A stretch of DNA of 64,000 bases. Origin: Olivibacter sp. XZL3 (GTDB taxonomy: Bacteria > Bacteroidota > Bacteroidia > Sphingobacteriales > Sphingobacteriaceae). Below are positions 1-64,000 of the stretch, in pieces; the stretch's first letter is position 1, and every line of letters starts with the position of its first letter. The translations under genes were made by a program, and so were the position numbers. The stretch is taken from assembly GCF_004368405.1 (NCBI RefSeq), contig NZ_SBJH01000008.1:186001-250000 (forward strand). The letters are read 5' to 3'. The notes beneath the pieces were generated by a model that was not told the DNA's origin, ran no database searches, and worked only from the letters and a program-made list of their open reading frames with translations.

Positions 1-8
1 ATTTATAG

Positions 9-16
9 TAGGTTTG
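9..16 (+). promoter_or_regulatory. -7 promoter element for coaA
   Basis: TAGGTTTG matches the Bacteroidetes -7 consensus TAnnTTTG and lies 25 bases before the coaA start codon. The -33 element would lie outside the window, so the promoter is only half visible. Confidence 0.45.
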
Positions 17-41
17 CGCGTGCAACCTTAAACAGGAATAT

Positions 42-998
42 ATGACTGATACGGCAATGAAAGAACAGTATTCTCCATATGTAAGCATTACGCGTGAGGA
101 ATGGAAATTACTGAACGGTGCATTGAGTTTTTCTCTCTCCAATGAAGATATCGGTACGCTGCATGCCTTAAACGAACCTTTGAATTTGGAAGAAATCCAA
201 GAAGTTTACTTTCCCTTATGCCATCTTTTGAATATCCATATCGATTATGCCAATAAGCTCTATGAAGCGGAAAATGCTTATTTGAATAGCGACCGGAAGC
301 GCTCCCCTTTTATCATCGGCATTGCCGGTAGCGTGGCTGCAGGAAAAAGCACCACCGCGAGGGTACTGCAAAAAGTATTATCCTTATGGCCCAATAAGCC
401 GACCGTTGCCTTAGTAACTACGGATGGTTTCTTGTACCCTAATAAAATATTGGAGCAGCGTGGTATTATGAACAGAAAGGGATTTCCGGAAAGCTACGAT
501 ACCAAGCGATTAATCAATTTTTTAGCGGATGTAAAAGCCGGTAAAGAAAGTCTTGAAGTGCCGATTTATTCCCATTTGGCATATGATGTGATTCCAGACC
601 AAGTACAGGAGATATCCAATCCGGACATCGTTATTGTAGAGGGGATCAATGTATTGCAAGTTAACCTGAACGAACGGCACAAAGGGCCTCAGGTATTCGT
701 GTCTGATTTCTTCGATTACTCCATCTATGTACACGCCAACGAAAGAAACCTGCTACAGTGGTATGTATCCCGCTTCAGGCAGTTGCAAAGGACGGCCTTT
801 CAGAATCCAGGCTCCTATTTCCATCGTTATGCCAGTCTTTCCGAAGAAGAAGCGACAGCGCTGGCGAACAGCATCTGGGACCTGATCAATAAACCGAATC
901 TTATCAAAAATATATTACCTACCCGTTTCCGAGCCAACCTCATTTTGGAAAAAGGAAGTCACCATTTCGTGAAGGGTGTGAAATTAAGGAAAGTGTAG
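42..998 (+). CDS. coaA: Type I pantothenate kinase
   Basis: Phosphorylates pantothenate with ATP, the first committed step of coenzyme A synthesis, in the cytoplasm. The 318-residue product has the length of the bacterial type I enzyme. A P-loop [11 protein letters not shown] is at residues 93-103, and the family signature around DGFLYPN and the GFPESYD stretch follows. The start at 42 is the first ATG, about 25 bases after a TAnnTTTG element; a second ATG five codons on is possible. The next gene is on the other strand, so this one is probably transcribed alone. Confidence 0.95.
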
Positions 999-1001
999 TC
1001 G

Positions 1002-1020
1002 ATAGCTTTAGGCTTTAAGC
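1002..1020 (+). repeat. Intergenic 19-bp word, inverted copy at 8532
   Basis: The 19 bases atagctttaggctttaagc just after coaA are repeated exactly on the opposite strand at 8532-8550, immediately before folD. Both copies sit in gene-free DNA made of similar reiterated words (ctttaagc, gctgtag, aactaataacc). The function is unknown. Confidence 0.6.
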
Positions 1021-1143
1021 AATACGCTGTAGCCTTTATGTCGCCCGGTTTCAGAAAATAGTGCTTTTATAAAAAGTATCGCTAATAGCTTAGCGTTTTA
1101 ATAAACTATTAACTAATAACCACTGCCTACTCACTAACAACAA

Positions 1144-2025
1144 CTAATAACCTATCTTCAGCACCTCATTAAGCACAATGTTTTTGATGAATTGTGACTG
1201 CGTTTTTCCGAGGTTTGTTAATGTAAACTGAACTTTATATTTGACAACGTCTTTTTGCACCGCTAAAACTTTTAACTTCATACTATTTTCGAGCACTTCG
1301 TTGCTATGCTTGTTAAGCAGATCATTAAGTCGTTTTTTAAGATCTTCGCGGTCCATTGTGTGGTTGATGGCTAGTTCAAATTCGACACTGACTTTTCTGG
1401 AATTCTGAAACGATTGATTTACGATATTGCTCGTAAAAACGAAATTATTAGGCACCATGACGATGTCATCATCATCGTTATTGATTACGATGTTGACCAG
1501 GGTTATGTCGATAATTTGTCCCTGATATTCCCCTATCTTCACGTAGTCGCCCAAAGTCAGCTGATCTGAGAACATAATGATTAAACCGCTGATCATATTA
1601 GTGATGTAGTCTTTAAAGATCAGCGCGATGGCCGCCGCGACAATGGTAATGCTTGTTAAAAATTCCTTGGGATCGATGTCAAATGCGAGCATAATACTAA
1701 ATATGACAACAATGGAATTAAGCACCGAAGCAATGCGGTTAATACCTAAAACAAAGCTCCCTCTCGAACTGGTATGAAAGTATAGCGAACGTCGTTTATA
1801 TAAAGACAGGAATAAAATGCGGGCGCCGGATATGATGATGTTGCTTGAAAGAAAGACATTCAATGCATAGACTAATCGACGCAAAATCTCCTTATCACTA
1901 TAATAAGACTTGTATTCTACCAATGTATAAGTTATTGGGATGAATATCAGAAGTTTGATTACCAATATCAGTAAATCGTTCTTTAAACGGATGCTACGTT
2001 GTATATATTCTTGCTGGCTGTTCAT
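1144..2025 (-). CDS. MscS-family mechanosensitive channel
   Basis: A probable small-conductance mechanosensitive channel that releases solutes on hypo-osmotic shock. The 293-residue protein has an N-terminal part with several hydrophobic segments (about residues 15-140), then the family's pore-lining helix and beta domain: an alanine-rich stretch ending in FKDYITNMISG, followed by FSDQLTLGDYVKIGEYQG and the MVPNNFVF motif. An acidic DDDD run just before MVPN is unusual. It starts 6 bases after the stop of the AraC-type regulator on the same strand, so the two are probably cotranscribed. Confidence 0.85.
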   Translation of the reverse strand: MNSQQEYIQRSIRLKNDLLILVIKLLIFIPITYTLVEYKSYYSDKEILRRLVYALNVFLSSNIIISGARILFLSLYKRRSLYFHTSSRGSFVLGINRIASVLNSIVVIFSIMLAFDIDPKEFLTSITIVAAAIALIFKDYITNMISGLIIMFSDQLTLGDYVKIGEYQGQIIDITLVNIVINNDDDDIVMVPNNFVFTSNIVNQSFQNSRKVSVEFELAINHTMDREDLKKRLNDLLNKHSNEVLENSMKLKVLAVQKDVVKYKVQFTLTNLGKTQSQFIKNIVLNEVLKIGY

Positions 2026-2031
2026 ATTTCA

Positions 2032-2895
2032 TCAATGATGTAACTTTTTTTGTAAGTCGCGTTGGAAACTTGCCGGTAATTTGCCGGTATGCTTTTTAAA
2101 GAAACGAGTAAAATAAGCCGGATCCTCAAAACCGATCTTCCATCCCACTTCTCTAATAGGAAGCTGTGTCCAGAACAGAAGACGTTTGGCCTCCAATATT
2201 CTCCGGTCGTCGATCACGGTCTTTGCATTTGTCCCTGTCATTTCTTTAACGACATCATTGAGATGACCCGGAGAAATAAACAACTTAGACGCATAGTCGG
2301 CCACCTTGGTATCCGTTAAAAAATGTTTCTCTACCAAAGCCATAAATTGATGCATGAGGTTGCTGTAGCGTTTTCTTCCCGTTATGTGTATATGGGAACT
2401 GACGTAGCTTTCGATCTTTTCCAATAAAGCCAAGAGAAGTTGCGCTACGACTGCCTTATTCTGCTTAAAAGCAGTATATTCTTCTTGGATTAACGATAAA
2501 AACGGTAAAATTCGCGCTAATTCGCTGGCTTTTAAGGATAACAAATTGCTGCTAAATTGTTGCTCCCAATGGTTGTCTGCCGAGTAAGAAAACAGAAAAT
2601 CTGCTTTGAAAGTAATGAGGTACATCCGCGCGTTACCCGGGTCTACCTCATAATGAACCTGCCCCGGACGCATAAATATAATCGCGGCATCTCTTGCTTC
2701 GTATTCTTTGAAGTCTATAAACTGACGCGTTGTGCCCTCGCATAAAATGATAAGCGTGTAATGGTCATGTCGATGCGGATGCTTGGTGTTCTCATAACGA
2801 TCGTGGCCGTAACTTAACTTTAGGATATTAAATTCATCCATGTAGCCTTCAGTAACGCTCGAAACATTATATGTTGGAATATTCTGCTTTAACAT
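2032..2895 (-). CDS. AraC-family transcriptional regulator
   Basis: The 287-residue protein has an N-terminal cupin-like sensing domain, seen in HPHRHDHYTLIILCEG (about residues 39-54), and a C-terminal pair of helix-turn-helix motifs. The second is typical of AraC/XylS proteins: IREVGWKIGFEDPAYFTRFF followed by KKHTGKLPASFQ. The ligand cannot be told from sequence. It lies directly upstream of the MscS-type gene (6-base gap) and is divergent from copA, with about 245 bases between the two starts. Control of either neighbour is possible but unproven. Confidence 0.88.
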   Translation of the reverse strand: MLKQNIPTYNVSSVTEGYMDEFNILKLSYGHDRYENTKHPHRHDHYTLIILCEGTTRQFIDFKEYEARDAAIIFMRPGQVHYEVDPGNARMYLITFKADFLFSYSADNHWEQQFSSNLLSLKASELARILPFLSLIQEEYTAFKQNKAVVAQLLLALLEKIESYVSSHIHITGRKRYSNLMHQFMALVEKHFLTDTKVADYASKLFISPGHLNDVVKEMTGTNAKTVIDDRRILEAKRLLFWTQLPIREVGWKIGFEDPAYFTRFFKKHTGKLPASFQRDLQKKLHH

Positions 2896-2987
2896 GTATC
2901 AGCTATTTTATCGTACGAAGTTATAAAAATCCATGATAAGTACCATTATTACCTTGTTTTGTTATGGATGCCTTTACTTCCTACTCT

Positions 2988-2995
2988 TACTTTTG
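2988..2995 (+). promoter_or_regulatory. -7 promoter element upstream of copA
   Basis: TACTTTTG matches TAnnTTTG. If used, it gives copA an unusually long leader of about 140 bases (roughly 3000-3141). That leader holds short potential hairpins, for example gagc/gctc near 3098-3116. No -33 TTTG is seen at the usual spacing. Confidence 0.4.
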
Positions 2996-3141
2996 TAGGA
3001 GAAAGAATGTGTTATTTAAAAGCAGCGCCCGGTTGGCCTTCTCTCTCTGATAGGGAGGTTGCTAAGATAGGCGCTCCAAGGCGTTGCTTAAGAAAAGAGC
3101 TTTTTAGATAAGCTCGTTTTGGTTATCAATAAGACAAAAAG

Positions 3142-5244
3142 ATGCAAGAAGAAAATCAACTAGTCGAATTACATGTAACGGGTATGCATTGCAACAATTG
3201 CGCGCTTTCTGTACATAAAATGCTAGAGAAAAAAGGATACCAGAATGTCTTCGTAAGCTTTGCCAATGAGGAGGTTAAGTTTACGTCCGACAAAGGAATG
3301 GACCTATCAAATGTAGTACACGATATCGAAGGCTTGGGTTTCAAAGTGCAGCAGGAGGAGTCAGCGCCAAGTAAAGAAGGCTTTTTAGGCAAAGTCGAAC
3401 ATAAATTCATTTTCAGCTTGGTGTTTACGTTGCCTCTCTTCCTGCACATGTTTCTGCCGTTTCACTGGCTGCACAATCCCTACGTTCAACTAGGTCTATG
3501 TCTTCCCGTGTTTGTCTTGGGTTGTGCTTACTTTGGGAAAAGTGCTATTAATTCTATCCGGGGAGGAGTGCCTAACATGGATGTTCTCATCTTTGTGGGC
3601 TCCACGTCTGCCTTTATTTATAGTCTGATAGGTACCTTATTGGCACTGGGCCCAAATTATCTGTTCTACGAAACGACAGCAACCATTATTACCTTGGTTT
3701 TGCTTGGAAATGTATTTGAAAAAAGATCCGTTACGCAAACAACTTCGGCGGTGAAGGATTTAATGAAGATTCAGGTCAGTAAGGCTGTTCGGGTGTTGGA
3801 CGGAAGTACGGAGGTGGTCGATGTAAAAGACCTTGCCGTGGGCGATACGCTGTTGGTAAACGAGGGCGACAAAATTCCTACCGATGGCGATATAGTTTGG
3901 GGCGAAGCTTCTGTTAATGAGTCCATGCTAACAGGCGAAAGTGTGCCGGTAGAAAAAGGAAAGTACGATGCTGTTATTGGTGGCACCCTTGTCGAACGGG
4001 GTAGCGTCCGTATGCTGGTAACCAAAGTCGGTAATAAAACGGTATTAGCGCAGATAATTGATTTAATGAAAAGGGCGCAGGCTGCGAAGCCTCCGATACA
4101 ACGTTTAGGGGATAAGGTTGCAGCCATTTTCGTTCCGGTAGTAATTGGTATCGCCGTACTGACCTTTATTTTGGCCTATTTTGCCTTTGACATAGGCTTT
4201 CGGCAGTCCTTGCTAAACGCCATTGCGGTTATGGTCATTTCCTGTCCCTGTGCCATGGGCTTGGCGACGCCAACAGCGGTGATGGTCGGTTTAGGGAGAA
4301 GTGCCAAACATGGCGTGCTTATAAAAGGTGGTGACACCGTAGAAGAAATGACCAATTTAAAATATATGGTTTTCGACAAGACCGGTACTTTAACCACCGG
4401 AAGCTTTAAGATACAGGCAATAGAGAGCCAATTAAGTGATGTAGAGACGGCCACATTGATTCATGGATTGGAGAGTTATTCGAATCATCCGATCGCCAAG
4501 TCGCTTGTAAGTGCTTTTGAAGAAAGAGAAAGGCGGAAGATCGTCTTTACACAGGTTAAAGAAGAAAAAGGACTGGGAATAAAGGCTGTAGATAGCGAAG
4601 GCCATACGTACCAAATAGGCTCCAAACAGCTTATAGAGAAAGAAGAGGAATGGGCTACTTTCGATGTATTCTTATTAAAGGACGATAAGGTGGTCGTTAA
4701 ACTAGCAATCACAGACGATGTTAAGCCAGGGGCCGAGCAGCTTATTAAAACATTGAAGGAACAGCAAATTACGCCAGTTTTATTGAGTGGTGACCGAAAA
4801 GAGAAATGTGAGGCCCTTGCAGCCGCTGTTGGAATAACCGACGTATATGCGGAAAAACTGCCTCAAGAGAAATTAGCAATTATCGAATCCTTAAGGAAAA
4901 CGGGTAAAGTTGCAATGGTGGGAGATGGAATCAATGATGGCCCTGCGCTTACGACGGCAGACGTCGGGATTTCCTTAGGAAATGCGAGCCAAGTTGCCAT
5001 CCAGTCGGCTAAAGTCGTCTTGTTGAACAACGATCTACAGTCGATTACTACCCTCCTTAAGATCGGTAATCATACCTTATTAACGATTAAACAAAATTTA
5101 TTTTGGGCGTTTTTCTATAATGTTTTCGCAATCCCGCTGGCAGCTCTTGGCTTTTTAAGTCCGATGTTGGCCGCCTTGGCCATGGCCTGTTCGGACGTGG
5201 TAGTCATCGGTAATTCGATACGATTAAAGTATAAGAGGCTGTAA
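3142..5244 (+). CDS. copA: Copper-translocating P1B-type ATPase
   Basis: An inner-membrane pump that exports Cu(I), or a related soft metal, at the expense of ATP. The 700-residue protein begins with one HMA metal-binding domain with GMHCNNC (Cys17 and Cys20). It then has transmembrane helices, the TGES actuator loop, the SCPCAMGLATP metal-binding helix, the phosphorylation motif DKTGTLTTG, the NHPIAKS motif of P1B pumps and the GDGINDGPAL hinge. The CPC motif and HMA domain support copper; silver is also possible. It stands alone, divergent from the AraC regulator and convergent with a small gene downstream. Confidence 0.93.
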   Translation: MQEENQLVELHVTGMHCNNCALSVHKMLEKKGYQNVFVSFANEEVKFTSDKGMDLSNVVHDIEGLGFKVQQEESAPSKEGFLGKVEHKFIFSLVFTLPLFLHMFLPFHWLHNPYVQLGLCLPVFVLGCAYFGKSAINSIRGGVPNMDVLIFVGSTSAFIYSLIGTLLALGPNYLFYETTATIITLVLLGNVFEKRSVTQTTSAVKDLMKIQVSKAVRVLDGSTEVVDVKDLAVGDTLLVNEGDKIPTDGDIVWGEASVNESMLTGESVPVEKGKYDAVIGGTLVERGSVRMLVTKVGNKTVLAQIIDLMKRAQAAKPPIQRLGDKVAAIFVPVVIGIAVLTFILAYFAFDIGFRQSLLNAIAVMVISCPCAMGLATPTAVMVGLGRSAKHGVLIKGGDTVEEMTNLKYMVFDKTGTLTTGSFKIQAIESQLSDVETATLIHGLESYSNHPIAKSLVSAFEERERRKIVFTQVKEEKGLGIKAVDSEGHTYQIGSKQLIEKEEEWATFDVFLLKDDKVVVKLAITDDVKPGAEQLIKTLKEQQITPVLLSGDRKEKCEALAAAVGITDVYAEKLPQEKLAIIESLRKTGKVAMVGDGINDGPALTTADVGISLGNASQVAIQSAKVVLLNNDLQSITTLLKIGNHTLLTIKQNLFWAFFYNVFAIPLAALGFLSPMLAALAMACSDVVVIGNSIRLKYKRL

Positions 5245-5282
5245 AACGCTATATGCCTTAGGCGGTAAGTCGTACGCTATAC

Positions 5283-5321
5283 AGGGAGGCACCACGGTTA
5301 ACATGCATCAGGTGGCTCCCT
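5283..5321 (+). terminator. Hairpin between convergent copA and small gene
   Basis: The arms agggaggcacc (5283-5293) and ggtggctccct (5311-5321) pair with one mismatch. The sequence tttagtt follows on the plus strand. It is a weak factor-independent terminator candidate for copA and ends at the last codon of the opposing gene. Confidence 0.45.
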
Positions 5322-5552
5322 TTAGTTAAATATTCCTTTAACTTTATTGATCATATTGTCTTCTCCTTCCCCACCGCTATTCCCTAGCAGCGATTTTACG
5401 TCCAGATTTCCGTTCAGCAGGCTTTCGGCCTTACCCTTCAATGCGTCCGGCAAATTGTTGTTTACGTAGTTCAATACCACCGAGGTCGCTTTCTGCGCCG
5501 ACTCCGGAGAAAGTCCGGCTTTCTGAATCAGCTCGTTTACTAATTTTTCCAT
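5322..5552 (-). CDS. Small hypothetical protein (76 aa)
   Basis: I do not recognise a characterised family. The 76-residue product starts MEKLVNELIQKAGLSP, is predicted mainly helical, and ends in a Gly/Asp/Glu linker (LLGNSGGEGED) and a short basic tail. There is no signal peptide or membrane segment. The reading frame stays open 24 codons further upstream, but the ATG at 5552 has a purine-rich site (aaggtaaag) before it and begins the conserved-looking part, so I chose it. The neighbours (copA convergent, kinase-like gene upstream in the same direction) do not suggest a role. Confidence 0.6.
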   Translation of the reverse strand: MEKLVNELIQKAGLSPESAQKATSVVLNYVNNNLPDALKGKAESLLNGNLDVKSLLGNSGGEGEDNMINKVKGIFN

Positions 5553-5687
5553 GATCTTTACCTTAATACTGTCAATAGTGGTATTAAAACAGCTGAATTT
5601 CTTAATTGTTTGACAGATTGCCACTTATAAGTATTTGTATCAAGTGGGTTATATGGGTATTCTGTGCTGCGGAATCTACTGCGTTTG

Positions 5688-6572
5688 TTAAATAAATTTA
5701 TTAACTATCTGGATTACCTGCTTCAAATAACTGCCACCAAATACGTTAGCATGGAATAATAGTATATAAAGGTTCCATAGGTCAGTCCTTTTCTTCCAAT
5801 TTTTTTCTAAGGGAAAAACCTCCTGATATGCATCATAAAAAGCCTCATCAAAACCGCCAAAGAGTTGGGTTAAGGCAAGGTCCATCTCGCGATGCCCATA
5901 GTATACCGCAGGATCAATCAGAAAAGGAATGCCTTCACGACTGATCATGTAATTGCCTTTCCAAAGATCTCCATGTAATAGAGCGGGCGGCTCTATCGGG
6001 AAAAGCGAGGGTATTAGATCAAAAAGCCGCTCGAATTTTCGGCGTAGGGATGTGTCAATCACTCCCACTGATTCACCATGCGTAAGCTGCTTTTTTAGTC
6101 GCTCTTCGATGAAAAAATCCGACCATGAGGCTCGCGGCTGATTGTACTGAGGAAGGGTGCCGATATAATTATCATATTCGAGACCATAGAAATCGTTTGT
6201 GTTTTTGTGAACAGAAGCCAGCATGCGGCCTAAATTTGCCTGAGCGGCTACGGAGTTTTCTCCCTCTTCAATCCATGACATCAATAAGAAAGCATCGCTG
6301 TTAAACTGGCCGGCTACCAGCAGGTCGGGTACAACGGCATGACCGACTTTCTTTAACAGCTTTAATCCTTCGCGTTCGAACACAAAAATATTTGGCAAGG
6401 CATCGGCATCATTCATCTTGATGAAAAAAGATTCTACGCTTCCATGTATCCGGTAGCTTTTGTGCATGTCGCCTCCAGAAACCGGTAACATATTAATGAT
6501 TTTAAATCGCGAGCCAATCAGTTTGCTCAGAACCTCCTCTATATTCTTTATAAAATCTGCAGATAAAAACAT
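5688..6572 (-). CDS. Fructosamine kinase family protein
   Basis: A cytoplasmic aminoglycoside-phosphotransferase-fold kinase of the fructosamine-3-kinase family, which phosphorylates sugars attached to protein amines as a step in deglycation. In the 294 residues the catalytic loop LLHGDLWKGNYM is visible, with HGD and the Mg-binding Asn, followed by the DPAVYYGHREMDLAL motif typical of this family. The length is normal (about 290). The actual substrate in this organism is not known. Transcribed away from lepA, with about 110 bases between the two starts. Confidence 0.9.
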   Translation of the reverse strand: MFLSADFIKNIEEVLSKLIGSRFKIINMLPVSGGDMHKSYRIHGSVESFFIKMNDADALPNIFVFEREGLKLLKKVGHAVVPDLLVAGQFNSDAFLLMSWIEEGENSVAAQANLGRMLASVHKNTNDFYGLEYDNYIGTLPQYNQPRASWSDFFIEERLKKQLTHGESVGVIDTSLRRKFERLFDLIPSLFPIEPPALLHGDLWKGNYMISREGIPFLIDPAVYYGHREMDLALTQLFGGFDEAFYDAYQEVFPLEKNWKKRTDLWNLYILLFHANVFGGSYLKQVIQIVNKFI

Positions 6573-6649
6573 CTTTCAGGCGTATCCGATAAATGTATGC
6601 AAAAAGTGAGAAAAAGTAAAAGAGATGGTAAATATTCTCGCTAATAATT

Positions 6650-6657
6650 TATCTTTG
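6650..6657 (+). promoter_or_regulatory. -7 promoter element for lepA
   Basis: TATCTTTG matches TAnnTTTG and lies 25 bases upstream of the lepA ATG, which would give a short leader. No convincing -33 TTTG is visible. Confidence 0.45.
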
Positions 6658-6682
6658 CCGTTTAATACGCATTACTGCCTAC

Positions 6683-8470
6683 ATGAAGCACATTCGCAAT
6701 TTTTGTATCATTGCACACATCGACCACGGTAAGAGTACCTTGGCGGATCGTCTATTAGAATATACAAATACCATCACCCAAAGAGAGGCGCAGGCACAAC
6801 TCTTGGACGACATGGATTTGGAACGGGAACGTGGGATCACGATCAAAAGCCACGCTATTCAAATGAACTACAATTACGACGGACAGGATTATGTGCTCAA
6901 TCTGATTGACACACCGGGCCACGTCGATTTTTCGTATGAAGTATCACGTTCGATCGCTGCATGTGAAGGAGCCTTATTGATTGTCGATGCCTCTCAGGGA
7001 ATCCAGGCACAAACCATCTCCAACTTGTATCTTGCATTGGAGCACGATCTGGAAATCATTCCTGTATTGAATAAAATGGACTTGCCGGGGGCGATGCCCG
7101 AAGAGGTAAAAGACCAGATTATTGAACTGATAGGCGGAAAACGGGAAGATATCATTCCGGCATCTGGAAAGACAGGGATGGGTGTTCCCGATATCCTTAA
7201 AGCAATTGTTGAGCGGGTTCCTGCACCGGTAGGTGATCCGGAAGCCCCCCTGCAGGCTTTAATTTTTGACTCTGTTTACAATTCGTTCCGCGGAATTATG
7301 GCTTATTTCAAGGTCGAGAATGGAGAGATCAGGAAGAACGATAAAGTTAAGTTTATCGCTACAGGAAAAGAGTATATAGCCGATGAAATCGGGACGCTGA
7401 AATTAACACAAACACCCAAAGATGTTATTCGTACTGGCGATGTGGGCTATATTATATCCGGTATAAAAGAGGCGCGAGAGGTGAAAGTTGGAGACACCAT
7501 TACGCATGTGGCTCGACCTAGCAAAACGGCCATTAAAGGTTTTGAAGAGGTTAAACCGATGGTATTCGCCGGGATTTATCCGGTGGATACAGAAGACTTT
7601 GAGGAACTGCGGGAAAGTATGCACCGCTTGCAATTAAACGACGCTTCTTTAGTCTTTGAGCCAGAATCGTCTGCCGCCCTGGGTTTCGGTTTCAGATGCG
7701 GCTTTTTGGGAATGCTCCATATGGAGATTATCCAGGAGCGCTTGGAACGGGAATTCGATATGACCGTTATTACAACGGTTCCTAACGTTTCTTACATCGC
7801 TCATACCACCAAGGACGGAGAGATCAAAGTCAACAATCCTTCCGATTTGCCGGACCCCAGTAAATTAGAGTTTGTAGAGGAACCCTTTATCAAAGCAAAT
7901 ATTATTACAAAGGCTGAATTTGTAGGCCCGGTGATGTCTTTATGTATCCAGAAAAGAGGTGTTATCATCAACCAAAGTTATTTAACCGCCGATCGTGTAG
8001 AGTTGGTGTTTGAAATGCCAATGGGTGAGATTGTGTTTGACTTTTATGATAAGTTGAAAACCATTTCGAAAGGATACGCTTCTTTTGATTATCACCAAAT
8101 AGGTTATAAGCAGTCTGACTTGGTCAGGTTGGATATTCGTTTAAACGGCGAACCTGTAGACGCGCTTTCTTCGCTCATTCATCGTAGCAATGCCTATGAG
8201 TTCGGAAAGAAAATATGTGAAAAGTTAAAAGAGCTCTTGCCGAGGCAACAGTTCGAAATAGCAATTCAAGCATCTATCGGTGCAAAAGTGATCGCCCGCG
8301 AGAATGTGCGTGCCCTTCGTAAGGATGTAACCGCAAAATGTTATGGAGGAGATATCTCGCGTAAGCGTAAGCTTTTGGAAAAACAGAAAAAAGGTAAAAA
8401 GAGAATGCGCCAAGTTGGAAATGTGGAGATCCCACAATCGGCCTTTATGGCGGTGTTGAAATTAGATTAA
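6683..8470 (+). CDS. lepA: Elongation factor 4 (LepA GTPase)
   Basis: A ribosome-associated translational GTPase that acts on stalled or back-translocated ribosomes and in ribosome assembly. The 595 residues match the family length. G-domain motifs are complete: [10 protein letters not shown] near the N terminus, [17 protein letters not shown] and NKMDLP. The LepA-specific C-terminal domain follows, ending in lysine-rich [13 protein letters not shown] and [11 protein letters not shown]. It appears monocistronic; folD follows after 84 bases of word-like repeat DNA. Confidence 0.97.
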
Positions 8471-8531
8471 TTAAGTTGCTTTACGCTGTAAGCTATAAGC
8501 GATAGGCTCCCGTCTACGTATATAGCCTAAA

Positions 8532-8550
8532 GCTTAAAGCCTAAAGCTAT
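8532..8550 (-). repeat. Intergenic 19-bp word, inverted copy of 1002-1020
   Basis: This is the exact reverse complement of 1002-1020. It is embedded in 84 bases between lepA and folD that repeat words such as gctgtaagctataagcgatagg and cctaaagcttaaagcctaaagc, and it ends 4 bases before the folD ATG. Confidence 0.6.
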
Positions 8551-8554
8551 CAAT

Positions 8555-9436
8555 ATGCAATTACTCGACGGTAAGCTCGTATCGGAAAAGATCAAACAAG
8601 ATATTGCCCAGGAAGCGGCGGCGTTTTTGACTGCGACAGGAAGAAAGCCTCATTTGGTTGCCATTTTGGTTGGCCACGATGGGGGAAGTGAGACTTATGT
8701 TGCCAGTAAGATGAGGAACTGCCAGCAAGTGGGTTTCGATTCTACAAATGTTCGATATGAAGACGATGTTACACAAGCGGAGCTTATCGAGAAGATAAAG
8801 GAATTGAACAGCGATGATACAGTCGACGGAATTATCGTACAACTTCCTTTGCCGCTGCATATTGATCCGGAAGTGATAACAGAAGCCATTGATTATCGTA
8901 AAGATGTTGATGGTTTTCATCCAGTTAATTTGGGAAGAATGCAACGGAATCTAGCCTGTTTCATTCCTGCAACCCCTTACGGTATTATGTTAATGTTAGA
9001 CCATTATGGTGTGCAGACCGCCGGTATGCACGCGGTTATAGTTGGCAGAAGTAATATCGTTGGTAGTCCGATGAGTATTCTTTTGGCACGGAATGCGCAG
9101 CCTGGAAATTGCACGGTTACGCTTACCCATAGTAGAACGAAAAATTTAAAGGAAGAGGTGCTACGTGCCGACCTGATTGTAGCTGCCATTGGCAAGAAAA
9201 ATTTCATTACAGCCGATATGGTGAAAGAAGGCGCAGTTGTTATAGACGTGGGCATTAATAGAGAAGCAAGCACTTTAACTAAATCAGGATATAAATTGTT
9301 CGGCGATGTAGATTTCGATAACGTAGCGCCAAAAGCTTCGTATATTACCCCTGTACCGGGGGGAGTTGGTTTGATGACCATTATCGGTTTGTTAAAAAAC
9401 ACCTTGGCTGCTGCTAAAAAAGAAGTTTATAATTAA
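8555..9436 (+). CDS. folD: Bifunctional methylenetetrahydrofolate dehydrogenase/cyclohydrolase
   Basis: Interconverts 5,10-methylene-, methenyl- and 10-formyl-tetrahydrofolate in the cytoplasm, using NADP. The 293-residue protein has the family's signatures in order: [12 protein letters not shown] with the catalytic lysine, [27 protein letters not shown], the NADP-binding [16 protein letters not shown], and C-terminal [12 protein letters not shown]. The length is normal (about 290). It is followed by about 290 bases without a gene. Confidence 0.97.
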
Positions 9437-9729
9437 TTATTCGTTGTCGGTTGATAGTTGCCCGCTAAAACGCCAAGCTGTTAGTGACAGCTTTATAAAG
9501 CAGCACGTTATGAGAGACGTGCGGCGAATCCGTTATTATTCCTGTTAGCATTTTCTTTGTAAGTGCGTATCGCTTCGTTACAAACAAATTAGCATTTTCA
9601 TTGTTCCTTTCTGAAACTGTTTAACAAATAAAATATTCAGACGAAGGCCTGCATGAGCTACCGATAAAAAAGATATACCGTAATCCGCTCAGGCAAGCTT
9701 TATTGCATTTATAAAAAATAGTTATTCCC
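9437..9729. other. Gene-free stretch between folD and lipoprotein gene
   Basis: No gene is seen. The word ttagcattttc occurs twice, at about 9545 and 9590. A 7-bp stem tttgtaa/ttacaaa flanks the piece between them. I see no clear TAnnTTTG element for the downstream lipoprotein gene. Confidence 0.4.
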
Positions 9730-10125
9730 ATGAAAAAATTGAGTTTATTAGCAATCGTTGCAGCGGCATTTTCGTTTTCGGCCTGCAATAATTCTTCCAA
9801 CACAACGGAAGGAAGCTCTGATACGATTATTGCGGATACGACTACGTTAGGGGAGCATATTGACAATGGCATCGACACGATGAGGGCGACTGGGGAAGCT
9901 GCCGAGAGTGACGTAAATGCTGCGGCAAAGGAGGTAAAGGCAGACGCTAAAACCACAGGCGAAAACATTAAAGGTGATCTGAACGCTGCTAAAGAAGACG
10001 TTGGCGATGCGGCAAAAGCGGCGGGAAGAGATATTAAAAATGCAGCGGATAAAGTCGCCGATAAAACGAAAGAAGGCTACAACGATGTGAAAAAGAGCCT
10101 GAAAAAGGATTCCACCCGAAACTAA
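9730..10125 (+). CDS. Alanine/lysine-rich lipoprotein with LEA-like repeats
   Basis: A 131-residue probable lipoprotein. The signal peptide MKKLSLLAIVAAAFSFSAC ends at Cys19 with an SFSAC lipobox. The mature part is almost free of aromatic residues and rich in Ala, Lys, Asp and Glu. It has loose 11-residue repeats of the type KADAKTTGENIKGDLNAAKE and AAGRDIKNAADKVADKTKEG, which resemble late-embryogenesis-abundant or apolipoprotein-like amphipathic helices. A role in envelope stress is plausible but not shown. It ends before a hairpin shared with the convergent isomerase gene. Confidence 0.8.
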   Translation: MKKLSLLAIVAAAFSFSACNNSSNTTEGSSDTIIADTTTLGEHIDNGIDTMRATGEAAESDVNAAAKEVKADAKTTGENIKGDLNAAKEDVGDAAKAAGRDIKNAADKVADKTKEGYNDVKKSLKKDSTRN

Positions 10126-10151
10126 GAGTCCTGTTTATAACCAATCATAGA

Positions 10152-10201
10152 GGTGTTTCCTACATTTGCTAGCAACAAACATAGGAGACAACCTCTTTTT
10201 T
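10152..10201. terminator. Bidirectional hairpin between convergent genes
   Basis: An imperfect inverted repeat (agaggtgtttcctacatttg and caaacataggagacaacctct) is followed by a T tract on the plus strand (cctctttttt). It lies between the lipoprotein gene and the convergent isomerase gene. Confidence 0.6.
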
Positions 10202-10202
10202 A

Positions 10203-11126
10203 TTACATGAAAGCATCGACTTCCCTATACGCGGCTATCAGTCGCTGCTCCCCCTCCTTCCCACTGCCAGAAATGCCATGCTCCATGCCAACTACGCCCT
10301 TATATCCTTTTTGGTGCAGGTATTTGAATATATTTTTATAGTTTATTTCCCCCGTTGTAGGCTCCTTCCTTCCTGGATTATCTCCGGTTTGAATGTAGGC
10401 TATTTCGCTCCAAGTCCGCTCCATATTGGCGATTAAATCGCCTTCGTTCCTTTGCATGTGATAGATATCGTATAATATTTTGCAGGAAGGGCTATTAACG
10501 CCTCTACAAATTAGATAGGTTTGGTTGGATGTCCGTAAGAACAAGTCTGGCGTATCGCTTAAGGGCTCTAATACCATAACAATACCATGGGGCTCCAGAA
10601 TCTCTGCTCCCCTCCTTAAAGCGTCAATAACATTTGCCGTTTGAATATCCAAAGATAAATTTCGGGCGAAATCACCCGGTACCACAGTGGTAAATTTCCC
10701 TCCGCAGCGCTTCGATATCTCTACGGCTTCGTGGCAGCCTTTTAAAAAGATGTCAAGGTGCTCTTTTTTGCCGGCGGCTAGGGTATTCGCTCCGTTTCCG
10801 CCTTTGTTTAATACAAAAACGCCCATAGCCATGCCCAACTTTGCCAATAAATCACCTATCTTTTCTTGTTCCTGGGCCGATCTACCCGACATGCCATTGT
10901 CTTCAATTCCACGGAATCCCTGGTCGTACATAAACTGAATCTGATCTAAGAAGTTGCTTCCGGCCATGTTTTTAAACATGCCGTCGTGCGGCCCATAATT
11001 CAAATTAAAGGTTTGAGCTGCCTTTGTCGTCTGTTTTTCTGAAGACGCATTGGCGATAAGTGGACTGCCCGCAACCAAGGCTCCTGTGGCCATTAAACCT
11101 TTTTGTAAAAATTCGCTTCTTTTCAT
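10203..11126 (-). CDS. Exported sugar isomerase/epimerase, hydroxypyruvate isomerase-like
   Basis: A TIM-barrel protein of the AP-endonuclease-2/sugar phosphate isomerase fold, 307 residues. The N terminus MKRSEFLQKGLMATGALVAG resembles the Tat-dependent or lipid-free export signals of many Bacteroidota dehydrogenase-like proteins. Metal-binding regions typical of hydroxypyruvate-isomerase-like members are present: VMVLEPLSDTPD, CKILYDIYHMQRNEGD and VVGMEHGISGSGKEGEQR. The substrate is unknown; a keto-sugar or sugar acid is likely. It lies downstream of apbE in the same direction but is separated by about 220 bases of repetitive DNA. Confidence 0.82.
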   Translation of the reverse strand: MKRSEFLQKGLMATGALVAGSPLIANASSEKQTTKAAQTFNLNYGPHDGMFKNMAGSNFLDQIQFMYDQGFRGIEDNGMSGRSAQEQEKIGDLLAKLGMAMGVFVLNKGGNGANTLAAGKKEHLDIFLKGCHEAVEISKRCGGKFTTVVPGDFARNLSLDIQTANVIDALRRGAEILEPHGIVMVLEPLSDTPDLFLRTSNQTYLICRGVNSPSCKILYDIYHMQRNEGDLIANMERTWSEIAYIQTGDNPGRKEPTTGEINYKNIFKYLHQKGYKGVVGMEHGISGSGKEGEQRLIAAYREVDAFM

Positions 11127-11344
11127 ATTTCTTTTTTGGTGTTAAGTATCAAGTAATAAGTATCAAGTAACAGGTACGATGCATCTTTTTTATCTCACTT
11201 TGCTATGTCTTATATCTTTTGTTTTATCAATCAATAACCGCTTAAATTTGCATCAATTATTGGGTGTCAGGTATCAAGACTTCCTATCCTATGTCTTATA
11301 TCAGTGTCCTGTATCTTATGTCCTGCATCCGCATTTCAAACCTG
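11127..11344. repeat. Word-repeat intergenic DNA
   Basis: About 218 bases without a gene are built from imperfect repeats of short words: agtatcaagtaataagtatcaagtaac near 11145-11171, and tatcctatgtcttatatcagtgtcctgtatcttatgtcctg near 11283-11325. They resemble the words before several other genes in the window but do not form a strict tandem array. Confidence 0.5.
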
Positions 11345-12382
11345 TTATCTACCATCGACCAATAATTGCTTAAATCCGTTTGTCATTGTATCCAGCACAT
11401 TTCCTTGCTTATCCTGGTAAATGATATATGCCTCCAGTGCAGGGCGAGCCGATACGAAATGCAGTGCATCTTCCAAGTTCATTGCCATGATGGCATTGTC
11501 ATAGCCATCCGCCGTCGTAGCATCTGGCGCATACAGGGTAACGCTTATAAGCTCGTTATCTAAGGGAAAGCCGGTACGTGGATCAATGAGGTGTGAAATC
11601 TTCTGTGATCCATTCTTTTTAAATTTACGATAATTCCCGGAAGTGGTAATAGCCCCCTGATTGAGCGCCACAATATGCCTGATGGCAGGTTCTTCCTCGT
11701 TTCCGGAAGGCCCTTCGATGCCGATTTTCATGGCACTGCCATCTTCTTTCTCGCCTTGAATACGCAACTCTCCCCCTATTTCTACGATGAAAGATTCTAC
11801 GCCCCTGTTTTCTAAATAGGCCGCCACCTTGTCTACACTATATCCTTGCGCAATTCCGTTGACATCTACTTGTATACAAGGTTTCGCTTTGTGAAGAAAA
11901 TTATCCCTTAATTCCAATTGCTTAAAGCCCACACACTGCTTTATCGAAGCAATCTCCGAGCTATCGGGATAATGGGCAATAGCCGTATGACCGAAGCCCC
12001 AAGCTTCTACGAGCGGGGCGACAGTCACATCAAAGAGTCCGCCCGTTTCTTCCGATATTTGTAGTGCCTTTTTCATAACAGCACAAAAATCGGCATCAAG
12101 TGCCAGTCCCTCTTCGCTCTTGTTGAACTGACTGATAAGGGAATAAGGCTTGTAGATAGACATAGAACTATCGATAACCGCCAACAGACTATCGACGCTA
12201 CTTTTTTGGATAAGCGCAGAAGGACTAAAGTAGGTGATTTGGTAAGTGGTTCCTTGGGCGTATCCTGTTATCTGATGTTTATTTTCTCTGGCCGACCGTT
12301 GGGAAAACGAAGAAAACAAGCATCCTACGGCTACGATGAATAAAAGCATTTGCCGATTGCTGATGATGCTTGTTTTGTGCAT
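11345..12382 (-). CDS. apbE: FAD:protein FMN transferase
   Basis: Attaches FMN covalently to Thr/Ser of partner flavoproteins such as Na+-translocating NADH:quinone reductase or Rnf subunits, outside the cytoplasmic membrane. The 345-residue protein begins with a hydrophobic signal that may be a lipoprotein signal (AVGCLFSS). Family motifs seen are GTTYQITYF, TGGLFDVTVAPLVEAWGFG, VDVNGIAQGYSVDKVA, FIVEIGGELRIQG and SHLIDPRTGFPL. It starts 11 bases after the Gfo/Idh/MocA gene, so it is probably the last gene of a three-gene operon. No flavoprotein partner gene is nearby. Confidence 0.93.
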   Translation of the reverse strand: MHKTSIISNRQMLLFIVAVGCLFSSFSQRSARENKHQITGYAQGTTYQITYFSPSALIQKSSVDSLLAVIDSSMSIYKPYSLISQFNKSEEGLALDADFCAVMKKALQISEETGGLFDVTVAPLVEAWGFGHTAIAHYPDSSEIASIKQCVGFKQLELRDNFLHKAKPCIQVDVNGIAQGYSVDKVAAYLENRGVESFIVEIGGELRIQGEKEDGSAMKIGIEGPSGNEEEPAIRHIVALNQGAITTSGNYRKFKKNGSQKISHLIDPRTGFPLDNELISVTLYAPDATTADGYDNAIMAMNLEDALHFVSARPALEAYIIYQDKQGNVLDTMTNGFKQLLVDGR

Positions 12383-12393
12383 ACTATTTAATG

Positions 12394-13716
12394 TTAGGCT
12401 TTATCCCAATGAAACAATCCCGGCTGTGCTACCGGATAAAGACCGTTTTCGTTCGGTAAAATTTTCGGTTTGGCATCCCAGGCCAAGGTTTCCGGCATAA
12501 GCGAATTGTCGGCATTTAGCGCATCATCCCACTTTATTACTTGACCCGAATAAGTGGCATAGCGTCCGATTATGCCGGTTAGTGTGCTTTTTGCGCCATA
12601 TTCCGCGTCCCAATGTTTATACTCACCTTTACTGATGGTTTCGAATAGTTCATCATGTTCCGTTTGGTAAGGGTTAGCTTGGCCTTTTGTGGGATGGTTA
12701 AAAAGCAAGTTTCCTTGGTGATCCCAAAGTTTACCCGTATTGTTAGCAGATAAATAAGCCTTGCCTTTTGTGCCAAAGAAAGTCTCGTCTACCCTATTCT
12801 GTGTTCCTTCAAAATGGCGGCATTGACTATAGATAACCGATCCATCGGCATAAGTAAGCTCAATTGAATGGTTGTCGTAAATTTCACCATAGTCTTTTCC
12901 TGTGCGCCAAGCTCGACTTCCCGTGCCCTGTACCGAGACCGGGTATCCACCTTTAACCCAATTGGCAATATCGATATTATGAACGTGCTGCTCCACAATA
13001 TGATCGCCACAGAGCCAATTAAAGTAAAACCAGTTACGCATCTGATATTCCATCTCTGTTTGCTCCGGCTTACGTGGCCGTACCCATACGCCGCCGCTAT
13101 TCCAGTAAACCTGACCGCCTACAATATCCCCTATTTCACCGTCCTGTATGCGTTTAATCGTTTCTCTATAATTTTTCTGATACCTGCGCTGTAAGCCCAC
13201 AACGACGTTGAGCTTCTTCTTTTTAGCTTCTTCGGCTGCTGCCAATACCTTCCGTATGCCCGGTGCGTCTACGGCCACTGGTTTTTCCATAAATACATGC
13301 TTACCTTGTTTAACGGCTTCTTCGAAATGCGTTGGCCTGAAACCCGGTGAAGTAGCAAGAATAACGACGTCGGCCAAAGCGATTGCTTTTGCATAGGCAT
13401 CGAAACCAACAAACTTTTGATCTTCCGGTACGTTCACTTTTTCTTTGAATTTCTCCGAGAGGTCTTTAAAGCTATTATCCAGCTGATCTTTGAAGGCGTC
13501 CGCCATAGCTACGAGCTGAATATTGAACTTCGTAGAAAGTGCTTGTGATGCAGCGCCGGTACCGCGTCCGCCACAGCCTACCAGGGCAATTTTAATAGTA
13601 TCATTTACGGAAGAATGGCCCATGAAGGGAATGCTGCTTAGCATGCTACTCCCAGCGATCACGGCGGAAGTTTTTAGGAAATCCCGTCGTTGTTGTTGAA
13701 GATTCGACTTGTTCAT
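12394..13716 (-). CDS. Gfo/Idh/MocA-family oxidoreductase, exported
   Basis: A probable NAD(P)-dependent sugar or inositol oxidoreductase of about 440 residues. The frame is open up to 13794, but that would overlap the upstream gene. The ATG at 13716 begins MNKSNLQQQRRDFLKTSAV, a twin-arginine signal, so I chose it. A Rossmann motif ALVGCGGRGTGAAS and the family MEKPVAVDAPG motif follow. The C-terminal part has the aspartate- and aromatic-rich features of Bacteroidota members. It sits between the formylglycine-type gene and apbE in the same direction. The substrate is unknown. Confidence 0.88.
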   Translation of the reverse strand: MNKSNLQQQRRDFLKTSAVIAGSSMLSSIPFMGHSSVNDTIKIALVGCGGRGTGAASQALSTKFNIQLVAMADAFKDQLDNSFKDLSEKFKEKVNVPEDQKFVGFDAYAKAIALADVVILATSPGFRPTHFEEAVKQGKHVFMEKPVAVDAPGIRKVLAAAEEAKKKKLNVVVGLQRRYQKNYRETIKRIQDGEIGDIVGGQVYWNSGGVWVRPRKPEQTEMEYQMRNWFYFNWLCGDHIVEQHVHNIDIANWVKGGYPVSVQGTGSRAWRTGKDYGEIYDNHSIELTYADGSVIYSQCRHFEGTQNRVDETFFGTKGKAYLSANNTGKLWDHQGNLLFNHPTKGQANPYQTEHDELFETISKGEYKHWDAEYGAKSTLTGIIGRYATYSGQVIKWDDALNADNSLMPETLAWDAKPKILPNENGLYPVAQPGLFHWDKA

Positions 13717-13753
13717 TTCGGTTTTTATTGTTTGTTTACGATATCTGTTAACA

Positions 13754-14713
13754 CTACTTGTCGGGTATAGGCGCCTGGTTATAATAAGCGTCAATTTCCG
13801 CTTTGTCGGGTTGAATGGCCGGTCTAACTAAGCGGAAACCAACGAAAGGGGCCTCTGGAAACCACCAATTACTTTTTGGTATTTGTGGGTCCAGTTGTTT
13901 CCAAGCGGGATCAGAGGCTAAGCGTACCGACGAACGCAAAGCCGATGCTTCATCGTCGTAAGCTCCTCCCCTCACGCTATGAGGATATAATTTGGTGGGC
14001 TTATTAATGGGGTTGTCGGCGGGCGATGAAGCGTAATATTGCGGGTCGTATTGATCATAAGTCCATTCGGAAACATTGCCGTGCATGTCATAAAGGCCCC
14101 ACGCGTTGGGCTTTTTTTCTCCGACTTTATGTGTTGTGCCATCACTATTATCCAAAAACCAGGCATATTCAGTTAATTGGCTTTCGTCGTCTCCGAAGCT
14201 ATATTTCCCGGTGGCGCCTGCTCTGCAGGCATATTCCCATTCTGCTTCAGTGGGCAGGCGATAAAATACACCGGTTCTTTCATAAAGCCATTTACAGAAC
14301 TGTATCGCATTGTAATGCGTCATGGCGATAGCCGGATGTCCTTCCTTTCCCATGCCGAATGTCATGTCCAGATAAGGCTTTGTAGGCCGTGTCACGGCGT
14401 CTACGTTAGCCGGTACTTTACCCTCGATGCTCTGTGTCACCTCGTAGTCTTTATACAAAAAAGGCTCGAAGAGATCCCATGTGACCTCATAGCAACCCAT
14501 CCAGAATGCGTCCAAATTTACCGTATGCACAGGCTTTTCGTCGGGATTCCCGGTTTCACTTCCCATGTTGAAACTACCTTTAGGAATGGCCTTCATCGGA
14601 AAGCTAAGCTTTGTTCCATTGATCGTTTGTGTGTAGTCTGCTGTCGCTTCTTGGGCCGAAAGAATGAAATTGGAAAATATTAAAATAGCAAAAATGGAAA
14701 GTCGTCGATTCAT
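13754..14713 (-). CDS. Formylglycine-generating-enzyme-like (SUMF1) protein
   Basis: A 319-residue secreted protein; the signal peptide is MNRRLSIFAILIFSNFILSAQ. The rest is an FGE-sulfatase/SUMF1 fold: FNMGSETGNPDEKPVHTVNL, FWMGCYEVTWDLF, YRLPTEAEWEYACRAGATG, GLYDMHGNVSEW, SVRGGAYDD and VGFRLVR. Such domains occur both in true sulfatase-activating enzymes and in structural or sugar-related proteins. No sulfatase gene is in this window, so a catalytic role in sulfatase maturation is not supported here. It is the first gene of a probable operon with the oxidoreductase and apbE. Confidence 0.88.
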   Translation of the reverse strand: MNRRLSIFAILIFSNFILSAQEATADYTQTINGTKLSFPMKAIPKGSFNMGSETGNPDEKPVHTVNLDAFWMGCYEVTWDLFEPFLYKDYEVTQSIEGKVPANVDAVTRPTKPYLDMTFGMGKEGHPAIAMTHYNAIQFCKWLYERTGVFYRLPTEAEWEYACRAGATGKYSFGDDESQLTEYAWFLDNSDGTTHKVGEKKPNAWGLYDMHGNVSEWTYDQYDPQYYASSPADNPINKPTKLYPHSVRGGAYDDEASALRSSVRLASDPAWKQLDPQIPKSNWWFPEAPFVGFRLVRPAIQPDKAEIDAYYNQAPIPDK

Positions 14714-15206
14714 TTGTTGTTTTAAATTGGCTCTACTAATTCGTTCTCGTATCGATTAGTGTACTAAATAAACTATATTTTGGAAGATATACAAGGGATA
14801 TATAAAATAATTGTGTGTTGTGAACACTTTCAAGAGCACGCAATCGATTGTTTCGACCTTTAATGGCATGAGCTTTCCTATCGTCTGTACGCCGAGCATT
14901 GCGGTCATCAAAGGTTGAAAGGAAACGCCCAACTTCATGGCCGGACAAGGGCCTGGCTTGTTCGGTCGAACCGAAGAGTATTATCATCAAGATAGAGAAA
15001 TGAGGTCAGTTAAGCGGGAAGTTTTTGGAGGCAATCAATGGTAAGTTTGACAAGGTCATTAATGCGCTGAAACAGCGGGGATGATTGCATTGTTTTATGC
15101 TGCTCATAATAAAGCATATAAGACGGGAAAGCGTTAAGGGAGTGCCTGAAGGCCATTTTTGAAAAAAAATATTTACATAAAATGCGCAGGTAATAAAAGA
15201 TTTTAT
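14714..15206. other. Gene-free stretch before tRNA-Arg
   Basis: About 490 bases lie between the start of the SUMF1-like gene and the tRNA promoter. Short open frames exist on both strands at 14736-14990, but none resembles a known protein. A 26-codon open piece at 15004-15084 ends in a helical-looking FDKVINALKQRG. It may be the decayed end of an old gene. The remainder is A/T-rich. Confidence 0.35.
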
Positions 15207-15214
15207 TAGCTTTG
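15207..15214 (+). promoter_or_regulatory. -7 promoter element for tRNA-Arg
   Basis: TAGCTTTG matches TAnnTTTG and lies 19 bases before the mature tRNA 5' end, the expected position for the promoter of a single tRNA gene. Confidence 0.5.
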
Positions 15215-15233
15215 CAACGCTTTTAAGAAGAAG

Positions 15234-15307
15234 GCCTCGGTAGCTCAGTTGGATAGAGCAACGGTTTTCTAAACCGTGGGTCAGGGGTTCGAATCCCTTC
15301 CGGGGTA
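15234..15307 (+). tRNA. tRNA-Arg (anticodon UCU)
   Basis: The cloverleaf is complete. The acceptor stem gcctcgg pairs with ccggggt (with G-U pairs). The D arm is gctc/gagc. The anticodon stem acggt/accgt carries loop tttctaa, so the anticodon is TCT and reads AGA. The T arm is agggg-ttcgaat-ccctt. The CCA end is not encoded. A strong terminator follows within 7 bases, so it is a single-gene transcript. The gene borders a small accessory island, and its T-arm sequence reappears in two pieces 80-130 bases downstream. Confidence 0.95.
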
Positions 15308-15313
15308 CACAGG

Positions 15314-15339
15314 GTCTCAGTGCAAACTGAGACTTTTTT
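15314..15339 (+). terminator. Terminator of tRNA-Arg
   Basis: A perfect 7-bp stem gtctcag/ctgagac with a 6-base loop (tgcaaa) is followed directly by six T. Confidence 0.9.
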
Positions 15340-15371
15340 CATTTATAGGGATGTGAACAGAAGGGTCGGCC

Positions 15372-15434
15372 GGGTTCGAACATTTTCTCGGCGGTCTTGG
15401 TGCGGGGTAAGCGGGACGCCGACAATCCCTTCCG
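15372..15434 (+). other. Split copy of the tRNA-Arg T arm (possible att scar)
   Basis: The tRNA sequence gggttcgaatcccttccg (15285-15302) reappears as gggttcgaa at 15372-15380 and aatcccttccg at 15424-15434. The two pieces are separated by 43 bases that can fold into a stem (tcggcg...cgccga). I infer an old integration site or a damaged tRNA duplicate. Confidence 0.45.
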
Positions 15435-15455
15435 TGGTGGCAGGACAAGACACGA

Positions 15456-15731
15456 TTATCTTGTTCTTTCCTCCGATATTTCGCTTTCCTGCCATTCCCG
15501 GTATTCCTTAAAATTGTTCCGAGTCCATCTTGTTAGGTGATAACCTTGGCAATGTCGACAGTAGTATGCTCGTTTTTGCTGAGGCCTCCCCTGCCGGTGT
15601 TTAATCCGTTTGCCGTAAATATCCCGAAACCTTTTGTGCCCCCACTTCAAGCTGTACATCACAATCCTAGCTTCCACCATATTCGGGAAACTAATTTTTC
15701 CTGTTGCCAAACATTTTCTCTTACGCTCCAT
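15456..15731 (-). CDS. Small zinc-ribbon-like protein
   Basis: A 91-residue basic protein with paired cysteines. An N-terminal KRKCLATGK is followed about 50 residues later by AYYCRHCQGYHLT, giving a CxxC plus histidine arrangement that could bind zinc. Small proteins with a C-terminal CxxCxxxHLT motif are, to my knowledge, common on phages, plasmids and genomic islands, usually without known function. It is convergent with the tRNA-Arg gene and divergent from ibrA, which supports the idea of a small accessory island. Confidence 0.6.
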   Translation of the reverse strand: MERKRKCLATGKISFPNMVEARIVMYSLKWGHKRFRDIYGKRIKHRQGRPQQKRAYYCRHCQGYHLTRWTRNNFKEYREWQESEISEERTR

Positions 15732-16197
15732 AACAGCCGGGACTTAAAAGTCATGGAAATGATCGTGGACGTAGCAGATTACGACTACGCGGTTGAATAA
15801 TCTTTATAAAAATAAAAAAAAATACTGAAATATAAGAATAAAATGCTGGAAAAACACGAAAAATCAAAGGAAATTAACAGAAAAAAAACAAGATCAATCT
15901 TCTTTTAGATGTAAAGATCTATATATAAAGAATAATTTTAAGCTTTTTACTGCTGTATGAATATATAAAAACATATATAGCTAGATGTTGACATGCAAAA
16001 TATGGCAATAACACCATAATACATATTAAAATTGAGTAAGAATTGGGATATTTTTTTACGAATTTAAGATAGGTAGATGTAGATTGTGTTGTAGCGTAGT
16101 CTAAATGAATTGAACAAGACCTTGTTGTGTTGAAATACATACAAAACAATCTGCTTTTTTTGTTTTTTCAAAACACTTTATCCTTTAGGTGGCTTTT
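15732..16197. other. A/T-rich gene-free stretch before ibrA
   Basis: About 465 bases, strongly A/T-rich from about 15805 onward, with long A runs near 15810-15890. The only open frame, on the minus strand at 15919-16149, has low-complexity composition and I do not accept it as a gene. Such DNA commonly flanks horizontally acquired genes. Confidence 0.45.
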
Positions 16198-16228
16198 TTT
16201 GTTTTAGTTCATATTTTTGTTACATTTG
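16198..16228 (+). promoter_or_regulatory. Promoter of the ibrAB pair
   Basis: TTTG at 16198-16201, a 19-base spacer and TACATTTG at 16221-16228 match the Bacteroidetes -33/-7 consensus (TTTG, about 19-20 bases, TAnnTTTG). Transcription would begin near 16235, upstream of the ATG at 16259 and downstream of a TTG at 16217. Confidence 0.65.
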
Positions 16229-16258
16229 AAGATATCACCTACCGTAATTTATATCAAG

Positions 16259-17467
16259 ATGTTCAAAAGATATAGGAATACCTCTGTATATGACGCCACC
16301 CTTAATCGACTCGAATTTATATTCGGAAACTTCAGTAAGGTATACGTTTCTTTTAGTGGAGGTAAGGACAGCGGTCTTATGCTTAACCTTGCCATTGAAA
16401 CCGCCCGTCGACACAACAGGCTGCCATTGGATGTACTAATTGTCGATTTGGAAGCCCAGTACCGCCACACCATTGATTATATCATGCGGATGGTTTCTCG
16501 GGATGAAGTAAGGGCTTACTGGGTATGTCTTCCCATCCGCCTGCGCAATGCGGTGAGCCAATATCAGTCGCACTGGATTTGCTGGGATGAAGACAAGCGG
16601 AATGCCTGGGTACGCGATTATCCCAATCATCCGTCGGTCATCACCGATCCAAATTATTTCCCTTTTTTTCGTAAGGGTATGGAATTCGAAGATTTTGTCC
16701 TAGCGTTCGGTAATTGGTTTTCACAGGGTGAAGAGGTGGCTTGCCTTGTGGGGATAAGAACTGACGAAAGCATTAACCGATACCGGACACTCGCCAATTT
16801 TACGAAGGGCCGTTACCTCCGCAGGCAATGGAGCACAGAGGTGGCCCCGAGACTTTATAACTTTTATCCTATATACGATTGGACAACAAAAGACATCTGG
16901 ACAGCCAATGGGAAATTCCGGTTCGACTATAACCGAATTTATGACCTGATGTATCTTGCCGGCGTCCCGCTTTCCCAGATGCGGCTGTGTCAACCCTACG
17001 GAGATGATCAGCGGAAAGGGCTGTATCTGTACAAAATATTAGAGCCCGAAACCTGGGCAGCTATCGTCAATCGTGTGGAGGGCGCTAATTTCGGCAACCG
17101 TTATTCAGAGAACAATCGGAGCGCCTTTGCAAACTTTCGGATGAGCCTGCCTGAAGGGCATACATACAAGAGCTATGCTTTCTTCCTGCTGGAGACCATG
17201 CCTCCGCACTTAAAGAATCATTATAACACCAAAATACACAAGTTTTTGGAATACTGGCGCAAGCACGGTTACGAGGACGATATCCCGCAGGCTGCTGATC
17301 TGAATCTCGAAGCCAAGCGCAAAGCTCCCTCGTGGAGAAGGATCTGTAAAGTGCTGCTGAAAAACGACTATTGGTGCAGAGGACTTTCTTTCTCCCAAAC
17401 CAAAGGTGAAATGGAGCGGCAACTGAACCTGTTTTTAAGAACAACAAATTTCGGACAATATGATTAA
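16259..17467 (+). CDS. ibrA: PAPS-reductase-like protein with DUF3440 (IbrA family)
   Basis: A 402-residue cytoplasmic protein of the adenine-nucleotide alpha-hydrolase (PP-loop) fold. SGGKDSG at residues 33-39 is the ATP-binding loop. VGIRTDESINRYR and YDWTTKDIW are typical of PAPS-reductase-like proteins, and the C-terminal DUF3440 region follows. Its E. coli relative IbrA acts with IbrB as a regulator of eib genes; the biochemical activity is unknown. The frame is open from a TTG at 16217, but the promoter overlaps that codon, so I place the start at the ATG at 16259. The stop overlaps the next gene by 8 bases. Confidence 0.85.
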   Translation: MFKRYRNTSVYDATLNRLEFIFGNFSKVYVSFSGGKDSGLMLNLAIETARRHNRLPLDVLIVDLEAQYRHTIDYIMRMVSRDEVRAYWVCLPIRLRNAVSQYQSHWICWDEDKRNAWVRDYPNHPSVITDPNYFPFFRKGMEFEDFVLAFGNWFSQGEEVACLVGIRTDESINRYRTLANFTKGRYLRRQWSTEVAPRLYNFYPIYDWTTKDIWTANGKFRFDYNRIYDLMYLAGVPLSQMRLCQPYGDDQRKGLYLYKILEPETWAAIVNRVEGANFGNRYSENNRSAFANFRMSLPEGHTYKSYAFFLLETMPPHLKNHYNTKIHKFLEYWRKHGYEDDIPQAADLNLEAKRKAPSWRRICKVLLKNDYWCRGLSFSQTKGEMERQLNLFLRTTNFGQYD

Positions 17468-18095
17468 ACAACTACTACGACAACACCAAAACGCTTCCTT
17501 TGAAGAAAAAGTACGGATTTTTAATAGTATAAGCGAGCAACTCTACGAATTTATCGGACTAGAGCATCCGGTACTCAATGTCCAGCTCGTACCGATAGAC
17601 CGTGTGCAGGGCAATGACTACAATCCTAACAGGGTGGCCCCTCCGGAGATGAAGCTACTGGAACTCTCCATACGGAAAGACGGGCTTACGGCTCCCATTG
17701 TGGTTTCTTCAGAACAAGAGAACAAGTGGGTTGTAGTGGATGGCTTTCACCGAACGAGGGTCTGCAAGAATGTTCCTGATGTACGCAGTAGCCTCAGGGG
17801 ATATATACCTGTATCGCGTCTAGACAAGATACTTGAAAGCCGAATAGCGTCGACCGTGCGCCATAATATCGCTAGGGGAACACATCAAGTGGAGCTGTTT
17901 GCTAAACTAGTGGCTTTCCTAAAAAGGAACGATTGGTCCAACCAGCGTATCGGCGAAGAACTGGGTATGGATGCCGATGAAGTGCTGCGTCTTCGTCAGA
18001 TCACCGGACTGGCAGAAGCCTTTCAGGACATGGAGTTTTCTAAGTCGTGGGAAATCGTGCGAAGGAAAACGACAGGAGGGCACGCAGCTAAATAA
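17460..18095 (+). CDS. ibrB: ParB/sulfiredoxin-fold protein (IbrB family)
   Basis: A 211-residue protein with a ParB N-terminal domain, seen in VQLVPIDRVQGNDYNPNRV and the box DGFHRTR (residues 94-100), the counterpart of the nucleotide-binding patch of ParB proteins. A helix-turn-helix-like segment WSNQRIGEELGMDADEVLRLRQITGL follows. The ATG overlaps the ibrA stop by 8 bases, implying translational coupling and a joint function. It is not a chromosome-partition ParB: there is no ParA partner and the C-terminal dimerisation part is missing. A regulatory role in the E. coli pair is known; here it is inference. Confidence 0.83.
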   Translation: MIKQLLRQHQNASFEEKVRIFNSISEQLYEFIGLEHPVLNVQLVPIDRVQGNDYNPNRVAPPEMKLLELSIRKDGLTAPIVVSSEQENKWVVVDGFHRTRVCKNVPDVRSSLRGYIPVSRLDKILESRIASTVRHNIARGTHQVELFAKLVAFLKRNDWSNQRIGEELGMDADEVLRLRQITGLAEAFQDMEFSKSWEIVRRKTTGGHAAK

Positions 18096-18203
18096 GTTAA
18101 TTTGAGGTAGAAGAGCGATGACACGTCTCAGTGTGACGCCGGCTGCAGCAGATCTATGCAGTCATAAAAGGTGATTCCGATACTTTCTCTTTTAGTTGGT
18201 ATC

Positions 18204-18239
18204 AAAAAAGAGGGTACCTCGTGTTACTTCGAGGCACCC
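18204..18239 (-). terminator. Terminator of the susCD operon
   Basis: On the minus strand gggtgcctcg (18239-18230) pairs with cgaggtaccc (18221-18212) with one mismatch and is followed by a T tract at 18209-18204. It lies about 100 bases after the last gene of the operon. Confidence 0.8.
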
Positions 18240-18342
18240 TTGGCATTGAATTGTTTTGGTTTTTATACACATGAAACATATACAGACGGAACAATTCCTG
18301 GAAACCGCCTGTAGACTGTTATAGTTCTGTTGGCATTAAGCT

Positions 18343-18888
18343 TTACTCGGCGTTCATCTGAGCAATCGAAAGTCCTATCCTTTTTTTGTTCTGCATAATT
18401 TGGACATCTCCTGCGCCTTGCAATTCTAACAAGAGGAAAGTAGCTCCGCTACCGTTTTCGTCATTAAGCAAGGTGATTTCAGCTTCACCAAAACTAGAGT
18501 TCGCCGGAATGGTTACTCTTCCGGTTGTTGTATAGTGCACACCCTCTACCGCTGCAACATGACCGGCAGGTAGGTCCTCCCCGGTAACAGCAGAGAACGA
18601 AAATTCTGTATCTGTTGAGCGATGCGCAGCAACCAGGTTAACTCGTAGCGTAATAGTTCCTGAGGCACTGGTAATCAACGGATCTTGATTATTCACTTGT
18701 TGTCCACCGAGCGGTAGGCGAGTAATTATCGGATATGTTCTTCCACCTGCATTTGCATTGTGAACAGCCGCATCCCATTCAACGTATGCGCCTTCAACAG
18801 TCACTACATCTTCCTTGATACACGATGTACACACAGAGACCATTAGCAAAAGCAGGAATGCTTTCAGTTTATTCAATATTTGTGTCAT
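18343..18888 (-). CDS. SusD-associated surface lipoprotein
   Basis: A 181-residue lipoprotein. The signal ends at Cys23 (VSVCTSC). The mature part is beta-rich, with a Calx-beta/DUF4843-like flavour: TITLRVNLVAAHRS, a threonine-rich VHYTTTGRVTIPANSSFGEAEITLL, and LLLELQGAGDV. Genes of this type usually follow susD and encode accessory surface glycan- or peptide-binding lipoproteins. It lies 34 bases downstream of susD and before the operon terminator. The exact ligand is unknown. Confidence 0.75.
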   Translation of the reverse strand: MTQILNKLKAFLLLLMVSVCTSCIKEDVVTVEGAYVEWDAAVHNANAGGRTYPIITRLPLGGQQVNNQDPLITSASGTITLRVNLVAAHRSTDTEFSFSAVTGEDLPAGHVAAVEGVHYTTTGRVTIPANSSFGEAEITLLNDENGSGATFLLLELQGAGDVQIMQNKKRIGLSIAQMNAE

Positions 18889-18922
18889 TTTAGAATTTCT
18901 TTGTTGTTTTCAAAATAAAGCA

Positions 18923-20488
18923 CTAATAACCGTCATTCTGAGGAATCAGTCCATTGCTGCCATCAACATCCCCGACCGGGATTTCGGGTAATAACAGGAC
19001 GTTGTCGAAATTAAATGTAGTTCCCGTAGCCGGCTTGTTGATGTTCATCCCTCTCCGTTTTAAATCGAGGAATCTATGTCCGCCTTCAAATGCAAACTCG
19101 AGCCTTCGTTGAAGCAAAATCTCTTCAATCAGGGCTTGTCCAGACAAGCCCGACACATCACTAAGCCCACGATTTGTTCGTATCGTATTAACATCCGCTA
19201 TGGCCAGCGTCGTGTTTTGCTGTGGCCCTGCTTCGGCATAGGCCTCTGCACGGTTCAGGTAAGCTTCGGCAATACGCAGTACCGAAACATTGTCCCAGTT
19301 AACATCGCCATTCTTGCCGATAAATTTAGTACACTCGATATACGGGTTTCCACGATGTGAAGCCCCTACTTCAAACAACAGGTTACGTACATCACTGCTC
19401 CTGCTGGTAATTACCGCATCGGTAGAGCCATTATTTTCAAAGGTAATACCTAAGCTGTTCAGTAGGTCGCCGGTGGGCACTAAATCGCCAAAGCCACCTC
19501 GCTCATCTTTTAAGCCTTCGGCTGTCCTGCCAGCGTATACATCTGTACTGTCCCGGCGCTCATCAGGCATCCTCGCAGTTAACGTAGTGAACAATGTTTG
19601 CAACGCTACATTGACCCCCAGTCCCTCATTTGCCAAGTTATAGGTAACTTCAAAAAGTGATTCGGGATTTGTGGCGGACGTGAACCCATCCATATAGTTG
19701 CTTTCATTAAGTAACGTCTGTCCACGTGAGCCAATTACGGCGTCGGCCATTTCGATAACCTTTGGGAAATCCTTATTATACAAAGCAACTCGTGAAAATA
19801 ACAGCTGCGCCGCTTGCCTGTTAGCAAATGCAACGGAACTAATATTAGGCAGCAAAGTAATGGCGTCCTCCAGATCATGGTAAATGGCTGTATAAACCTC
19901 TGTCTGGTGTACGCGAGGTGTTTCGGCGTTCAATGCGCTTTCAGCGGTATTGATTGGCTCCAATAAAATCGGGACCCCACCTTTGTTAGCAGCCTCTATA
20001 ATTGCTCCCGGAATATATGCATACGCTTTCACTAGGTCGAAATGGTACAAGGCCCTAAGGAACTTCAACTCGCCTTCCCATGTGGTTCTGTCCTCTTCCG
20101 TGATACTAGGGTCAGTAATGCCCGGGATGGCTGCCAACACAATGTTAATCCTGTTCAGTGCAACATAAGCTGTTGTCCAATGGTTGTAGTGCGCACCGCG
20201 TATGTTGCGGTATTCGTTATTATACCGACCAGATTTGTTTGTTGCCTGCCCATCATCTGCAAGCGCAGTCCCAAGGCCAATAAACCTGTTCCCGTAAAAG
20301 GCCTCCCCCTTCAGTGTTGAATAGATGTTGGTGATAGAAGCGGTTATACCCGCACGGGTAGTCAGCGCTACGCCTGAATCAATCTGATCCTGGGGATTAA
20401 TTTCCAGCGTCTTGGTGCATGATGAGAGTATCACCAAAATCATCAGTATCCGTGATTTTAATAATATTTTATGTGTATTCATCTTCAT
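18923..20488 (-). CDS. SusD/RagB-family nutrient-binding lipoprotein
   Basis: The outer-membrane lid lipoprotein of a SusCD-type importer. The 521-residue product has a lipoprotein signal ending at Cys24 (ILSSC). A SusD-like N-terminal TPR-type region (LKFLRALYHFDLVKAYAYIPG) and the conserved C-terminal RRLEFAFEGGHRFLDLKRRG follow. It starts 5 bases downstream of the susC stop, so the two are translated from one message. No glycoside hydrolase or sulfatase lies next to it, so the substrate cannot be guessed. Peptide, sugar or other oligomer are all possible. Confidence 0.95.
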   Translation of the reverse strand: MKMNTHKILLKSRILMILVILSSCTKTLEINPQDQIDSGVALTTRAGITASITNIYSTLKGEAFYGNRFIGLGTALADDGQATNKSGRYNNEYRNIRGAHYNHWTTAYVALNRINIVLAAIPGITDPSITEEDRTTWEGELKFLRALYHFDLVKAYAYIPGAIIEAANKGGVPILLEPINTAESALNAETPRVHQTEVYTAIYHDLEDAITLLPNISSVAFANRQAAQLLFSRVALYNKDFPKVIEMADAVIGSRGQTLLNESNYMDGFTSATNPESLFEVTYNLANEGLGVNVALQTLFTTLTARMPDERRDSTDVYAGRTAEGLKDERGGFGDLVPTGDLLNSLGITFENNGSTDAVITSRSSDVRNLLFEVGASHRGNPYIECTKFIGKNGDVNWDNVSVLRIAEAYLNRAEAYAEAGPQQNTTLAIADVNTIRTNRGLSDVSGLSGQALIEEILLQRRLEFAFEGGHRFLDLKRRGMNINKPATGTTFNFDNVLLLPEIPVGDVDGSNGLIPQNDGY

Positions 20489-20493
20489 TTTTT

Positions 20494-23400
20494 TTATAGT
20501 CCTAACTGCAAACCAAACGTAAAATTTTTAGACTGCGGTATGATGCCCGTCGCCGTCTCGCGGTATTCTGGATCGTATCCCCTGAATTCCGTATAAGTAA
20601 ATGGATTATTGGCCTGTGCGTATATCCGCAGCCGGTTCAGTTTCGCTCTCTTTAATAATTCAGGCGAGAAGCTATATCCCAGTTGAATGGTTCTTACCCG
20701 GATCATATCGGTATTGAGATACAGGGCTGATCCGACCAATCGGCCCACTCCATTGGGTTCGGTACCGCCGTTATAAGCGCGGGCTACATGAGTAACCTGG
20801 CCGGGGGTTGTCCATCTTTCTTCATAAAGTTCCCTCAGGGTGTTGAACTGTCTATTGCCTATCTCACTTAGAAACTGTGCCTGGCCATCCGAAGCGATGC
20901 CGCCGTATTGATATGCTATCAGGATATTCAAATCAAACCCTTTGTAAGAAAAGTCATTGGTAAATCCACCCATGTACGGCGGTATGGTTTCACCGATAAA
21001 GCGCCGGTCGGCCGCAACAGGGACATACGACAGGTTATCGTTCTCATCCCAGATCAGGGGCCGTCCGGTAGCCGGACTTACGCGCCGGCATATTGATAAG
21101 TAAAAATAGCGTTTCGTGAATGACCGACCCTTAAACTAACATTGGTCGGCAACTGTTCATGTCCGCCATACAGCTCGGTGATCTTGTTCCGTATATACGT
21201 GAAGTTAAAGTTCGACGTCCATTTAAACCCACCGTCTGTATCCACATTGACGGTGTTGATCTCAAACTCAATACCGCGGTTGTCGATTCCACCGATATTC
21301 GTCGTGATCTCGGTGAAACCCGATGTGCTCAAGAGCGGCTGGGCAAGCAACAGATCTCGACTTTGTCTCAAGAACACGACGAGCGTACCGTGTATCCGAT
21401 TTCGGAAAAATCCGTAGTCCACTGCAATATCGGTCGTTGCATTCTTCTCCCACCGGAGGGCTGGGTTCGCCAAACCTGCGGGTGCGATACCAGGTTGGCC
21501 CATATAAACGCCTGACTGTGAATACAGCGAACGGGCATCGAAATTACCAATACGGTCATTACCCGTCTGGCCGTAGCCCACACGTAATTTTAGATCTTCG
21601 ATCCATGTTGCATTATGTAGAAAGCTTTCGTCGGCAATGTTCCACGCGACCCCCACGCCGGGAAACCATCCCCACAGGTTGTCAGTCCCAAAACGGGATG
21701 ATCCGTTGTAGCTTAAACTGGCGTTCAGCATATACCGGCCTTTATAACCATAGGAGGCGCGGGCGAAGTACCGAGCGATTTTGTTTCCACCCCAACTTTC
21801 GCTAACACTGTAAGGCTCGGCGGCAGCTCCTATATTACGAAACAAATAAGATGGGAAACCTCTTCCACTAAGGGAATACACACGAGCTTGGTCGTAGCGG
21901 TAATCAAATCCGGCAACGGCATCAATTTTATGATTTTCGTCAATGATTGTTCCATAGGTCAACGTCTGCGTGGTCTGGAAGTTCGAACGGTTAAGGCTCA
22001 GCGCTTGTGCCAAACCGTTATGAGTCAAACCATCAGGAGTGCGCGGGTCGAGGTATGACTTGCCGACTATACTGTAATATTCCAATGAAAATTGGGAACG
22101 AAAAGCAAGGTTCTTGGTTATTTTATAGTTCGCTCCCAAAGCCCCTAGCAGTTGGTTTGTCCGCTGGTCGCCGGAATTGTATTCGTTAACGCCTATAATA
22201 TTTTGGTTCAGAATGCCGGGAACGGTCTGACCGGAACCCGGCATACCGAAAAAGCTTCCGTCTTCATTGTAAATAGGAACGGCCGGTATCATTAAAGGAC
22301 CGGAAAATGCCGGATTTCCCAGATACGAGCCGTCGATGGCAAAGGGTGTCAATTGCCCCAGTGAAGAAAGGTTCAGACTGGTGTTAAAGGAAAGCTTTTC
22401 ATTATAGTCATGGTCTAGATTAACCTTGAAACCCATTCGCGTAAAATCGGCTTTGGTAACAATGGCCTCTTGCTTATTATACGAGCCGGAAAGGTAAAAC
22501 CGTGTTTTATCTCCACCACCGCTTGCCGATAGTTCATAGTTTCTAACCAGCCCTGTCCTGAAGGCCTCATTCTGCCAGTCGTACGTCGGCAGTGCTGCTA
22601 TCTCAGCGTCGGTTAGGTCATTCGGTTGACGTATTTCATTTAGAACTGCGTTCCTTATTGCAGACTCTGATGCTCTTGGATTGGCATTGGCCAGCGCCTC
22701 ATGACGTAGCTGATAGTATTCCTGTGTGTTCAGCACGTCGTATTTTTTTATCGCCTCCGACGCGCCTACATAAGTATTAAAGTCTATGTTCGTTTTCCCC
22801 GCTTTACCCCTTTTCGTTGTGATCAGCACCACCCCGTTTGCTGCCTGTGCACCGTAAATGGAAGCGGTGGCCGCATCTTTAATAATTTCGATCGACTCAA
22901 TGTCGTTGGGATTGAGGCCAGCAAGCGTATTGGATTGGGTGTACCCTGAATAAGTGCTTGCATTCATCTGTACTCCATCCACAATGTATAAAGGTTCAGA
23001 ACCGGCAGTAAATGAGCCGCTTCCCCGTATCAGCATGCTGATTGCTCCTCCGGGGATGCCGTTGTTCGCGGTTACGTTAACACCCGAAACCCTTCCTTGG
23101 ACCGCCTGTTGAAAGTTCACAATACCTTGGTTTTCGAATTGGTCTCCCCGTATCTGTGAAATCGATCCAGTGACTTCCTTTTTGGACTGCGCCATGTAAC
23201 CGGTGTTCACAACCACCTCATCCAATTCGGATAAGGTCGGGTCTAGTACCGCATCCAATACACTGGATGACCCTAGCGTCAGCTCACGCGTCTGGAAGCC
23301 GACAATGCGGAATTGGATAAGCTTGGAGCCGGAAGGTACCGTTAGCGAATAGTGTCCGTTCTGATTGGTCTGGGTACCGACGTTGGTCCCGGAAATCACT

Positions 23401-23531
23401 ACTGATACGCCAGACAGTGGGCTTCCATCCTCCGCAGAAGTCACTGTGCCGCTGATCTTTCTGTCCTGTGCATGCACTGCTCCTATGAACAGGATACTTG
23501 ACATCAAGAAACATAGTAATCTTTGTTTCAT
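20494..23531 (-). pseudogene. SusC-family TonB-dependent transporter, split by frameshift
   Basis: An outer-membrane barrel importer of the SusC/RagA type. It begins at ATG 23531 with a signal peptide (MKQRLLCFLMSSILFIGAVHA), then a carboxypeptidase-like domain, the plug (MAQSKKEVTGSISQ) and the barrel. The first frame ends at 21078 after TYQYAGA. The next frame resumes with SPATGRPLIWDEND, runs through MGGFTNDFSYKGFDL at 20973, and ends at 20494. A 2-base insertion (one extra gc in cgcgcc at 21081-21086) explains the break: removing it gives the family motif YAGVSPATG. It could be a real mutation, a phase-variable tract or a sequencing error. The joined product is about 1010 residues, normal for SusC. 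Confidence 0.88.
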
Positions 23532-23991
23532 ACATTTTTGAGTTTGGTTAAACAATTAATTAAAATCCGGAAACCGGAAGTCTTAACGAGGCCTGGGCCA
23601 GTATATACTGACAACTATATGTCGTGCGTACTATGTCTATGTTGATCGTTTGCTTTGTGTACAGCTTTTTCAAAGTATAAGTAGCTGTAACAAACATGGT
23701 ACAAATGTGAATTATTGGGAGCTTTAGTCTATTTTATATTGTTGTAATTCAAACGCTTGTTTTCGATCAGTAAATGCGCTCATTTATACAGGCGTTAACA
23801 GCGGAAATCTTCGGGAAATTGGCTTAACAGCCTAGCGGTTGATTTAGGCTAAAAATCGATTAGGTCGTCTTTCGGTAAGCAGGCTTAGCCTGATAAAATA
23901 AAAAAGATTTCGTTTCATTGGTTTTGTCGTGCATTAAGGAATGCCATATTGAAGCGACAATAGAGCAACGCGAACCTTCGTTTTTCTACAT
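23532..23991. other. Divergent regulatory region susC / PH-domain gene
   Basis: About 460 bases without a gene. On the minus strand TATACTTTG near 23673-23681 resembles a -7 element with one base missing from the spacer. There is no sigma/anti-sigma or hybrid two-component gene nearby to indicate how the susCD operon is controlled. Confidence 0.35.
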
Positions 23992-24444
23992 ATGCAAAAG
24001 TACAATGCTAAAATAGATCGTATACTTTTTATCCCGGTGATGGTTATCATGGGCGGCAGTACGCTATTCGTCATTTTCAAAGCGGCAACGGACACCGACC
24101 GTATAGCGGCATTTGTTCAATGGGGCATCGCCCTGTTATTGCTTGCGGTGACGGCTTTCAGTATTCATCTTTTCTTAACGACGTACTATGTCATCGACGG
24201 GAACGTACTCATCATCCGTTCGGGCCTGTTATACCGAACAAAAGTGGAGATCGACTCCATCAGAAAGGTTCAGGAAACCAATAATCCGATCAGCGCTCCG
24301 GCTACCTCACTCGATAGACTGGAAATCTTCTATAACCGGTTAGATAGTATCATCGTTTCGCCGAAAGACAAACAAGGATTTATAGAGGAGCTCCTAAAAC
24401 AAAATCCATCTGTCGAAATGCTTTATAAAAAGAGTGGAAGATAG
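23992..24444 (+). CDS. Membrane-anchored bacterial PH-domain protein
   Basis: A 150-residue protein with two N-terminal hydrophobic segments (about residues 10-30 and 41-62). A bacterial PH-like domain follows: TTYYVIDGNVLIIRSGLLY, VEIDSIRKVQETNNPISAPATSLDRLEIFY and IIVSPKDKQGFIEELLKQNP. The order matches small Bacteroidota proteins of the bPH type whose role is unknown. Its 3' end abuts the 21-bp repeat array. Confidence 0.8.
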   Translation: MQKYNAKIDRILFIPVMVIMGGSTLFVIFKAATDTDRIAAFVQWGIALLLLAVTAFSIHLFLTTYYVIDGNVLIIRSGLLYRTKVEIDSIRKVQETNNPISAPATSLDRLEIFYNRLDSIIVSPKDKQGFIEELLKQNPSVEMLYKKSGR

Positions 24445-25081
24445 AAAATGGGATGAGGAAAGATCGCTATTTTTACACTTGACTTCGACTGATTTCGCGA
24501 CAAAGTCGGTTGTCTTTACTGTAAATCCGTATGGATTTATATCAAACCCAATTGACTTCGTAACAAATCCGGTTACCTTTACACTAAATCCATATGGACT
24601 TATGCCAAATCCGATTGAATTTGTAATTGCCCCATATGGACTCACGGCAAATCCGATTGAATTAGAGATGAGCTTGATTGACTTTGTAATGAACCCGTAT
24701 GGGCTTATGCCAAACCCAAGTGACTTTATAACAAACCCGGCTAACTTTACAGTAAATCCGCATGAGTTCATGTTAAATCCAATCGACTTTACTGTAAATC
24801 CGTATAGGTTTATGTCAAACCCAAGTGACTTTTTAACAAATCCGGCTAACTTTACAGTAAATCCGCATGAGTTCATGTTAAAACCAATCGACTTTACTTT
24901 AAATCCGTATGGGTTTATGTCAAACCCAAGTCACTTCGTAACAAACCCGATTAACATGGTGACAACTTCGTTCGACTTCGTCACAAAGGCAAGGGTATCT
25001 GTTTTGAATCCGGTGGTATTTACTGCCGTTTTTGCATCATTTTTTGATCCGGAATCCACGTCAGCTCATGGACAGCAATGA
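24434..25081 (+). CDS. Putative heptad-repeat protein (coding status uncertain)
   Basis: A possible 215-residue protein from a GTG codon that overlaps the PH-domain gene by 11 bases. No ATG is available in frame before the repeats. Nearly the whole frame consists of about 26 seven-residue units of the form NPxxF followed by two variable residues, for example NPYGFMS, NPSDFLT, NPANFTV and NPHEFML. It has no signal peptide and matches no family I know. The opposite strand is also open over 24394-24876 with heptads of the form GFxVKxx, so open length alone is weak evidence of coding. I report it because a product would be highly unusual. Confidence 0.3.
   Translation: MEDRKWDEERSLFLHLTSTDFATKSVVFTVNPYGFISNPIDFVTNPVTFTLNPYGLMPNPIEFVIAPYGLTANPIELEMSLIDFVMNPYGLMPNPSDFITNPANFTVNPHEFMLNPIDFTVNPYRFMSNPSDFLTNPANFTVNPHEFMLKPIDFTLNPYGFMSNPSHFVTNPINMVTTSFDFVTKARVSVLNPVVFTAVFASFFDPESTSAHGQQ
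24482..25027. repeat. 21-bp tandem repeat array (about 26 units)
   Basis: About 26 contiguous 21-bp units begin with aatccg/aaccca and have the pattern AAyCCrnnTGAnTTynynnnA. From 24524 to 25027 the units stay exactly in phase (24 units, no indel). A higher-order 105-bp period is visible: five units starting near 24713 recur near 24818 with few changes. There are no unique spacers, so it is not a CRISPR array. Confidence 0.9.
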
Positions 25082-25181
25082 AACGGATGTTTTGGATCAT
25101 GTCATTTCGCTTGCATTCATAACGCGTCATCGAAGTTTAACATAAAGCGGACCGTTACTCATATCGGCTATTAACCAGATA

Positions 25182-25400
25182 TCAAACGTTATCGGATTTA
25201 GACCCGATAATATCCCGATAGAATTCCAGCAAATGCCAGTAGTCGGGGCAATTTTGATAATTTCCTTTGTAAACACTGATTGCCGTATAGCAAGCCTCTA
25301 AAAATTTCTTTGTATTGATAATCTTGGCCCAAGGCTTCCATTCTATTTCAAACGGCGGTGGATTGCTATCAAAATACGCTTTAAGTTCCTGCGGAGTCAT
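25182..25400 (-). CDS. Small DUF6965-like protein (72 aa)
   Basis: A 72-residue cytoplasmic protein starting MTPQELKAYFDSNPPPFEIE. It matches my memory of the small Bacteroidota DUF6965 family: a helix beginning PxELKAYF, then a WxKIxNxxKFLE motif and a C-terminal helix ending in LEFYRDI. The frame is open nine codons further upstream, but the ATG at 25400 begins the conserved part and lies about 25 bases after a TAnnTTTG element. The function is unknown. Confidence 0.65.
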   Translation of the reverse strand: MTPQELKAYFDSNPPPFEIEWKPWAKIINTKKFLEACYTAISVYKGNYQNCPDYWHLLEFYRDIIGSKSDNV

Positions 25401-25424
25401 AAGGGATGAGCAAATAAAGTAGGC

Positions 25425-25432
25425 CAAAATTA
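25425..25432 (-). promoter_or_regulatory. -7 promoter element for the DUF6965-like gene
   Basis: TAATTTTG on the minus strand matches TAnnTTTG, 24 bases before the ATG. The -33 element is not clear. Confidence 0.35.
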
Positions 25433-25633
25433 ATAAAAAAAACGACCTTCTTCTCTTCGAATTAGCAGAAAGGATGTAAATAGATTGTCTTTACAAACAA
25501 ATTGCGTTTGGCATCTCCCCTAGCCGTAGGCCAATTTTATAAGGGGAAGGCTGTGAAGGCCGGCCTACATGGCGGTGCTGACTTTGCTTTTATTAGATGA
25601 AATATAGGAAGAATTCTTTATTTTCGCCCCTAT

Positions 25634-26629
25634 ATGGAAACAGTTGTCAGTGGAATCCGGAGCACCGGAAAATTACACTTAGGAAATTACTATGGAGCAA
25701 TTAAGAACTTTGTCAAGATGCAGAATGAGTATAACTGCTACTTCTTTATTGCCGACTTACATTCATTAACAACCCATCCTACCCCGGAGAATCTGCATGA
25801 AAATGTAAAACATGTTGTGGTTGAATATTTAGCGGCGGGTATCGATCCAGAGAAGGCGACCATTTACGTTCAATCGGATGTGACGGAAGTTATCGAACTA
25901 TATCTCTATCTAAATATGAATGCCTATTTGGGCGAATTGGAACGAGCCACCTCTTTTAAAGATAAGGTGCGGGCCAATCCAGATAATGTGAATGCCGGAC
26001 TGCTGACTTACCCCGTATTGATGGCTGCGGATATCCTCTTGCACAAGGCTACCAAGGTGCCGGTTGGGAAAGATCAAGAGCAGCATCTTGAAATGACACG
26101 CACTTTTGGAAATCGCTTTAACCGGATGTATAAACATGATTATTTTCCGGAGGCTCACGCGTTCACCTATGGTGATAATTTAGTTAAAATACCCGGTTTG
26201 GACGGCAAAGGAAAAATGGGTAAGTCGGAAGGTGATGCCAATTGTATTTACCTTTCTGATAAGCCAGAGGCTATTCGTAAAAAGGTAATGCGTGCGGTGA
26301 CGGATAGCGGCCCTACGCAAGAGAACCAGTTGAAGCCGGTAGAGATACAGAATTTGTTTGATTTAATGAAGGTGGTATCTTCTGCAGATACACTTGCCCA
26401 TTTCGACGAACTTTATAATAAATGCCAAATCCGTTACGGCGACTTCAAAAAGCAATTAGCTGAAGATATGGTAATAGCAACCGAACCGGTGCGCTCGCGG
26501 ATTGAAGAGATCGCAGCGGATAAACAGTACATCCAGAAGGTGGTAAAGATGGGCGCTGAAAAAGCGAGAGAAAGTGCAAGGAAGACGATCACCGATGTGA
26601 GGGAAATAATAGGATTTAAAAAGTTTTAA
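25634..26629 (+). CDS. trpS: Tryptophanyl-tRNA synthetase
   Basis: Charges tRNA-Trp with tryptophan in the cytoplasm. The 331-residue class I synthetase has the HIGH-type motif in GKLHLGNYYGAI near residue 15 and the KMSKS-type motif GKMGKSEGD. The length is normal. A near-consensus -7 element (TATTTTCG, 25619-25626) lies only 7 bases before the ATG, suggesting a very short leader. The kinase and kdsB genes follow on the same strand after repeat-like spacers of about 130 bases each. Confidence 0.96.
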   Translation: METVVSGIRSTGKLHLGNYYGAIKNFVKMQNEYNCYFFIADLHSLTTHPTPENLHENVKHVVVEYLAAGIDPEKATIYVQSDVTEVIELYLYLNMNAYLGELERATSFKDKVRANPDNVNAGLLTYPVLMAADILLHKATKVPVGKDQEQHLEMTRTFGNRFNRMYKHDYFPEAHAFTYGDNLVKIPGLDGKGKMGKSEGDANCIYLSDKPEAIRKKVMRAVTDSGPTQENQLKPVEIQNLFDLMKVVSSADTLAHFDELYNKCQIRYGDFKKQLAEDMVIATEPVRSRIEEIAADKQYIQKVVKMGAEKARESARKTITDVREIIGFKKF

Positions 26630-26763
26630 GGGTATACACAAGTAGTAAGACGCCATCGGGACGCATTACGGATCACGGATCACGGATTACTGATCACTCG
26701 TTACCGATCACTAACCACTCGTTACTCTAATAGTCTTAACACTTATAACTTAATACTAAATAC
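26630..26763. repeat. Word-repeat intergenic DNA
   Basis: Between trpS and the kinase gene, words such as ggatcacggatcacggatt, actgatcactcgtt and accgatcactaaccactcgtt are reiterated imperfectly (26668-26728). There is no strict period and no gene. Confidence 0.5.
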
Positions 26764-27378
26764 ATGCATATAGCTATTGTAGGAAATATAGGCGCAGGCA
26801 AGACAACCCTAACTGGCTTATTAGCCAAACATTTGGGTTGGGAGCCACAATTTGAAGAAGTTGAGGATAACCCTTATCTCGAAGATTTTTACGGCGATAT
26901 GAAGCGCTGGTCTTTCAACCTCCAAATATTTTTTCTTAATAGTCGTTTTCGCCATATAGTTGAATTGCAAAAAAGAAACGTCAATATTATACAAGACCGT
27001 ACAATCTACGAAGACGCCTATATTTTTGCCGAAAACCTACATGATATGGGTTTAATGACGACACGCGATTTCCAGAACTACAGTAATATATTTGAGAGCA
27101 TCGTTTCCTTTATAAAAGCGCCGGATTTATTGATCTATTTAAAGGCTTCGGTACCTACTTTAGTGGATAATATACAGCTGAGGGGTCGTGATTACGAGGC
27201 CGGCATCCGCCTTGATTATCTTTCGAAACTGAATGATAAATACCAGAAATGGATAAGCGGCTACCAAGAGGGCAAGTTGCTCATTCTAGACAAAGATAAA
27301 CTGGATTTTGCAAACAATCCGGAAGACCTGGGTTTCGTTATACAAGAGATTGAAAAGAATTTGAACGGATTGTTCTAA
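26764..27378 (+). CDS. Deoxynucleoside kinase
   Basis: Phosphorylates deoxynucleosides in the salvage pathway. The 204-residue protein has a P-loop GNIGAGKTT at residues 7-15. The deoxynucleoside kinase/dCK-dGK pattern follows: EEVEDNPYLEDFYGDMKRW, NIIQDRTIYEDAYIFAENL (the ERS/DR-type motif) and LIYLKASVPTLVDNIQLRGRDYE, with the RGRxxE lid. Bacteroidota members of this type are often annotated as deoxyadenosine/deoxyguanosine kinases; the base specificity cannot be read here. Confidence 0.92.
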   Translation: MHIAIVGNIGAGKTTLTGLLAKHLGWEPQFEEVEDNPYLEDFYGDMKRWSFNLQIFFLNSRFRHIVELQKRNVNIIQDRTIYEDAYIFAENLHDMGLMTTRDFQNYSNIFESIVSFIKAPDLLIYLKASVPTLVDNIQLRGRDYEAGIRLDYLSKLNDKYQKWISGYQEGKLLILDKDKLDFANNPEDLGFVIQEIEKNLNGLF

Positions 27379-27508
27379 AAGAGCTTTAATGAGGGCATGA
27401 GGCTATAGGTCTAAGCATTAGGTTACAGAGGCTAATGACCCGCAAACTGATATAAAACAGCCGTATGCCGACAAACAACCAACAACGAACAACAAATAAC
27501 AATCAAGC
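27379..27508. repeat. Word-repeat intergenic DNA
   Basis: Between the kinase gene and kdsB lie two kinds of words: ggctataggtctaagcattaggtt and gaggctaatgacc (related to the words at 1002 and 8532), then caaacaaccaacaacgaacaacaaataac directly before the ATG. No gene is seen. Confidence 0.5.
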
Positions 27509-28264
27509 ATGAACATTATTGGTATTATTCCAGCCCGTTATGCTTCCACACGTTTTCCCGGCAAACCGTTGGTCGACATCAACGGCAAAAGTATGATTCA
27601 AAGGGTGTACGAGCAAGCGCTGAAGGCTGCCTTACTCAATTATGTCGTTGTGGCTACAGATGATGACCGGATTGCCAATCATGTGAAGGAATTCGGCGGC
27701 AATGTGGTATTAACTGCAAGCAACCATCAAAGTGGTACCGACCGTTGCGCTGAGGTCGTATCAAAAGAAAGCGCTTTCGATATTGCGATCAATATACAAG
27801 GCGATGAGCCCTATATAGATCCTTCTCAAATCGATTTGTTGGCAAGCTGTTTTCAGGAAGCGGATACGCAGATCGCAACACTGATAAAGGAAATCAAGGA
27901 CAACGAAGAGCTTTTCAATAATAATACCCCCAAGGTGTTATTAAACACCTATCGGGAAGCCATTTATTTTAGCAGGGCAACATTGCCTTTTTTAAGAGGC
28001 ATTCCTTCGGAAAAGTGGCTGGAACACCATAAATTCTATAAGCACATAGGTATTTATGGTTATCGCAGTGAAATATTGAAGGCGTTAACCGGACTTCCCG
28101 TTTCGCCTTTAGAAAAAGCCGAATCGCTGGAGCAACTTCGTTGGATCGAAAATGGTTATCGCATAAAAACGGCCGAAACGGTTGTTGAGACTTTGGCTAT
28201 TGATGAACCGAAAGATTTACAAAAAGTAAATCACCTGAAGCAAAATTTTAAATCGAATGGATAA
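27509..28264 (+). CDS. kdsB: 3-deoxy-manno-octulosonate cytidylyltransferase
   Basis: Activates Kdo as CMP-Kdo for lipopolysaccharide core synthesis. The 251-residue protein has the nucleotidyltransferase N terminus IGIIPARYASTRFPGKPL, VVATDDDRI, NIQGDEPYI and the KHIGIYGYR motif. The length is as expected. Its stop overlaps the next start by 8 bases, so the downstream hydrolase is translationally coupled to it. Confidence 0.96.
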   Translation: MNIIGIIPARYASTRFPGKPLVDINGKSMIQRVYEQALKAALLNYVVVATDDDRIANHVKEFGGNVVLTASNHQSGTDRCAEVVSKESAFDIAINIQGDEPYIDPSQIDLLASCFQEADTQIATLIKEIKDNEELFNNNTPKVLLNTYREAIYFSRATLPFLRGIPSEKWLEHHKFYKHIGIYGYRSEILKALTGLPVSPLEKAESLEQLRWIENGYRIKTAETVVETLAIDEPKDLQKVNHLKQNFKSNG

Positions 28265-29195
28265 GCACTATTTGATCTGGCCTTTACTATTATTGCTTTT
28301 TATAAGCCCTACGTTAAAAGCGCAAAAGATTCGTGTTGATGGTAAACTTCAGAAAGAGCTGGCGCTGCTGACGAAAGACTTTGAGGGGACAGTGGGCATC
28401 TATGTATATCATCTCGGAAAACGGAAAGAGGCCTCCATAAATGCCGACACACTTTTTCCTACGGCGAGCATCGTGAAGGTACCAATATTGGTTGGGCTAT
28501 TTGACAAGATTGAAAAGAAAGAGCTATTTTATCATCAGCCTTTGACATATCGCGATTCTTTGAAGTATGGCGGTTCCGGACTGATGCAGTTCTTCAAAGA
28601 TAGTACACAAACTGACCTGAGTGTTTTGGCAGCCCTCATGATCAGTTATAGCGATAACACGACCTCATTGTGGAATCAAGCCCTGGCAGGCGGCGGATCA
28701 GCTATCAACAAGGTAATGGAGCGTTATGGTTTGCAATTCACCCGAGTGAATTCGCGTACTGCCGGTAGAGAAAACGATTGGAAAAAATATGGATGGGGCC
28801 AAACTACGCCGAGAGAAATGGCACAGCTGCTTGTAAAAATCAGGCAGGGAGAAGCGGTGAATCGGGCTGCGTCTGAACGTATGTACCGACTCATGACCAA
28901 TATTTATTATGACGAATACGCTTTATCTCAAATTCCGCCTTATGTACAATGCGCCTCCAAGCAGGGCATGGTTAATGATTCACGATCAGAATTGGTAATG
29001 GTAAATGCGCCGCACGGTGATTACGTCTTTTACGTAGCTACAAAAAACCTAAAAGACCAAGGATGGGAGGAAGATAACAGTGCCTGGCAATTAGCGCGAA
29101 AAATATCCGCGCATCTGTGGCGCTACTTTGAACCTAAATCTCATTGGGAGCCAGCGCCTGGAGATGAGCAACTGCTAAAGGGCCTGAAATACTAG
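28257..29195 (+). CDS. Class A beta-lactamase-like serine hydrolase
   Basis: A 312-residue exported protein with a signal peptide ending near LKA-Q (residue 22). The penicillin-binding/beta-lactamase fold is shown by Ser71-Ile-Val-Lys74 (SxxK) and Ser132-Asp133-Asn134 (SDN). The third motif, normally KTG, appears as KQG in ASKQGMVND, so resistance activity is doubtful. It may act on peptidoglycan or another ester or amide instead. It overlaps kdsB by 8 bases, an unusual pairing that hints at cell-envelope work. Confidence 0.82.
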   Translation: MDKHYLIWPLLLLLFISPTLKAQKIRVDGKLQKELALLTKDFEGTVGIYVYHLGKRKEASINADTLFPTASIVKVPILVGLFDKIEKKELFYHQPLTYRDSLKYGGSGLMQFFKDSTQTDLSVLAALMISYSDNTTSLWNQALAGGGSAINKVMERYGLQFTRVNSRTAGRENDWKKYGWGQTTPREMAQLLVKIRQGEAVNRAASERMYRLMTNIYYDEYALSQIPPYVQCASKQGMVNDSRSELVMVNAPHGDYVFYVATKNLKDQGWEEDNSAWQLARKISAHLWRYFEPKSHWEPAPGDEQLLKGLKY

Positions 29196-29212
29196 TTTAC
29201 CGTACGAGTGCG

Positions 29213-29758
29213 CTATCGCGGATTCCAAATTACCTCTTGTATACCGGTGTCTTTTGCAAGTTTTCTGGCCAATATAAAAAGATAATCACTAAGACGGTTG
29301 AGATAGATAACAATGTTTCCGGCTACTTCTGAAGAAGCAGCTAGCTGCACCACCGCCCGTTCTGCCCTTCGACAGACACAGCGCGCTATGTGCGCATGAG
29401 AGACAATGGTGTTCCCTCCGGGTAAGATGAAATTTTTCAAGGGCTTCAGCGCGTGGTCCATTCGGTCAATAGCGCGCTCGAGCATCTTAACGTCATCGGT
29501 GGCAATCGTATAGAGCTTCATTTTTGACTTTTCCGGATCTGCCGCCAATAAGGCCCCGATCGCAAAAAGCATGTTTTGGATTTCTAAGAGTTCACCCTTC
29601 AGCTCTTTACTTATTTCATAGCTTCCAATTAAACCAATGTATGAATTTAATTCATCTATGGTACCATAACATTCTACCCTTAAGTGATATTTTGGTACTC
29701 TGCTACCGCCAATTAAGGAGGTAAGGCCAGTATCTCCAGTTTTCGTATAAATTTTCAC
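29213..29758 (-). CDS. PduO-type cob(I)alamin adenosyltransferase
   Basis: Transfers the adenosyl group of ATP to cob(I)alamin to make coenzyme B12. The 181-residue protein begins MKIYTKTGDTGLTSLIGGSR, the ATP-binding motif of the PduO/ATR family. It also has the CVCRRAERAVVQL helix and C-terminal YLNRLSDYLFILAR. It is the last gene of a minus-strand cluster running from the helicase at 32674, separated from the ABC gene by 95 bases. Confidence 0.95.
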   Translation of the reverse strand: MKIYTKTGDTGLTSLIGGSRVPKYHLRVECYGTIDELNSYIGLIGSYEISKELKGELLEIQNMLFAIGALLAADPEKSKMKLYTIATDDVKMLERAIDRMDHALKPLKNFILPGGNTIVSHAHIARCVCRRAERAVVQLAASSEVAGNIVIYLNRLSDYLFILARKLAKDTGIQEVIWNPR

Positions 29759-29853
29759 CGTTACGTTGGTTAAGTTAGTATTTAACGACGATATATTAGT
29801 CGCTGAACCTTGCTATTCAGAGATGTAACAAATACTATTAAGTAAACAATGGG

Positions 29854-30609
29854 TTAGATCCCTTCGAAGTCGGAGCCCTTTTCCCTTAATGCTGCTAAAC
29901 GCGGAGAAACGCTTTTAATTTCGGGATTTGGATAATCGTCTTCAATCAGGCCGTCTCTCATACGAACGATTCGATGTGCATGTTGTGCGATATCTTCTTC
30001 GTGCGTTACTAAAACGATGGTGTTGCCTTTAGAATGGATTTCTTCCAGCAGACCCATAATTTCAACGGAAGTTTTAGTATCAAGGTTCCCTGTGGGCTCA
30101 TCTGCCAAAATAATGGAAGGGTCATTTATCAATGCACGGGCGATCGCCACACGTTGCCGTTGTCCGCCCGATAACTCATTTGGCTTGTGATCCACACGAT
30201 TGCCGAGATTTACGCTTTCCAGCGCCTTCTGTGCTTTTTCGTTTCTTTCGGCTTTACTCAAGCCTGCGTAAATCAAAGGCAGTGCGACATTATCTAAAGA
30301 GGTAGAACGAGGCAACAGGTTGAATGTTTGGAAAACAAATCCTATTTCCTTGTTGCGGACTTCTGCGAGTTCATCGTCTGTCATGTCGCTTACTTTTGTG
30401 CCGTTTAGAATATACTCCCCTCTAGTGGGCGTGTCTAAACAGCCTAAGATGTTCATCAAGGTAGACTTTCCAGAGCCCGACGGACCCATAAGTGCGACGA
30501 ATTCGCCTTTATTAATCTGCAGCGTGACCGATTTTAAAGCGTGGATGGTCTCGGCTCCGATGACGTATTTTCTTCCTATCTCTTTGATATCTATAAGCGC
30601 TAGTGACAT
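29854..30609 (-). CDS. ABC transporter ATP-binding protein (MacB/LolD type)
   Basis: A 251-residue nucleotide-binding subunit. It has Walker [10 protein letters not shown], the Q-loop FQTFNLLPR, signature [15 protein letters not shown], Walker [12 protein letters not shown] and the switch histidine VTHEED. The sequence places it with the MacB/LolD/FtsE subgroup, which serves permeases that move lipoproteins or act mechanically from the periplasm. No permease gene is adjacent, so the partner must be elsewhere. A C-terminal extension of about 25 residues follows the usual end. Confidence 0.92.
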
Positions 30610-30644
30610 AAAGTTAGTGATATAGCAATGAGACTTCAGAAAGG

Positions 30645-31394
30645 CTAATTTGTTACACCTACGTCGGAATTTAAATGCTTGTCAAATAGTGAACGGACAT
30701 GATCCCGTAGGAGATCTGCCTCTCCGAGTCCGAGCGTCCGCGTTTCTATCGGTTCCAGTACTTCTATAAAGCAACGGCCAGGCTGGCTGCCGTTCATACC
30801 ACCGTCCCATAAAAGCCTCCATAGCTCATGAATAACTACCGGAAGTATCGGCGCCTGATTCGCTATCGCCAATTTAAAGGCACCGTTTTTGAAGGCTTGC
30901 AAAACCGGAGGAAAAGTGTCTTCTATTTTTCCTTCCGGGAAAATTACAATGCTTCGCCCCTCTCCCAGCTTTTGCTGTGCCGCCTTAAAGGCTTTATACG
31001 AAGATATTTTACTATTCCGATCGACAGCAATGTCAATCGTTTTAAAAAACATGCGGGTGATAGGGTTCGCCAAAAGTTCGATTTTTCCCATAAAGATAAT
31101 CTCCTGTTTACACAGAATGGCCAGTGCAGATATATCTAAGATGGACGTATGATTTGCGCAAATGATGTACGGGCGGCTCCAGTCGATACTACCCGGTGTT
31201 TTTATACTGAAATAGAACCCGCTGCAAAACGTGCTCAATTTGGCAATGCCTCTGCGAATGCGTGCCATGAGGGAAAAGTTCTTTTGCGGGTCTTTAGCAG
31301 CTAGCCATAAAACAGGATAAAATAAAGTGAAAAAAAAGATCACCCAAAAAACATAGATTCCAAAGTGTATTTTTTTAACTAATCTTTTTGACAT
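30645..31394 (-). CDS. plsC: 1-acyl-sn-glycerol-3-phosphate acyltransferase
   Basis: Adds the second acyl chain to lysophosphatidic acid in phospholipid synthesis at the inner membrane. The 249-residue protein has an N-terminal hydrophobic anchor (about residues 11-31), the catalytic NHTSILD (NHxxxxD) and the substrate-binding [11 protein letters not shown]. It starts 20 bases after the helicase gene stop and is followed after 35 bases by the ABC gene, all on the minus strand. A related lysolipid or ornithine-lipid acyltransferase is possible. Confidence 0.9.
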
Positions 31395-31414
31395 ACAAAA
31401 TTTAAGATGTCATG

Positions 31415-32674
31415 CTAAGACGCTTTCGAATCTTTATTGTCGCCCGTCGCTGCTGTGCGCTTGTTTCGAAATTTATCGTTTCCCTTTTTAAAGTTCGAAC
31501 GTTTCTTTCTTTTTTTATTTTGCAAGGGAATGATCTGCGGGCCTTCGCCAAGAAACTCCGGGAGCTGGACCTCTTCCACTGTGCGATCCATCATTTTTTC
31601 TATTGCCTCGAGCTTTCTAAAATCGCGGTTATTAACAAAAGTGATCGCTGTACCGGTGCGTTCCGCTCGTGCTGTTCGGCCGATACGGTGGATATAATCT
31701 TCGGGATCAGAAGGTACGTCGTAATTGACAACTAAATCGATCCCCTCTATATCGATCCCTCTCGAAAGCACATCCGTACCAACTAATATATTCAACTTAC
31801 GGTTTTTGAAGTCGAGTAGAATTTGTTCACGCTCGTCCTGTTGAAGGTCTGAATGGAAAGCTTTTACTTTCAGCGCGCTTTTAAACAACTCCTTTTCCAA
31901 CAATTTAACATGGTCTTTGGTGCCACAGAAAATGATGATGCTGTTAAAGCTGTCAGCCTCCAGAATGTGTTTGAGCAAGCTTACTTTTTGTTCATCGAAG
32001 GCTCTATAATACTGTTGTTTAATCTTTTCGGCAGGTTGGGAAATGGCAATATTTACTTGCTGCGGATTCTTCAATAGCGCTTTGGCAAACACGCGTATCT
32101 TTTGAGGCATGGTTGCGGAGAAAAGCAAGGTTTGTTTCTGCTCCGGCAGCTGTCGCACAATCCGTAATATGTCATCCTTAAAACCCATGTCGAGCATACG
32201 GTCCGCTTCGTCCAGGATCAGGCAATTGATTTTTTCCAACCTTACTGTACCCGAAGACATGTGGGCGATGAGTCGCCCCGGCGTAGCGATGACGATGTCC
32301 ACGCCTTCCCTCAATGAACGCCTTTGCTGCTCATACCCTATGCCGTCTCCTCCCCCATACACTGCAATCGAAGTGATTCCGGTAAAATAGGCTAAACCCT
32401 GAATCTGTTGATCAATTTGTAAGGCCAGTTCTCTTGTTGGAGCGAGTATTAAGGCGCTTATTGAAGGTCTGTCGTCGTTTTTACAAATCGCATCCATTAA
32501 TGGTAAGAGGTAGGATGCTGTTTTACCTGTGCCGGTTTGTGCACAAGCGATGAGGTCATGTTTCTTTGCGATGATCGGTATGGATTGCTCTTGTATGGGC
32601 GTTGGTGTTTTAAAGCCCATACTCATGAGTCCTTCTAAAAGCCTATCATCAAAATTAAATTCTTTAAAATCCAA
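31415..32674 (-). CDS. DEAD-box ATP-dependent RNA helicase
   Basis: An RNA-remodelling helicase of the RhlE/CsdA type. In 419 residues all motifs are present: the Q motif with PTPIQEQSIP, AQTGTGKT (I), PTRELALQ (Ia), DEAD (II), SAT (III), and HRIGRTARAERTG (VI). A lysine- and arginine-rich C-terminal tail (KKRKKRSNFKKG and beyond) probably helps bind RNA. It is the first gene of the minus-strand cluster and divergent from pyrG. It may be involved in ribosome assembly or cold growth, as relatives are. Confidence 0.95.
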   Translation of the reverse strand: MDFKEFNFDDRLLEGLMSMGFKTPTPIQEQSIPIIAKKHDLIACAQTGTGKTASYLLPLMDAICKNDDRPSISALILAPTRELALQIDQQIQGLAYFTGITSIAVYGGGDGIGYEQQRRSLREGVDIVIATPGRLIAHMSSGTVRLEKINCLILDEADRMLDMGFKDDILRIVRQLPEQKQTLLFSATMPQKIRVFAKALLKNPQQVNIAISQPAEKIKQQYYRAFDEQKVSLLKHILEADSFNSIIIFCGTKDHVKLLEKELFKSALKVKAFHSDLQQDEREQILLDFKNRKLNILVGTDVLSRGIDIEGIDLVVNYDVPSDPEDYIHRIGRTARAERTGTAITFVNNRDFRKLEAIEKMMDRTVEEVQLPEFLGEGPQIIPLQNKKRKKRSNFKKGNDKFRNKRTAATGDNKDSKAS

Positions 32675-32825
32675 AATGTATTGTTTTGATTATGACCGTA
32701 AAAATAGTAATATTATTTGGTATTATAGGCATGAGCTATAAGGTGTAAGGCAGGATGCATTCAAGCACTTACCTGCATTTGCCAATAATTAATTAATAGA
32801 TGACAAAAAAGACCAAAAAAAATTC

Positions 32826-32833
32826 TACTTTTG
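32826..32833 (+). promoter_or_regulatory. -7 promoter element for pyrG
   Basis: TACTTTTG matches TAnnTTTG, 69 bases before the pyrG ATG. The -33 position has no clear TTTG. Confidence 0.4.
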
Positions 32834-32884
32834 TACCCCGTACAAGAACATGCTGTCATAACATTACATAATAAACAGCAATAA

Positions 32885-34513
<1,629 letters not shown>

Positions 34514-34581
34514 CAATTGGAAGTAAAAAATAGTCAAAGTTCAAATAAATATATTTTAGACTGATTCAGTAATATTAAAAG

Positions 34582-36408
34582 ATGGATAGAAATACCTTTA
34601 CTGGCCTGTTCCTGATTATGATCATCTTGGCAGGTTCGGTATTTTTTATGAAACCCTCGGAAGAGGAGATTAAAAGAGAACAGCAGCTACAGGATTCCAT
34701 AGCGCGCGGAAAATCGCCGGAAGCGAAAAGCACGGACAGCTTATTTGCCGCTCAACAAGGCGTGGAAGCTTCCACTGTCGACTCGACCCAAATGGCCGGA
34801 CCGTTTGGTGGAGCGAAAGTCGGAACTGAAGATATTATTACGCTTGAAAACGAATTTATCAAAGCCAATATCAGTACGAAAGGTGGGCGCGTTAAATCCG
34901 TTGAGGTAAAAGGTGAGAAAGACTATTTAGGTAAACCGTTGGTATTATTCAGCGGTGAAAAAAATCGTTTTGGCTTGCAGTTTTCTACTGGGGGTGTCAA
35001 TATCAACACGAACGATTTTTACTTTACGCCGCAGACAAAACAGTCGCTTATTGTAAAGAACACGGATTCTGCTTCTTTAGTGATGCGTTTGGTATATGCT
35101 GAAGGCAAATATATTGACTACATCTATAGCTTGCAGGGAAATAGTTATCGACTCGGGTTTACAGTCGTAACAAAAGGAATGCAAGACGTTGTAGCGCCTG
35201 CTGAATCGAAGCTGGTTTTAAATTGGCAAGCCGACCTTCCGCAAAAAGAGAAGGATATGAAGGATGAGCGGAATCGTTCTACGGCTTATTTCAAGGAGTT
35301 TGAAGGTGATGTCGAAGAATTAAGTACCACAAAAGATGAAACCAAAGAGCTAGGAAAGACCGATTGGATATCCTTTAAGCAGCATTATTTTTCGAATGTA
35401 TTGATTGCAGAAAAAGGCTTCGGTAGCGGTTCTCTAAAGGTTACGACCGTTAACAGCGATGAAATTGTAAAGTCTTTCGCTGCAAACATGGATCTCGATT
35501 TTAACAGGCAGGATATGAATACTTATCCGATGTCTTTCTATTTCGGGCCGAATAAATTCAGTATTCTGAAGGATCAAGGGCACGATTTAGAAAAGCAGAT
35601 CAATATGGGATGGGGACCGATGAAATGGATCAACCGCTTTATAACCTTACCCGTATTTAACTTGTTGGAAGGTTTTAATTGGAATTACGGGCTTATTATA
35701 TTGGTATTGACGGTTTTGTTAAAACTTGTGTTATCTCCGCTCACTTACAAGTCTTACGTTTCAATGGCTAAAATGCGGGTGCTCAAGCCGGAGATGGACG
35801 AAATCAAAGCCAAGGTAGGAGAAGATAATCAAACCCTATTGCAACAGGAATACCTCAAGCTGTACAAACAAGCCGGTGTGAATCCCATGGGTGGTTGTAT
35901 CCCGATGCTCTTACAGATGCCTTTCATGATTGCTTTCTTCTTTTTCTTCCCCAACTTGTTTGAGTTGAGAGGTGAAAGCTTTTTATGGATGAAGGACCTT
36001 TCCACCTACGATTCGATCATCAGCTTCCCGACGATACCGCTTATTAACATCAATCACATTAGTTTGATGTGTATATTGATGACCTGCGCCACGCTGGTGT
36101 CTACTTGGTACAACAACATGGTATCAGGTGCTACCGGACAAATGAAGTATATTGGTTATTTTATGCCTTTGATCTTTTTCTTTGTCTTAAATAGCTATCC
36201 CGCTGGTCTGAACTACTATTATTTCTTGTCAACGTGTTTCACTTTTGTCATCCAGTTCTTCATCAGACAATCGATTAACGATGAAAAGATCCACGCCATG
36301 ATTCAGGCTAATAAAAAGAAGCCGGAAACGAGTAAAAAGTCTACCTTCCAAAAACGGATGGAGGATTATATGCGTCAGCAACAACAGGCGAACAAGAACA
36401 AAAAATAA
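34582..36408 (+). CDS. yidC: YidC membrane protein insertase
   Basis: Inserts and folds inner-membrane proteins with or without SecYEG. The 608-residue protein has an N-terminal membrane anchor (TGLFLIMIILAGSVFFM), a large periplasmic domain (about residues 60-350) and a five-helix insertase core: ILVLTVLLKLVLSPLTYKSY, GGCIPMLLQMPFMIAFFF and later helices. A basic, glutamine-rich tail (MRQQQQANKNKK) may help ribosome contact. A clear terminator follows it, which separates it from the sensor kinase gene. Confidence 0.96.
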   Translation: MDRNTFTGLFLIMIILAGSVFFMKPSEEEIKREQQLQDSIARGKSPEAKSTDSLFAAQQGVEASTVDSTQMAGPFGGAKVGTEDIITLENEFIKANISTKGGRVKSVEVKGEKDYLGKPLVLFSGEKNRFGLQFSTGGVNINTNDFYFTPQTKQSLIVKNTDSASLVMRLVYAEGKYIDYIYSLQGNSYRLGFTVVTKGMQDVVAPAESKLVLNWQADLPQKEKDMKDERNRSTAYFKEFEGDVEELSTTKDETKELGKTDWISFKQHYFSNVLIAEKGFGSGSLKVTTVNSDEIVKSFAANMDLDFNRQDMNTYPMSFYFGPNKFSILKDQGHDLEKQINMGWGPMKWINRFITLPVFNLLEGFNWNYGLIILVLTVLLKLVLSPLTYKSYVSMAKMRVLKPEMDEIKAKVGEDNQTLLQQEYLKLYKQAGVNPMGGCIPMLLQMPFMIAFFFFFPNLFELRGESFLWMKDLSTYDSIISFPTIPLININHISLMCILMTCATLVSTWYNNMVSGATGQMKYIGYFMPLIFFFVLNSYPAGLNYYYFLSTCFTFVIQFFIRQSINDEKIHAMIQANKKKPETSKKSTFQKRMEDYMRQQQQANKNKK

Positions 36409-36431
36409 GCTTACTCACTGAAATTCATAGG

Positions 36432-36498
36432 AGGCTGCCTAAAAAGCGTTGACGCCATTTCGATCGGCTCAGAAACGACTTTTTAGACAGCCTTTTTT
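36432..36498 (+). terminator. Terminator after yidC
   Basis: The arm aggctgcctaaaaagcgtt (36432-36450) pairs with aacgactttttagacagcct (36474-36493) with one mismatch and one bulge, followed by a T tract. Confidence 0.85.
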
Positions 36499-36540
36499 GT
36501 TTAAGCAAAAGTACTTATATTGGAAACCTAAGGTCTTTAT

Positions 36541-37728
36541 ATGGAAACGGCAAAGCTACTTCAAGCGATTATTCATAACGCTATCGACGGTATTATTACG
36601 ATCGACAATAAAGGAGTTGTCGAATCCATTAATCCGGCGGCGCTGTCTTTGTTTGGATATGAGCATGAAAGAGAAATCATCGGAAATAACGTTTCTGTAT
36701 TGATGCCTGAACCCGACCGCACCCGGCATGATTCCTACATTCACAACTACCTGACAACGGGCGTTAGGCATATCATTGGCATAGGTCGGGAGGTCCGAGG
36801 TAAGCGGAAAGACGGGTCGACATTCCCTTTTCGGTTAGCGGTGAGCGAGGTCAGCTATAGGGATAGGAAGATTTTTACGGGGTTCATTCATGATCTTTCC
36901 AGACAGAAAGAGGCCGAGGAAAAACTGAAAGAGTATACCGCGCAGTTGGAGAAGAAGGTTACCGAGCGGACAAAAGACTTAATTAAACTCATTAGCGAGC
37001 TGGAGGAGGCCAAGGCGGATGTCAGCCTGTCTTTGGAAAAAGAAAAAGATCTGAATCAGATGAAGTCCCGATTCGTTTCAATGGCATCGCACGAATTTAG
37101 AACGCCCTTGAGCTCCGTACAGCTTTCTGCCTCTTTAATTGAAAAGTACCTTGATAAACGCGATTTTGATAATATTACGAAACATACCAACAAAATTAAA
37201 GGATCCGTTCAGCTGCTTACGACTATTTTGAACGACTTCCTCTCGTTAGAGCGTTTAGAAGCCGGGAAAGTGACTGCTGTTCCGGAGGAGGTCAACATTG
37301 TCAAACTGGCAGAGGAAATTATTGAGGAGATGCAGCTTTTGGCAAAGCAAAATCAGCATATTGTTTATCAACATACCGGGGAAATCGGTACCTGCCGAAT
37401 TGATCCAAATCTCTTAAAAAACAGTATTATTAATCTGATTTCTAACGCTATTAAGTACTCGGGAGAAAATACTTTCATCGAATTTAATAGCGAAATACAA
37501 AAGGATCGCTGTATCATCACCGTTAAAGATAATGGGATTGGCATCCCCGACGATGAACAGAAAAGTTTATTTGAGCCCTTTTTCCGGGCTAATAATACGG
37601 GAAATATACCGGGAACCGGCTTAGGTTTGAATATTGTGAAGCGCTATGCCCATTTGATGGGGGGCGAAGTAACTTGTGTCAGTGAGATCAATAAAGGAAC
37701 AACCTTTACGCTCACCTTTAATAGCTGA
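36541..37728 (+). CDS. FixL-like heme-PAS sensor histidine kinase
   Basis: A 395-residue soluble kinase with no membrane segment. Residues 1-125 are a PAS domain with MPEPDRTRHDSYIHNY and IIGIGREV. Aligned by eye to rhizobial FixL, the heme-ligand histidine is His63 (FixL His200), with Tyr66 (203), His77 (214), Ile78 (215), Arg83 (220), Leu99 (236) and Val101 (conservative for Ile238). FixL Arg206 is replaced by Asn69. A coiled coil, the H box with His184 (SHEFRTP), and the N, G1 and G2 ATP-binding boxes follow. It lies 83 bases before a response regulator gene. I infer an oxygen sensor; O2 binding is unproven. Confidence 0.88.
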   Translation: METAKLLQAIIHNAIDGIITIDNKGVVESINPAALSLFGYEHEREIIGNNVSVLMPEPDRTRHDSYIHNYLTTGVRHIIGIGREVRGKRKDGSTFPFRLAVSEVSYRDRKIFTGFIHDLSRQKEAEEKLKEYTAQLEKKVTERTKDLIKLISELEEAKADVSLSLEKEKDLNQMKSRFVSMASHEFRTPLSSVQLSASLIEKYLDKRDFDNITKHTNKIKGSVQLLTTILNDFLSLERLEAGKVTAVPEEVNIVKLAEEIIEEMQLLAKQNQHIVYQHTGEIGTCRIDPNLLKNSIINLISNAIKYSGENTFIEFNSEIQKDRCIITVKDNGIGIPDDEQKSLFEPFFRANNTGNIPGTGLGLNIVKRYAHLMGGEVTCVSEINKGTTFTLTFNS

Positions 37729-37811
37729 TTTGACTGAGTGCGGCTAATGCACAAGGGGATAAAAATGCAGGTTTGGTTTCATAAGGTATTAAAAAAACAA
37801 ATTACTCTAGA

Positions 37812-38855
37812 ATGAAAACAGTATTAATTGTTGAAGACAACGATGATATTAGAGAAAGTACCGCCGAGATATTAACGCTCGCGGGATACAATGTCTTCAC
37901 TGCACCTGAAGGAAGATCGGGTGTTGATTTAGCGCTTAAATCGAAACCTGACATTATTCTCTGCGATATTATGATGCCTAATTTAGACGGTTATGGCGTT
38001 CTGTTTTTGCTGGGAAAGCACAAAGAAACGGCCGACATCCCCTTTATTTTCCTGACGGCAAAGGCCGAGCGTGCCGATATGCGCAAGGCGATGGAGATGG
38101 GCGCCGATGATTACCTTACAAAGCCTTTTGATGACGTAGAATTGCTCAATGCCATTGAAACCCGACTAAGAAAAAGAGACCTTACCGGCCATAAGCGAAG
38201 CTCCTACGCAATGAGCGAGGAAGATCAAAACAAGCTGCTTAATGATTTACACCTTAAAGGCAGGGCAAAGAGCTATAAAAAGAAACAAAGCGTTTACGAA
38301 GAGGGCGACAATCCCTTGTACATCTATCAGGTTAAATCAGGGAAAGTTAGAAGTTACCTCTTTTACCACGACGGCCGGGAATTGTCTACCAATATCTTTA
38401 CTGCCGGTGATTATTTCGGATACGAAGCCCTTCTGAGCCATGAAAAACATTCCGATAATACTGAAACGATCGAAGACAGTGAGATATCCTTAATTAATAA
38501 AGAGGTATTTTTTGAACTGTTGTATCAAAATCCTACGATCGCTCAAAAGTTTATCGGTCTCCTTTCTGAAAACATCAGAGGGAAAGACGAGCAATTATTA
38601 CGCTTGGCCTATCATTCCGTGCGAAAGCGTGTTGCTGATGCGCTGGTAGTTGTTGCAAGAAAATTTTTGGAAGACCGCGATGCCGATGAATGCTTGATTC
38701 GCATTTCAAGAGACGACCTGGCTGCCATGGCCGGTACGGCTAACGAAACGATCAGTAGAACCTTGGCGGATTTTAAAGACGAGCAATTACTGTCGAAAGA
38801 AGGGAACGCTATCCGGGTTCACTCTATTCAAAAGCTAAGTAATATCAAACAATAA
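37812..38855 (+). CDS. Response regulator with CRP/FNR-type output domain
   Basis: A 347-residue DNA-binding response regulator of unusual architecture. Residues 1-125 are a receiver with Asp52 as phospho-acceptor (LCDIMMP) and the FLTAKAERADMRKAMEMGADDYLTKPF signature. Then comes a cyclic-nucleotide-binding-type beta domain (YEEGDNPLYIYQVKSGKV to FGYEALL) and a CRP-type HTH (ISRDDLAAMAGTANETISRTLADF). The usual FixJ output is absent, so phosphorylation and FNR/FixK-type DNA binding are joined in one chain. No cysteine cluster for an Fe-S centre is seen. The PAS kinase upstream is its likely partner. Confidence 0.9.
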   Translation: MKTVLIVEDNDDIRESTAEILTLAGYNVFTAPEGRSGVDLALKSKPDIILCDIMMPNLDGYGVLFLLGKHKETADIPFIFLTAKAERADMRKAMEMGADDYLTKPFDDVELLNAIETRLRKRDLTGHKRSSYAMSEEDQNKLLNDLHLKGRAKSYKKKQSVYEEGDNPLYIYQVKSGKVRSYLFYHDGRELSTNIFTAGDYFGYEALLSHEKHSDNTETIEDSEISLINKEVFFELLYQNPTIAQKFIGLLSENIRGKDEQLLRLAYHSVRKRVADALVVVARKFLEDRDADECLIRISRDDLAAMAGTANETISRTLADFKDEQLLSKEGNAIRVHSIQKLSNIKQ

Positions 38856-38908
38856 GCCTAAACTATTTCTTTTCATTGCTAGGCTGACACAGGCTTATGC
38901 TGTAAACA

Positions 38909-38962
38909 GAAACGCATCATATAAAAAAGTAATGAGTATTACTTTTTTATATGATGCGTTTC
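38909..38962. promoter_or_regulatory. 25-bp perfect inverted repeat with 4-base loop
   Basis: Arms 38909-38933 and 38938-38962 are perfect reverse complements around gagt. The arms contain a 6-A / 6-T run, but there is no T tract after the hairpin, so it is a poor ordinary terminator. The inner dyad AGTAAT-gagt-ATTACT has the 4-base spacing of FNR/FixK-type operators (TTGAT-N4-ATCAA). Confidence 0.8.
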
Positions 38963-38979
38963 ATCTCTTTACAAGTTGG

Positions 38980-39011
38980 TTCCTTTTAGTTTTGTACGAA
39001 GCTAAAAGGAA
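38980..39011 (+). promoter_or_regulatory. Promoter element and 10-bp dyad before the cco series
   Basis: TTCCTTTTAG (38980-38989) and CTAAAAGGAA (39002-39011) form a perfect 10-bp dyad with a 12-base spacer. TAGTTTTG (38986-38993) within it matches the -7 consensus. There is no -33 TTTG, as expected for an activated promoter. The predicted start lies near 38997, about 61 bases after the centre of the upstream dyad. Confidence 0.5.
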
Positions 39012-39034
39012 TACTATTAACACAAACCAACACT

Positions 39035-39466
39035 ATGAAGGCCATCGCTTACAGCATAAATGTAAATGAAAAAGAGCACCTTGTCAGATCCAACGCGAAA
39101 ACGCACGACTTGACGCTTATCTCAAACGAGCTTAATGCTTCTACCCTGTCATATTGTGGTGGGAAAACCGTTATTATCGTATCCGGAAGGGATATTGTAG
39201 ACCAAGCGTTGCTTCGTTCTCTTAAACAAATGGGCGTTAGATATATCGTTACGCGATCGAAGACTACCACCCATATAGATCTGCAAAGCGCTGCACAACT
39301 GGGTATTAAAGTAGCCAACAACGCCAGTGACGACCAATCGATAGAAAATACCGCTAAACAAACTATCCGCAATTTAGACCTATGGGAAGCTGGGCGTTGC
39401 GTGGGCCATTCCTGCTGTTGTTACGATTGTAATAACGTAAAAAACAATAGTTCAAGCAAAGTTTAA
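39035..39466 (+). CDS. Truncated D-lactate-dehydrogenase-like domain with Cys-rich tail
   Basis: A 143-residue protein resembling only the N-terminal part of D-2-hydroxyacid dehydrogenases of the LdhA type: MKAIAYSINVNEKEHLVR, LLRSLKQMGVRYIVTRSKTT and HIDLQSAAQLGIKVANNAS. The NAD-binding domain and catalytic Arg/Glu/His are absent, so it cannot be a normal dehydrogenase. Instead it ends in RCVGHSCCCYDC (Cys122, His125, Cys127-129, Cys132), a likely metal, heme or redox site. It starts after the regulatory dyads and 9 bases before hemN, so it leads the hemN-cco series. A maturation or redox-sensing role is inference. Confidence 0.75.
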   Translation: MKAIAYSINVNEKEHLVRSNAKTHDLTLISNELNASTLSYCGGKTVIIVSGRDIVDQALLRSLKQMGVRYIVTRSKTTTHIDLQSAAQLGIKVANNASDDQSIENTAKQTIRNLDLWEAGRCVGHSCCCYDCNNVKNNSSSKV

Positions 39467-39475
39467 CCTGATGGC

Positions 39476-40828
39476 ATGGAAAAGCAGTTAATCGATTATA
39501 TTAAAAAATACAATATTGCCGCGCCACGTTACACCAGCTATCCGACCGTTCCGCATTGGGATACGGCGAGCTGGACAACGGGAGCCTGGATTTCGGCGGT
39601 TCAAAGCGCTGCACTGGAGTCGGCCGGCGAAGTAAGTCTGTATATACACCTACCCTATTGCGAACGGTTATGCACCTATTGTGGCTGCAACACGCGGATT
39701 ACCAAGAATCATCGTGTGGAACTTCCTTATATTGAATCTGTAATTAGCGAGTGGCGCCTATATTTGGAAAAATTGAATATAAAACCAAAAATAGTGGACC
39801 TCCATCTGGGCGGAGGTACGCCCACTTTTTTTAGTCCGGAAAACCTCGATTATCTAATTAAATCAATTTTACAAGAAGCGTCTGTTGGCGAGGATACAAC
39901 TTTTTCTTTTGAGGCGCATCCTGCAAACACCACGCGTGAGCATCTGGAAGTATTGTTCGCTTTAGGATTTCGGCGTTTAAGCTTAGGTATACAGGATTTT
40001 GATTCAGAGGTACAACGTATTATTAACCGTAAACAAAGTCCGGATGACGTGATCCGTGTTATGCAGGAGGCGCGGCATATCGGTTATACTTCCATCAATT
40101 TCGACTTGATCTATGGCCTGCCTAAACAGACGTTGGGGGGCATACGGGATACCATCCAACAGGCGATTGCCATGCACCCCGACCGAATTGCCTTTTACAG
40201 CTATGCGCATGTTCCATGGATCAAACCCGGACAGCGTTTGTATACCGAAAACGATCTGCCTTCGGACGAAGCTAAGTTAGCATTTTACTATGCCGGAAAG
40301 GAGATGATCATCAACGCGGGTTACCTTGACATTGGCATGGATCACTTCGCTTTTCCGACAGACAGTTTAGCACTGGCGGCAACGGAGGGAAAGCTCCACC
40401 GGAATTTTATGGGTTATACGGATATCAAACCCTCCTTGCTTTTAGGGCTGGGCGTTTCGTCCATCAGCGATGCTGGAGCGGCGTATGCACAGAACGTTAA
40501 AAGCGTGGAGGAATATCGTGCACTGCTAAGTAAAGGCGAGTTTCCACTTTTCAAAGGGCATATACAAACCGCCAGCGATATAGACGTGAAGAAACAGATT
40601 CTCCACATTATGTGCGATGGAAAGCTTCCTCTCTCGGAATTTCAGCTTCCAACTGAAGTGTTGAAAAGATTGGAGCCTTTGATAGCCGACGGCTTCGTTT
40701 TACTTGAGCCTCATCGGCTCAGGGTAACAGCACTTGGGAGGTCTTTTTTACGCATCATCTGTATGGCATTTGATGAACGGTACCACGCCAACGAAGTAGA
40801 TAGACCCTTATTTAGTAAAGCAGTATAG
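39476..40828 (+). CDS. hemN: Oxygen-independent coproporphyrinogen III oxidase
   Basis: A radical SAM enzyme that makes protoporphyrinogen IX without oxygen, supplying heme under low oxygen. In 450 residues the [4Fe-4S]-binding motif CxxxCxxC is at Cys62, Cys66 and Cys69 (YCERLCTYCGC). LHLGGGTPTFF and the C-terminal HemN helical region follow. The length fits HemN rather than the shorter HemW. It is followed after 2 bases by ccoI and preceded after 9 bases by the truncated dehydrogenase-like gene, so it belongs to the cbb3 operon. Confidence 0.95.
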   Translation: MEKQLIDYIKKYNIAAPRYTSYPTVPHWDTASWTTGAWISAVQSAALESAGEVSLYIHLPYCERLCTYCGCNTRITKNHRVELPYIESVISEWRLYLEKLNIKPKIVDLHLGGGTPTFFSPENLDYLIKSILQEASVGEDTTFSFEAHPANTTREHLEVLFALGFRRLSLGIQDFDSEVQRIINRKQSPDDVIRVMQEARHIGYTSINFDLIYGLPKQTLGGIRDTIQQAIAMHPDRIAFYSYAHVPWIKPGQRLYTENDLPSDEAKLAFYYAGKEMIINAGYLDIGMDHFAFPTDSLALAATEGKLHRNFMGYTDIKPSLLLGLGVSSISDAGAAYAQNVKSVEEYRALLSKGEFPLFKGHIQTASDIDVKKQILHIMCDGKLPLSEFQLPTEVLKRLEPLIADGFVLLEPHRLRVTALGRSFLRIICMAFDERYHANEVDRPLFSKAV

Positions 40829-40830
40829 CC

Positions 40831-43224
40831 ATGGATAAGTTGGAAACGGTACAAAAAGAGCAAACTTGTTTTCACTGCGGTGACGAGGTTAAACACCAAA
40901 CTTATGAAGTGGATAACCATCGCTTTTGTTGTCTTGGATGCAAAAGTGTTTACTTGCTATTAAATGAGCACCAATTGTCGCGTTATTATCAATACAATGC
41001 GCACCCCGGTAGCTCCGTAAAGGAAGAAGCCAACCGCTACTTCTATTTAGAAGAAGAAAACATTTCCAAAAGCCTGCTGGATTTTCAGGATGAGCGAATG
41101 AGTATTGTAACACTTTATATACCAGGTATCCATTGCAGTTCTTGCATCTGGTTGTTGGAGAGTCTCCACAAGCTTCATGCAGGAGTTGCCAGTTCCCGAA
41201 CTGATTTTTTACGCAAGGAAGTCCGTGTTACTTTTTATCACCAGCAGTTAAGTTTGAAACAATTAGTGGAATTATTGGCTTCAATTGGCTATCCGCCTGT
41301 GATCAGCTTGCAAGACACAACACAGGACAAAGTAGAGGAGCAAAAAAACCATCTTGTACGGAAGATTGCCGTCGCTGGCTTTTGTTTCGGCAACTCGATG
41401 ATGATTAGTTTTCCCGAATATTTTGGAATTGGCGCTTTTGAGAAAGACTATGCTCAATTGTTCGGTTGGATCAATTTAACATTTGCCTTACCTGTTATGT
41501 TCTATAGCGGAAGCGATTATTTCGTTTCTAGCTTAAAAAGTTTAAAACAGCGTCGCCTAAACTTAGACGTTCCTTTGGCGCTGGGAATTTTGATCCTTTT
41601 TGTGCGTTCCGCCTGGGAAATTCTAAATGGAACTGGCGCTGGCTTTTCGGACACGCTCTGCGGATTAATCTTCTTTTTATTGGTTGGCAGATGGGTACAG
41701 CAAAAGACCTATCATCATCTTTCCTTTGAGCGGGATTACCGCTCTTATTTTCCGGTAGCGGTTACAAAAATTCATGAAGGGCAGGAAAAAACGGTCGCGC
41801 TTGCCAACATACAGGTCGGTGATCGCATTTTGATCCGGAACAATGAGATCGTTCCGGCCGATGCCATCTTACTAAAGGGTCAGGCTTGCATTGATTTTAG
41901 TTTTGTTACGGGCGAGTCGGTTCCGGTTGAGAAAGTACTCGGTGAAATCATTTATGCCGGCGGTCGGCAAACCGAACAGATTATTGAGTTAGAGGTAGTA
42001 AAACCAGTATCACAAAGTTATTTAACCAGTCTATGGAACGCTCCCGAACAAGCGGAAAGGAAAGTCTTTTTTCAATCTTTTAGCAATAAAATTAGCCGTT
42101 ATTTTACACCAATTCTTCTGAGTATTGCCTTAGCAAGCGCATTCTTTTGGGGAAGCGCCGGTGATGCACAACGGGCCTGGTCGGCTTTTACAGCCGTTTT
42201 AATTATCGGTTGCCCCTGTGCATTGGCGCTGAGCTCTCCATTCACGCTTTCGGCTGTACTTAGCGTTTTTGACAGAAATGGTCTGTTTATGAAGGACACC
42301 TTGGCTATAGAAAAGATGGCTGAGATTAATACTCTCGTGTTCGATAAGACTGGAACAATCAGCACACTCAGCGACGACCGCTTTCACTTTGAGGGAAAAT
42401 TGACGGCAATGGAAGCGTCTATGGTGTTTTCTGTATGCCGTAATTCCAATCATCCGCAGAGTCGGAAGATCGCAAAGGCGTTCGGCGAAACTTGCCGGAT
42501 CCTACCGATGAGCTCTTACGTTGAGACGCCGGGAAGCGGAATTCAGGCTACCATAGCAGGCAAAGACATTTTAATTGGCAGCCGTTCGTTTGCTGCTACG
42601 GATAAGGATCTATTTAAAGTCGCCGGTACCTATGTACGTATTGACGGAGAAACCAAAGGTGTTTTTTGTGTAGAACAGAAGTGGCGGAGTGGCTTAGCAT
42701 CGGTGATTTCCAACTTGAGCCATGGGTATCGCCTGCATTTATTATCGGGAGATGGTGAAAAGGATGCAAAGGCTTTATCCTTACTTTTTCCTCACAAAGA
42801 ATATTTAAATTTTAATCAGTTGCCCGCCGATAAACTGTCTTATGTAGAAAAGTTACAGCACAACTGTCAAAAAGTGGCCATGATTGGTGATGGTTTGAAT
42901 GACGCAGGCGCTCTAAAAAGCGCGGATTTAGGTATTGCGGTAAGTGACGATGTTAATAATTTTTCGCCCGCATGTGATGCGATTATGAGCGGCGCATCCT
43001 TCGAAAAATTACCTCGGTTTTTTGGCTTTGCCAAGCGGGCGATGCGTATTATATACAGCAGTTTTGTGATTTCCCTTTTATATAACTTATTGGGTATGTA
43101 CTTTGCGACACAGGGCAGTTTATCTCCCTTGATTGCCGCTATCTTAATGCCGCTAAGTACAATTACGATTATAAGTTTCACGAGTCTGGCCACCCGGCTT
43201 TACGCTTATAAATATCATCTATAA
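40831..43224 (+). CDS. ccoI: CcoI-type copper P-type ATPase for cbb3 assembly
   Basis: A 797-residue P1B ATPase that delivers copper for the cbb3 oxidase binuclear centre. The N terminus has a CxxC-type zinc-finger-like domain (CFHCGDEV, then CCLGCKSVY) typical of CcoI/FixI. An HMA-like segment with GIHCSSCIWLLE, the TGES loop, the metal-site IIGCPCALALSS, DKTGTIST and GDGLNDAGAL follow. Its stop overlaps the ccoS start by one base (TAATG type), which supports coupled translation. Confidence 0.93.
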   Translation: MDKLETVQKEQTCFHCGDEVKHQTYEVDNHRFCCLGCKSVYLLLNEHQLSRYYQYNAHPGSSVKEEANRYFYLEEENISKSLLDFQDERMSIVTLYIPGIHCSSCIWLLESLHKLHAGVASSRTDFLRKEVRVTFYHQQLSLKQLVELLASIGYPPVISLQDTTQDKVEEQKNHLVRKIAVAGFCFGNSMMISFPEYFGIGAFEKDYAQLFGWINLTFALPVMFYSGSDYFVSSLKSLKQRRLNLDVPLALGILILFVRSAWEILNGTGAGFSDTLCGLIFFLLVGRWVQQKTYHHLSFERDYRSYFPVAVTKIHEGQEKTVALANIQVGDRILIRNNEIVPADAILLKGQACIDFSFVTGESVPVEKVLGEIIYAGGRQTEQIIELEVVKPVSQSYLTSLWNAPEQAERKVFFQSFSNKISRYFTPILLSIALASAFFWGSAGDAQRAWSAFTAVLIIGCPCALALSSPFTLSAVLSVFDRNGLFMKDTLAIEKMAEINTLVFDKTGTISTLSDDRFHFEGKLTAMEASMVFSVCRNSNHPQSRKIAKAFGETCRILPMSSYVETPGSGIQATIAGKDILIGSRSFAATDKDLFKVAGTYVRIDGETKGVFCVEQKWRSGLASVISNLSHGYRLHLLSGDGEKDAKALSLLFPHKEYLNFNQLPADKLSYVEKLQHNCQKVAMIGDGLNDAGALKSADLGIAVSDDVNNFSPACDAIMSGASFEKLPRFFGFAKRAMRIIYSSFVISLLYNLLGMYFATQGSLSPLIAAILMPLSTITIISFTSLATRLYAYKYHL

Positions 43225-43421
43225 TGAGCGCCATATTTTTTCTGATCGGTTGCAGCGTGCTGATTGCTTTACTGTTTTTAGGCGCCTTTATTTGGGCCAA
43301 TAAAAGCGGACAGCACGATGATACCTATACACCTGCTATTCGTGTTCTTTTCGAAGACGATTTCCCGTCTGAGGAGAAAGAACTTGATCGTCAGGTTAAC
43401 CTGGGCGAAGAAAATAAGTGA
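43224..43421 (+). CDS. ccoS: CcoS, cbb3 oxidase assembly protein
   Basis: A 65-residue single-pass membrane protein with helix FFLIGCSVLIALLFLGAFIWA. It is followed by the family's short acidic tail with VRVLFEDD-like (here IRVLFEDDFP). CcoS is needed for insertion of cofactors into the oxidase. It sits exactly where expected, overlapping ccoI and 83 bases before ccoNO. Confidence 0.92.
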   Translation: MSAIFFLIGCSVLIALLFLGAFIWANKSGQHDDTYTPAIRVLFEDDFPSEEKELDRQVNLGEENK

Positions 43422-43504
43422 CAACAATCATCTTTTTGCCCAATCGGCGTCACTCGTAAGGAAGTGGAGCCGATGTACCTTTACCGCTGTAAAAATACTA
43501 AACT

Positions 43505-45616
43505 ATGCACCTTGAAACATTTAATTACGATAACAAAATTGTAAGGAATTTCGGTATAGCAACCATTTTCTGGGGAATTGTCGGCATGTCAGTCGGCCTC
43601 CTGGTAGCTGTACAACTGGTATGGCCGTTCATGAATTTAAACAGTCCCTTTACCACCTTTGGACGCATTCGGCCTTTACACACCAATGCCGTTATTTTCG
43701 CCTTCGTAGGTAATGGCATTTTTATGGGGGTCTACTACTCGTTGCAGCGGCTTCTCAAAGCGCGGATGTATAGCGACCTACTGAGTCGCATTCACTTCTG
43801 GGGCTGGCAGCTCGTTATTTTGGCCGCCGCCATTACACTGCCACTGGGTTTTACCACATCACACGAGTATGCGGAGCTTGAATGGCCTATTGACATCGCT
43901 ATAACCCTTATTTGGGTGGTTTTTGGTATCAATATGTTCGGTACCATCATCAAAAGACGCGAGCGCCATATGTATGTGGCTATCTGGTTTTATATTGCGA
44001 CCTTTGTAACGATTGCGGTACTTCATATTGTAAACTCCGTTGAATTACCCATTTCGGCCTGGAAAAGTTACTATTTATATGCGGGTGTACAAGATGCTCT
44101 TGTACAATGGTGGTATGGTCATAACGCGGTCGCTTTCTTTTTGACAACCCCCTATTTGGGCATGATGTATTACTTTCTGCCTAAGATGGCCAATCGGCCA
44201 GTTTACTCGTATAAGCTTAGTATATTACATTTTTGGTCGCTCATCTTTATCTATATATGGGCCGGTCCGCACCATTTGTTATACACATCTTTGCCGGGTT
44301 GGGCGCAGTCATTAGGCGTTGTGTTTTCCATTATGCTCATTGCACCAAGTTGGGGAGGTATGATCAATGGCTTATTGACTTTACGCGGAGCGTGGGACAA
44401 AGTGCGTGCTGAACCTACCTTAAAGTTTATGGTCGTCGCCTTAACGGCTTATGGTATGGCCACTTTTGAAGGGCCTATGCTCTCTTTAAAGCAAGTAAAT
44501 GCCATTGCTCACTTTACCGACTGGATTGTTGCGCACGTGCATGTTGGCGCATTGGGCTGGAACGGTTTTATGACCTTCGCCATCTTATATTGGGCAATAC
44601 CGAGAATATACGGAACTACGTTATACTCTAAAAAATTAGCGAGCGTACACTTCTGGGTAGGTACCCTTGGCATTCTTTTTTACGCAATTCCGATGTATTG
44701 GGCGGCCGTGGTGCAAGGGCTTATGTGGAAAGAGTTTACTCCAGAAGGCGTTTTGAAGTACCCAAGCTTCTTAGCCACTACCCTACAAATTTTACCGATG
44801 CATATGTTACGGGCCGTTGGTGGTACGCTGTACCTGAGTGGTGCTTTATTGATGACATATAACCTCGTCCGTACGATGCGGAAAGGAAAGTTGATCGCAA
44901 ATGAACCTGCTGAAGCGATGGCTTTAGCGCCTCTTCGCGTCAACGAGAAATCTACACATAGAAGATTAGAGAGAAAGCCAGCACTTTTCATGGTTCTTGC
45001 GCTGATCGTTATACTGATTGGCGGTATGGTGGAAATGATGCCAACTTTTATGATCTCGTCCAATGTGCCCACGATTAGCAGCGTGAAACCTTATACGCCA
45101 CTGGAGCTTCAAGGGCGGGATATTTATATCCGGGAAGGCTGTGTAAACTGCCACTCGCAAACCATCCGTCCCTTCCGTTCAGAAACAGCCAGGTATGGCG
45201 AATACAGCAAAGCCGGTGAATTCGTATACGACCACCCTTTTCTCTGGGGATCAAAACGTACCGGGCCGGATCTGCATCGGGTGGGCAAAAAATATCCAAA
45301 CAAGTGGCATTATGATCATTTGATGGATCCTACTATTACTTCGCCCGGTAGTATTATGCCTCCTTATCCTTGGTTGATCAGTCAGGAATTGGATACAACT
45401 AGTACTTCCAGTAAAATCATTGCCATGCGTAAATTAGGCGTTCCGTACCCTGACGGGTATGAACAGCAAGCGAACGCCGATTTGGTTAAGCAGGCAAAGT
45501 TGATCGCCGATGACCTGAAAGAAAATCAGGTTGATGTAATGAGTGACCGAGAAATTATTGCCATCGTGGCCTATCTCCAGCGGTTAGGAACCGATATAAA
45601 AGTAGCTGAAAAATAG
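43505..45616 (+). CDS. ccoNO: Fused cbb3 oxidase subunits I and II (CcoN-CcoO)
   Basis: A 703-residue fusion. The N-terminal part (about residues 1-470) is the heme-copper subunit I: LHTNAVIFAFVGNG, YGHNAVAFFLTTPYLGMMYYFLPK and VHVGALGWNGF. The C-terminal part is CcoO, with a mono-heme site GCVNCH (Cys546, Cys549, His550), HRVGKKYPNKWHYDHL and SIMPPYPWL with the axial methionine region. In many bacteria these are two proteins; the fusion is a common state in Bacteroidota. It is the catalytic core of the high-affinity terminal oxidase used at low oxygen. Confidence 0.96.
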   Translation: MHLETFNYDNKIVRNFGIATIFWGIVGMSVGLLVAVQLVWPFMNLNSPFTTFGRIRPLHTNAVIFAFVGNGIFMGVYYSLQRLLKARMYSDLLSRIHFWGWQLVILAAAITLPLGFTTSHEYAELEWPIDIAITLIWVVFGINMFGTIIKRRERHMYVAIWFYIATFVTIAVLHIVNSVELPISAWKSYYLYAGVQDALVQWWYGHNAVAFFLTTPYLGMMYYFLPKMANRPVYSYKLSILHFWSLIFIYIWAGPHHLLYTSLPGWAQSLGVVFSIMLIAPSWGGMINGLLTLRGAWDKVRAEPTLKFMVVALTAYGMATFEGPMLSLKQVNAIAHFTDWIVAHVHVGALGWNGFMTFAILYWAIPRIYGTTLYSKKLASVHFWVGTLGILFYAIPMYWAAVVQGLMWKEFTPEGVLKYPSFLATTLQILPMHMLRAVGGTLYLSGALLMTYNLVRTMRKGKLIANEPAEAMALAPLRVNEKSTHRRLERKPALFMVLALIVILIGGMVEMMPTFMISSNVPTISSVKPYTPLELQGRDIYIREGCVNCHSQTIRPFRSETARYGEYSKAGEFVYDHPFLWGSKRTGPDLHRVGKKYPNKWHYDHLMDPTITSPGSIMPPYPWLISQELDTTSTSSKIIAMRKLGVPYPDGYEQQANADLVKQAKLIADDLKENQVDVMSDREIIAIVAYLQRLGTDIKVAEK

Positions 45617-45626
45617 ATTTTTAAAT

Positions 45627-45806
45627 ATGTTTAAGCAAATAACTGATTTAGGAGGTAATGAGTGGTACCTTATTATCTCCCTATGGATATTCCTTGTCTT
45701 CTTTATTCTGGTTGCTGTGTTGCTTTTTAGAATGCGCAAGCCTTATAGCGATTATATGAGTCAGCTCCCATTGGAAGAAGAGGAAGCCAGACAAGGTATT
45801 AACTGA
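45627..45806 (+). CDS. ccoQ: CcoQ-like small subunit (59 aa)
   Basis: A 59-residue protein from the ATG at 45627: a single transmembrane helix (LIISLWIFLVFFILVAVLLF) followed by RMRKPYSDYMSQLPLEEEEARQ. The short length, single helix and acidic tail match CcoQ/FixQ, the small stabilising subunit. It lies 10 bases after ccoNO and 19 before ccoP, the standard position. It is easily missed because it is under 60 residues. Confidence 0.85.
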   Translation: MFKQITDLGGNEWYLIISLWIFLVFFILVAVLLFRMRKPYSDYMSQLPLEEEEARQGIN

Positions 45807-45825
45807 CTAAAAACAACAGCATCGT

Positions 45826-46683
45826 ATGAACAATTTTTTATTACGGATAGATCCTGTCGCAGCTGTGGAAAACAGCCTTGGTAGCGGAAATATCCATCGG
45901 GATATCTTAATTATTACCCTTTTGGTAGTAGCCTTGCTTGTGTTGGTCGCAGCTGTTGTGTTGCACAAAGCGTTTAAGACCCTTATTCGTGTCACCATGC
46001 CCGAGATCGAGTTAAGCGAAGCCGCTAGCGCTAAGGCAAGAAAAGCGGAGCGACGTGAGCGCTTGAAAATGCGGTGGAACAAACTAATGGGACTGCGGCC
46101 CTTGGCAGAGGAAGAGGACTTATTGATTGACCATGCCTATGACGGTATTAAAGAATTGGACAATCCCACTCCAGTGTGGTTTATGGGACTTTTTTATGCA
46201 ACAATGGTCTTTGGTCTGGTTTACTTTTCCGTATATCATGTTTTTGGCTGGGGATTGAATCAGGACGACGAATATCAGCAGGAAATGTTAGTAGCGGAAA
46301 AGGAGCGTCAAGTATACCTGGCCAGTCAAGCCAATAATGTAGACGAAAACACGGTAGAAATAGACAATAGTGCCGAAATCTTGGCGGAAGGCAAGGCTGT
46401 ATTTAATCAAAATTGCGTTGCTTGCCATGGGGCGCTGGGCGAAGGCGGAATTGGACCTAACCTAACGGATGCCTACTGGTTACATGGCGGTAGCATTAAA
46501 GCCGTATTCAAGACAATTAAACGAGGTGTTCCGGATAAGGGTATGATTGCCTGGGAACAACAATTGTCGCCGGGACAGATCGCTCAAGTGGCCAATTACA
46601 TTTTGTCGCTGCAAGGTACCACGCCACCAAACGCTAAAGCGCCTCAGGGCGATCTCGATACAGAGGCGAGCGTGGTGAACTAA
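45826..46683 (+). CDS. ccoP: cbb3 oxidase subunit III (CcoP), mono-heme type
   Basis: A 285-residue membrane-anchored cytochrome c. It has an N-terminal segment with a hydrophobic helix (ILIITLLVVALLVLVAAVVL), a second hydrophobic region near residues 125-145 and a single c-type heme site NCVACH (Cys197, Cys200, His201), with the axial methionine in DKGMIAWEQQL. Proteobacterial CcoP has two hemes; this has one, common in Bacteroidota. It passes electrons from a soluble or membrane cytochrome to CcoO. Confidence 0.93.
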   Translation: MNNFLLRIDPVAAVENSLGSGNIHRDILIITLLVVALLVLVAAVVLHKAFKTLIRVTMPEIELSEAASAKARKAERRERLKMRWNKLMGLRPLAEEEDLLIDHAYDGIKELDNPTPVWFMGLFYATMVFGLVYFSVYHVFGWGLNQDDEYQQEMLVAEKERQVYLASQANNVDENTVEIDNSAEILAEGKAVFNQNCVACHGALGEGGIGPNLTDAYWLHGGSIKAVFKTIKRGVPDKGMIAWEQQLSPGQIAQVANYILSLQGTTPPNAKAPQGDLDTEASVVN

Positions 46684-46709
46684 TGATTGAAAGTTAATAA
46701 GCAAAGCAC

Positions 46710-48104
46710 ATGAAGAGCACGTCTTTATCGGTTGATGCGCAAAAGGAAAAGCGTCGGTGGATCTACGCCAAAAAAGTGTCGGGCAGTTATTTCGCATATA
46801 GGCAATACGTCGGATACACTTTATTAGCATTGCTCCTATCGGCGCCCTTCCTTAAAATAGGTGGAGAGCCATTGCTTATGTTCAAAATTATTGAGCGCAA
46901 GTTCTTTGTCTTCGGTTCGGTTTTCTATCCGCAGGATCTGCACATTTTCGTGTTTGGAATGCTGATTGCCATGGTTTGTATTGTGCTATTTACGGTAGTA
47001 TATGGTAGGATCTGGTGCGGTTGGGCTTGTCCGCAAACCATTTTTATGGAGTTAATTTTCCGACGTATAGAGTACTGGATCGAGGGTGATGCGAATCAAC
47101 AGCGACGGCTGAACAAGGGGAGTTGGACAAAGGAAAAACTTATAAAAAAGGTATCGAAGCATGCTGTCTTCTTTTTGATTTCCTTTCTGATTGCGAACCT
47201 TTTTTTAAGCTATATCATTGGCGTTGATGCACTTGTAGGCATCATCACTGATCCTGTGCAAAGTCATTTTGCCGGTTTTGTGTCCATCATGTTGTTTACG
47301 CTCGTCTTTTATGCGGTATTTGCCTTTGCGAGGGAAATAGTATGCACCACTATTTGTCCTTACGGCCGATTGCAAGGTGTGCTTTTAGACGACCAAAGCA
47401 TTTCTGTCGCATATCACTATAGGCGTGGAGAGCCTCGCGGTAGCATTCGAAAAGCGCAGGCGGACAAAACGCTGGGGGATTGTGTGGACTGCAACTTATG
47501 TGTTCAGGTCTGTCCTACCGGAATAGATATCAGAAACGGAATACAGATGGAATGCATTAATTGCACGGCCTGTATGGACGCCTGTGACGGTGTTATGGAG
47601 AAGGTTCGCCGACCGAAAGGACTGATAGGGTTCTATTCGCAAAAGGAAATCGAATTTGGCCCTGAACGGAAGAAGAATGTGCGAGCCATTGCGTACAGCG
47701 TAGTATTATTGGTGCTCGTCGGAATTTTTTGCGGTTTGATCTTAAATAGAAGTGTTGTGGACGGAACCTTACTCAGAGCGAGCGGCACCAGCTATATTTT
47801 CAGAGATGATGGGACGGTGACCAATTTATATAATATGGAACTTACGAACAAGTCGTCTAAGAAGATTCCTTTTGGGATCAGCAGTGCAGACAGACGCTTT
47901 CAGGTACAAGTGTTGAGCGATAAAAAGATGTTGGCTGCAGGCGAAACGCTGCGATTTTCTCTATTCCTTATTATACCGAAAAAAGAAGTTGGCACCTACA
48001 AAACCAGCGTGAAGCTCTGTATCGGCTCCGAAGGAAAGGTGATAAAGAAAATGAAAACGAACTTCGTGGCGCCTCCGGTAGCTCAGCAAAGAGGGGCGAA
48101 CTGA
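46710..48104 (+). CDS. ccoG: CcoG (RdxA/FixG), cbb3 maturation ferredoxin-like protein
   Basis: A 464-residue membrane protein with several helices, a WCGWACPQT motif near residue 105, and an Fe-S region CVDCNLCVQVCPTGIDIRNG plus ECINCTACMDACD, two 4Fe-4S clusters. A periplasmic immunoglobulin-like C-terminal part follows. CcoG acts with copper chaperones in cbb3 assembly, reported as a Cu(II) reductase in Proteobacteria. It is in line with ccoP (26-base gap). Confidence 0.94.
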   Translation: MKSTSLSVDAQKEKRRWIYAKKVSGSYFAYRQYVGYTLLALLLSAPFLKIGGEPLLMFKIIERKFFVFGSVFYPQDLHIFVFGMLIAMVCIVLFTVVYGRIWCGWACPQTIFMELIFRRIEYWIEGDANQQRRLNKGSWTKEKLIKKVSKHAVFFLISFLIANLFLSYIIGVDALVGIITDPVQSHFAGFVSIMLFTLVFYAVFAFAREIVCTTICPYGRLQGVLLDDQSISVAYHYRRGEPRGSIRKAQADKTLGDCVDCNLCVQVCPTGIDIRNGIQMECINCTACMDACDGVMEKVRRPKGLIGFYSQKEIEFGPERKKNVRAIAYSVVLLVLVGIFCGLILNRSVVDGTLLRASGTSYIFRDDGTVTNLYNMELTNKSSKKIPFGISSADRRFQVQVLSDKKMLAAGETLRFSLFLIIPKKEVGTYKTSVKLCIGSEGKVIKKMKTNFVAPPVAQQRGAN

Positions 48105-48135
48105 AAGAGTAGACTGTAAATTTAGATAACACCAT

Positions 48136-48561
48136 ATGAACTGGGGAATGAAGATTGTAATAGGGATGGCATTAGCCATGTCATCCATTGTAGCTACCGG
48201 CATTTACATGGTAAGCAAAGACACAGACAGTTTGGAAGAGGCAGATTATTACGAAAAGGGTTTAAACTATGAACAAGCCTATGAAAAGAAAGAGAACGTT
48301 GTTCGCTATCAGCGGAAAGTGAGTTTAGACATTTTGGGTGACAGCTTGGTGATTTCGTTTGCCGAAGTCAACAATAAAGGGACGATTGAATTCTTAAGAC
48401 CTTCCAACAGGTCATTAGACCAACAAATCCCGTTTTCTACCCTACAGTCGTCCTACACAGTTCCCCTCGGCCGCCTTAAGCAAGGCTTATGGCATATTAA
48501 GTTAAGTTGGGAAAGTAATACGAGATCTTATTTCCAGGAGGAAAATCTGTATTTAAATTAA
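48136..48561 (+). CDS. ccoH: CcoH/FixH-like protein
   Basis: A 141-residue membrane protein with one N-terminal helix (MKIVIGMALAMSSIVATGIYM). A periplasmic domain follows, with SLEEADYYEKGLNYEQAYEKKENV, the family motif. CcoH helps stabilise the cbb3 complex. It sits 31 bases after ccoG and before the SafE-type gene, the usual order. Confidence 0.9.
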   Translation: MNWGMKIVIGMALAMSSIVATGIYMVSKDTDSLEEADYYEKGLNYEQAYEKKENVVRYQRKVSLDILGDSLVISFAEVNNKGTIEFLRPSNRSLDQQIPFSTLQSSYTVPLGRLKQGLWHIKLSWESNTRSYFQEENLYLN

Positions 48562-48587
48562 AATAAATCTGTAAACACCCTGAATAT

Positions 48588-49277
48588 ATGGTACTTGCCT
48601 TTTTCATCGGATTGATAGCCAGTGTGCACTGCGTAGGGATGTGCGGGCCGCTGATGTTTGCATTGCCTATCGAAGGCGGTTCTTGGTTTCATCATTTGAG
48701 TCCTCAATTGCTGTATCAGTCTGGCAGGATTTTGAGTTACAGTTTTTTAGGTTTTCTGTTAGGGATGCTTGGTGCAGGGGCCGCTCTAAAAGGATGGCAG
48801 CAATATGCAAGTTTGCTCAGCGGGAGCATCTTGGTTTTACTGGCATTTTTCTATTTTATGCAGCGCTATGGTTTTGGACGCCGCTCTTACGGAGATGCTT
48901 TCATTCAACCGCTGTTAAATAAAATGGGTTTTTGGCTGCGACGCCCCGGAGGCCACTTTATGGTAGGCATATTGAATGGTTTCTTGCCTTGCGGAATGGT
49001 TTATTTAGCCTTGGCCACCGCGCTAAACACGGGATCTCCCTTAAACGGTGCCCTTTTCATGGCGTTATTCGGACTGGGAACTATGCCATTATTGCTTTTA
49101 ACAACTACTTTTGGCCGTTACTTCATGGGGCGACACCTAAAGGTGCGATTTGCGAGTCTCCTTCCTGTGCTGTTTTTGGTTATGGGCATTTGGTTTATCC
49201 TTCGAGGTGCTAACCTTAACATCGCCTACTTAAGTCCGCTTCTCTATCCAGAATCAGGCGGCATGTTCTGTCGGTAG
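48588..49277 (+). CDS. TauE/SafE-family membrane protein (cbb3 cluster type)
   Basis: A 229-residue membrane protein with several helices. It starts with LAFFIGLIASVHCVGMCGPLMFALPI, a His-Cys-x3-Cys pattern in the first helix, and later has LNGFLPCGMVYLALATAL, a Cys-containing helix. This subgroup (often called sulfite exporter SafE or heavy-metal transporter) regularly follows ccoH and may move copper or another ligand; its substrate is unproven. It ends one base before the stop codon of the convergent Rieske gene. Confidence 0.85.
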   Translation: MVLAFFIGLIASVHCVGMCGPLMFALPIEGGSWFHHLSPQLLYQSGRILSYSFLGFLLGMLGAGAALKGWQQYASLLSGSILVLLAFFYFMQRYGFGRRSYGDAFIQPLLNKMGFWLRRPGGHFMVGILNGFLPCGMVYLALATALNTGSPLNGALFMALFGLGTMPLLLLTTTFGRYFMGRHLKVRFASLLPVLFLVMGIWFILRGANLNIAYLSPLLYPESGGMFCR

Positions 49278-49278
49278 T

Positions 49279-49617
49279 TTATTTTCGAAATAGCCGTTTA
49301 AAAAAGCTGCTTTTCATTCCGACAAACCAGTCGTCTCCCCTTTTTTCCAAGCTATAGGTATTAATATAATTGCCCTGTCCTATTGCGCCGCGGCCGGTTG
49401 ACAGATCAAAAGCATGGCGGTGGTACGGACATATTAACTGTTTGTTTTCACACCAGCCTGTACTCAAATCCGCGCCGGCATGTGGGCATTTCCAGGCCAC
49501 GGCAAAAAGCTCCTGGTCGTAATTGACCAGACAAATTGTTTTCCCAGCAATGCTGAGCTTGGTAATGCTATTTAATGCTGGCATCGATGCTTTGTCGATT
49601 TTATACCAATGGATCAT
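49279..49617 (-). CDS. Rieske-type 2Fe-2S protein
   Basis: A 112-residue cytoplasmic protein with both Rieske ligand boxes, CPHAGADLSTG (Cys-x-His) and CPYHRHAFDL (Cys-x2-His). It has no signal or membrane segment. It resembles the small NirD-like or ferredoxin-type Rieske proteins, but no partner oxygenase or nitrite reductase is close. It is convergent with the cbb3 cluster; a redox partner role is inference. Confidence 0.85.
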   Translation of the reverse strand: MIHWYKIDKASMPALNSITKLSIAGKTICLVNYDQELFAVAWKCPHAGADLSTGWCENKQLICPYHRHAFDLSTGRGAIGQGNYINTYSLEKRGDDWFVGMKSSFFKRLFRK

Positions 49618-49794
49618 GCTTTATTATTTGTTATTGGTCATTTCTGATTGCTCCGTGCTATATGCTGAATCATTCTCTTTAGGTGAATTTAATGAAAAAT
49701 TATTAAACTGCTAATTGATGGAAGACCTGATACCTTCCTACAATCAAAGGAAGCGATATGTTTGGCTGGTAATGGGTTGTCGAGATGAACAGCA

Positions 49795-49825
49795 TTGGAT
49801 ATAAAGCCCAGTTTAGTTAAGTTTG
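49795..49825 (+). promoter_or_regulatory. Promoter of queG (leaderless arrangement)
   Basis: TTG (49795-49797), a 20-base spacer and TAAGTTTG (49818-49825) match the Bacteroidetes promoter. The ATG begins 4 bases after the -7 element, so transcription would start at or just before the start codon. Confidence 0.55.
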
Positions 49826-49829
49826 CATT

Positions 49830-50765
49830 ATGTTAACGGCGGCGGAGAGATACTCTAAATTGATCAAGGAAGAAGCGAAACGTTTAGGTTTCGTTTTCTG
49901 TGGCATTGCTAAAGCCGAGTTTTTAGAGGAGGAAGCGCCCCGTTTAGAAAAATGGTTAAAGGAGCAGATGCATGGAGAAATGCACTATATGGAAAACCAT
50001 TTTGACAAACGGCTGGATCCACGTCTTTTAGTTGACGATGCCAAGTCGATTATTTCATTAGGTTTTAATTATTACACGGCTGACTTACAAAAAGATAAGG
50101 ATTCACCGAAAATATCCCGATATGCCTATGGTATGGACTACCATACGGTCATCAAAGAAAAACTCAAGTCGCTTCTGCACGTGATGCAAGATGAAATCGG
50201 AGAAGTGGGTGGAAGAGCTTTCGTCGATTCGGCACCTGTATTAGATCGTGCCTGGGCCAAGCGGTCGGGATTAGGTTGGATTGGCAAAAACAGTAATTTA
50301 ATCAACAGACAACAAGGCTCTTTCTTTTTTTTATGTGAATTGATAGTTGATGTAGCGCTTGCTTATGACGTCGCCGCTACAAAGGATTATTGCGGAACCT
50401 GTACTCGCTGTATAGACGCTTGTCCAACTGAGGCTATCGTTGCGCCGCAGATTGTAAATGGAAGCAAGTGCATCTCTTATTTGACGATAGAACTTAAAAA
50501 TGAGATCCCGGATGATTTTGTTGGAAAGATGGATAATTGGATGTTTGGATGTGATGTATGTCAGGATGTTTGCCCGTGGAATCGTTTTGCAGAACCTCAT
50601 CAAGAAGAGGCCTTTAAGCCCCATCCGGACTTATTGGAGATGACGAAGCAGGATTGGGAGGAAATTACCGAAGAAACTTTTCAGCGCGTTTTCAAGAAAT
50701 CGGCTGTCAAGCGTGCAAAATTTTCGGGTCTGACGAGAAATATCAAATTTTTGGGTAATCGTTGA
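49830..50765 (+). CDS. queG: Epoxyqueuosine reductase
   Basis: Reduces epoxyqueuosine to queuosine in tRNA, using cobalamin and two 4Fe-4S clusters. The 311-residue protein has an N-terminal cobalamin-binding region with LGFNYYT, the [10 protein letters not shown] segment, [16 protein letters not shown] and [13 protein letters not shown]. The length fits the shorter form without the HEAT-repeat domain. The start ATG sits directly downstream of a promoter. The adenosyltransferase gene at 29213 could feed the same cobalamin economy. Confidence 0.95.
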
Positions 50766-50858
50766 GTGATAGTGGAATAGTAAGGAGTAGGGAAATTGTT
50801 AATACCTCCCAGCTTTACCGATTACCTGATACCTAGAATGAGTCAGTATTTTCCCTTT

Positions 50859-51884
50859 TTAACTAATTAACTTTTTACAGATGCGTTTTATTAAAGCAGG
50901 GCCTTCATAGATAAAACCGGTGTATAACTGCACAAGCGAGGCACCTGCAGCCAGTTTTTCCATTGCATCGGCTTCACTATGGATACCGCCGACACCAATG
51001 ATCGGAAAAGCCTTAGCTGATTTTTCAGAAAGGTACCGGATCACTTCTGTTGAGCGTTTTGTTAACGGCTTCCCGCTAAGACCTCCCGGTTCATTTTTTA
51101 ACTTTTCAGGGGCATGAAGGCCTTCTCTGGAAATGGTGGTGTTTGTCGCAATTACGCCTGCTATACCGGTTCTTGTTACAATTTCGACAATATCATCTAA
51201 CTGACTGTTGGTTAAATCGGGCGCTATTTTCAATAGAATGGGACGGGATATGCCATTTTTCAAATTACGCTGTTGTAACGTATTTAGGATGTGTGTAAGC
51301 GGCTCTTTTTCCTGCAAGTCTCGCAAGCCAGGTGTATTCGGCGAGCTGACATTTACCACAAAGTAATCGACCACATCGAAAAGCGCATCGAAACACAGAA
51401 TATAGTCCTTTACAGCATCTTCATTTGGGGTTAATTTATTCTTTCCGATGTTTCCGCCAATGATAACATCTCCCCTTTTCTTCAGGAATTTTAACCTCGT
51501 CGCGGCCACGTCTACCCCTTGATTGTTAAAGCCCATTCGATTAATCAGCGCTTCATCGGCCGTTAAGCGAAACATTCGAGGCTTGTCGTTACCTGGTTGT
51601 GGTTTCGGAGTAACCGTCCCGATCTCGATAAAGCCGAAGCCTAAGTCGACCAACTCATCAACATATTCGGCGTTTTTATCAAAACCAGCGGCAAGGCCTA
51701 CCGGGTTTTTAAATGTCAAACCAAAAACTGTCCTTTGTAAACGCGGATCTTCGTAAGTGAAGGCCGCTCTGATCAGTTTACTTCCTCCCCATATTTTATT
51801 TGCAGCTTTTAAGCCCCCGGTCACATTATGATGTGCTGTTTCCGGGTTCATTAGAAAAAAAAATGGTTTGACGAGTTTATACAT
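50859..51884 (-). CDS. pyrD: Dihydroorotate dehydrogenase (quinone)
   Basis: Oxidises dihydroorotate to orotate at the inner membrane, passing electrons to quinone. About 341 residues. The ATG at 51884 ([19 protein letters not shown]) begins the N-terminal helix of class 2 enzymes; the frame is open 9 codons further but that part has no family match. [29 protein letters not shown] with the catalytic serine, and IGVGGI are present. It is divergent from the ABC-F gene, with 82 bases between. Confidence 0.95.
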
Positions 51885-51950
51885 GGCGCAAAGATGATGA
51901 AAAATAGGCAATGAAACAATTAGCTGACGTAGTCAACATAAAAAAATTCG

Positions 51951-51958
51951 TACTTTTG
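51951..51958 (+). promoter_or_regulatory. -7 promoter element of the ABC-F gene
   Basis: TACTTTTG matches TAnnTTTG and lies only 8 bases before the ATG, so the leader would be a few bases at most. Confidence 0.5.
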
Positions 51959-51966
51959 CAGCCGCT

Positions 51967-53892
51967 ATGATAGCTATAAATAATTTAACTTTCGAGATAG
52001 GAGCCAGAGCATTGTATGACGATGCGAATTGGCATATAAAACCAGGTGATAAAGTAGGGCTTATTGGTGCCAATGGAACAGGTAAAACGACACTGTTGCG
52101 TATCATAGTAGGCGAATATACCCCTACCTCGGGGACAATATCGATGGCAAAGGACCTAAAGATAGGTTATTTAAATCAAGATTTATTGTCCTACGAATCC
52201 GAAAAAAGTATCTTACATGTGGCCATGGAGGCTTTTGGACGGCAGAATCAGCTGCATACGGAGATTGAGTCGCTGCTTAAAAAGATGGAGACCGATTATA
52301 GTGAGGACCTGATCAATAAGTTGAGCGACAAACAGATGGAGTTTGAGGCTTTGGACGGCTACAATATCGAGTATAGGGCACATGAGATTTTGGCAGGCCT
52401 CGGATTCGATGAGGAGCAACAAAACAGAAAGCTCTCCGAATTCTCGGGAGGATGGCGCATGCGTGTGATGTTAGCGCGGATTTTGTTGCAGGCGCCGGAC
52501 ATCTTATTGCTTGATGAGCCAACGAATCACTTGGACTTACCCTCTATTAAATGGTTGGAAACCTATTTGCAGGCATTTGAGGGTGCTATCGTAATCGTTT
52601 CCCACGACCGTTATTTTCTCGATCGGGTGATTAATAAAACGGTAGAGTCGCGAAAAGGAAAACTTACTTTATACGCCGGTAACTATAGTTTTTATTTAGA
52701 AGAGAAGGCTTTGCGGAATGAGATCCAAGCCGGACAATTTAAAAACCAGCAGGCAAAAATTAAGCAGGAGGAGCGTTTAATTGAGCGTTTCCGTGCGAAA
52801 GCGAGCAAAGCAAAGATGGCGCAATCGCGTATCAAAGCGCTCGAGAAAATGGAACGTGTTGATGATGTAGATGACGACAATCCTACTGTTAACTTTAGCT
52901 TTAAATTCAGTAAACAATCGGGACGCCACGTTGTCCGTTTAGAACATATTACCAAAGCTTATCCAGGAGTACCAATTTTAAAGGATGCCCATGCGGTTAT
53001 TGAAAAAGGCGATAAGATTGCGTTGATTGGTGCCAATGGTAAAGGAAAGTCAACGCTGCTGCGCATCATTGCTAACGCCGATAAAGATTTTGAGGGAAAG
53101 AGCGAGACGGGGCATAATGTTACGACCACATTCTTTGCGCAGCATCAACTGGAAGCGCTTCATTTAGAAAACGAGATCCTTCAGGAATTACAAGCCTTCG
53201 CTCCGAAGCATACAGAGACCGAATTGCGGTCAATTTTGGGATGTTTCCTCTTCACCGGGGATGATGCCTTTAAAAAGATCAAAGTGCTTTCGGGAGGTGA
53301 AAAGTCGCGCGTAGCCTTGGCAAAAGCACTGACAGCCGACGCCAATTTTTTGATTTTAGATGAGCCGACCAACCATTTGGATATTCAATCGGTTAATATT
53401 CTGATTCAAGCCCTTCAACAATATGAAGGAACATTGATTACTGTATCGCACGATCGCTACTTTTTGGACAACGTAGCCAATAAGATTTGGTATATTGAAA
53501 ATCAGGAAATCAAAGAATATCCGGGCACTTATAAGGAGTATGAAGAATGGTCGTCGAAGCGGCCAACGGTAAAGGAAAAGGCATCAGCGCAAGCTCCTGT
53601 AAAGAAAGAAGAAAGTAAAAAAAGCAACAATACCAACTCTGAAGCGGTCGATAAAAACAAGCAGCTGCAGAAATTGAATAAGGAATTGGCCTCTTTAGAA
53701 GAAAAGGTGGCCAGTATAGAAAAGGAGATCACGGCATTTGAAGAACAGTTAGCCGACGAGAAGTTGTACAGTGATGCCGAGCAACTAAAAGAAGTCAATT
53801 TACGCTACAGCAATAAAAAAGCAGAATTAGCAGCATTCCAAGAAAAATGGGAAAAGTTGGCAGAAGAAATATTGGCATATGAAAGTGTATAA
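51967..53892 (+). CDS. ABC-F family ATPase
   Basis: A soluble protein with two ABC domains, likely acting on the ribosome. In 641 residues: Walker A GANGTGKTT, signature LSEFSGGWRMR and Walker B LLDEPTNHLD in the first domain; a charged linker of about 80 residues; Walker A GANGKGKST, LSGGEKSR and LDEPTNHLD in the second; then a long coiled-coil C terminus (LNKELASLEEKVASIEKE). The coiled coil points to the Uup subgroup rather than EttA. There are no membrane segments. Confidence 0.93.
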   Translation: MIAINNLTFEIGARALYDDANWHIKPGDKVGLIGANGTGKTTLLRIIVGEYTPTSGTISMAKDLKIGYLNQDLLSYESEKSILHVAMEAFGRQNQLHTEIESLLKKMETDYSEDLINKLSDKQMEFEALDGYNIEYRAHEILAGLGFDEEQQNRKLSEFSGGWRMRVMLARILLQAPDILLLDEPTNHLDLPSIKWLETYLQAFEGAIVIVSHDRYFLDRVINKTVESRKGKLTLYAGNYSFYLEEKALRNEIQAGQFKNQQAKIKQEERLIERFRAKASKAKMAQSRIKALEKMERVDDVDDDNPTVNFSFKFSKQSGRHVVRLEHITKAYPGVPILKDAHAVIEKGDKIALIGANGKGKSTLLRIIANADKDFEGKSETGHNVTTTFFAQHQLEALHLENEILQELQAFAPKHTETELRSILGCFLFTGDDAFKKIKVLSGGEKSRVALAKALTADANFLILDEPTNHLDIQSVNILIQALQQYEGTLITVSHDRYFLDNVANKIWYIENQEIKEYPGTYKEYEEWSSKRPTVKEKASAQAPVKKEESKKSNNTNSEAVDKNKQLQKLNKELASLEEKVASIEKEITAFEEQLADEKLYSDAEQLKEVNLRYSNKKAELAAFQEKWEKLAEEILAYESV

Positions 53893-53903
53893 GCCTATAG
53901 GAA

Positions 53904-53932
53904 TTGATATTGACGGCGATTGCCTATCTTTG
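53904..53932 (+). promoter_or_regulatory. Promoter of thioesterase gene (leaderless arrangement)
   Basis: TTG (53904-53906), an 18-base spacer and TATCTTTG (53925-53932). The ATG at 53937 begins 4 bases after it. If transcription starts at the usual distance the message has no leader, or translation uses the Met 11 codons on. Confidence 0.5.
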
Positions 53933-53936
53933 ACCC

Positions 53937-54455
53937 ATGAATAAAAAATTTGCGAAGGAATCATTCACCATTATGAATGAGCTGGTATTACCAAATGACA
54001 CCAACACCCTTAATAATTTAATGGGAGGGCGGTTACTACATTGGATGGATATAGCTGCTGCTATATCGGCTCAAAAACATTGCAATCGAATCGTGGTAAC
54101 GGCTTCGGTCGATAATGTATCGTTTCGGCATCCGGTTAAACTAGGGGATGTCATCAGTATTGAATCGCAAGTGACAAGGGCTTTTAACACGTCGGTTGAA
54201 GTTAGGCTTCAGGTGTATGCGCAGAACATCCCCTCCGGTAGCAGAATCAAATCGAATGAAGCTTTTTATACCTTCGTTGCCATCGATCAAAATTCGCGGA
54301 CCATTGCTGTACCTGAATTAGTTCCTGAAACGGAAGAAGAGAAAGAACTGTTCGACGGTGCATTGAGGCGGCGTCAGTTGCGTTTAATCCTTGCAGGCAA
54401 AATGAAACCGGCAGAAGCCACTGAGCTATCCAACTTCTTCAATCAACTCAATTAG
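53937..54455 (+). CDS. Acyl-CoA thioesterase (hotdog fold)
   Basis: Hydrolyses acyl-CoA esters in the cytoplasm. The 172-residue protein has one hotdog domain with the family pattern NTLNNLMGGRLLHWMDIAAAISAQKH and TASVDNVSFRHPVKLGDVISIESQV. It resembles YciA/BFIT-type acyl-CoA hydrolases. The start may be at 53937 or at the second Met (53970). It stands alone between the ABC-F gene and the convergent EVE gene. Confidence 0.93.
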   Translation: MNKKFAKESFTIMNELVLPNDTNTLNNLMGGRLLHWMDIAAAISAQKHCNRIVVTASVDNVSFRHPVKLGDVISIESQVTRAFNTSVEVRLQVYAQNIPSGSRIKSNEAFYTFVAIDQNSRTIAVPELVPETEEEKELFDGALRRRQLRLILAGKMKPAEATELSNFFNQLN

Positions 54456-54560
54456 AAATAATCGGTTGCCTAACGCCGCTCGTTGTAAGGTCATTCATCT
54501 ATTATAGCGAATATTGGCTTAGAGCCAATCTTCAAGAGCTCAGGCGCTGTTTCAGCGCAA

Positions 54561-54965
54561 TTAGTTACTGAGCTCTATGATGCGATCGAATTCCTCGCGA
54601 GCCAATGGCATCACAGATAAGCGCCCCTGTCTAACGAGTGCAATGTTTTGCAATTGTGGATCTGCCTTTATAGTTTCCAAGGTCACGGGATTTTTCAAGG
54701 TTTCGAAAGGTGCTAAATCAACAACCACCCACCGCTCATCATTTGTGGTGGGATCCTGGTAAGCCTCTTTGACGACTTTAGCAATTCCCACTACTTCTTT
54801 CCCTTCATTGCTATGATAAAAAAGCACCAAATCCCCATTTTTCATTGCCTGCAAATTGTTGCGCGCCTGATAGTTTCGTACGCCGTCCCAAAACGTTTGT
54901 TTGTCTTCTAAAAATTGCTCCCAACTGTATTTAAACGGTTCTGATTTAACTAGGAAATAGTTCAT
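54561..54965 (-). CDS. EVE domain protein
   Basis: A 134-residue EVE/YTH-like domain protein: MNYFLVKSEPFKYSWEQF, WDGVRNYQARNN, KNGDLVLFYHSNEG and DERWVVVDLAPF. EVE domains bind modified nucleobases in DNA or RNA, and in some bacteria accompany restriction or tRNA-modification systems. Here it stands alone, so a modified-base reader role is likely but its target is unknown. Confidence 0.93.
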   Translation of the reverse strand: MNYFLVKSEPFKYSWEQFLEDKQTFWDGVRNYQARNNLQAMKNGDLVLFYHSNEGKEVVGIAKVVKEAYQDPTTNDERWVVVDLAPFETLKNPVTLETIKADPQLQNIALVRQGRLSVMPLAREEFDRIIELSN

Positions 54966-55045
54966 ATAATGTAAGTACTAAGATTGCTGCGAATATAAGA
55001 AAAAGAAGCGTTTAAAGGGGCTTAAATGGCGATTTAGGTCAAAAT

Positions 55046-55073
55046 AAAAGGAGCACCGGTAAGCGCTCCTTTT
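55046..55073 (-). terminator. Terminator of slyD
   Basis: The perfect 9-bp stem aaaaggagc/gctcctttt (10-base loop) lies downstream of slyD on the minus strand and is followed by ttttattttg in that direction. Confidence 0.85.
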
Positions 55074-55096
55074 AAAAGAACAAGAAATTTTAAATT

Positions 55097-55594
55097 TTAA
55101 TGTCCGCTATGCCCGTCTACTCCATGGGCATGTCCGTGCGACAACTCTTCTTCGGTAGCCTCACGAACGTTTAAGATCTCAATGTCAAAATGTAAATTTT
55201 GTCCTGCCATAGGGTGATTCAAGTCAACTACTACGGCTTCGGGGCTCACCTCTACCACTCTAGCGCGGAATTGGTTGCCTTGATTATCTTGCAGGGGAAG
55301 GATTTCTCCCACGGGAGGAATGCCCGACTCTTTAAACATATCGGCTGGCAACTGGGCAACAGCACTTTCATCTTTCTCACCATATGCATCAGCTGCAACG
55401 AGTTCGAAATCAATGGTATCGCCTTGCTTAAGACCTTCAATGTTCTCTTCGAATTTCGGCAACATCATTCCTACCCCATATAGAAAAACAAGCGGATTGG
55501 ATTTGTCTGCCTCTTCAACAAACTCTTTCTCTCCGTTGTTGATTGCGTGCAATTTGTAAGTAAGCGCTACGACGCTGTTTGGTGTAATGGTCAT
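55097..55594 (-). CDS. slyD: SlyD-type FKBP peptidyl-prolyl isomerase
   Basis: A 165-residue folding chaperone. Its FKBP domain (MTITPNSVVALTYKLH, PLVFLYGVGMMLPKFE, LKQGDTIDFELVAADAYGEK) contains an insert-in-flap region. The histidine-rich tail (LSHGHAHGVDGHSGH) probably binds nickel or zinc. The start is 28 bases after the DUF255 gene stop on the same strand, so both may form an operon. It ends before a clear terminator. Confidence 0.92.
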   Translation of the reverse strand: MTITPNSVVALTYKLHAINNGEKEFVEEADKSNPLVFLYGVGMMLPKFEENIEGLKQGDTIDFELVAADAYGEKDESAVAQLPADMFKESGIPPVGEILPLQDNQGNQFRARVVEVSPEAVVVDLNHPMAGQNLHFDIEILNVREATEEELSHGHAHGVDGHSGH

Positions 55595-55622
55595 TTTTGT
55601 AAAATTATGGAAACCTGTTTTA

Positions 55623-57641
55623 TCAGATTTCCGGTTTAAAAATTAATTTTTCTACGTCCTTCAAATTATCAACTGGTAAACTACATGTATTGTTTTTGCA
55701 AACATAAATTAGATTGCGCGCTGTGATCCTGTCCTTTAAAAGGGGAAGGTTTTCTGTGTTTCCCCCCAATATAACCTTATTGGGAATATAAAGACGCTGA
55801 TCTATTTCACTACGTAGTACAGGCGCATCCGGACCAGTAATTGCTATTTCATTGAATCCGTAAATTTCTTCAAGCAGCCGGATACTCCAATTTGAATAGG
55901 CGGAACCGTATGTTTTAATCTGCGGGAAAACGTTAGCCAGCAATTGGGCTGAAATCTCACTATAGGTGACATTATCAAAAATTGCGCCTAACTTATATAA
56001 CTGATGGGCCATCACCGAATTTGAGGACGGGATTACATTATCCAATACCTCATATTTTCGGGTGATCAGGACATCGGCTAAATCGGAGGTGTAATAGAAA
56101 GCGAACGAATTTCTATCGAAAAAATGTTCAATAACATAATCACTTAGGGATTTCGCTTTATCGAGCCACGCTTTGTCAAACGTCGTCTCATAGAGCGTAA
56201 TAAACGCCTCTATGACAAACGCGTAGTCGTCTAAAAAGCCGATAGTCATCCTAAAAGGAGTTTTTGGCTGGTGCGAAAGGGCACCGTCCGATGTCATCAG
56301 ATTATCAACGATAAAGGTCGCATTCTTTTTTGCCGCGACAAGGTACTGCTCCTTATTAAAAGTTCGATATGCGTCTAAATGAGCCTTCAGCATCATCGCG
56401 TTCCAACTTGTTAAAATCTTATCATCGAGACCAGGTCTCGTTCGCTGTTCTCTATAACTTAGCAACCTTTTTTTAATGGTAGCCAAGTAGTCTTGCCATT
56501 CGTCGGGCTTATATCCGGCCTCCACTGCCAGTTTGTCAGCGTCAATTTCAGTTTTCAGGACATTGGTTCGCTCCTCTTCCCAGTTGCCATTGGCTGTGGC
56601 GGAAAAATACTGAATAAATAAGTCCGCATCCTCCCCTAGTACCTGTTCCAATTCTACCAGCTGAAAAGTGTAAAACTTGCCTTCCACGCCTTCGCTATCC
56701 GCGTCAAGTGCACTGAAAAAGGCGCCGTCTTCCGAACTCATCTCGCGGCTAACCCACTCCAGTGTCTCTTCGACTACCCTTTTGTAGACGGGATCTTGCT
56801 TCTGCAAATAGGCTTCGCAATATAGACTTACCAGTTGCGCATTGTCATAAAGCATTTTCTCGAAATGTGGGATATGCCATTCTTTGTCGACCGCGTACCT
56901 AGCAAATCCGCCCCCCACTTGATCATAGATTCCACCGGCGGCGAGATGTTTTAACGTAAAATGCGTGTGGTCTAGGATTTCCTTGTCTGCTGCTAAATGA
57001 CCGTAACGAAGGAAGAAAAGCCAATTGTTAGGTAAGGGAAATTTAGGCGCGCGTTGATATCCGCCGTAAGTTGGATCGAACATGGCCTGCCATGGTTTGA
57101 CAATATCCTGTAAATCTTCCGGATTGTACTTTTCAGGAATGCGATTGATGCTAAATGTTTCGCTGTCGGTAATTCCTTGCGCCAACCTTTCTGCATAATC
57201 AATTGCTGTGTGAGGTTCGTTTGTCCACAGTGCCTGTATCTGATTCAGCACATTTACCCAGTCTGCCGGCCGAAAATAGGTGCCCCCGTAAAGCGGTCTG
57301 CCATCAGGCAAACAAATGCAATTTAAGGGCCATCCGCCACTGTTTGTCATAAGCTGCACGGCCGTCATATAGATCTGGTCGATATCCGGCCGTTCTTCTC
57401 TATCTACTTTTATAGAGACATAATTACTATTCATTACTTGTGCAACCTCTTCGTTTTCAAAGCTTTCTCTTTCCATGACGTGACACCAATGACAGGCAGA
57501 ATACCCGATGCTAACAATAAGGAGTTTATTCTCTGCCTTGGCTTTCCGAAAGGCTTCATCGTCCCAAGGATACCAATCTACCGGATTATGTTGATGCTGT
57601 TTAAGGTATGGAGAGCTTTCGTTTTGAAGATGATTTGCCAT
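55623..57641 (-). CDS. Thioredoxin-domain protein of the DUF255/YyaL family
   Basis: A 672-residue cytoplasmic protein. An N-terminal thioredoxin-like domain has Cys50-His-Trp-Cys53 ([20 protein letters not shown]), preceded by [13 protein letters not shown] long alpha-alpha barrel-like C-terminal part, resembling glycosidase or N-acylglucosamine-epimerase folds, follows. The family is conserved from bacteria to the human SPATA20, and its biochemical role is not settled. It precedes slyD in the same direction, which fits a protein-thiol or folding context. Confidence 0.92.
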
Positions 57642-57879
57642 AATAATATCTGTAAAGGTAGCATTTTTGGTTTTACGATCGCAGAAATGTGTGTATTAAT
57701 GCGCCGTCCCGCCTTTTTATTGACCTGGTTCGCATATTCTTTATGAGTGCTGAGCAAAAAATAATATCCGATCCCAGCTTATTAACACAAACAAGGCCAA
57801 AGGTGTTTTTTAGATAAAAGAAAGAAGCCTTATCATTTCCACTTTAAAATTTTTACTTTTAGGTCTTTATTTTTCAACC

Positions 57880-58977
57880 ATGCTCATATCACATATCGAG
57901 ATTTTTAGATTTAGTATTAAAATGGAGCCTTTTGTTATAGCAACGGGCACGATGGATTACGCACAGAACACCTTAATAAAGGTTTATACCGATGTAGGGC
58001 TGATTGGATATGGCGAGTGCTCTGCCTTTCCAATGATTGTTGGAGAGACACAAGACACCTGTTTGGCACTTGCTCGGGACTTTGCTCGTATTTGGAAAGG
58101 TAAAAGCGCCCTCTCATTGGAAGAACGTTTAGCCGATCTTGATGCTTATATAGCTCGAAACGCTACTATAAAAAGTGCATTCGACATGGCCCTGTACGAC
58201 CTTGCAGCCAAGCATGAAGACAAGCCTCTTTACGAATTTTTGGGAGGCGCAGTTAAACCAATTACGACGGATATTACCGTGGGTATTGGTACGCCTGATG
58301 CGATGGCAGAGAAAGCTTTATCTTTTGTTAAAAATGGGGCGTCTATATTAAAAGTAAAATTGGGTAAAGAGCCAAGGGAAGATATCCATCGGATACGCGC
58401 CATACGCCAAGCAATCGGCGATGACATTCCGATTCGCTTGGATGCCAATCAAGGCTGGAGCTATGAAGCTGCCGTGGAGGTGCTGTCGGCTCTTGCAACC
58501 CTTAACATCCAATTTTGCGAACAACCGATGCGTACCTATTGCGACCATTTATTACCTGCATTAAGGGAAAATGTATCCATTCCTATTATGGCCGATGAGA
58601 GTTGTTACGATCATCATGATGCTGAGCGCCTGATCGGTACGCACAGTTGTGATGCCATTAACATTAAGTTGGCCAAATCCGGCGGTATACATGAAGCGTT
58701 GAAAATACATCGGGTTGCCAAACAACAGGGAGTGCCCTGTATGATAGGTGGTATGTTGGAAAGCCGTTTGGCTTTGTCAGCAAACGTTCACCTTGCCTAT
58801 GCTTGCGAAGGTGTTGTATATCACGATATGGACACCTGTATGATTGGGCATTTAGAAGATCCAATTGTGGGAGGTGTAAAATTTAACGGTTACGACGTTA
58901 GCTTAGGAGAAAGGCCCGGCATTGGCGCCGACGTCGACCCGTCCTTTTTGAAACAGTGTGAACGCTGGCTGGTTTAA
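57880..58977 (+). CDS. Muconate-lactonizing/enolase-superfamily epimerase
   Basis: A 365-residue enolase-superfamily enzyme. It has KVKLGKEP with the KxK base, RLDANQGW with the metal Asp, CEQPM, MADESCY, and INIKLAKSGG with the second catalytic lysine, the pattern of L-Ala-D/L-Glu (dipeptide) epimerases. Such enzymes epimerise peptides released from peptidoglycan or food. The exact dipeptide cannot be read from the sequence. It is transcribed alone and convergent with a lipoprotein gene. Confidence 0.9.
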   Translation: MLISHIEIFRFSIKMEPFVIATGTMDYAQNTLIKVYTDVGLIGYGECSAFPMIVGETQDTCLALARDFARIWKGKSALSLEERLADLDAYIARNATIKSAFDMALYDLAAKHEDKPLYEFLGGAVKPITTDITVGIGTPDAMAEKALSFVKNGASILKVKLGKEPREDIHRIRAIRQAIGDDIPIRLDANQGWSYEAAVEVLSALATLNIQFCEQPMRTYCDHLLPALRENVSIPIMADESCYDHHDAERLIGTHSCDAINIKLAKSGGIHEALKIHRVAKQQGVPCMIGGMLESRLALSANVHLAYACEGVVYHDMDTCMIGHLEDPIVGGVKFNGYDVSLGERPGIGADVDPSFLKQCERWLV

Positions 58978-58985
58978 GTCGTATT

Positions 58986-59014
58986 GGCTTCCAGGCTTGC
59001 GATGACTGGAAGCC
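58986..59014. terminator. Bidirectional hairpin between convergent genes
   Basis: The perfect 9-bp stem ggcttccag/ctggaagcc with an 11-base loop lies between the epimerase and lipoprotein genes. There is no strong T tract on either side. Confidence 0.55.
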
Positions 59015-59026
59015 GACCAAACCTGC

Positions 59027-59470
59027 TTATTCAAACGTGATCTTTTCCGGACCCGAAACTTTATTAATGTGACACTCGCAGCGTCCGCCGCTTATCACAA
59101 AATCCGTTGTTTTTGTTTGTCCGGTAGCCGGATGTGTGGCGCTAACCTGTACGGTATCTCCCTGTATACTAAGGACGCTTTTATCGCCATCAGTGGCCAC
59201 CAAATAAAACTGATTTAACGTGGTCGCTGATTCGCTTTCTGCACTGGGAAGCTTTTCTCCTTTTGACTTAAGCCTAGCCGAAAAATTTTTGACTTGTAGC
59301 GTATCACCGCTACTGTCGGTGAAGACAACTCCCACGGTGCGAAACTCCATTGTACATGCTTTCGGTGGGCAGTCGACCGCTGCCTGCTGTCCTCTTTTAG
59401 TCGTACAAGACAAAAGTATTGTAAGGACTGCTACCATTGGTACGCCGATTCTAAAAGATATCTGTTTCAT
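59027..59470 (-). CDS. Hypothetical lipoprotein
   Basis: A 147-residue lipoprotein from the ATG at 59470 (MKQISFRIGVPMVAVLTILL), with the lipobox ending at Cys22. The mature part has Cys pairs near each end (VDCPPKACTMEF and GGRCECHINKV), suggesting disulfides, and a beta-rich composition. The frame is open nine codons further upstream, but that adds charged residues before the signal. I do not recognise the family. Confidence 0.75.
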   Translation of the reverse strand: MKQISFRIGVPMVAVLTILLSCTTKRGQQAAVDCPPKACTMEFRTVGVVFTDSSGDTLQVKNFSARLKSKGEKLPSAESESATTLNQFYLVATDGDKSVLSIQGDTVQVSATHPATGQTKTTDFVISGGRCECHINKVSGPEKITFE

Positions 59471-59678
59471 TTTCAATAGTTTTTTGAGCCATCGCATTTA
59501 TATGTTCGACCGCTATAAAGGTAGATATTCTCACTTACAAAAGCGTTTTCGGTCGGCTACCTGCTTAGTTTTGGCCGAAATTAACGCTACATAAGCCCTT
59601 AATGTTTTTGACAATTTTACAAAAAATACTGATTAATGGTGCCACAATTAGTAAATTGCGCAAAAATCTACATATATT

Positions 59679-61457
59679 ATGACATATTTAGAGAAGCTGG
59701 CCGCTATCCGCGAGCAGATGACGGATCAGCATATAGACGCCTATATTATCCCTTCATCCGATCCACATATTAGCGAGTATCTTCCGGATCGCTTCAAATG
59801 TATTGCCTTCGTTTCCGGCTTCACCGGTTCTGCCGGGACGGTCGTTATTACACAAGACTTTGCCGGCTTATGGACGGATTCACGCTATTTTGTACAGGCC
59901 GCTGACCAATTAAAAAACAGCGGTTTTGAACTGGTGAAGCTCAAAACACAAGGCGTTGCAGAATATATAGACTGGTTAGCCGAACGTTTGCATGCAGGAA
60001 ATACAGTAGCATTCGATGGAAAATTAGCGTCCGTCTCGGTCGCTAAACAATTGATTAGCCAGTTGCAACCGCGTAAGGTGTTAATCAACGGAACTGTCGA
60101 TCTGTTGGAAGCGATATGGACAGATCGGCCACAACTACCTAAAGAACAAGCCTATATACTCGAAAGTGGACTTGTTGGGGCTAGTGTCGCTGAAAAAATC
60201 TCCAAAGTAAGGGAGGCGATGCGGAAACTCAATGTTGATCATCACCTGATTTCTTCTTTGGACGATATTGCGTGGCTTTTTAATTTGAGAGGAAGTGATG
60301 TTAAATGCAATCCGGTGGTGTTAAGTTTCGCGCTTGTTGAACCGGAGGCAACCACTTTGTTTATTGACCGCGAGAAGTTGAAACAAGCCGATGTTGCAGC
60401 ACTTGAACAACAAGGGGTACAGCTTGCCGATTATGATTCGTTGGAAGACGTATTGGGTCAGTTACCCGCAGGCGAAACCGTATTGCTGGATCCGAAACGG
60501 ACCTGTTATGCCGTGTATACGCAAATACCACAATATGAACATGTCATTGAAGCTTTGAATCCAAGCACGAGTTTGAAAGCGTGTAAAAACGAGATCGAAG
60601 CAGAACACACACGGCAAACGATGGTGAAAGACGGCGTTGCGCTTACCAAGTTTTTTAAATGGCTAGAGGAACATGTAGGAGAAGAGACGCTTACAGAAAT
60701 CAGTATTGCTGATAAACTCTTGGCATTCAGAAAGGAACAGTCGGGATTTGTAAACGAAAGTTTTGATACCATAGCAGGCTACAAGGAGCATGGTGCCCTT
60801 CCTCACTACAAAGCCACAGAAGAAAATAAGGCGACCTTGAAAGCCGAAGGTTTATTACTTGTGGACTCTGGAGGGCAATACAGAACGGGTACGACGGATA
60901 TCACCCGTGTCGTTTCTTTAGGAGCTGCAACGGACACCGAAAGAACGGACTATACGCTGGTGCTGAAAGCAATGATTGAAGGTAGCACCGCGATTTTTCC
61001 AAAAGGCAGTAAAGGATACCAGATAGACGCAATCACACGAAAACCACTTTGGGATAGACTCCGGAATTATGGGCATGGAACGGGCCATGGCGTAGGTTTC
61101 TTCTTAAATGTTCATGAGGGGCCACACGTATTGAATACCGCAAACATTGACATTGCGATTGAGGAGGGAATGGTCACATCGATTGAACCCGGCTTATATC
61201 GTGAAGGCCGTTACGGCATTCGGATTGAAAATTTGGTGTTGAGTGTTCGTGATCAGGAGACTGAATTTGGCGAATTTATGGCTTTTGAAACGTTAACCTT
61301 ATGTTATATCGATATCAGTTTGGTGGATAAGGCTTTACTGGATCAAAAACATATCGACTGGCTAAATCAGTATAATAATATGGTTTATGAACGCTTGTCG
61401 CCTCACTTGGAAGAATCGGAAAAACAGTGGTTAGCTGATAAAACACGAATTATATAA
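59679..61457 (+). CDS. Aminopeptidase P-family metallopeptidase
   Basis: Removes N-terminal residues before proline. The 592-residue enzyme has two creatinase-like N-terminal domains and a C-terminal pita-bread catalytic domain with metal ligands in VDSGGQYRTGTTDITR, HGTGHGVG, SIEPGLY and GIRIENLV. The long form (about 590 residues) matches the cytoplasmic XPNPEP1-like subgroup. Confidence 0.94.
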   Translation: MTYLEKLAAIREQMTDQHIDAYIIPSSDPHISEYLPDRFKCIAFVSGFTGSAGTVVITQDFAGLWTDSRYFVQAADQLKNSGFELVKLKTQGVAEYIDWLAERLHAGNTVAFDGKLASVSVAKQLISQLQPRKVLINGTVDLLEAIWTDRPQLPKEQAYILESGLVGASVAEKISKVREAMRKLNVDHHLISSLDDIAWLFNLRGSDVKCNPVVLSFALVEPEATTLFIDREKLKQADVAALEQQGVQLADYDSLEDVLGQLPAGETVLLDPKRTCYAVYTQIPQYEHVIEALNPSTSLKACKNEIEAEHTRQTMVKDGVALTKFFKWLEEHVGEETLTEISIADKLLAFRKEQSGFVNESFDTIAGYKEHGALPHYKATEENKATLKAEGLLLVDSGGQYRTGTTDITRVVSLGAATDTERTDYTLVLKAMIEGSTAIFPKGSKGYQIDAITRKPLWDRLRNYGHGTGHGVGFFLNVHEGPHVLNTANIDIAIEEGMVTSIEPGLYREGRYGIRIENLVLSVRDQETEFGEFMAFETLTLCYIDISLVDKALLDQKHIDWLNQYNNMVYERLSPHLEESEKQWLADKTRII

Positions 61458-61466
61458 ACAAAAAAA

Positions 61467-61496
61467 CCAAAGCCGCTCCTGTTAAAGCGGCTTTGG
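61467..61496 (-). terminator. Hairpin between aminopeptidase P and mazG
   Basis: The perfect 11-bp stem ccaaagccgct/agcggctttgg with an 8-base loop. The uridine tract is on the minus-strand side only (seven T after the stem), although both neighbouring genes are on the plus strand. Confidence 0.7.
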
Positions 61497-61537
61497 GTAG
61501 AATGACTCTTCTTTTCAACAAACAACTATTTATCGTC

Positions 61538-62341
61538 ATGCCACATATAGCACCCGTAAAACAAGACACACCGGCAAAAGCTTTCGAAAGATTATTGGAA
61601 GTATTAAATACCCTCCGTTTGGAATGCCCTTGGGATAAAAAGCAAACGATGGAGTCGTTAAGGCACCTGACGATTGAAGAGACCTACGAATTGGCCGATG
61701 CAATATTAGACAAAGATCTAACGGAGGTCAAAAAAGAACTGGGCGACATTATGATGCATCTGGTTTTTTACGCGCGTATAGCCGAAGAAAATGACGACTT
61801 CAGTATCGTTGATGTGCTCAATAGCGTATGCGATAAGCTCATCAGTCGGCATCCACACATTTATGGTGATGTGGAAGTAGCGAATGAAGATGATGTAAAA
61901 CGTAATTGGGAACAACTAAAACTAAAGGAGGGTAATCGTTCTGTCTTAGCGGGCGTGCCTAACAGTTTGCCAGCGTTGGTGAAAGCCTATCGAATACAGG
62001 AAAAGGCAAGGGGTATTGGGTTTGATTGGGAGGATAAAAGTCAGGTATGGGAGAAAGTAGAGGAAGAATTACAGGAATTCAGAAACGAATTGGACATCAC
62101 GAAAGGCGAGACCGTGGAATTAGAAAAAGCAGAACAAGAATTCGGCGATCTTCTGTTTTCATTGATTAACTACGCCAGATTTTTAGGGATCAATCCAGAA
62201 AATGCTTTAGAGAAAACCAACAAGAAATTCATTCACCGGTTTAATCATTTAGAGAAAAGAGCTAAGGAGAACGGCAAGAATTTAAAAGACATGTCCTTGG
62301 CTGAAATGGATGTTTATTGGAACGAAGCAAAGCAGTTGTAA
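61538..62341 (+). CDS. mazG: Nucleoside triphosphate pyrophosphohydrolase
   Basis: Hydrolyses NTPs, or dNTPs, to monophosphates and pyrophosphate, a housecleaning role. It is 267 residues from the ATG at 61538 (MPHIAPVKQDTPAKAFERLL). Upstream codons to 61493 lie inside the hairpin and are unlikely to be used. Two MazG domains are present: CPWDKKQTMESLRHLTIEETYELADAI with KKELGDIMMHLVF, and VEEELQEFRNEL with EQEFGDLLFSLINYARF. Confidence 0.94.
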   Translation: MPHIAPVKQDTPAKAFERLLEVLNTLRLECPWDKKQTMESLRHLTIEETYELADAILDKDLTEVKKELGDIMMHLVFYARIAEENDDFSIVDVLNSVCDKLISRHPHIYGDVEVANEDDVKRNWEQLKLKEGNRSVLAGVPNSLPALVKAYRIQEKARGIGFDWEDKSQVWEKVEEELQEFRNELDITKGETVELEKAEQEFGDLLFSLINYARFLGINPENALEKTNKKFIHRFNHLEKRAKENGKNLKDMSLAEMDVYWNEAKQL

Positions 62342-62357
62342 CGCTCTATTATATAAG

Positions 62358-62389
62358 CGGGTCGGTTTATCATTATAGAAACCGACCCG
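62358..62389. terminator. Hairpin between convergent mazG and M14-type peptidase gene
   Basis: The perfect 11-bp stem cgggtcggttt/aaaccgacccg with a 10-base loop, with T-rich DNA further on. It could end transcription from both sides. Confidence 0.65.
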
Positions 62390-62426
62390 TAATACATCGT
62401 TTTTAATCGCTATTCAAGGTTACTCT

Positions 62427-64000
62427 TCACTGTTGTTTGGAATAAAGCGTATTGAACAATAATTTAAAGGTACTATGTGCTTGCCCCCGAAAAGTTATTT
62501 CAGGACCGAAAGCATATAGTTTTCCCTTCCCGACAGAGGCCACAAAAGAAGTGACACCGCCCTTTAGATATTGCTGTCCCCAAGCCCAGCCACTATGTAG
62601 CGGTTTATCAGTATCGAACCAGGATAACACCTCCACTTCGTCACGCTTCGCAGGATCGATTTTGAATACCGGACTATTATTGAATACAATATCTGCATAT
62701 TCGGTCATTCCCCAATTTGCTTCTTTAGTACTATCTATTTTAGTAGTTAAAATGCTTCCCGGAATATAATAAGACGTATTCGGTAAGGGGAGTTCCTTTC
62801 CTTTATCGGTGCTTACCAACGCATTTTTTACGGGTAGATTGAATAAGTAGGCTAAGCTGGTGCTGCTGCCGACGGTAACGATGGTCCCGCCTTTTTCGGT
62901 AAAATCCCGCAGTTGTGGAATCGATTTATCGATAGTGACACTTCCCAACATCGATCGATATTTTTCGGGGATCTCTTCGGGAGCGGGTTGACGGAGGCGC
63001 CGCCTTTCGGACTGACCTTCTGCATTGGGTATACCTCCGCTGATAAATAAAATCGCATCATACTTTTTGTGCAAATTCCCTGCGTCGATCTCTTGCGGAT
63101 AAATAAGTTGAAAAGCAAAATGGTACTGCTCCATGATCCATCTTACCCAACCTGAAGGTATAGAGCCGCCGTACTGATCAAAAAGGGCAATTCTTCCTGT
63201 TTTTATTTCCTGTATCTGTGCAGGCTTTTGTGTAGCCTCAATTACTTCTACTCCATAAAGCGGGCTGTTTTTTTTCAAAATTTCTGTGCCTTTGGCGGGA
63301 ATATAAAAAGATCCACTTGGCAGATTTTCTGATGAGGTGTTTATCCTATAAACAGGCACGTTGTTTTTCAATAATTCATTCACGACAATAAATGAGTTAT
63401 TTACGGCCGAACTTAATAAATAACCGTTCCGGCTCGTTTGAAACGCTTTCGCAGATGCTGTTTGTAATTCGCCTTTTGGAACCATTTGAAGTGGCACATC
63501 AACGGCATCAAAGATTCTGTCAAACTCAACCCCCATTTGAAAGGCTAATGTCCACCCCGCGGCATCATATGGACGAATAGGAGGCCCACCGGGATATTCA
63601 AAATCGTTTGGATAGTTCTGCGGCTCAAACATGTCCAACACATGAGGGCGGAATGCCTGATCGGTTTTAACGACGTAGGAACCGGCAGGATAACGTTTCG
63701 TTCCAACGGTAAAAGGAGCCGTTGCTTTATTCACCTTTATACCTGTTTTCAATAGCGCATTGATAAAGTTTACCGCAGTGGGGAAATCGCGCTGATCGGC
63801 TGAAATAATATAAGCCCTCGGGTCGCGCAGGGCGGGATTCTTAAAAATAGCATCATAATATTTCATCGGTATATTATCGCGGTTCCCGTAGTAGCCTAAA
63901 TCCTCCTGCTGTGCTTTTAACAGACCGGCATCCTTATCGCGGTTATACTGTGTTTTTATCGAATCAATATATTTTGGATAAAGCGTCCAATGATCTTTCC
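62427..64000 (-). CDS. M14-like peptidase, C-terminal part (5' end outside window)
   Basis: The reading frame continues past an internal ATG (63866) to the window edge, so only about 524 C-terminal residues are seen. The edge piece (KDHWTLYPKYIDSIKTQYNR) and then RAYIISADQRDFPTAVNFINAL, RYPAGSYVVKTDQAFRPHVLD and PYDAAGWTLAFQMGVEFDRI match the long C-terminal region of large Bacteroidota M14-type zinc carboxypeptidases. The catalytic domain with its zinc ligands would lie beyond 64000. A C-terminal DJ-1/glutamine-amidotransferase-like domain is visible (DQYGGSIPSGW to TVGSSTS). Confidence 0.8.
   Translation of the reverse strand, partial: KDHWTLYPKYIDSIKTQYNRDKDAGLLKAQQEDLGYYGNRDNIPMKYYDAIFKNPALRDPRAYIISADQRDFPTAVNFINALLKTGIKVNKATAPFTVGTKRYPAGSYVVKTDQAFRPHVLDMFEPQNYPNDFEYPGGPPIRPYDAAGWTLAFQMGVEFDRIFDAVDVPLQMVPKGELQTASAKAFQTSRNGYLLSSAVNNSFIVVNELLKNNVPVYRINTSSENLPSGSFYIPAKGTEILKKNSPLYGVEVIEATQKPAQIQEIKTGRIALFDQYGGSIPSGWVRWIMEQYHFAFQLIYPQEIDAGNLHKKYDAILFISGGIPNAEGQSERRRLRQPAPEEIPEKYRSMLGSVTIDKSIPQLRDFTEKGGTIVTVGSSTSLAYLFNLPVKNALVSTDKGKELPLPNTSYYIPGSILTTKIDSTKEANWGMTEYADIVFNNSPVFKIDPAKRDEVEVLSWFDTDKPLHSGWAWGQQYLKGGVTSFVASVGKGKLYAFGPEITFRGQAHSTFKLLFNTLYSKQQ

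Follow-up and report, generated by a model that had tools for sequence, protein, structure and literature searches.

How do aerobic Bacteroidia adjust their high-affinity cbb3 oxidase to the supply of oxygen? The question is raised by a locus in the window, i.e. the whole 64-kb stretch of DNA analysed here, where a FixL-like histidine kinase and a receiver-CRP protein are encoded close to hemN and the cco genes. In the open-access literature, as far as its texts were accessible to us, we found no description of an O2 regulator of cbb3 oxidase in aerobic Bacteroidia, which may exist elsewhere. Searches of the same partly accessible texts for FixL in Bacteroidetes, Bacteroidota or Sphingobacteriaceae and for receiver-CRP regulators did not turn up this circuit either. 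In the available sections, CRP/FNR proteins of Flavobacteriales and Saprospiraceae are predicted to be carbon-sensing and MalR-like rather than O2-sensing (PMC8510549), and a fixL annotation and a cbb3 oxidase are mentioned in a section on Ignavibacteria and Phycisphaerae (PMC9083452). The parts of the system presented here are of known kinds; what appears to be new is how they are combined and how widely, together with the geometry of the promoters and the alternation with cysteine FNRs.

The locus and its two regulatory proteins

The features of the locus are the following:

36541..37728, + strand: FixL-like histidine kinase, 395 aa; intact ORF with Pfam PAS, HisKA and HATPase_c
36556-36894, 37060-37266 and 37402-37719, + strand: its PAS (residues 6-118), HisKA (174-242) and HATPase_c (288-393) domains according to Pfam
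36727..36729, + strand: His63 codon; in the alignment His63 pairs with His200, the proximal heme ligand in B. japonicum FixL
37812..38855, + strand: response regulator, 347 aa; intact ORF with receiver, cNMP fold and Crp HTH
37821-38159, 38268-38528 and 38628-38843, + strand: its receiver (Response_reg, residues 4-116), cNMP-binding fold (cNMP_binding, 153-239) and Crp-type HTH (HTH_Crp_2, 273-344) according to Pfam
37965-37967, + strand: Asp52 codon of the regulator
38927..38944, + strand: hemN-unit operator AAGTAATGAGTATTACTT; 8/10 consensus positions, with aligned sites in relatives
38987..38994, + strand: -7 box TAGTTTTG of the Bacteroidota type, 51 bp from the hemN-unit dyad centre
39035..39466, + strand: gene 1 of the hemN unit, 143 aa, catalytic-domain half of a D-2-hydroxyacid dehydrogenase
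39476..40828, + strand: hemN, oxygen-independent coproporphyrinogen III oxidase (TIGR00538, above cut-off)
40831..43224, + strand: ccoI-like heavy-metal P-type ATPase
43224..43421, + strand: ccoS-like short ORF, 65 aa, between ccoI and ccoNO (read by eye)
43416..43433, + strand: ccoNO operator AAGTGACAACAATCATCT; 9/10 positions; the ccoS-like ORF has its stop codon within this site
43476..43483, + strand: -7 box TACCTTTA, 5/6 positions, 51 bp from the ccoNO dyad centre
43505..45616, + strand: ccoNO fusion gene, cbb3 oxidase subunits I/II (PRK14485 and TIGR00780, above cut-off)
45826..46683, + strand: ccoP, cbb3 oxidase subunit III (FixP_N and Cytochrome_CBB3, above cut-off)
46710..48104, + strand: ccoG, oxidase accessory protein (TIGR02745, above cut-off)
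48136..48561, + strand: FixH/ccoH family protein (PF05751)

The first-pass annotation had placed the kinase and regulator ahead of hemN and the cco genes, and the gene annotation agrees. It adds the gene at 39035-39466 between regulator and hemN, and the ccoS-like ORF at 43224-43421. The ccoP product remains below the cut-off of TIGR00782 (115.7 vs 179.95 bits), and downstream of ccoH a DsbD-type membrane protein is encoded. Olivibacter jilunii is the nearest named relative found (89% identity for the kinase, 84% for the regulator). The product of 39035-39466 carries a cysteine-rich tail and lacks the NAD-binding domain. In 10 loci (Mucilaginibacter, Daejeonella and MAGs; e.g. L071) a full-length dehydrogenase replaces this half-protein, 9 of the 10 with the same tail, and the window's genome encodes a full-length relative elsewhere that is 43% identical to it.

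The PAS domain of the kinase aligns with that of BjFixL (1dp6, PDB set) at E 1.5e-35 with a single one-residue gap, and the DosP chains of the set are much more distant (E 1e-13 to 1e-15). This alignment confirms the heme-pocket matches that had been proposed: H63, Y66, H77, I78, R83 and L99 correspond to FixL H200, Y203, H214, I215, R220 and L236. Asn69 falls on FixL R206 as claimed, but it is no special change: among 44 FixL-like kinases, that of the window included, the position holds Arg in 29, Asn in 11 and Lys in 4, and the Asn of the window's kinase is ordinary family variation. The H214 position is similarly variable (H 21, R 8, K 7, N 4, S 4). The proximal ligand H200 and the distal Arg R220 are invariant in all 44, as are G217, G219, F232 and L236; 42 of them have Y203 and 43 have I215. 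In FixL the distal Arg stabilises bound O2, and the pocket residues are taken here with their FixL functions in ligand binding. The putative phospho-acceptor H184 is invariant in a 30-row kinase alignment.

Like FixL, the kinase appears to link a heme-PAS domain with the same pocket residues to HisKA and HATPase domains. Unlike FixL, it scores well below the cut-off of the FixL equivalog NF041777 (175.5 vs 850 bits), has no membrane domain among its Pfam matches and is paired with a partner other than FixJ. A fold search with the kinase model (pLDDT 80.6, pTM 0.50) returned mostly kinase cores among the best 50 matches and no FixL PAS chain. Having the homologous PAS, proximal His, distal Arg and hydrophobic pocket by which a FixL sequence is recognised, the kinase is probably a FixL-type heme-PAS sensor, as far as sequence can tell.

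The regulator joins a receiver to a CRP/FNR chain as had been proposed, with Response_reg, cNMP_binding and HTH_Crp_2 in one polypeptide and the recognition helix NETISR. Asp52 is invariant in alignments of 14 and of 30 regulators; in the latter, D9 and K104 are invariant as well and T82 is found in at least 90%. The protein thus has the make-up of a response regulator with CRP output: a receiver with conserved Asp and Lys, a cNMP fold and a Crp HTH in a single chain. However, the FNR-type sensor chain ascribed to it is not there, the FNR cysteines being absent. None of 30 receiver-CRP proteins has Cys at the FNR-aligned positions 11, 14, 23, 39 and 60, of which 11, 14 and 23 fall in the receiver-CRP linker, where the alignment is loose; at position 113 Cys is retained in 15 of the 30. 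Against the FixK family NF050806 the regulator, which also has a receiver, scores 85.1 bits (cut-off 300). FixJ consists of a receiver and a LuxR/GerE-type HTH, and the cNMP_binding plus HTH_Crp_2 output places the regulator outside that definition. In a fold search with the regulator model (pLDDT 83.9, pTM 0.41) the best 50 matches rest on the receiver. The suggestion that FixJ and FixK had been merged here gives way to a class-wide family, present in 98 of 197 sampled Bacteroidia genomes; we would describe the regulator as an FNR that takes its input from a receiver rather than as a merged FixJ/FixK.

Several known systems share parts of this arrangement. In Caulobacter and rhizobia, FixLJ raises hemN and high-affinity oxidases, according to the available part of PMC7078487. 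In the FixJ-FixK cascade, as outlined in the sections of PMC7888657 at hand, FixL phosphorylates FixJ and FixJ induces fixK. Here, too, the phosphate signal would end on a CRP/FNR-fold activator of oxidase genes, but one polypeptide replaces two proteins and one transcription step, the output is a Crp HTH and the operator is other than TTGAT-N4-ATCAA. With FNR and FnrN the regulator shares the fold, the operator type and the place beside cco; it differs in that no FNR cysteines stand near its CRP fold and that a receiver precedes the fold instead. The same sections of PMC7888657 report that FixK and the cysteine sensor FnrN of rhizobia use one operator. They also describe the hFixL-FxkR-FixK system of Rhizobium leguminosarum, in which an oxygen kinase likewise acts upstream of a CRP-type fixNOQP activator, but which consists of three proteins with FxkR as a separate regulator acting on the K-box.

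Distribution of the pair and a second class of kinases

The regulator family was counted in the sampled genomes at E ≤ 1e-40; among the 98 positive genomes are one with a match only at a contig end (G142) and one with a match in two pieces (G054). In the latter the receiver and CRP parts are two neighbouring matches (C1:1599608-1600661), perhaps reflecting a split or a frameshift in the fusion gene. In 76 of 80 named loci the regulator is directly preceded by a kinase-related ORF, including one kinase in pieces (L066), two that are longer or only partly alike (L092, L122) and one cut by a contig end (L073). This adjacency is beyond chance. Among the other four loci, L118 shows only a kinase tail at the contig edge, L061 breaks off within the regulator, and L065 and L113 are rearranged. 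In these last two the cco cluster lies between the kinase relative and the regulator, not beside the pair.

A ccoN gene above the family cut-off is present in 113 of the 197 genomes. It occurs in 74 of the 98 genomes with the regulator vs 39 of the 99 others (Fisher p 3.5e-7, kinship ignored). In the 74 genomes with both, ccoN and the regulator share a contig in 37 and lie within 15 kb in 28. Considering named loci of at least 19 kb, ccoNO, ccoP or ccoG is seen in 21 of 37 FixL-like and 9 of 20 second-class loci, and none of the three is seen in the remaining 16 and 11, respectively.

The second class comprises 33 further loci in which the regulator-linked kinase carries a different PAS domain; classes were assigned by sequence pattern, leaving L061, L065, L113 and L118 unassigned. 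Mean identity to the FixL PAS is 25% for this class and 47% for the FixL-like class. Within the FixL-like class identity is 69% for both PAS and kinase core, and within the second class 49% and 53%; between the two classes it amounts to 30% for the PAS and 49% for the kinase core. Judged by these identities, the sensor domain has changed far more than the kinase core, by exchange or rapid divergence. Leaving aside L066 and L092, all 31 second-class kinases compared retain the His and 10 of them the distal Arg; many members of this class adjoin cco even though they mostly miss this Arg. In L064, L070, L074, L077 and others, a PAS with the conserved His and a motif RxMG, usually without the distal Arg, stands next to the same regulator.

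Operator, promoter geometry and the candidate proteins to read them

In these loci we found an operator, AAnTGA-N6-TCAnTT, whose centre is separated by 51-52 bp from a downstream TAnnTTTG, which we take to be the Bacteroidota -7 box consensus. Unsupervised dyad scans upstream of ccoN gave AGTGA-N6-TCACT in 4 of 16 FixL-like loci and ACTGA-N6-TCAGT in 3 of 10 second-class loci, with shuffle maxima of 1-2. In 73 site-bearing regions the box lies at 51 bp in 53 and at 52 bp in 10, where 0.8 would be expected for each.

For counts per gene, a module was defined by at least 8/10 operator positions, at least 5/6 positions of TAnnTTTG and a spacing of 51-52 bp; motif and spacing were derived on the same loci, and expectations from mononucleotide shuffles are 0.05-0.25 each. 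By this measure, the module precedes ccoN in 16 of 16 FixL-like loci (expected 0.1), and 38 of 39 have it ahead of the gene that opens the hemN unit (expected 0.05). It further occurs upstream of the kinase in 13 of 43, of hemN itself in 1 of 31 and of ccoG in 1 of 22, and upstream of the regulator (0/44) and ccoI (0/13) there is none. The second-class loci carry it at ccoN (9/10), the kinase (8/30) and ccoI (4/9), with none at the regulator (0/33) or ccoG (0/9).

In 113 ccoN upstream regions taken from the sampled genomes instead of the named loci, a set that contains the region from the window and may overlap with the loci in species, the module was found in 38 of 74 from genomes with the regulator (expected 1.7) and in 17 of 39 from genomes without it (expected 0.7). 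When all spacings from 20 to 89 were scanned, two peaks emerged, at 51 (49 regions, 34 with and 15 without the regulator) and at 29 (45 regions, 24 and 21); the next-best spacings reach 8 regions. If the box spans about -12 to -5, the site centres would fall at about -63 and -41, positions that resemble those of class I and class II CRP/FNR sites.

In the window, modules are formed by 38927-38944 with 38987-38994 ahead of the hemN unit and by 43416-43433 with 43476-43483 ahead of ccoNO; the region upstream of the window's own kinase has none. A + strand scan of the window gave five module hits, three of them outside cco/hemN at 1176, 10456 and 11183, and single hits are therefore no proof. The FixK-type box TTGAT-N4-ATCAA shows no enrichment in the window (allowing 2 mismatches, 60 matches vs 51.5 expected, and 12 of 100 shuffles reach 60). 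At this tolerance none lies in 43433-43505 or 38856-39035. Between the regulator and the gene at 39035-39466 we noted an AT-rich inverted repeat (38910-38961, arms of about 24 bp by eye) with the hemN-unit operator at its centre, and a further 8/10 dyad at about 38949-38966 that has no box at 51.

Covariation between recognition helix and operator base was considered as proof of binding and set aside as a trend only, as operator position 5 follows the helix loosely. The base is G 36, A 32, C 17 and T 7 times for helices with Ser, and C 17, A 10, T 2 and G 1 times for those with Ile, counted on related sequences after dropping sites below 9/10 and 21 regulators with an unmatched helix. The operator also fails as a marker of regulator presence: sites of at least 9/10 occur in 18 of 74 genomes with and 9 of 39 without it (Mann-Whitney p 0.62). 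Since the operator is equally frequent without the fusion, the site alone is no proof of what binds it.

Where ccoN occurs without the fusion, the highest-scoring CRP match in the genome mostly has some 235 residues and a CxxC close to its N-terminus (26 of 30 loci). Its helix is mostly TE[TS]xIR, like that of second-class regulators, and two further Cys are invariant in 18 aligned sequences. Counting only matches that start near the N-terminus of the FNR profile, down to about E 1e-66, and thereby dropping later-starting ones (e.g. G020, G028, G103 and G106), we find a stand-alone cysteine FNR in 34 of 39 ccoN genomes without the fusion vs 23 of 74 with it (Fisher p 9e-9, kinship ignored), though the profile rests on 18 of the 30 loci from regulator-less genomes, chosen with CxxC, which favours finds there. 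A looser count, the fairer bound, gives a further FNR-profile match in 54 of the 74 genomes with fusion and ccoN and none at E ≤ 1e-20 in 20, the window's included. Within 15 kb of ccoN, the fusion is found in 28 genomes, the stand-alone FNR in 21 and both in 0 (p 0.0017, kinship ignored). By eye, the ccoN-linked fusion spans 16 families and the FNR 8, and two families (f3, f19) have both kinds.

The window's genome contains one FNR-profile match at E ≤ 1e-20, taken to be the regulator. The sole other Crp-HTH protein over the cut-off has the helix RVVVSR without Glu, and the fusion is therefore the best candidate for reading the operator there. The ExxSR helix is absent from the other cNMP/Crp proteins read in this genome, two of which were read incompletely.

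Proposed circuit and competing readings

Of the oxygen-responsive circuit put forward in the first-pass annotation, the FixL-type PAS sequence, the receiver-CRP fusion and the linkage to cco and hemN stand, now together with their promoters, while the FNR-type sensor chain and the local FixJ/FixK merger do not, and a FixK box finds no support in the window either. We favour, with a probability of roughly three in four, a two-component O2 switch for the high-affinity cbb3 oxidase in which a heme-PAS kinase signals to a receiver-FNR activator. O2 would be sensed by the kinase through its FixL-type heme-PAS domain, and O2 bound to the heme would hold the kinase off. With falling O2 the kinase would autophosphorylate on H184 and phosphorylate D52 of the regulator; the sign and direction of this control are taken from FixL, as described in the accessible part of PMC7078487. 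Phosphorylation of the receiver would enable the CRP/FNR part to occupy AAnTGA-N6-TCAnTT, which lies 51 bp ahead of TAnnTTTG, and from this class-I-like position ccoNO and the hemN unit, in some relatives also the pair's own operon, would be activated. In effect, the regulator could be an FNR whose iron-sulfur input has been swapped for a phospho-receiver. Several of the above results weigh against this reading: the operator is no rarer where the regulator is missing, 54 of 74 genomes with regulator and ccoN have a further FNR-profile match, many loci show no cco genes, the window's own kinase lacks a module, three of the five module hits in the window lie away from cco/hemN, the operator base follows the recognition helix loosely, and second-class kinases beside cco mostly miss the distal Arg.

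The same two proteins could form a heme-PAS two-component system for which NO, CO or the redox state of the heme is the signal, control of hemN and cco then being one part of a nitrosative or redox response. Known heme-PAS proteins serve several ligands with the same fold, H214 and R206 vary in the family, and the second-class kinases keep the His mostly without the Arg, several of them beside cco. We nevertheless consider this unlikely in view of the distal Arg in 44 of 44 FixL-like sequences and of the promoter targets, a high-affinity oxidase and a unit with an oxygen-independent hemN. Alternatively, the cco and hemN promoters might be read mainly by another CRP/FNR-family protein, in which case the regulator would have its targets elsewhere and its linkage to cco would be incidental. 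The equal frequency of the operator in genomes without the regulator and the additional FNR-profile match in 54 of 74 genomes would agree with such a reader, but the window's genome offers only the one match besides a Glu-less RVVVSR helix, and fusion and stand-alone FNR never meet within 15 kb of ccoN, so that we judge it quite unlikely. That the kinase is a constitutive or housekeeping enzyme despite its FixL-like sequence, and the regulator works mainly via a small ligand in its cNMP-binding fold, seems very improbable to us: the fold is present, but D9, D52 and K104 are invariant, T82 nearly so, and the two ORFs are adjacent almost throughout.

If the two-component O2 switch is real, roughly every second Bacteroidia genome of the sample has a two-protein system that skips one transcription step of the rhizobial cascade. 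Bacteroidia would then show a natural swap of iron-sulfur vs heme-kinase sensing at one type of promoter, and the two kinds of sensor could be studied side by side on identical target genes, where the promoter positions to mutate are known exactly. A broader idea, which we put forward only tentatively, is that the cco promoter of Bacteroidia is a fixed socket (a single FNR-type DNA-binding output, phase-locked sites 51 or 29 bp from TAnnTTTG) for interchangeable O2 inputs: iron-sulfur FNR, receiver-FNR with a FixL-type kinase, or receiver-FNR with the second PAS class (His, usually no distal Arg). The receiver-FNR might then descend from a cysteine FNR, the CRP-domain tree being unrooted, and the cysteine-tailed dehydrogenase remnant might feed back on the circuit as the four-Cys FixT does on FixL.

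Naming a regulon by a genome-wide operator scan proved too unspecific (370 matches with up to 1 mismatch vs 192 for the reversed pattern). The combined operator and promoter pattern gave 40 matches vs 15 in the control, of which 30 of 40 were inspected; besides those at ccoN and the hemN unit, L330, L332, L340 and others also precede an ORF. In L346, from the window's own genome (C97:216364-216431), the operator lies 51 bp from TACCTTTG and a start codon follows 23 bp downstream. The gene, named by eye as a zinc-type alcohol dehydrogenase and picked for its function, is a candidate further target.
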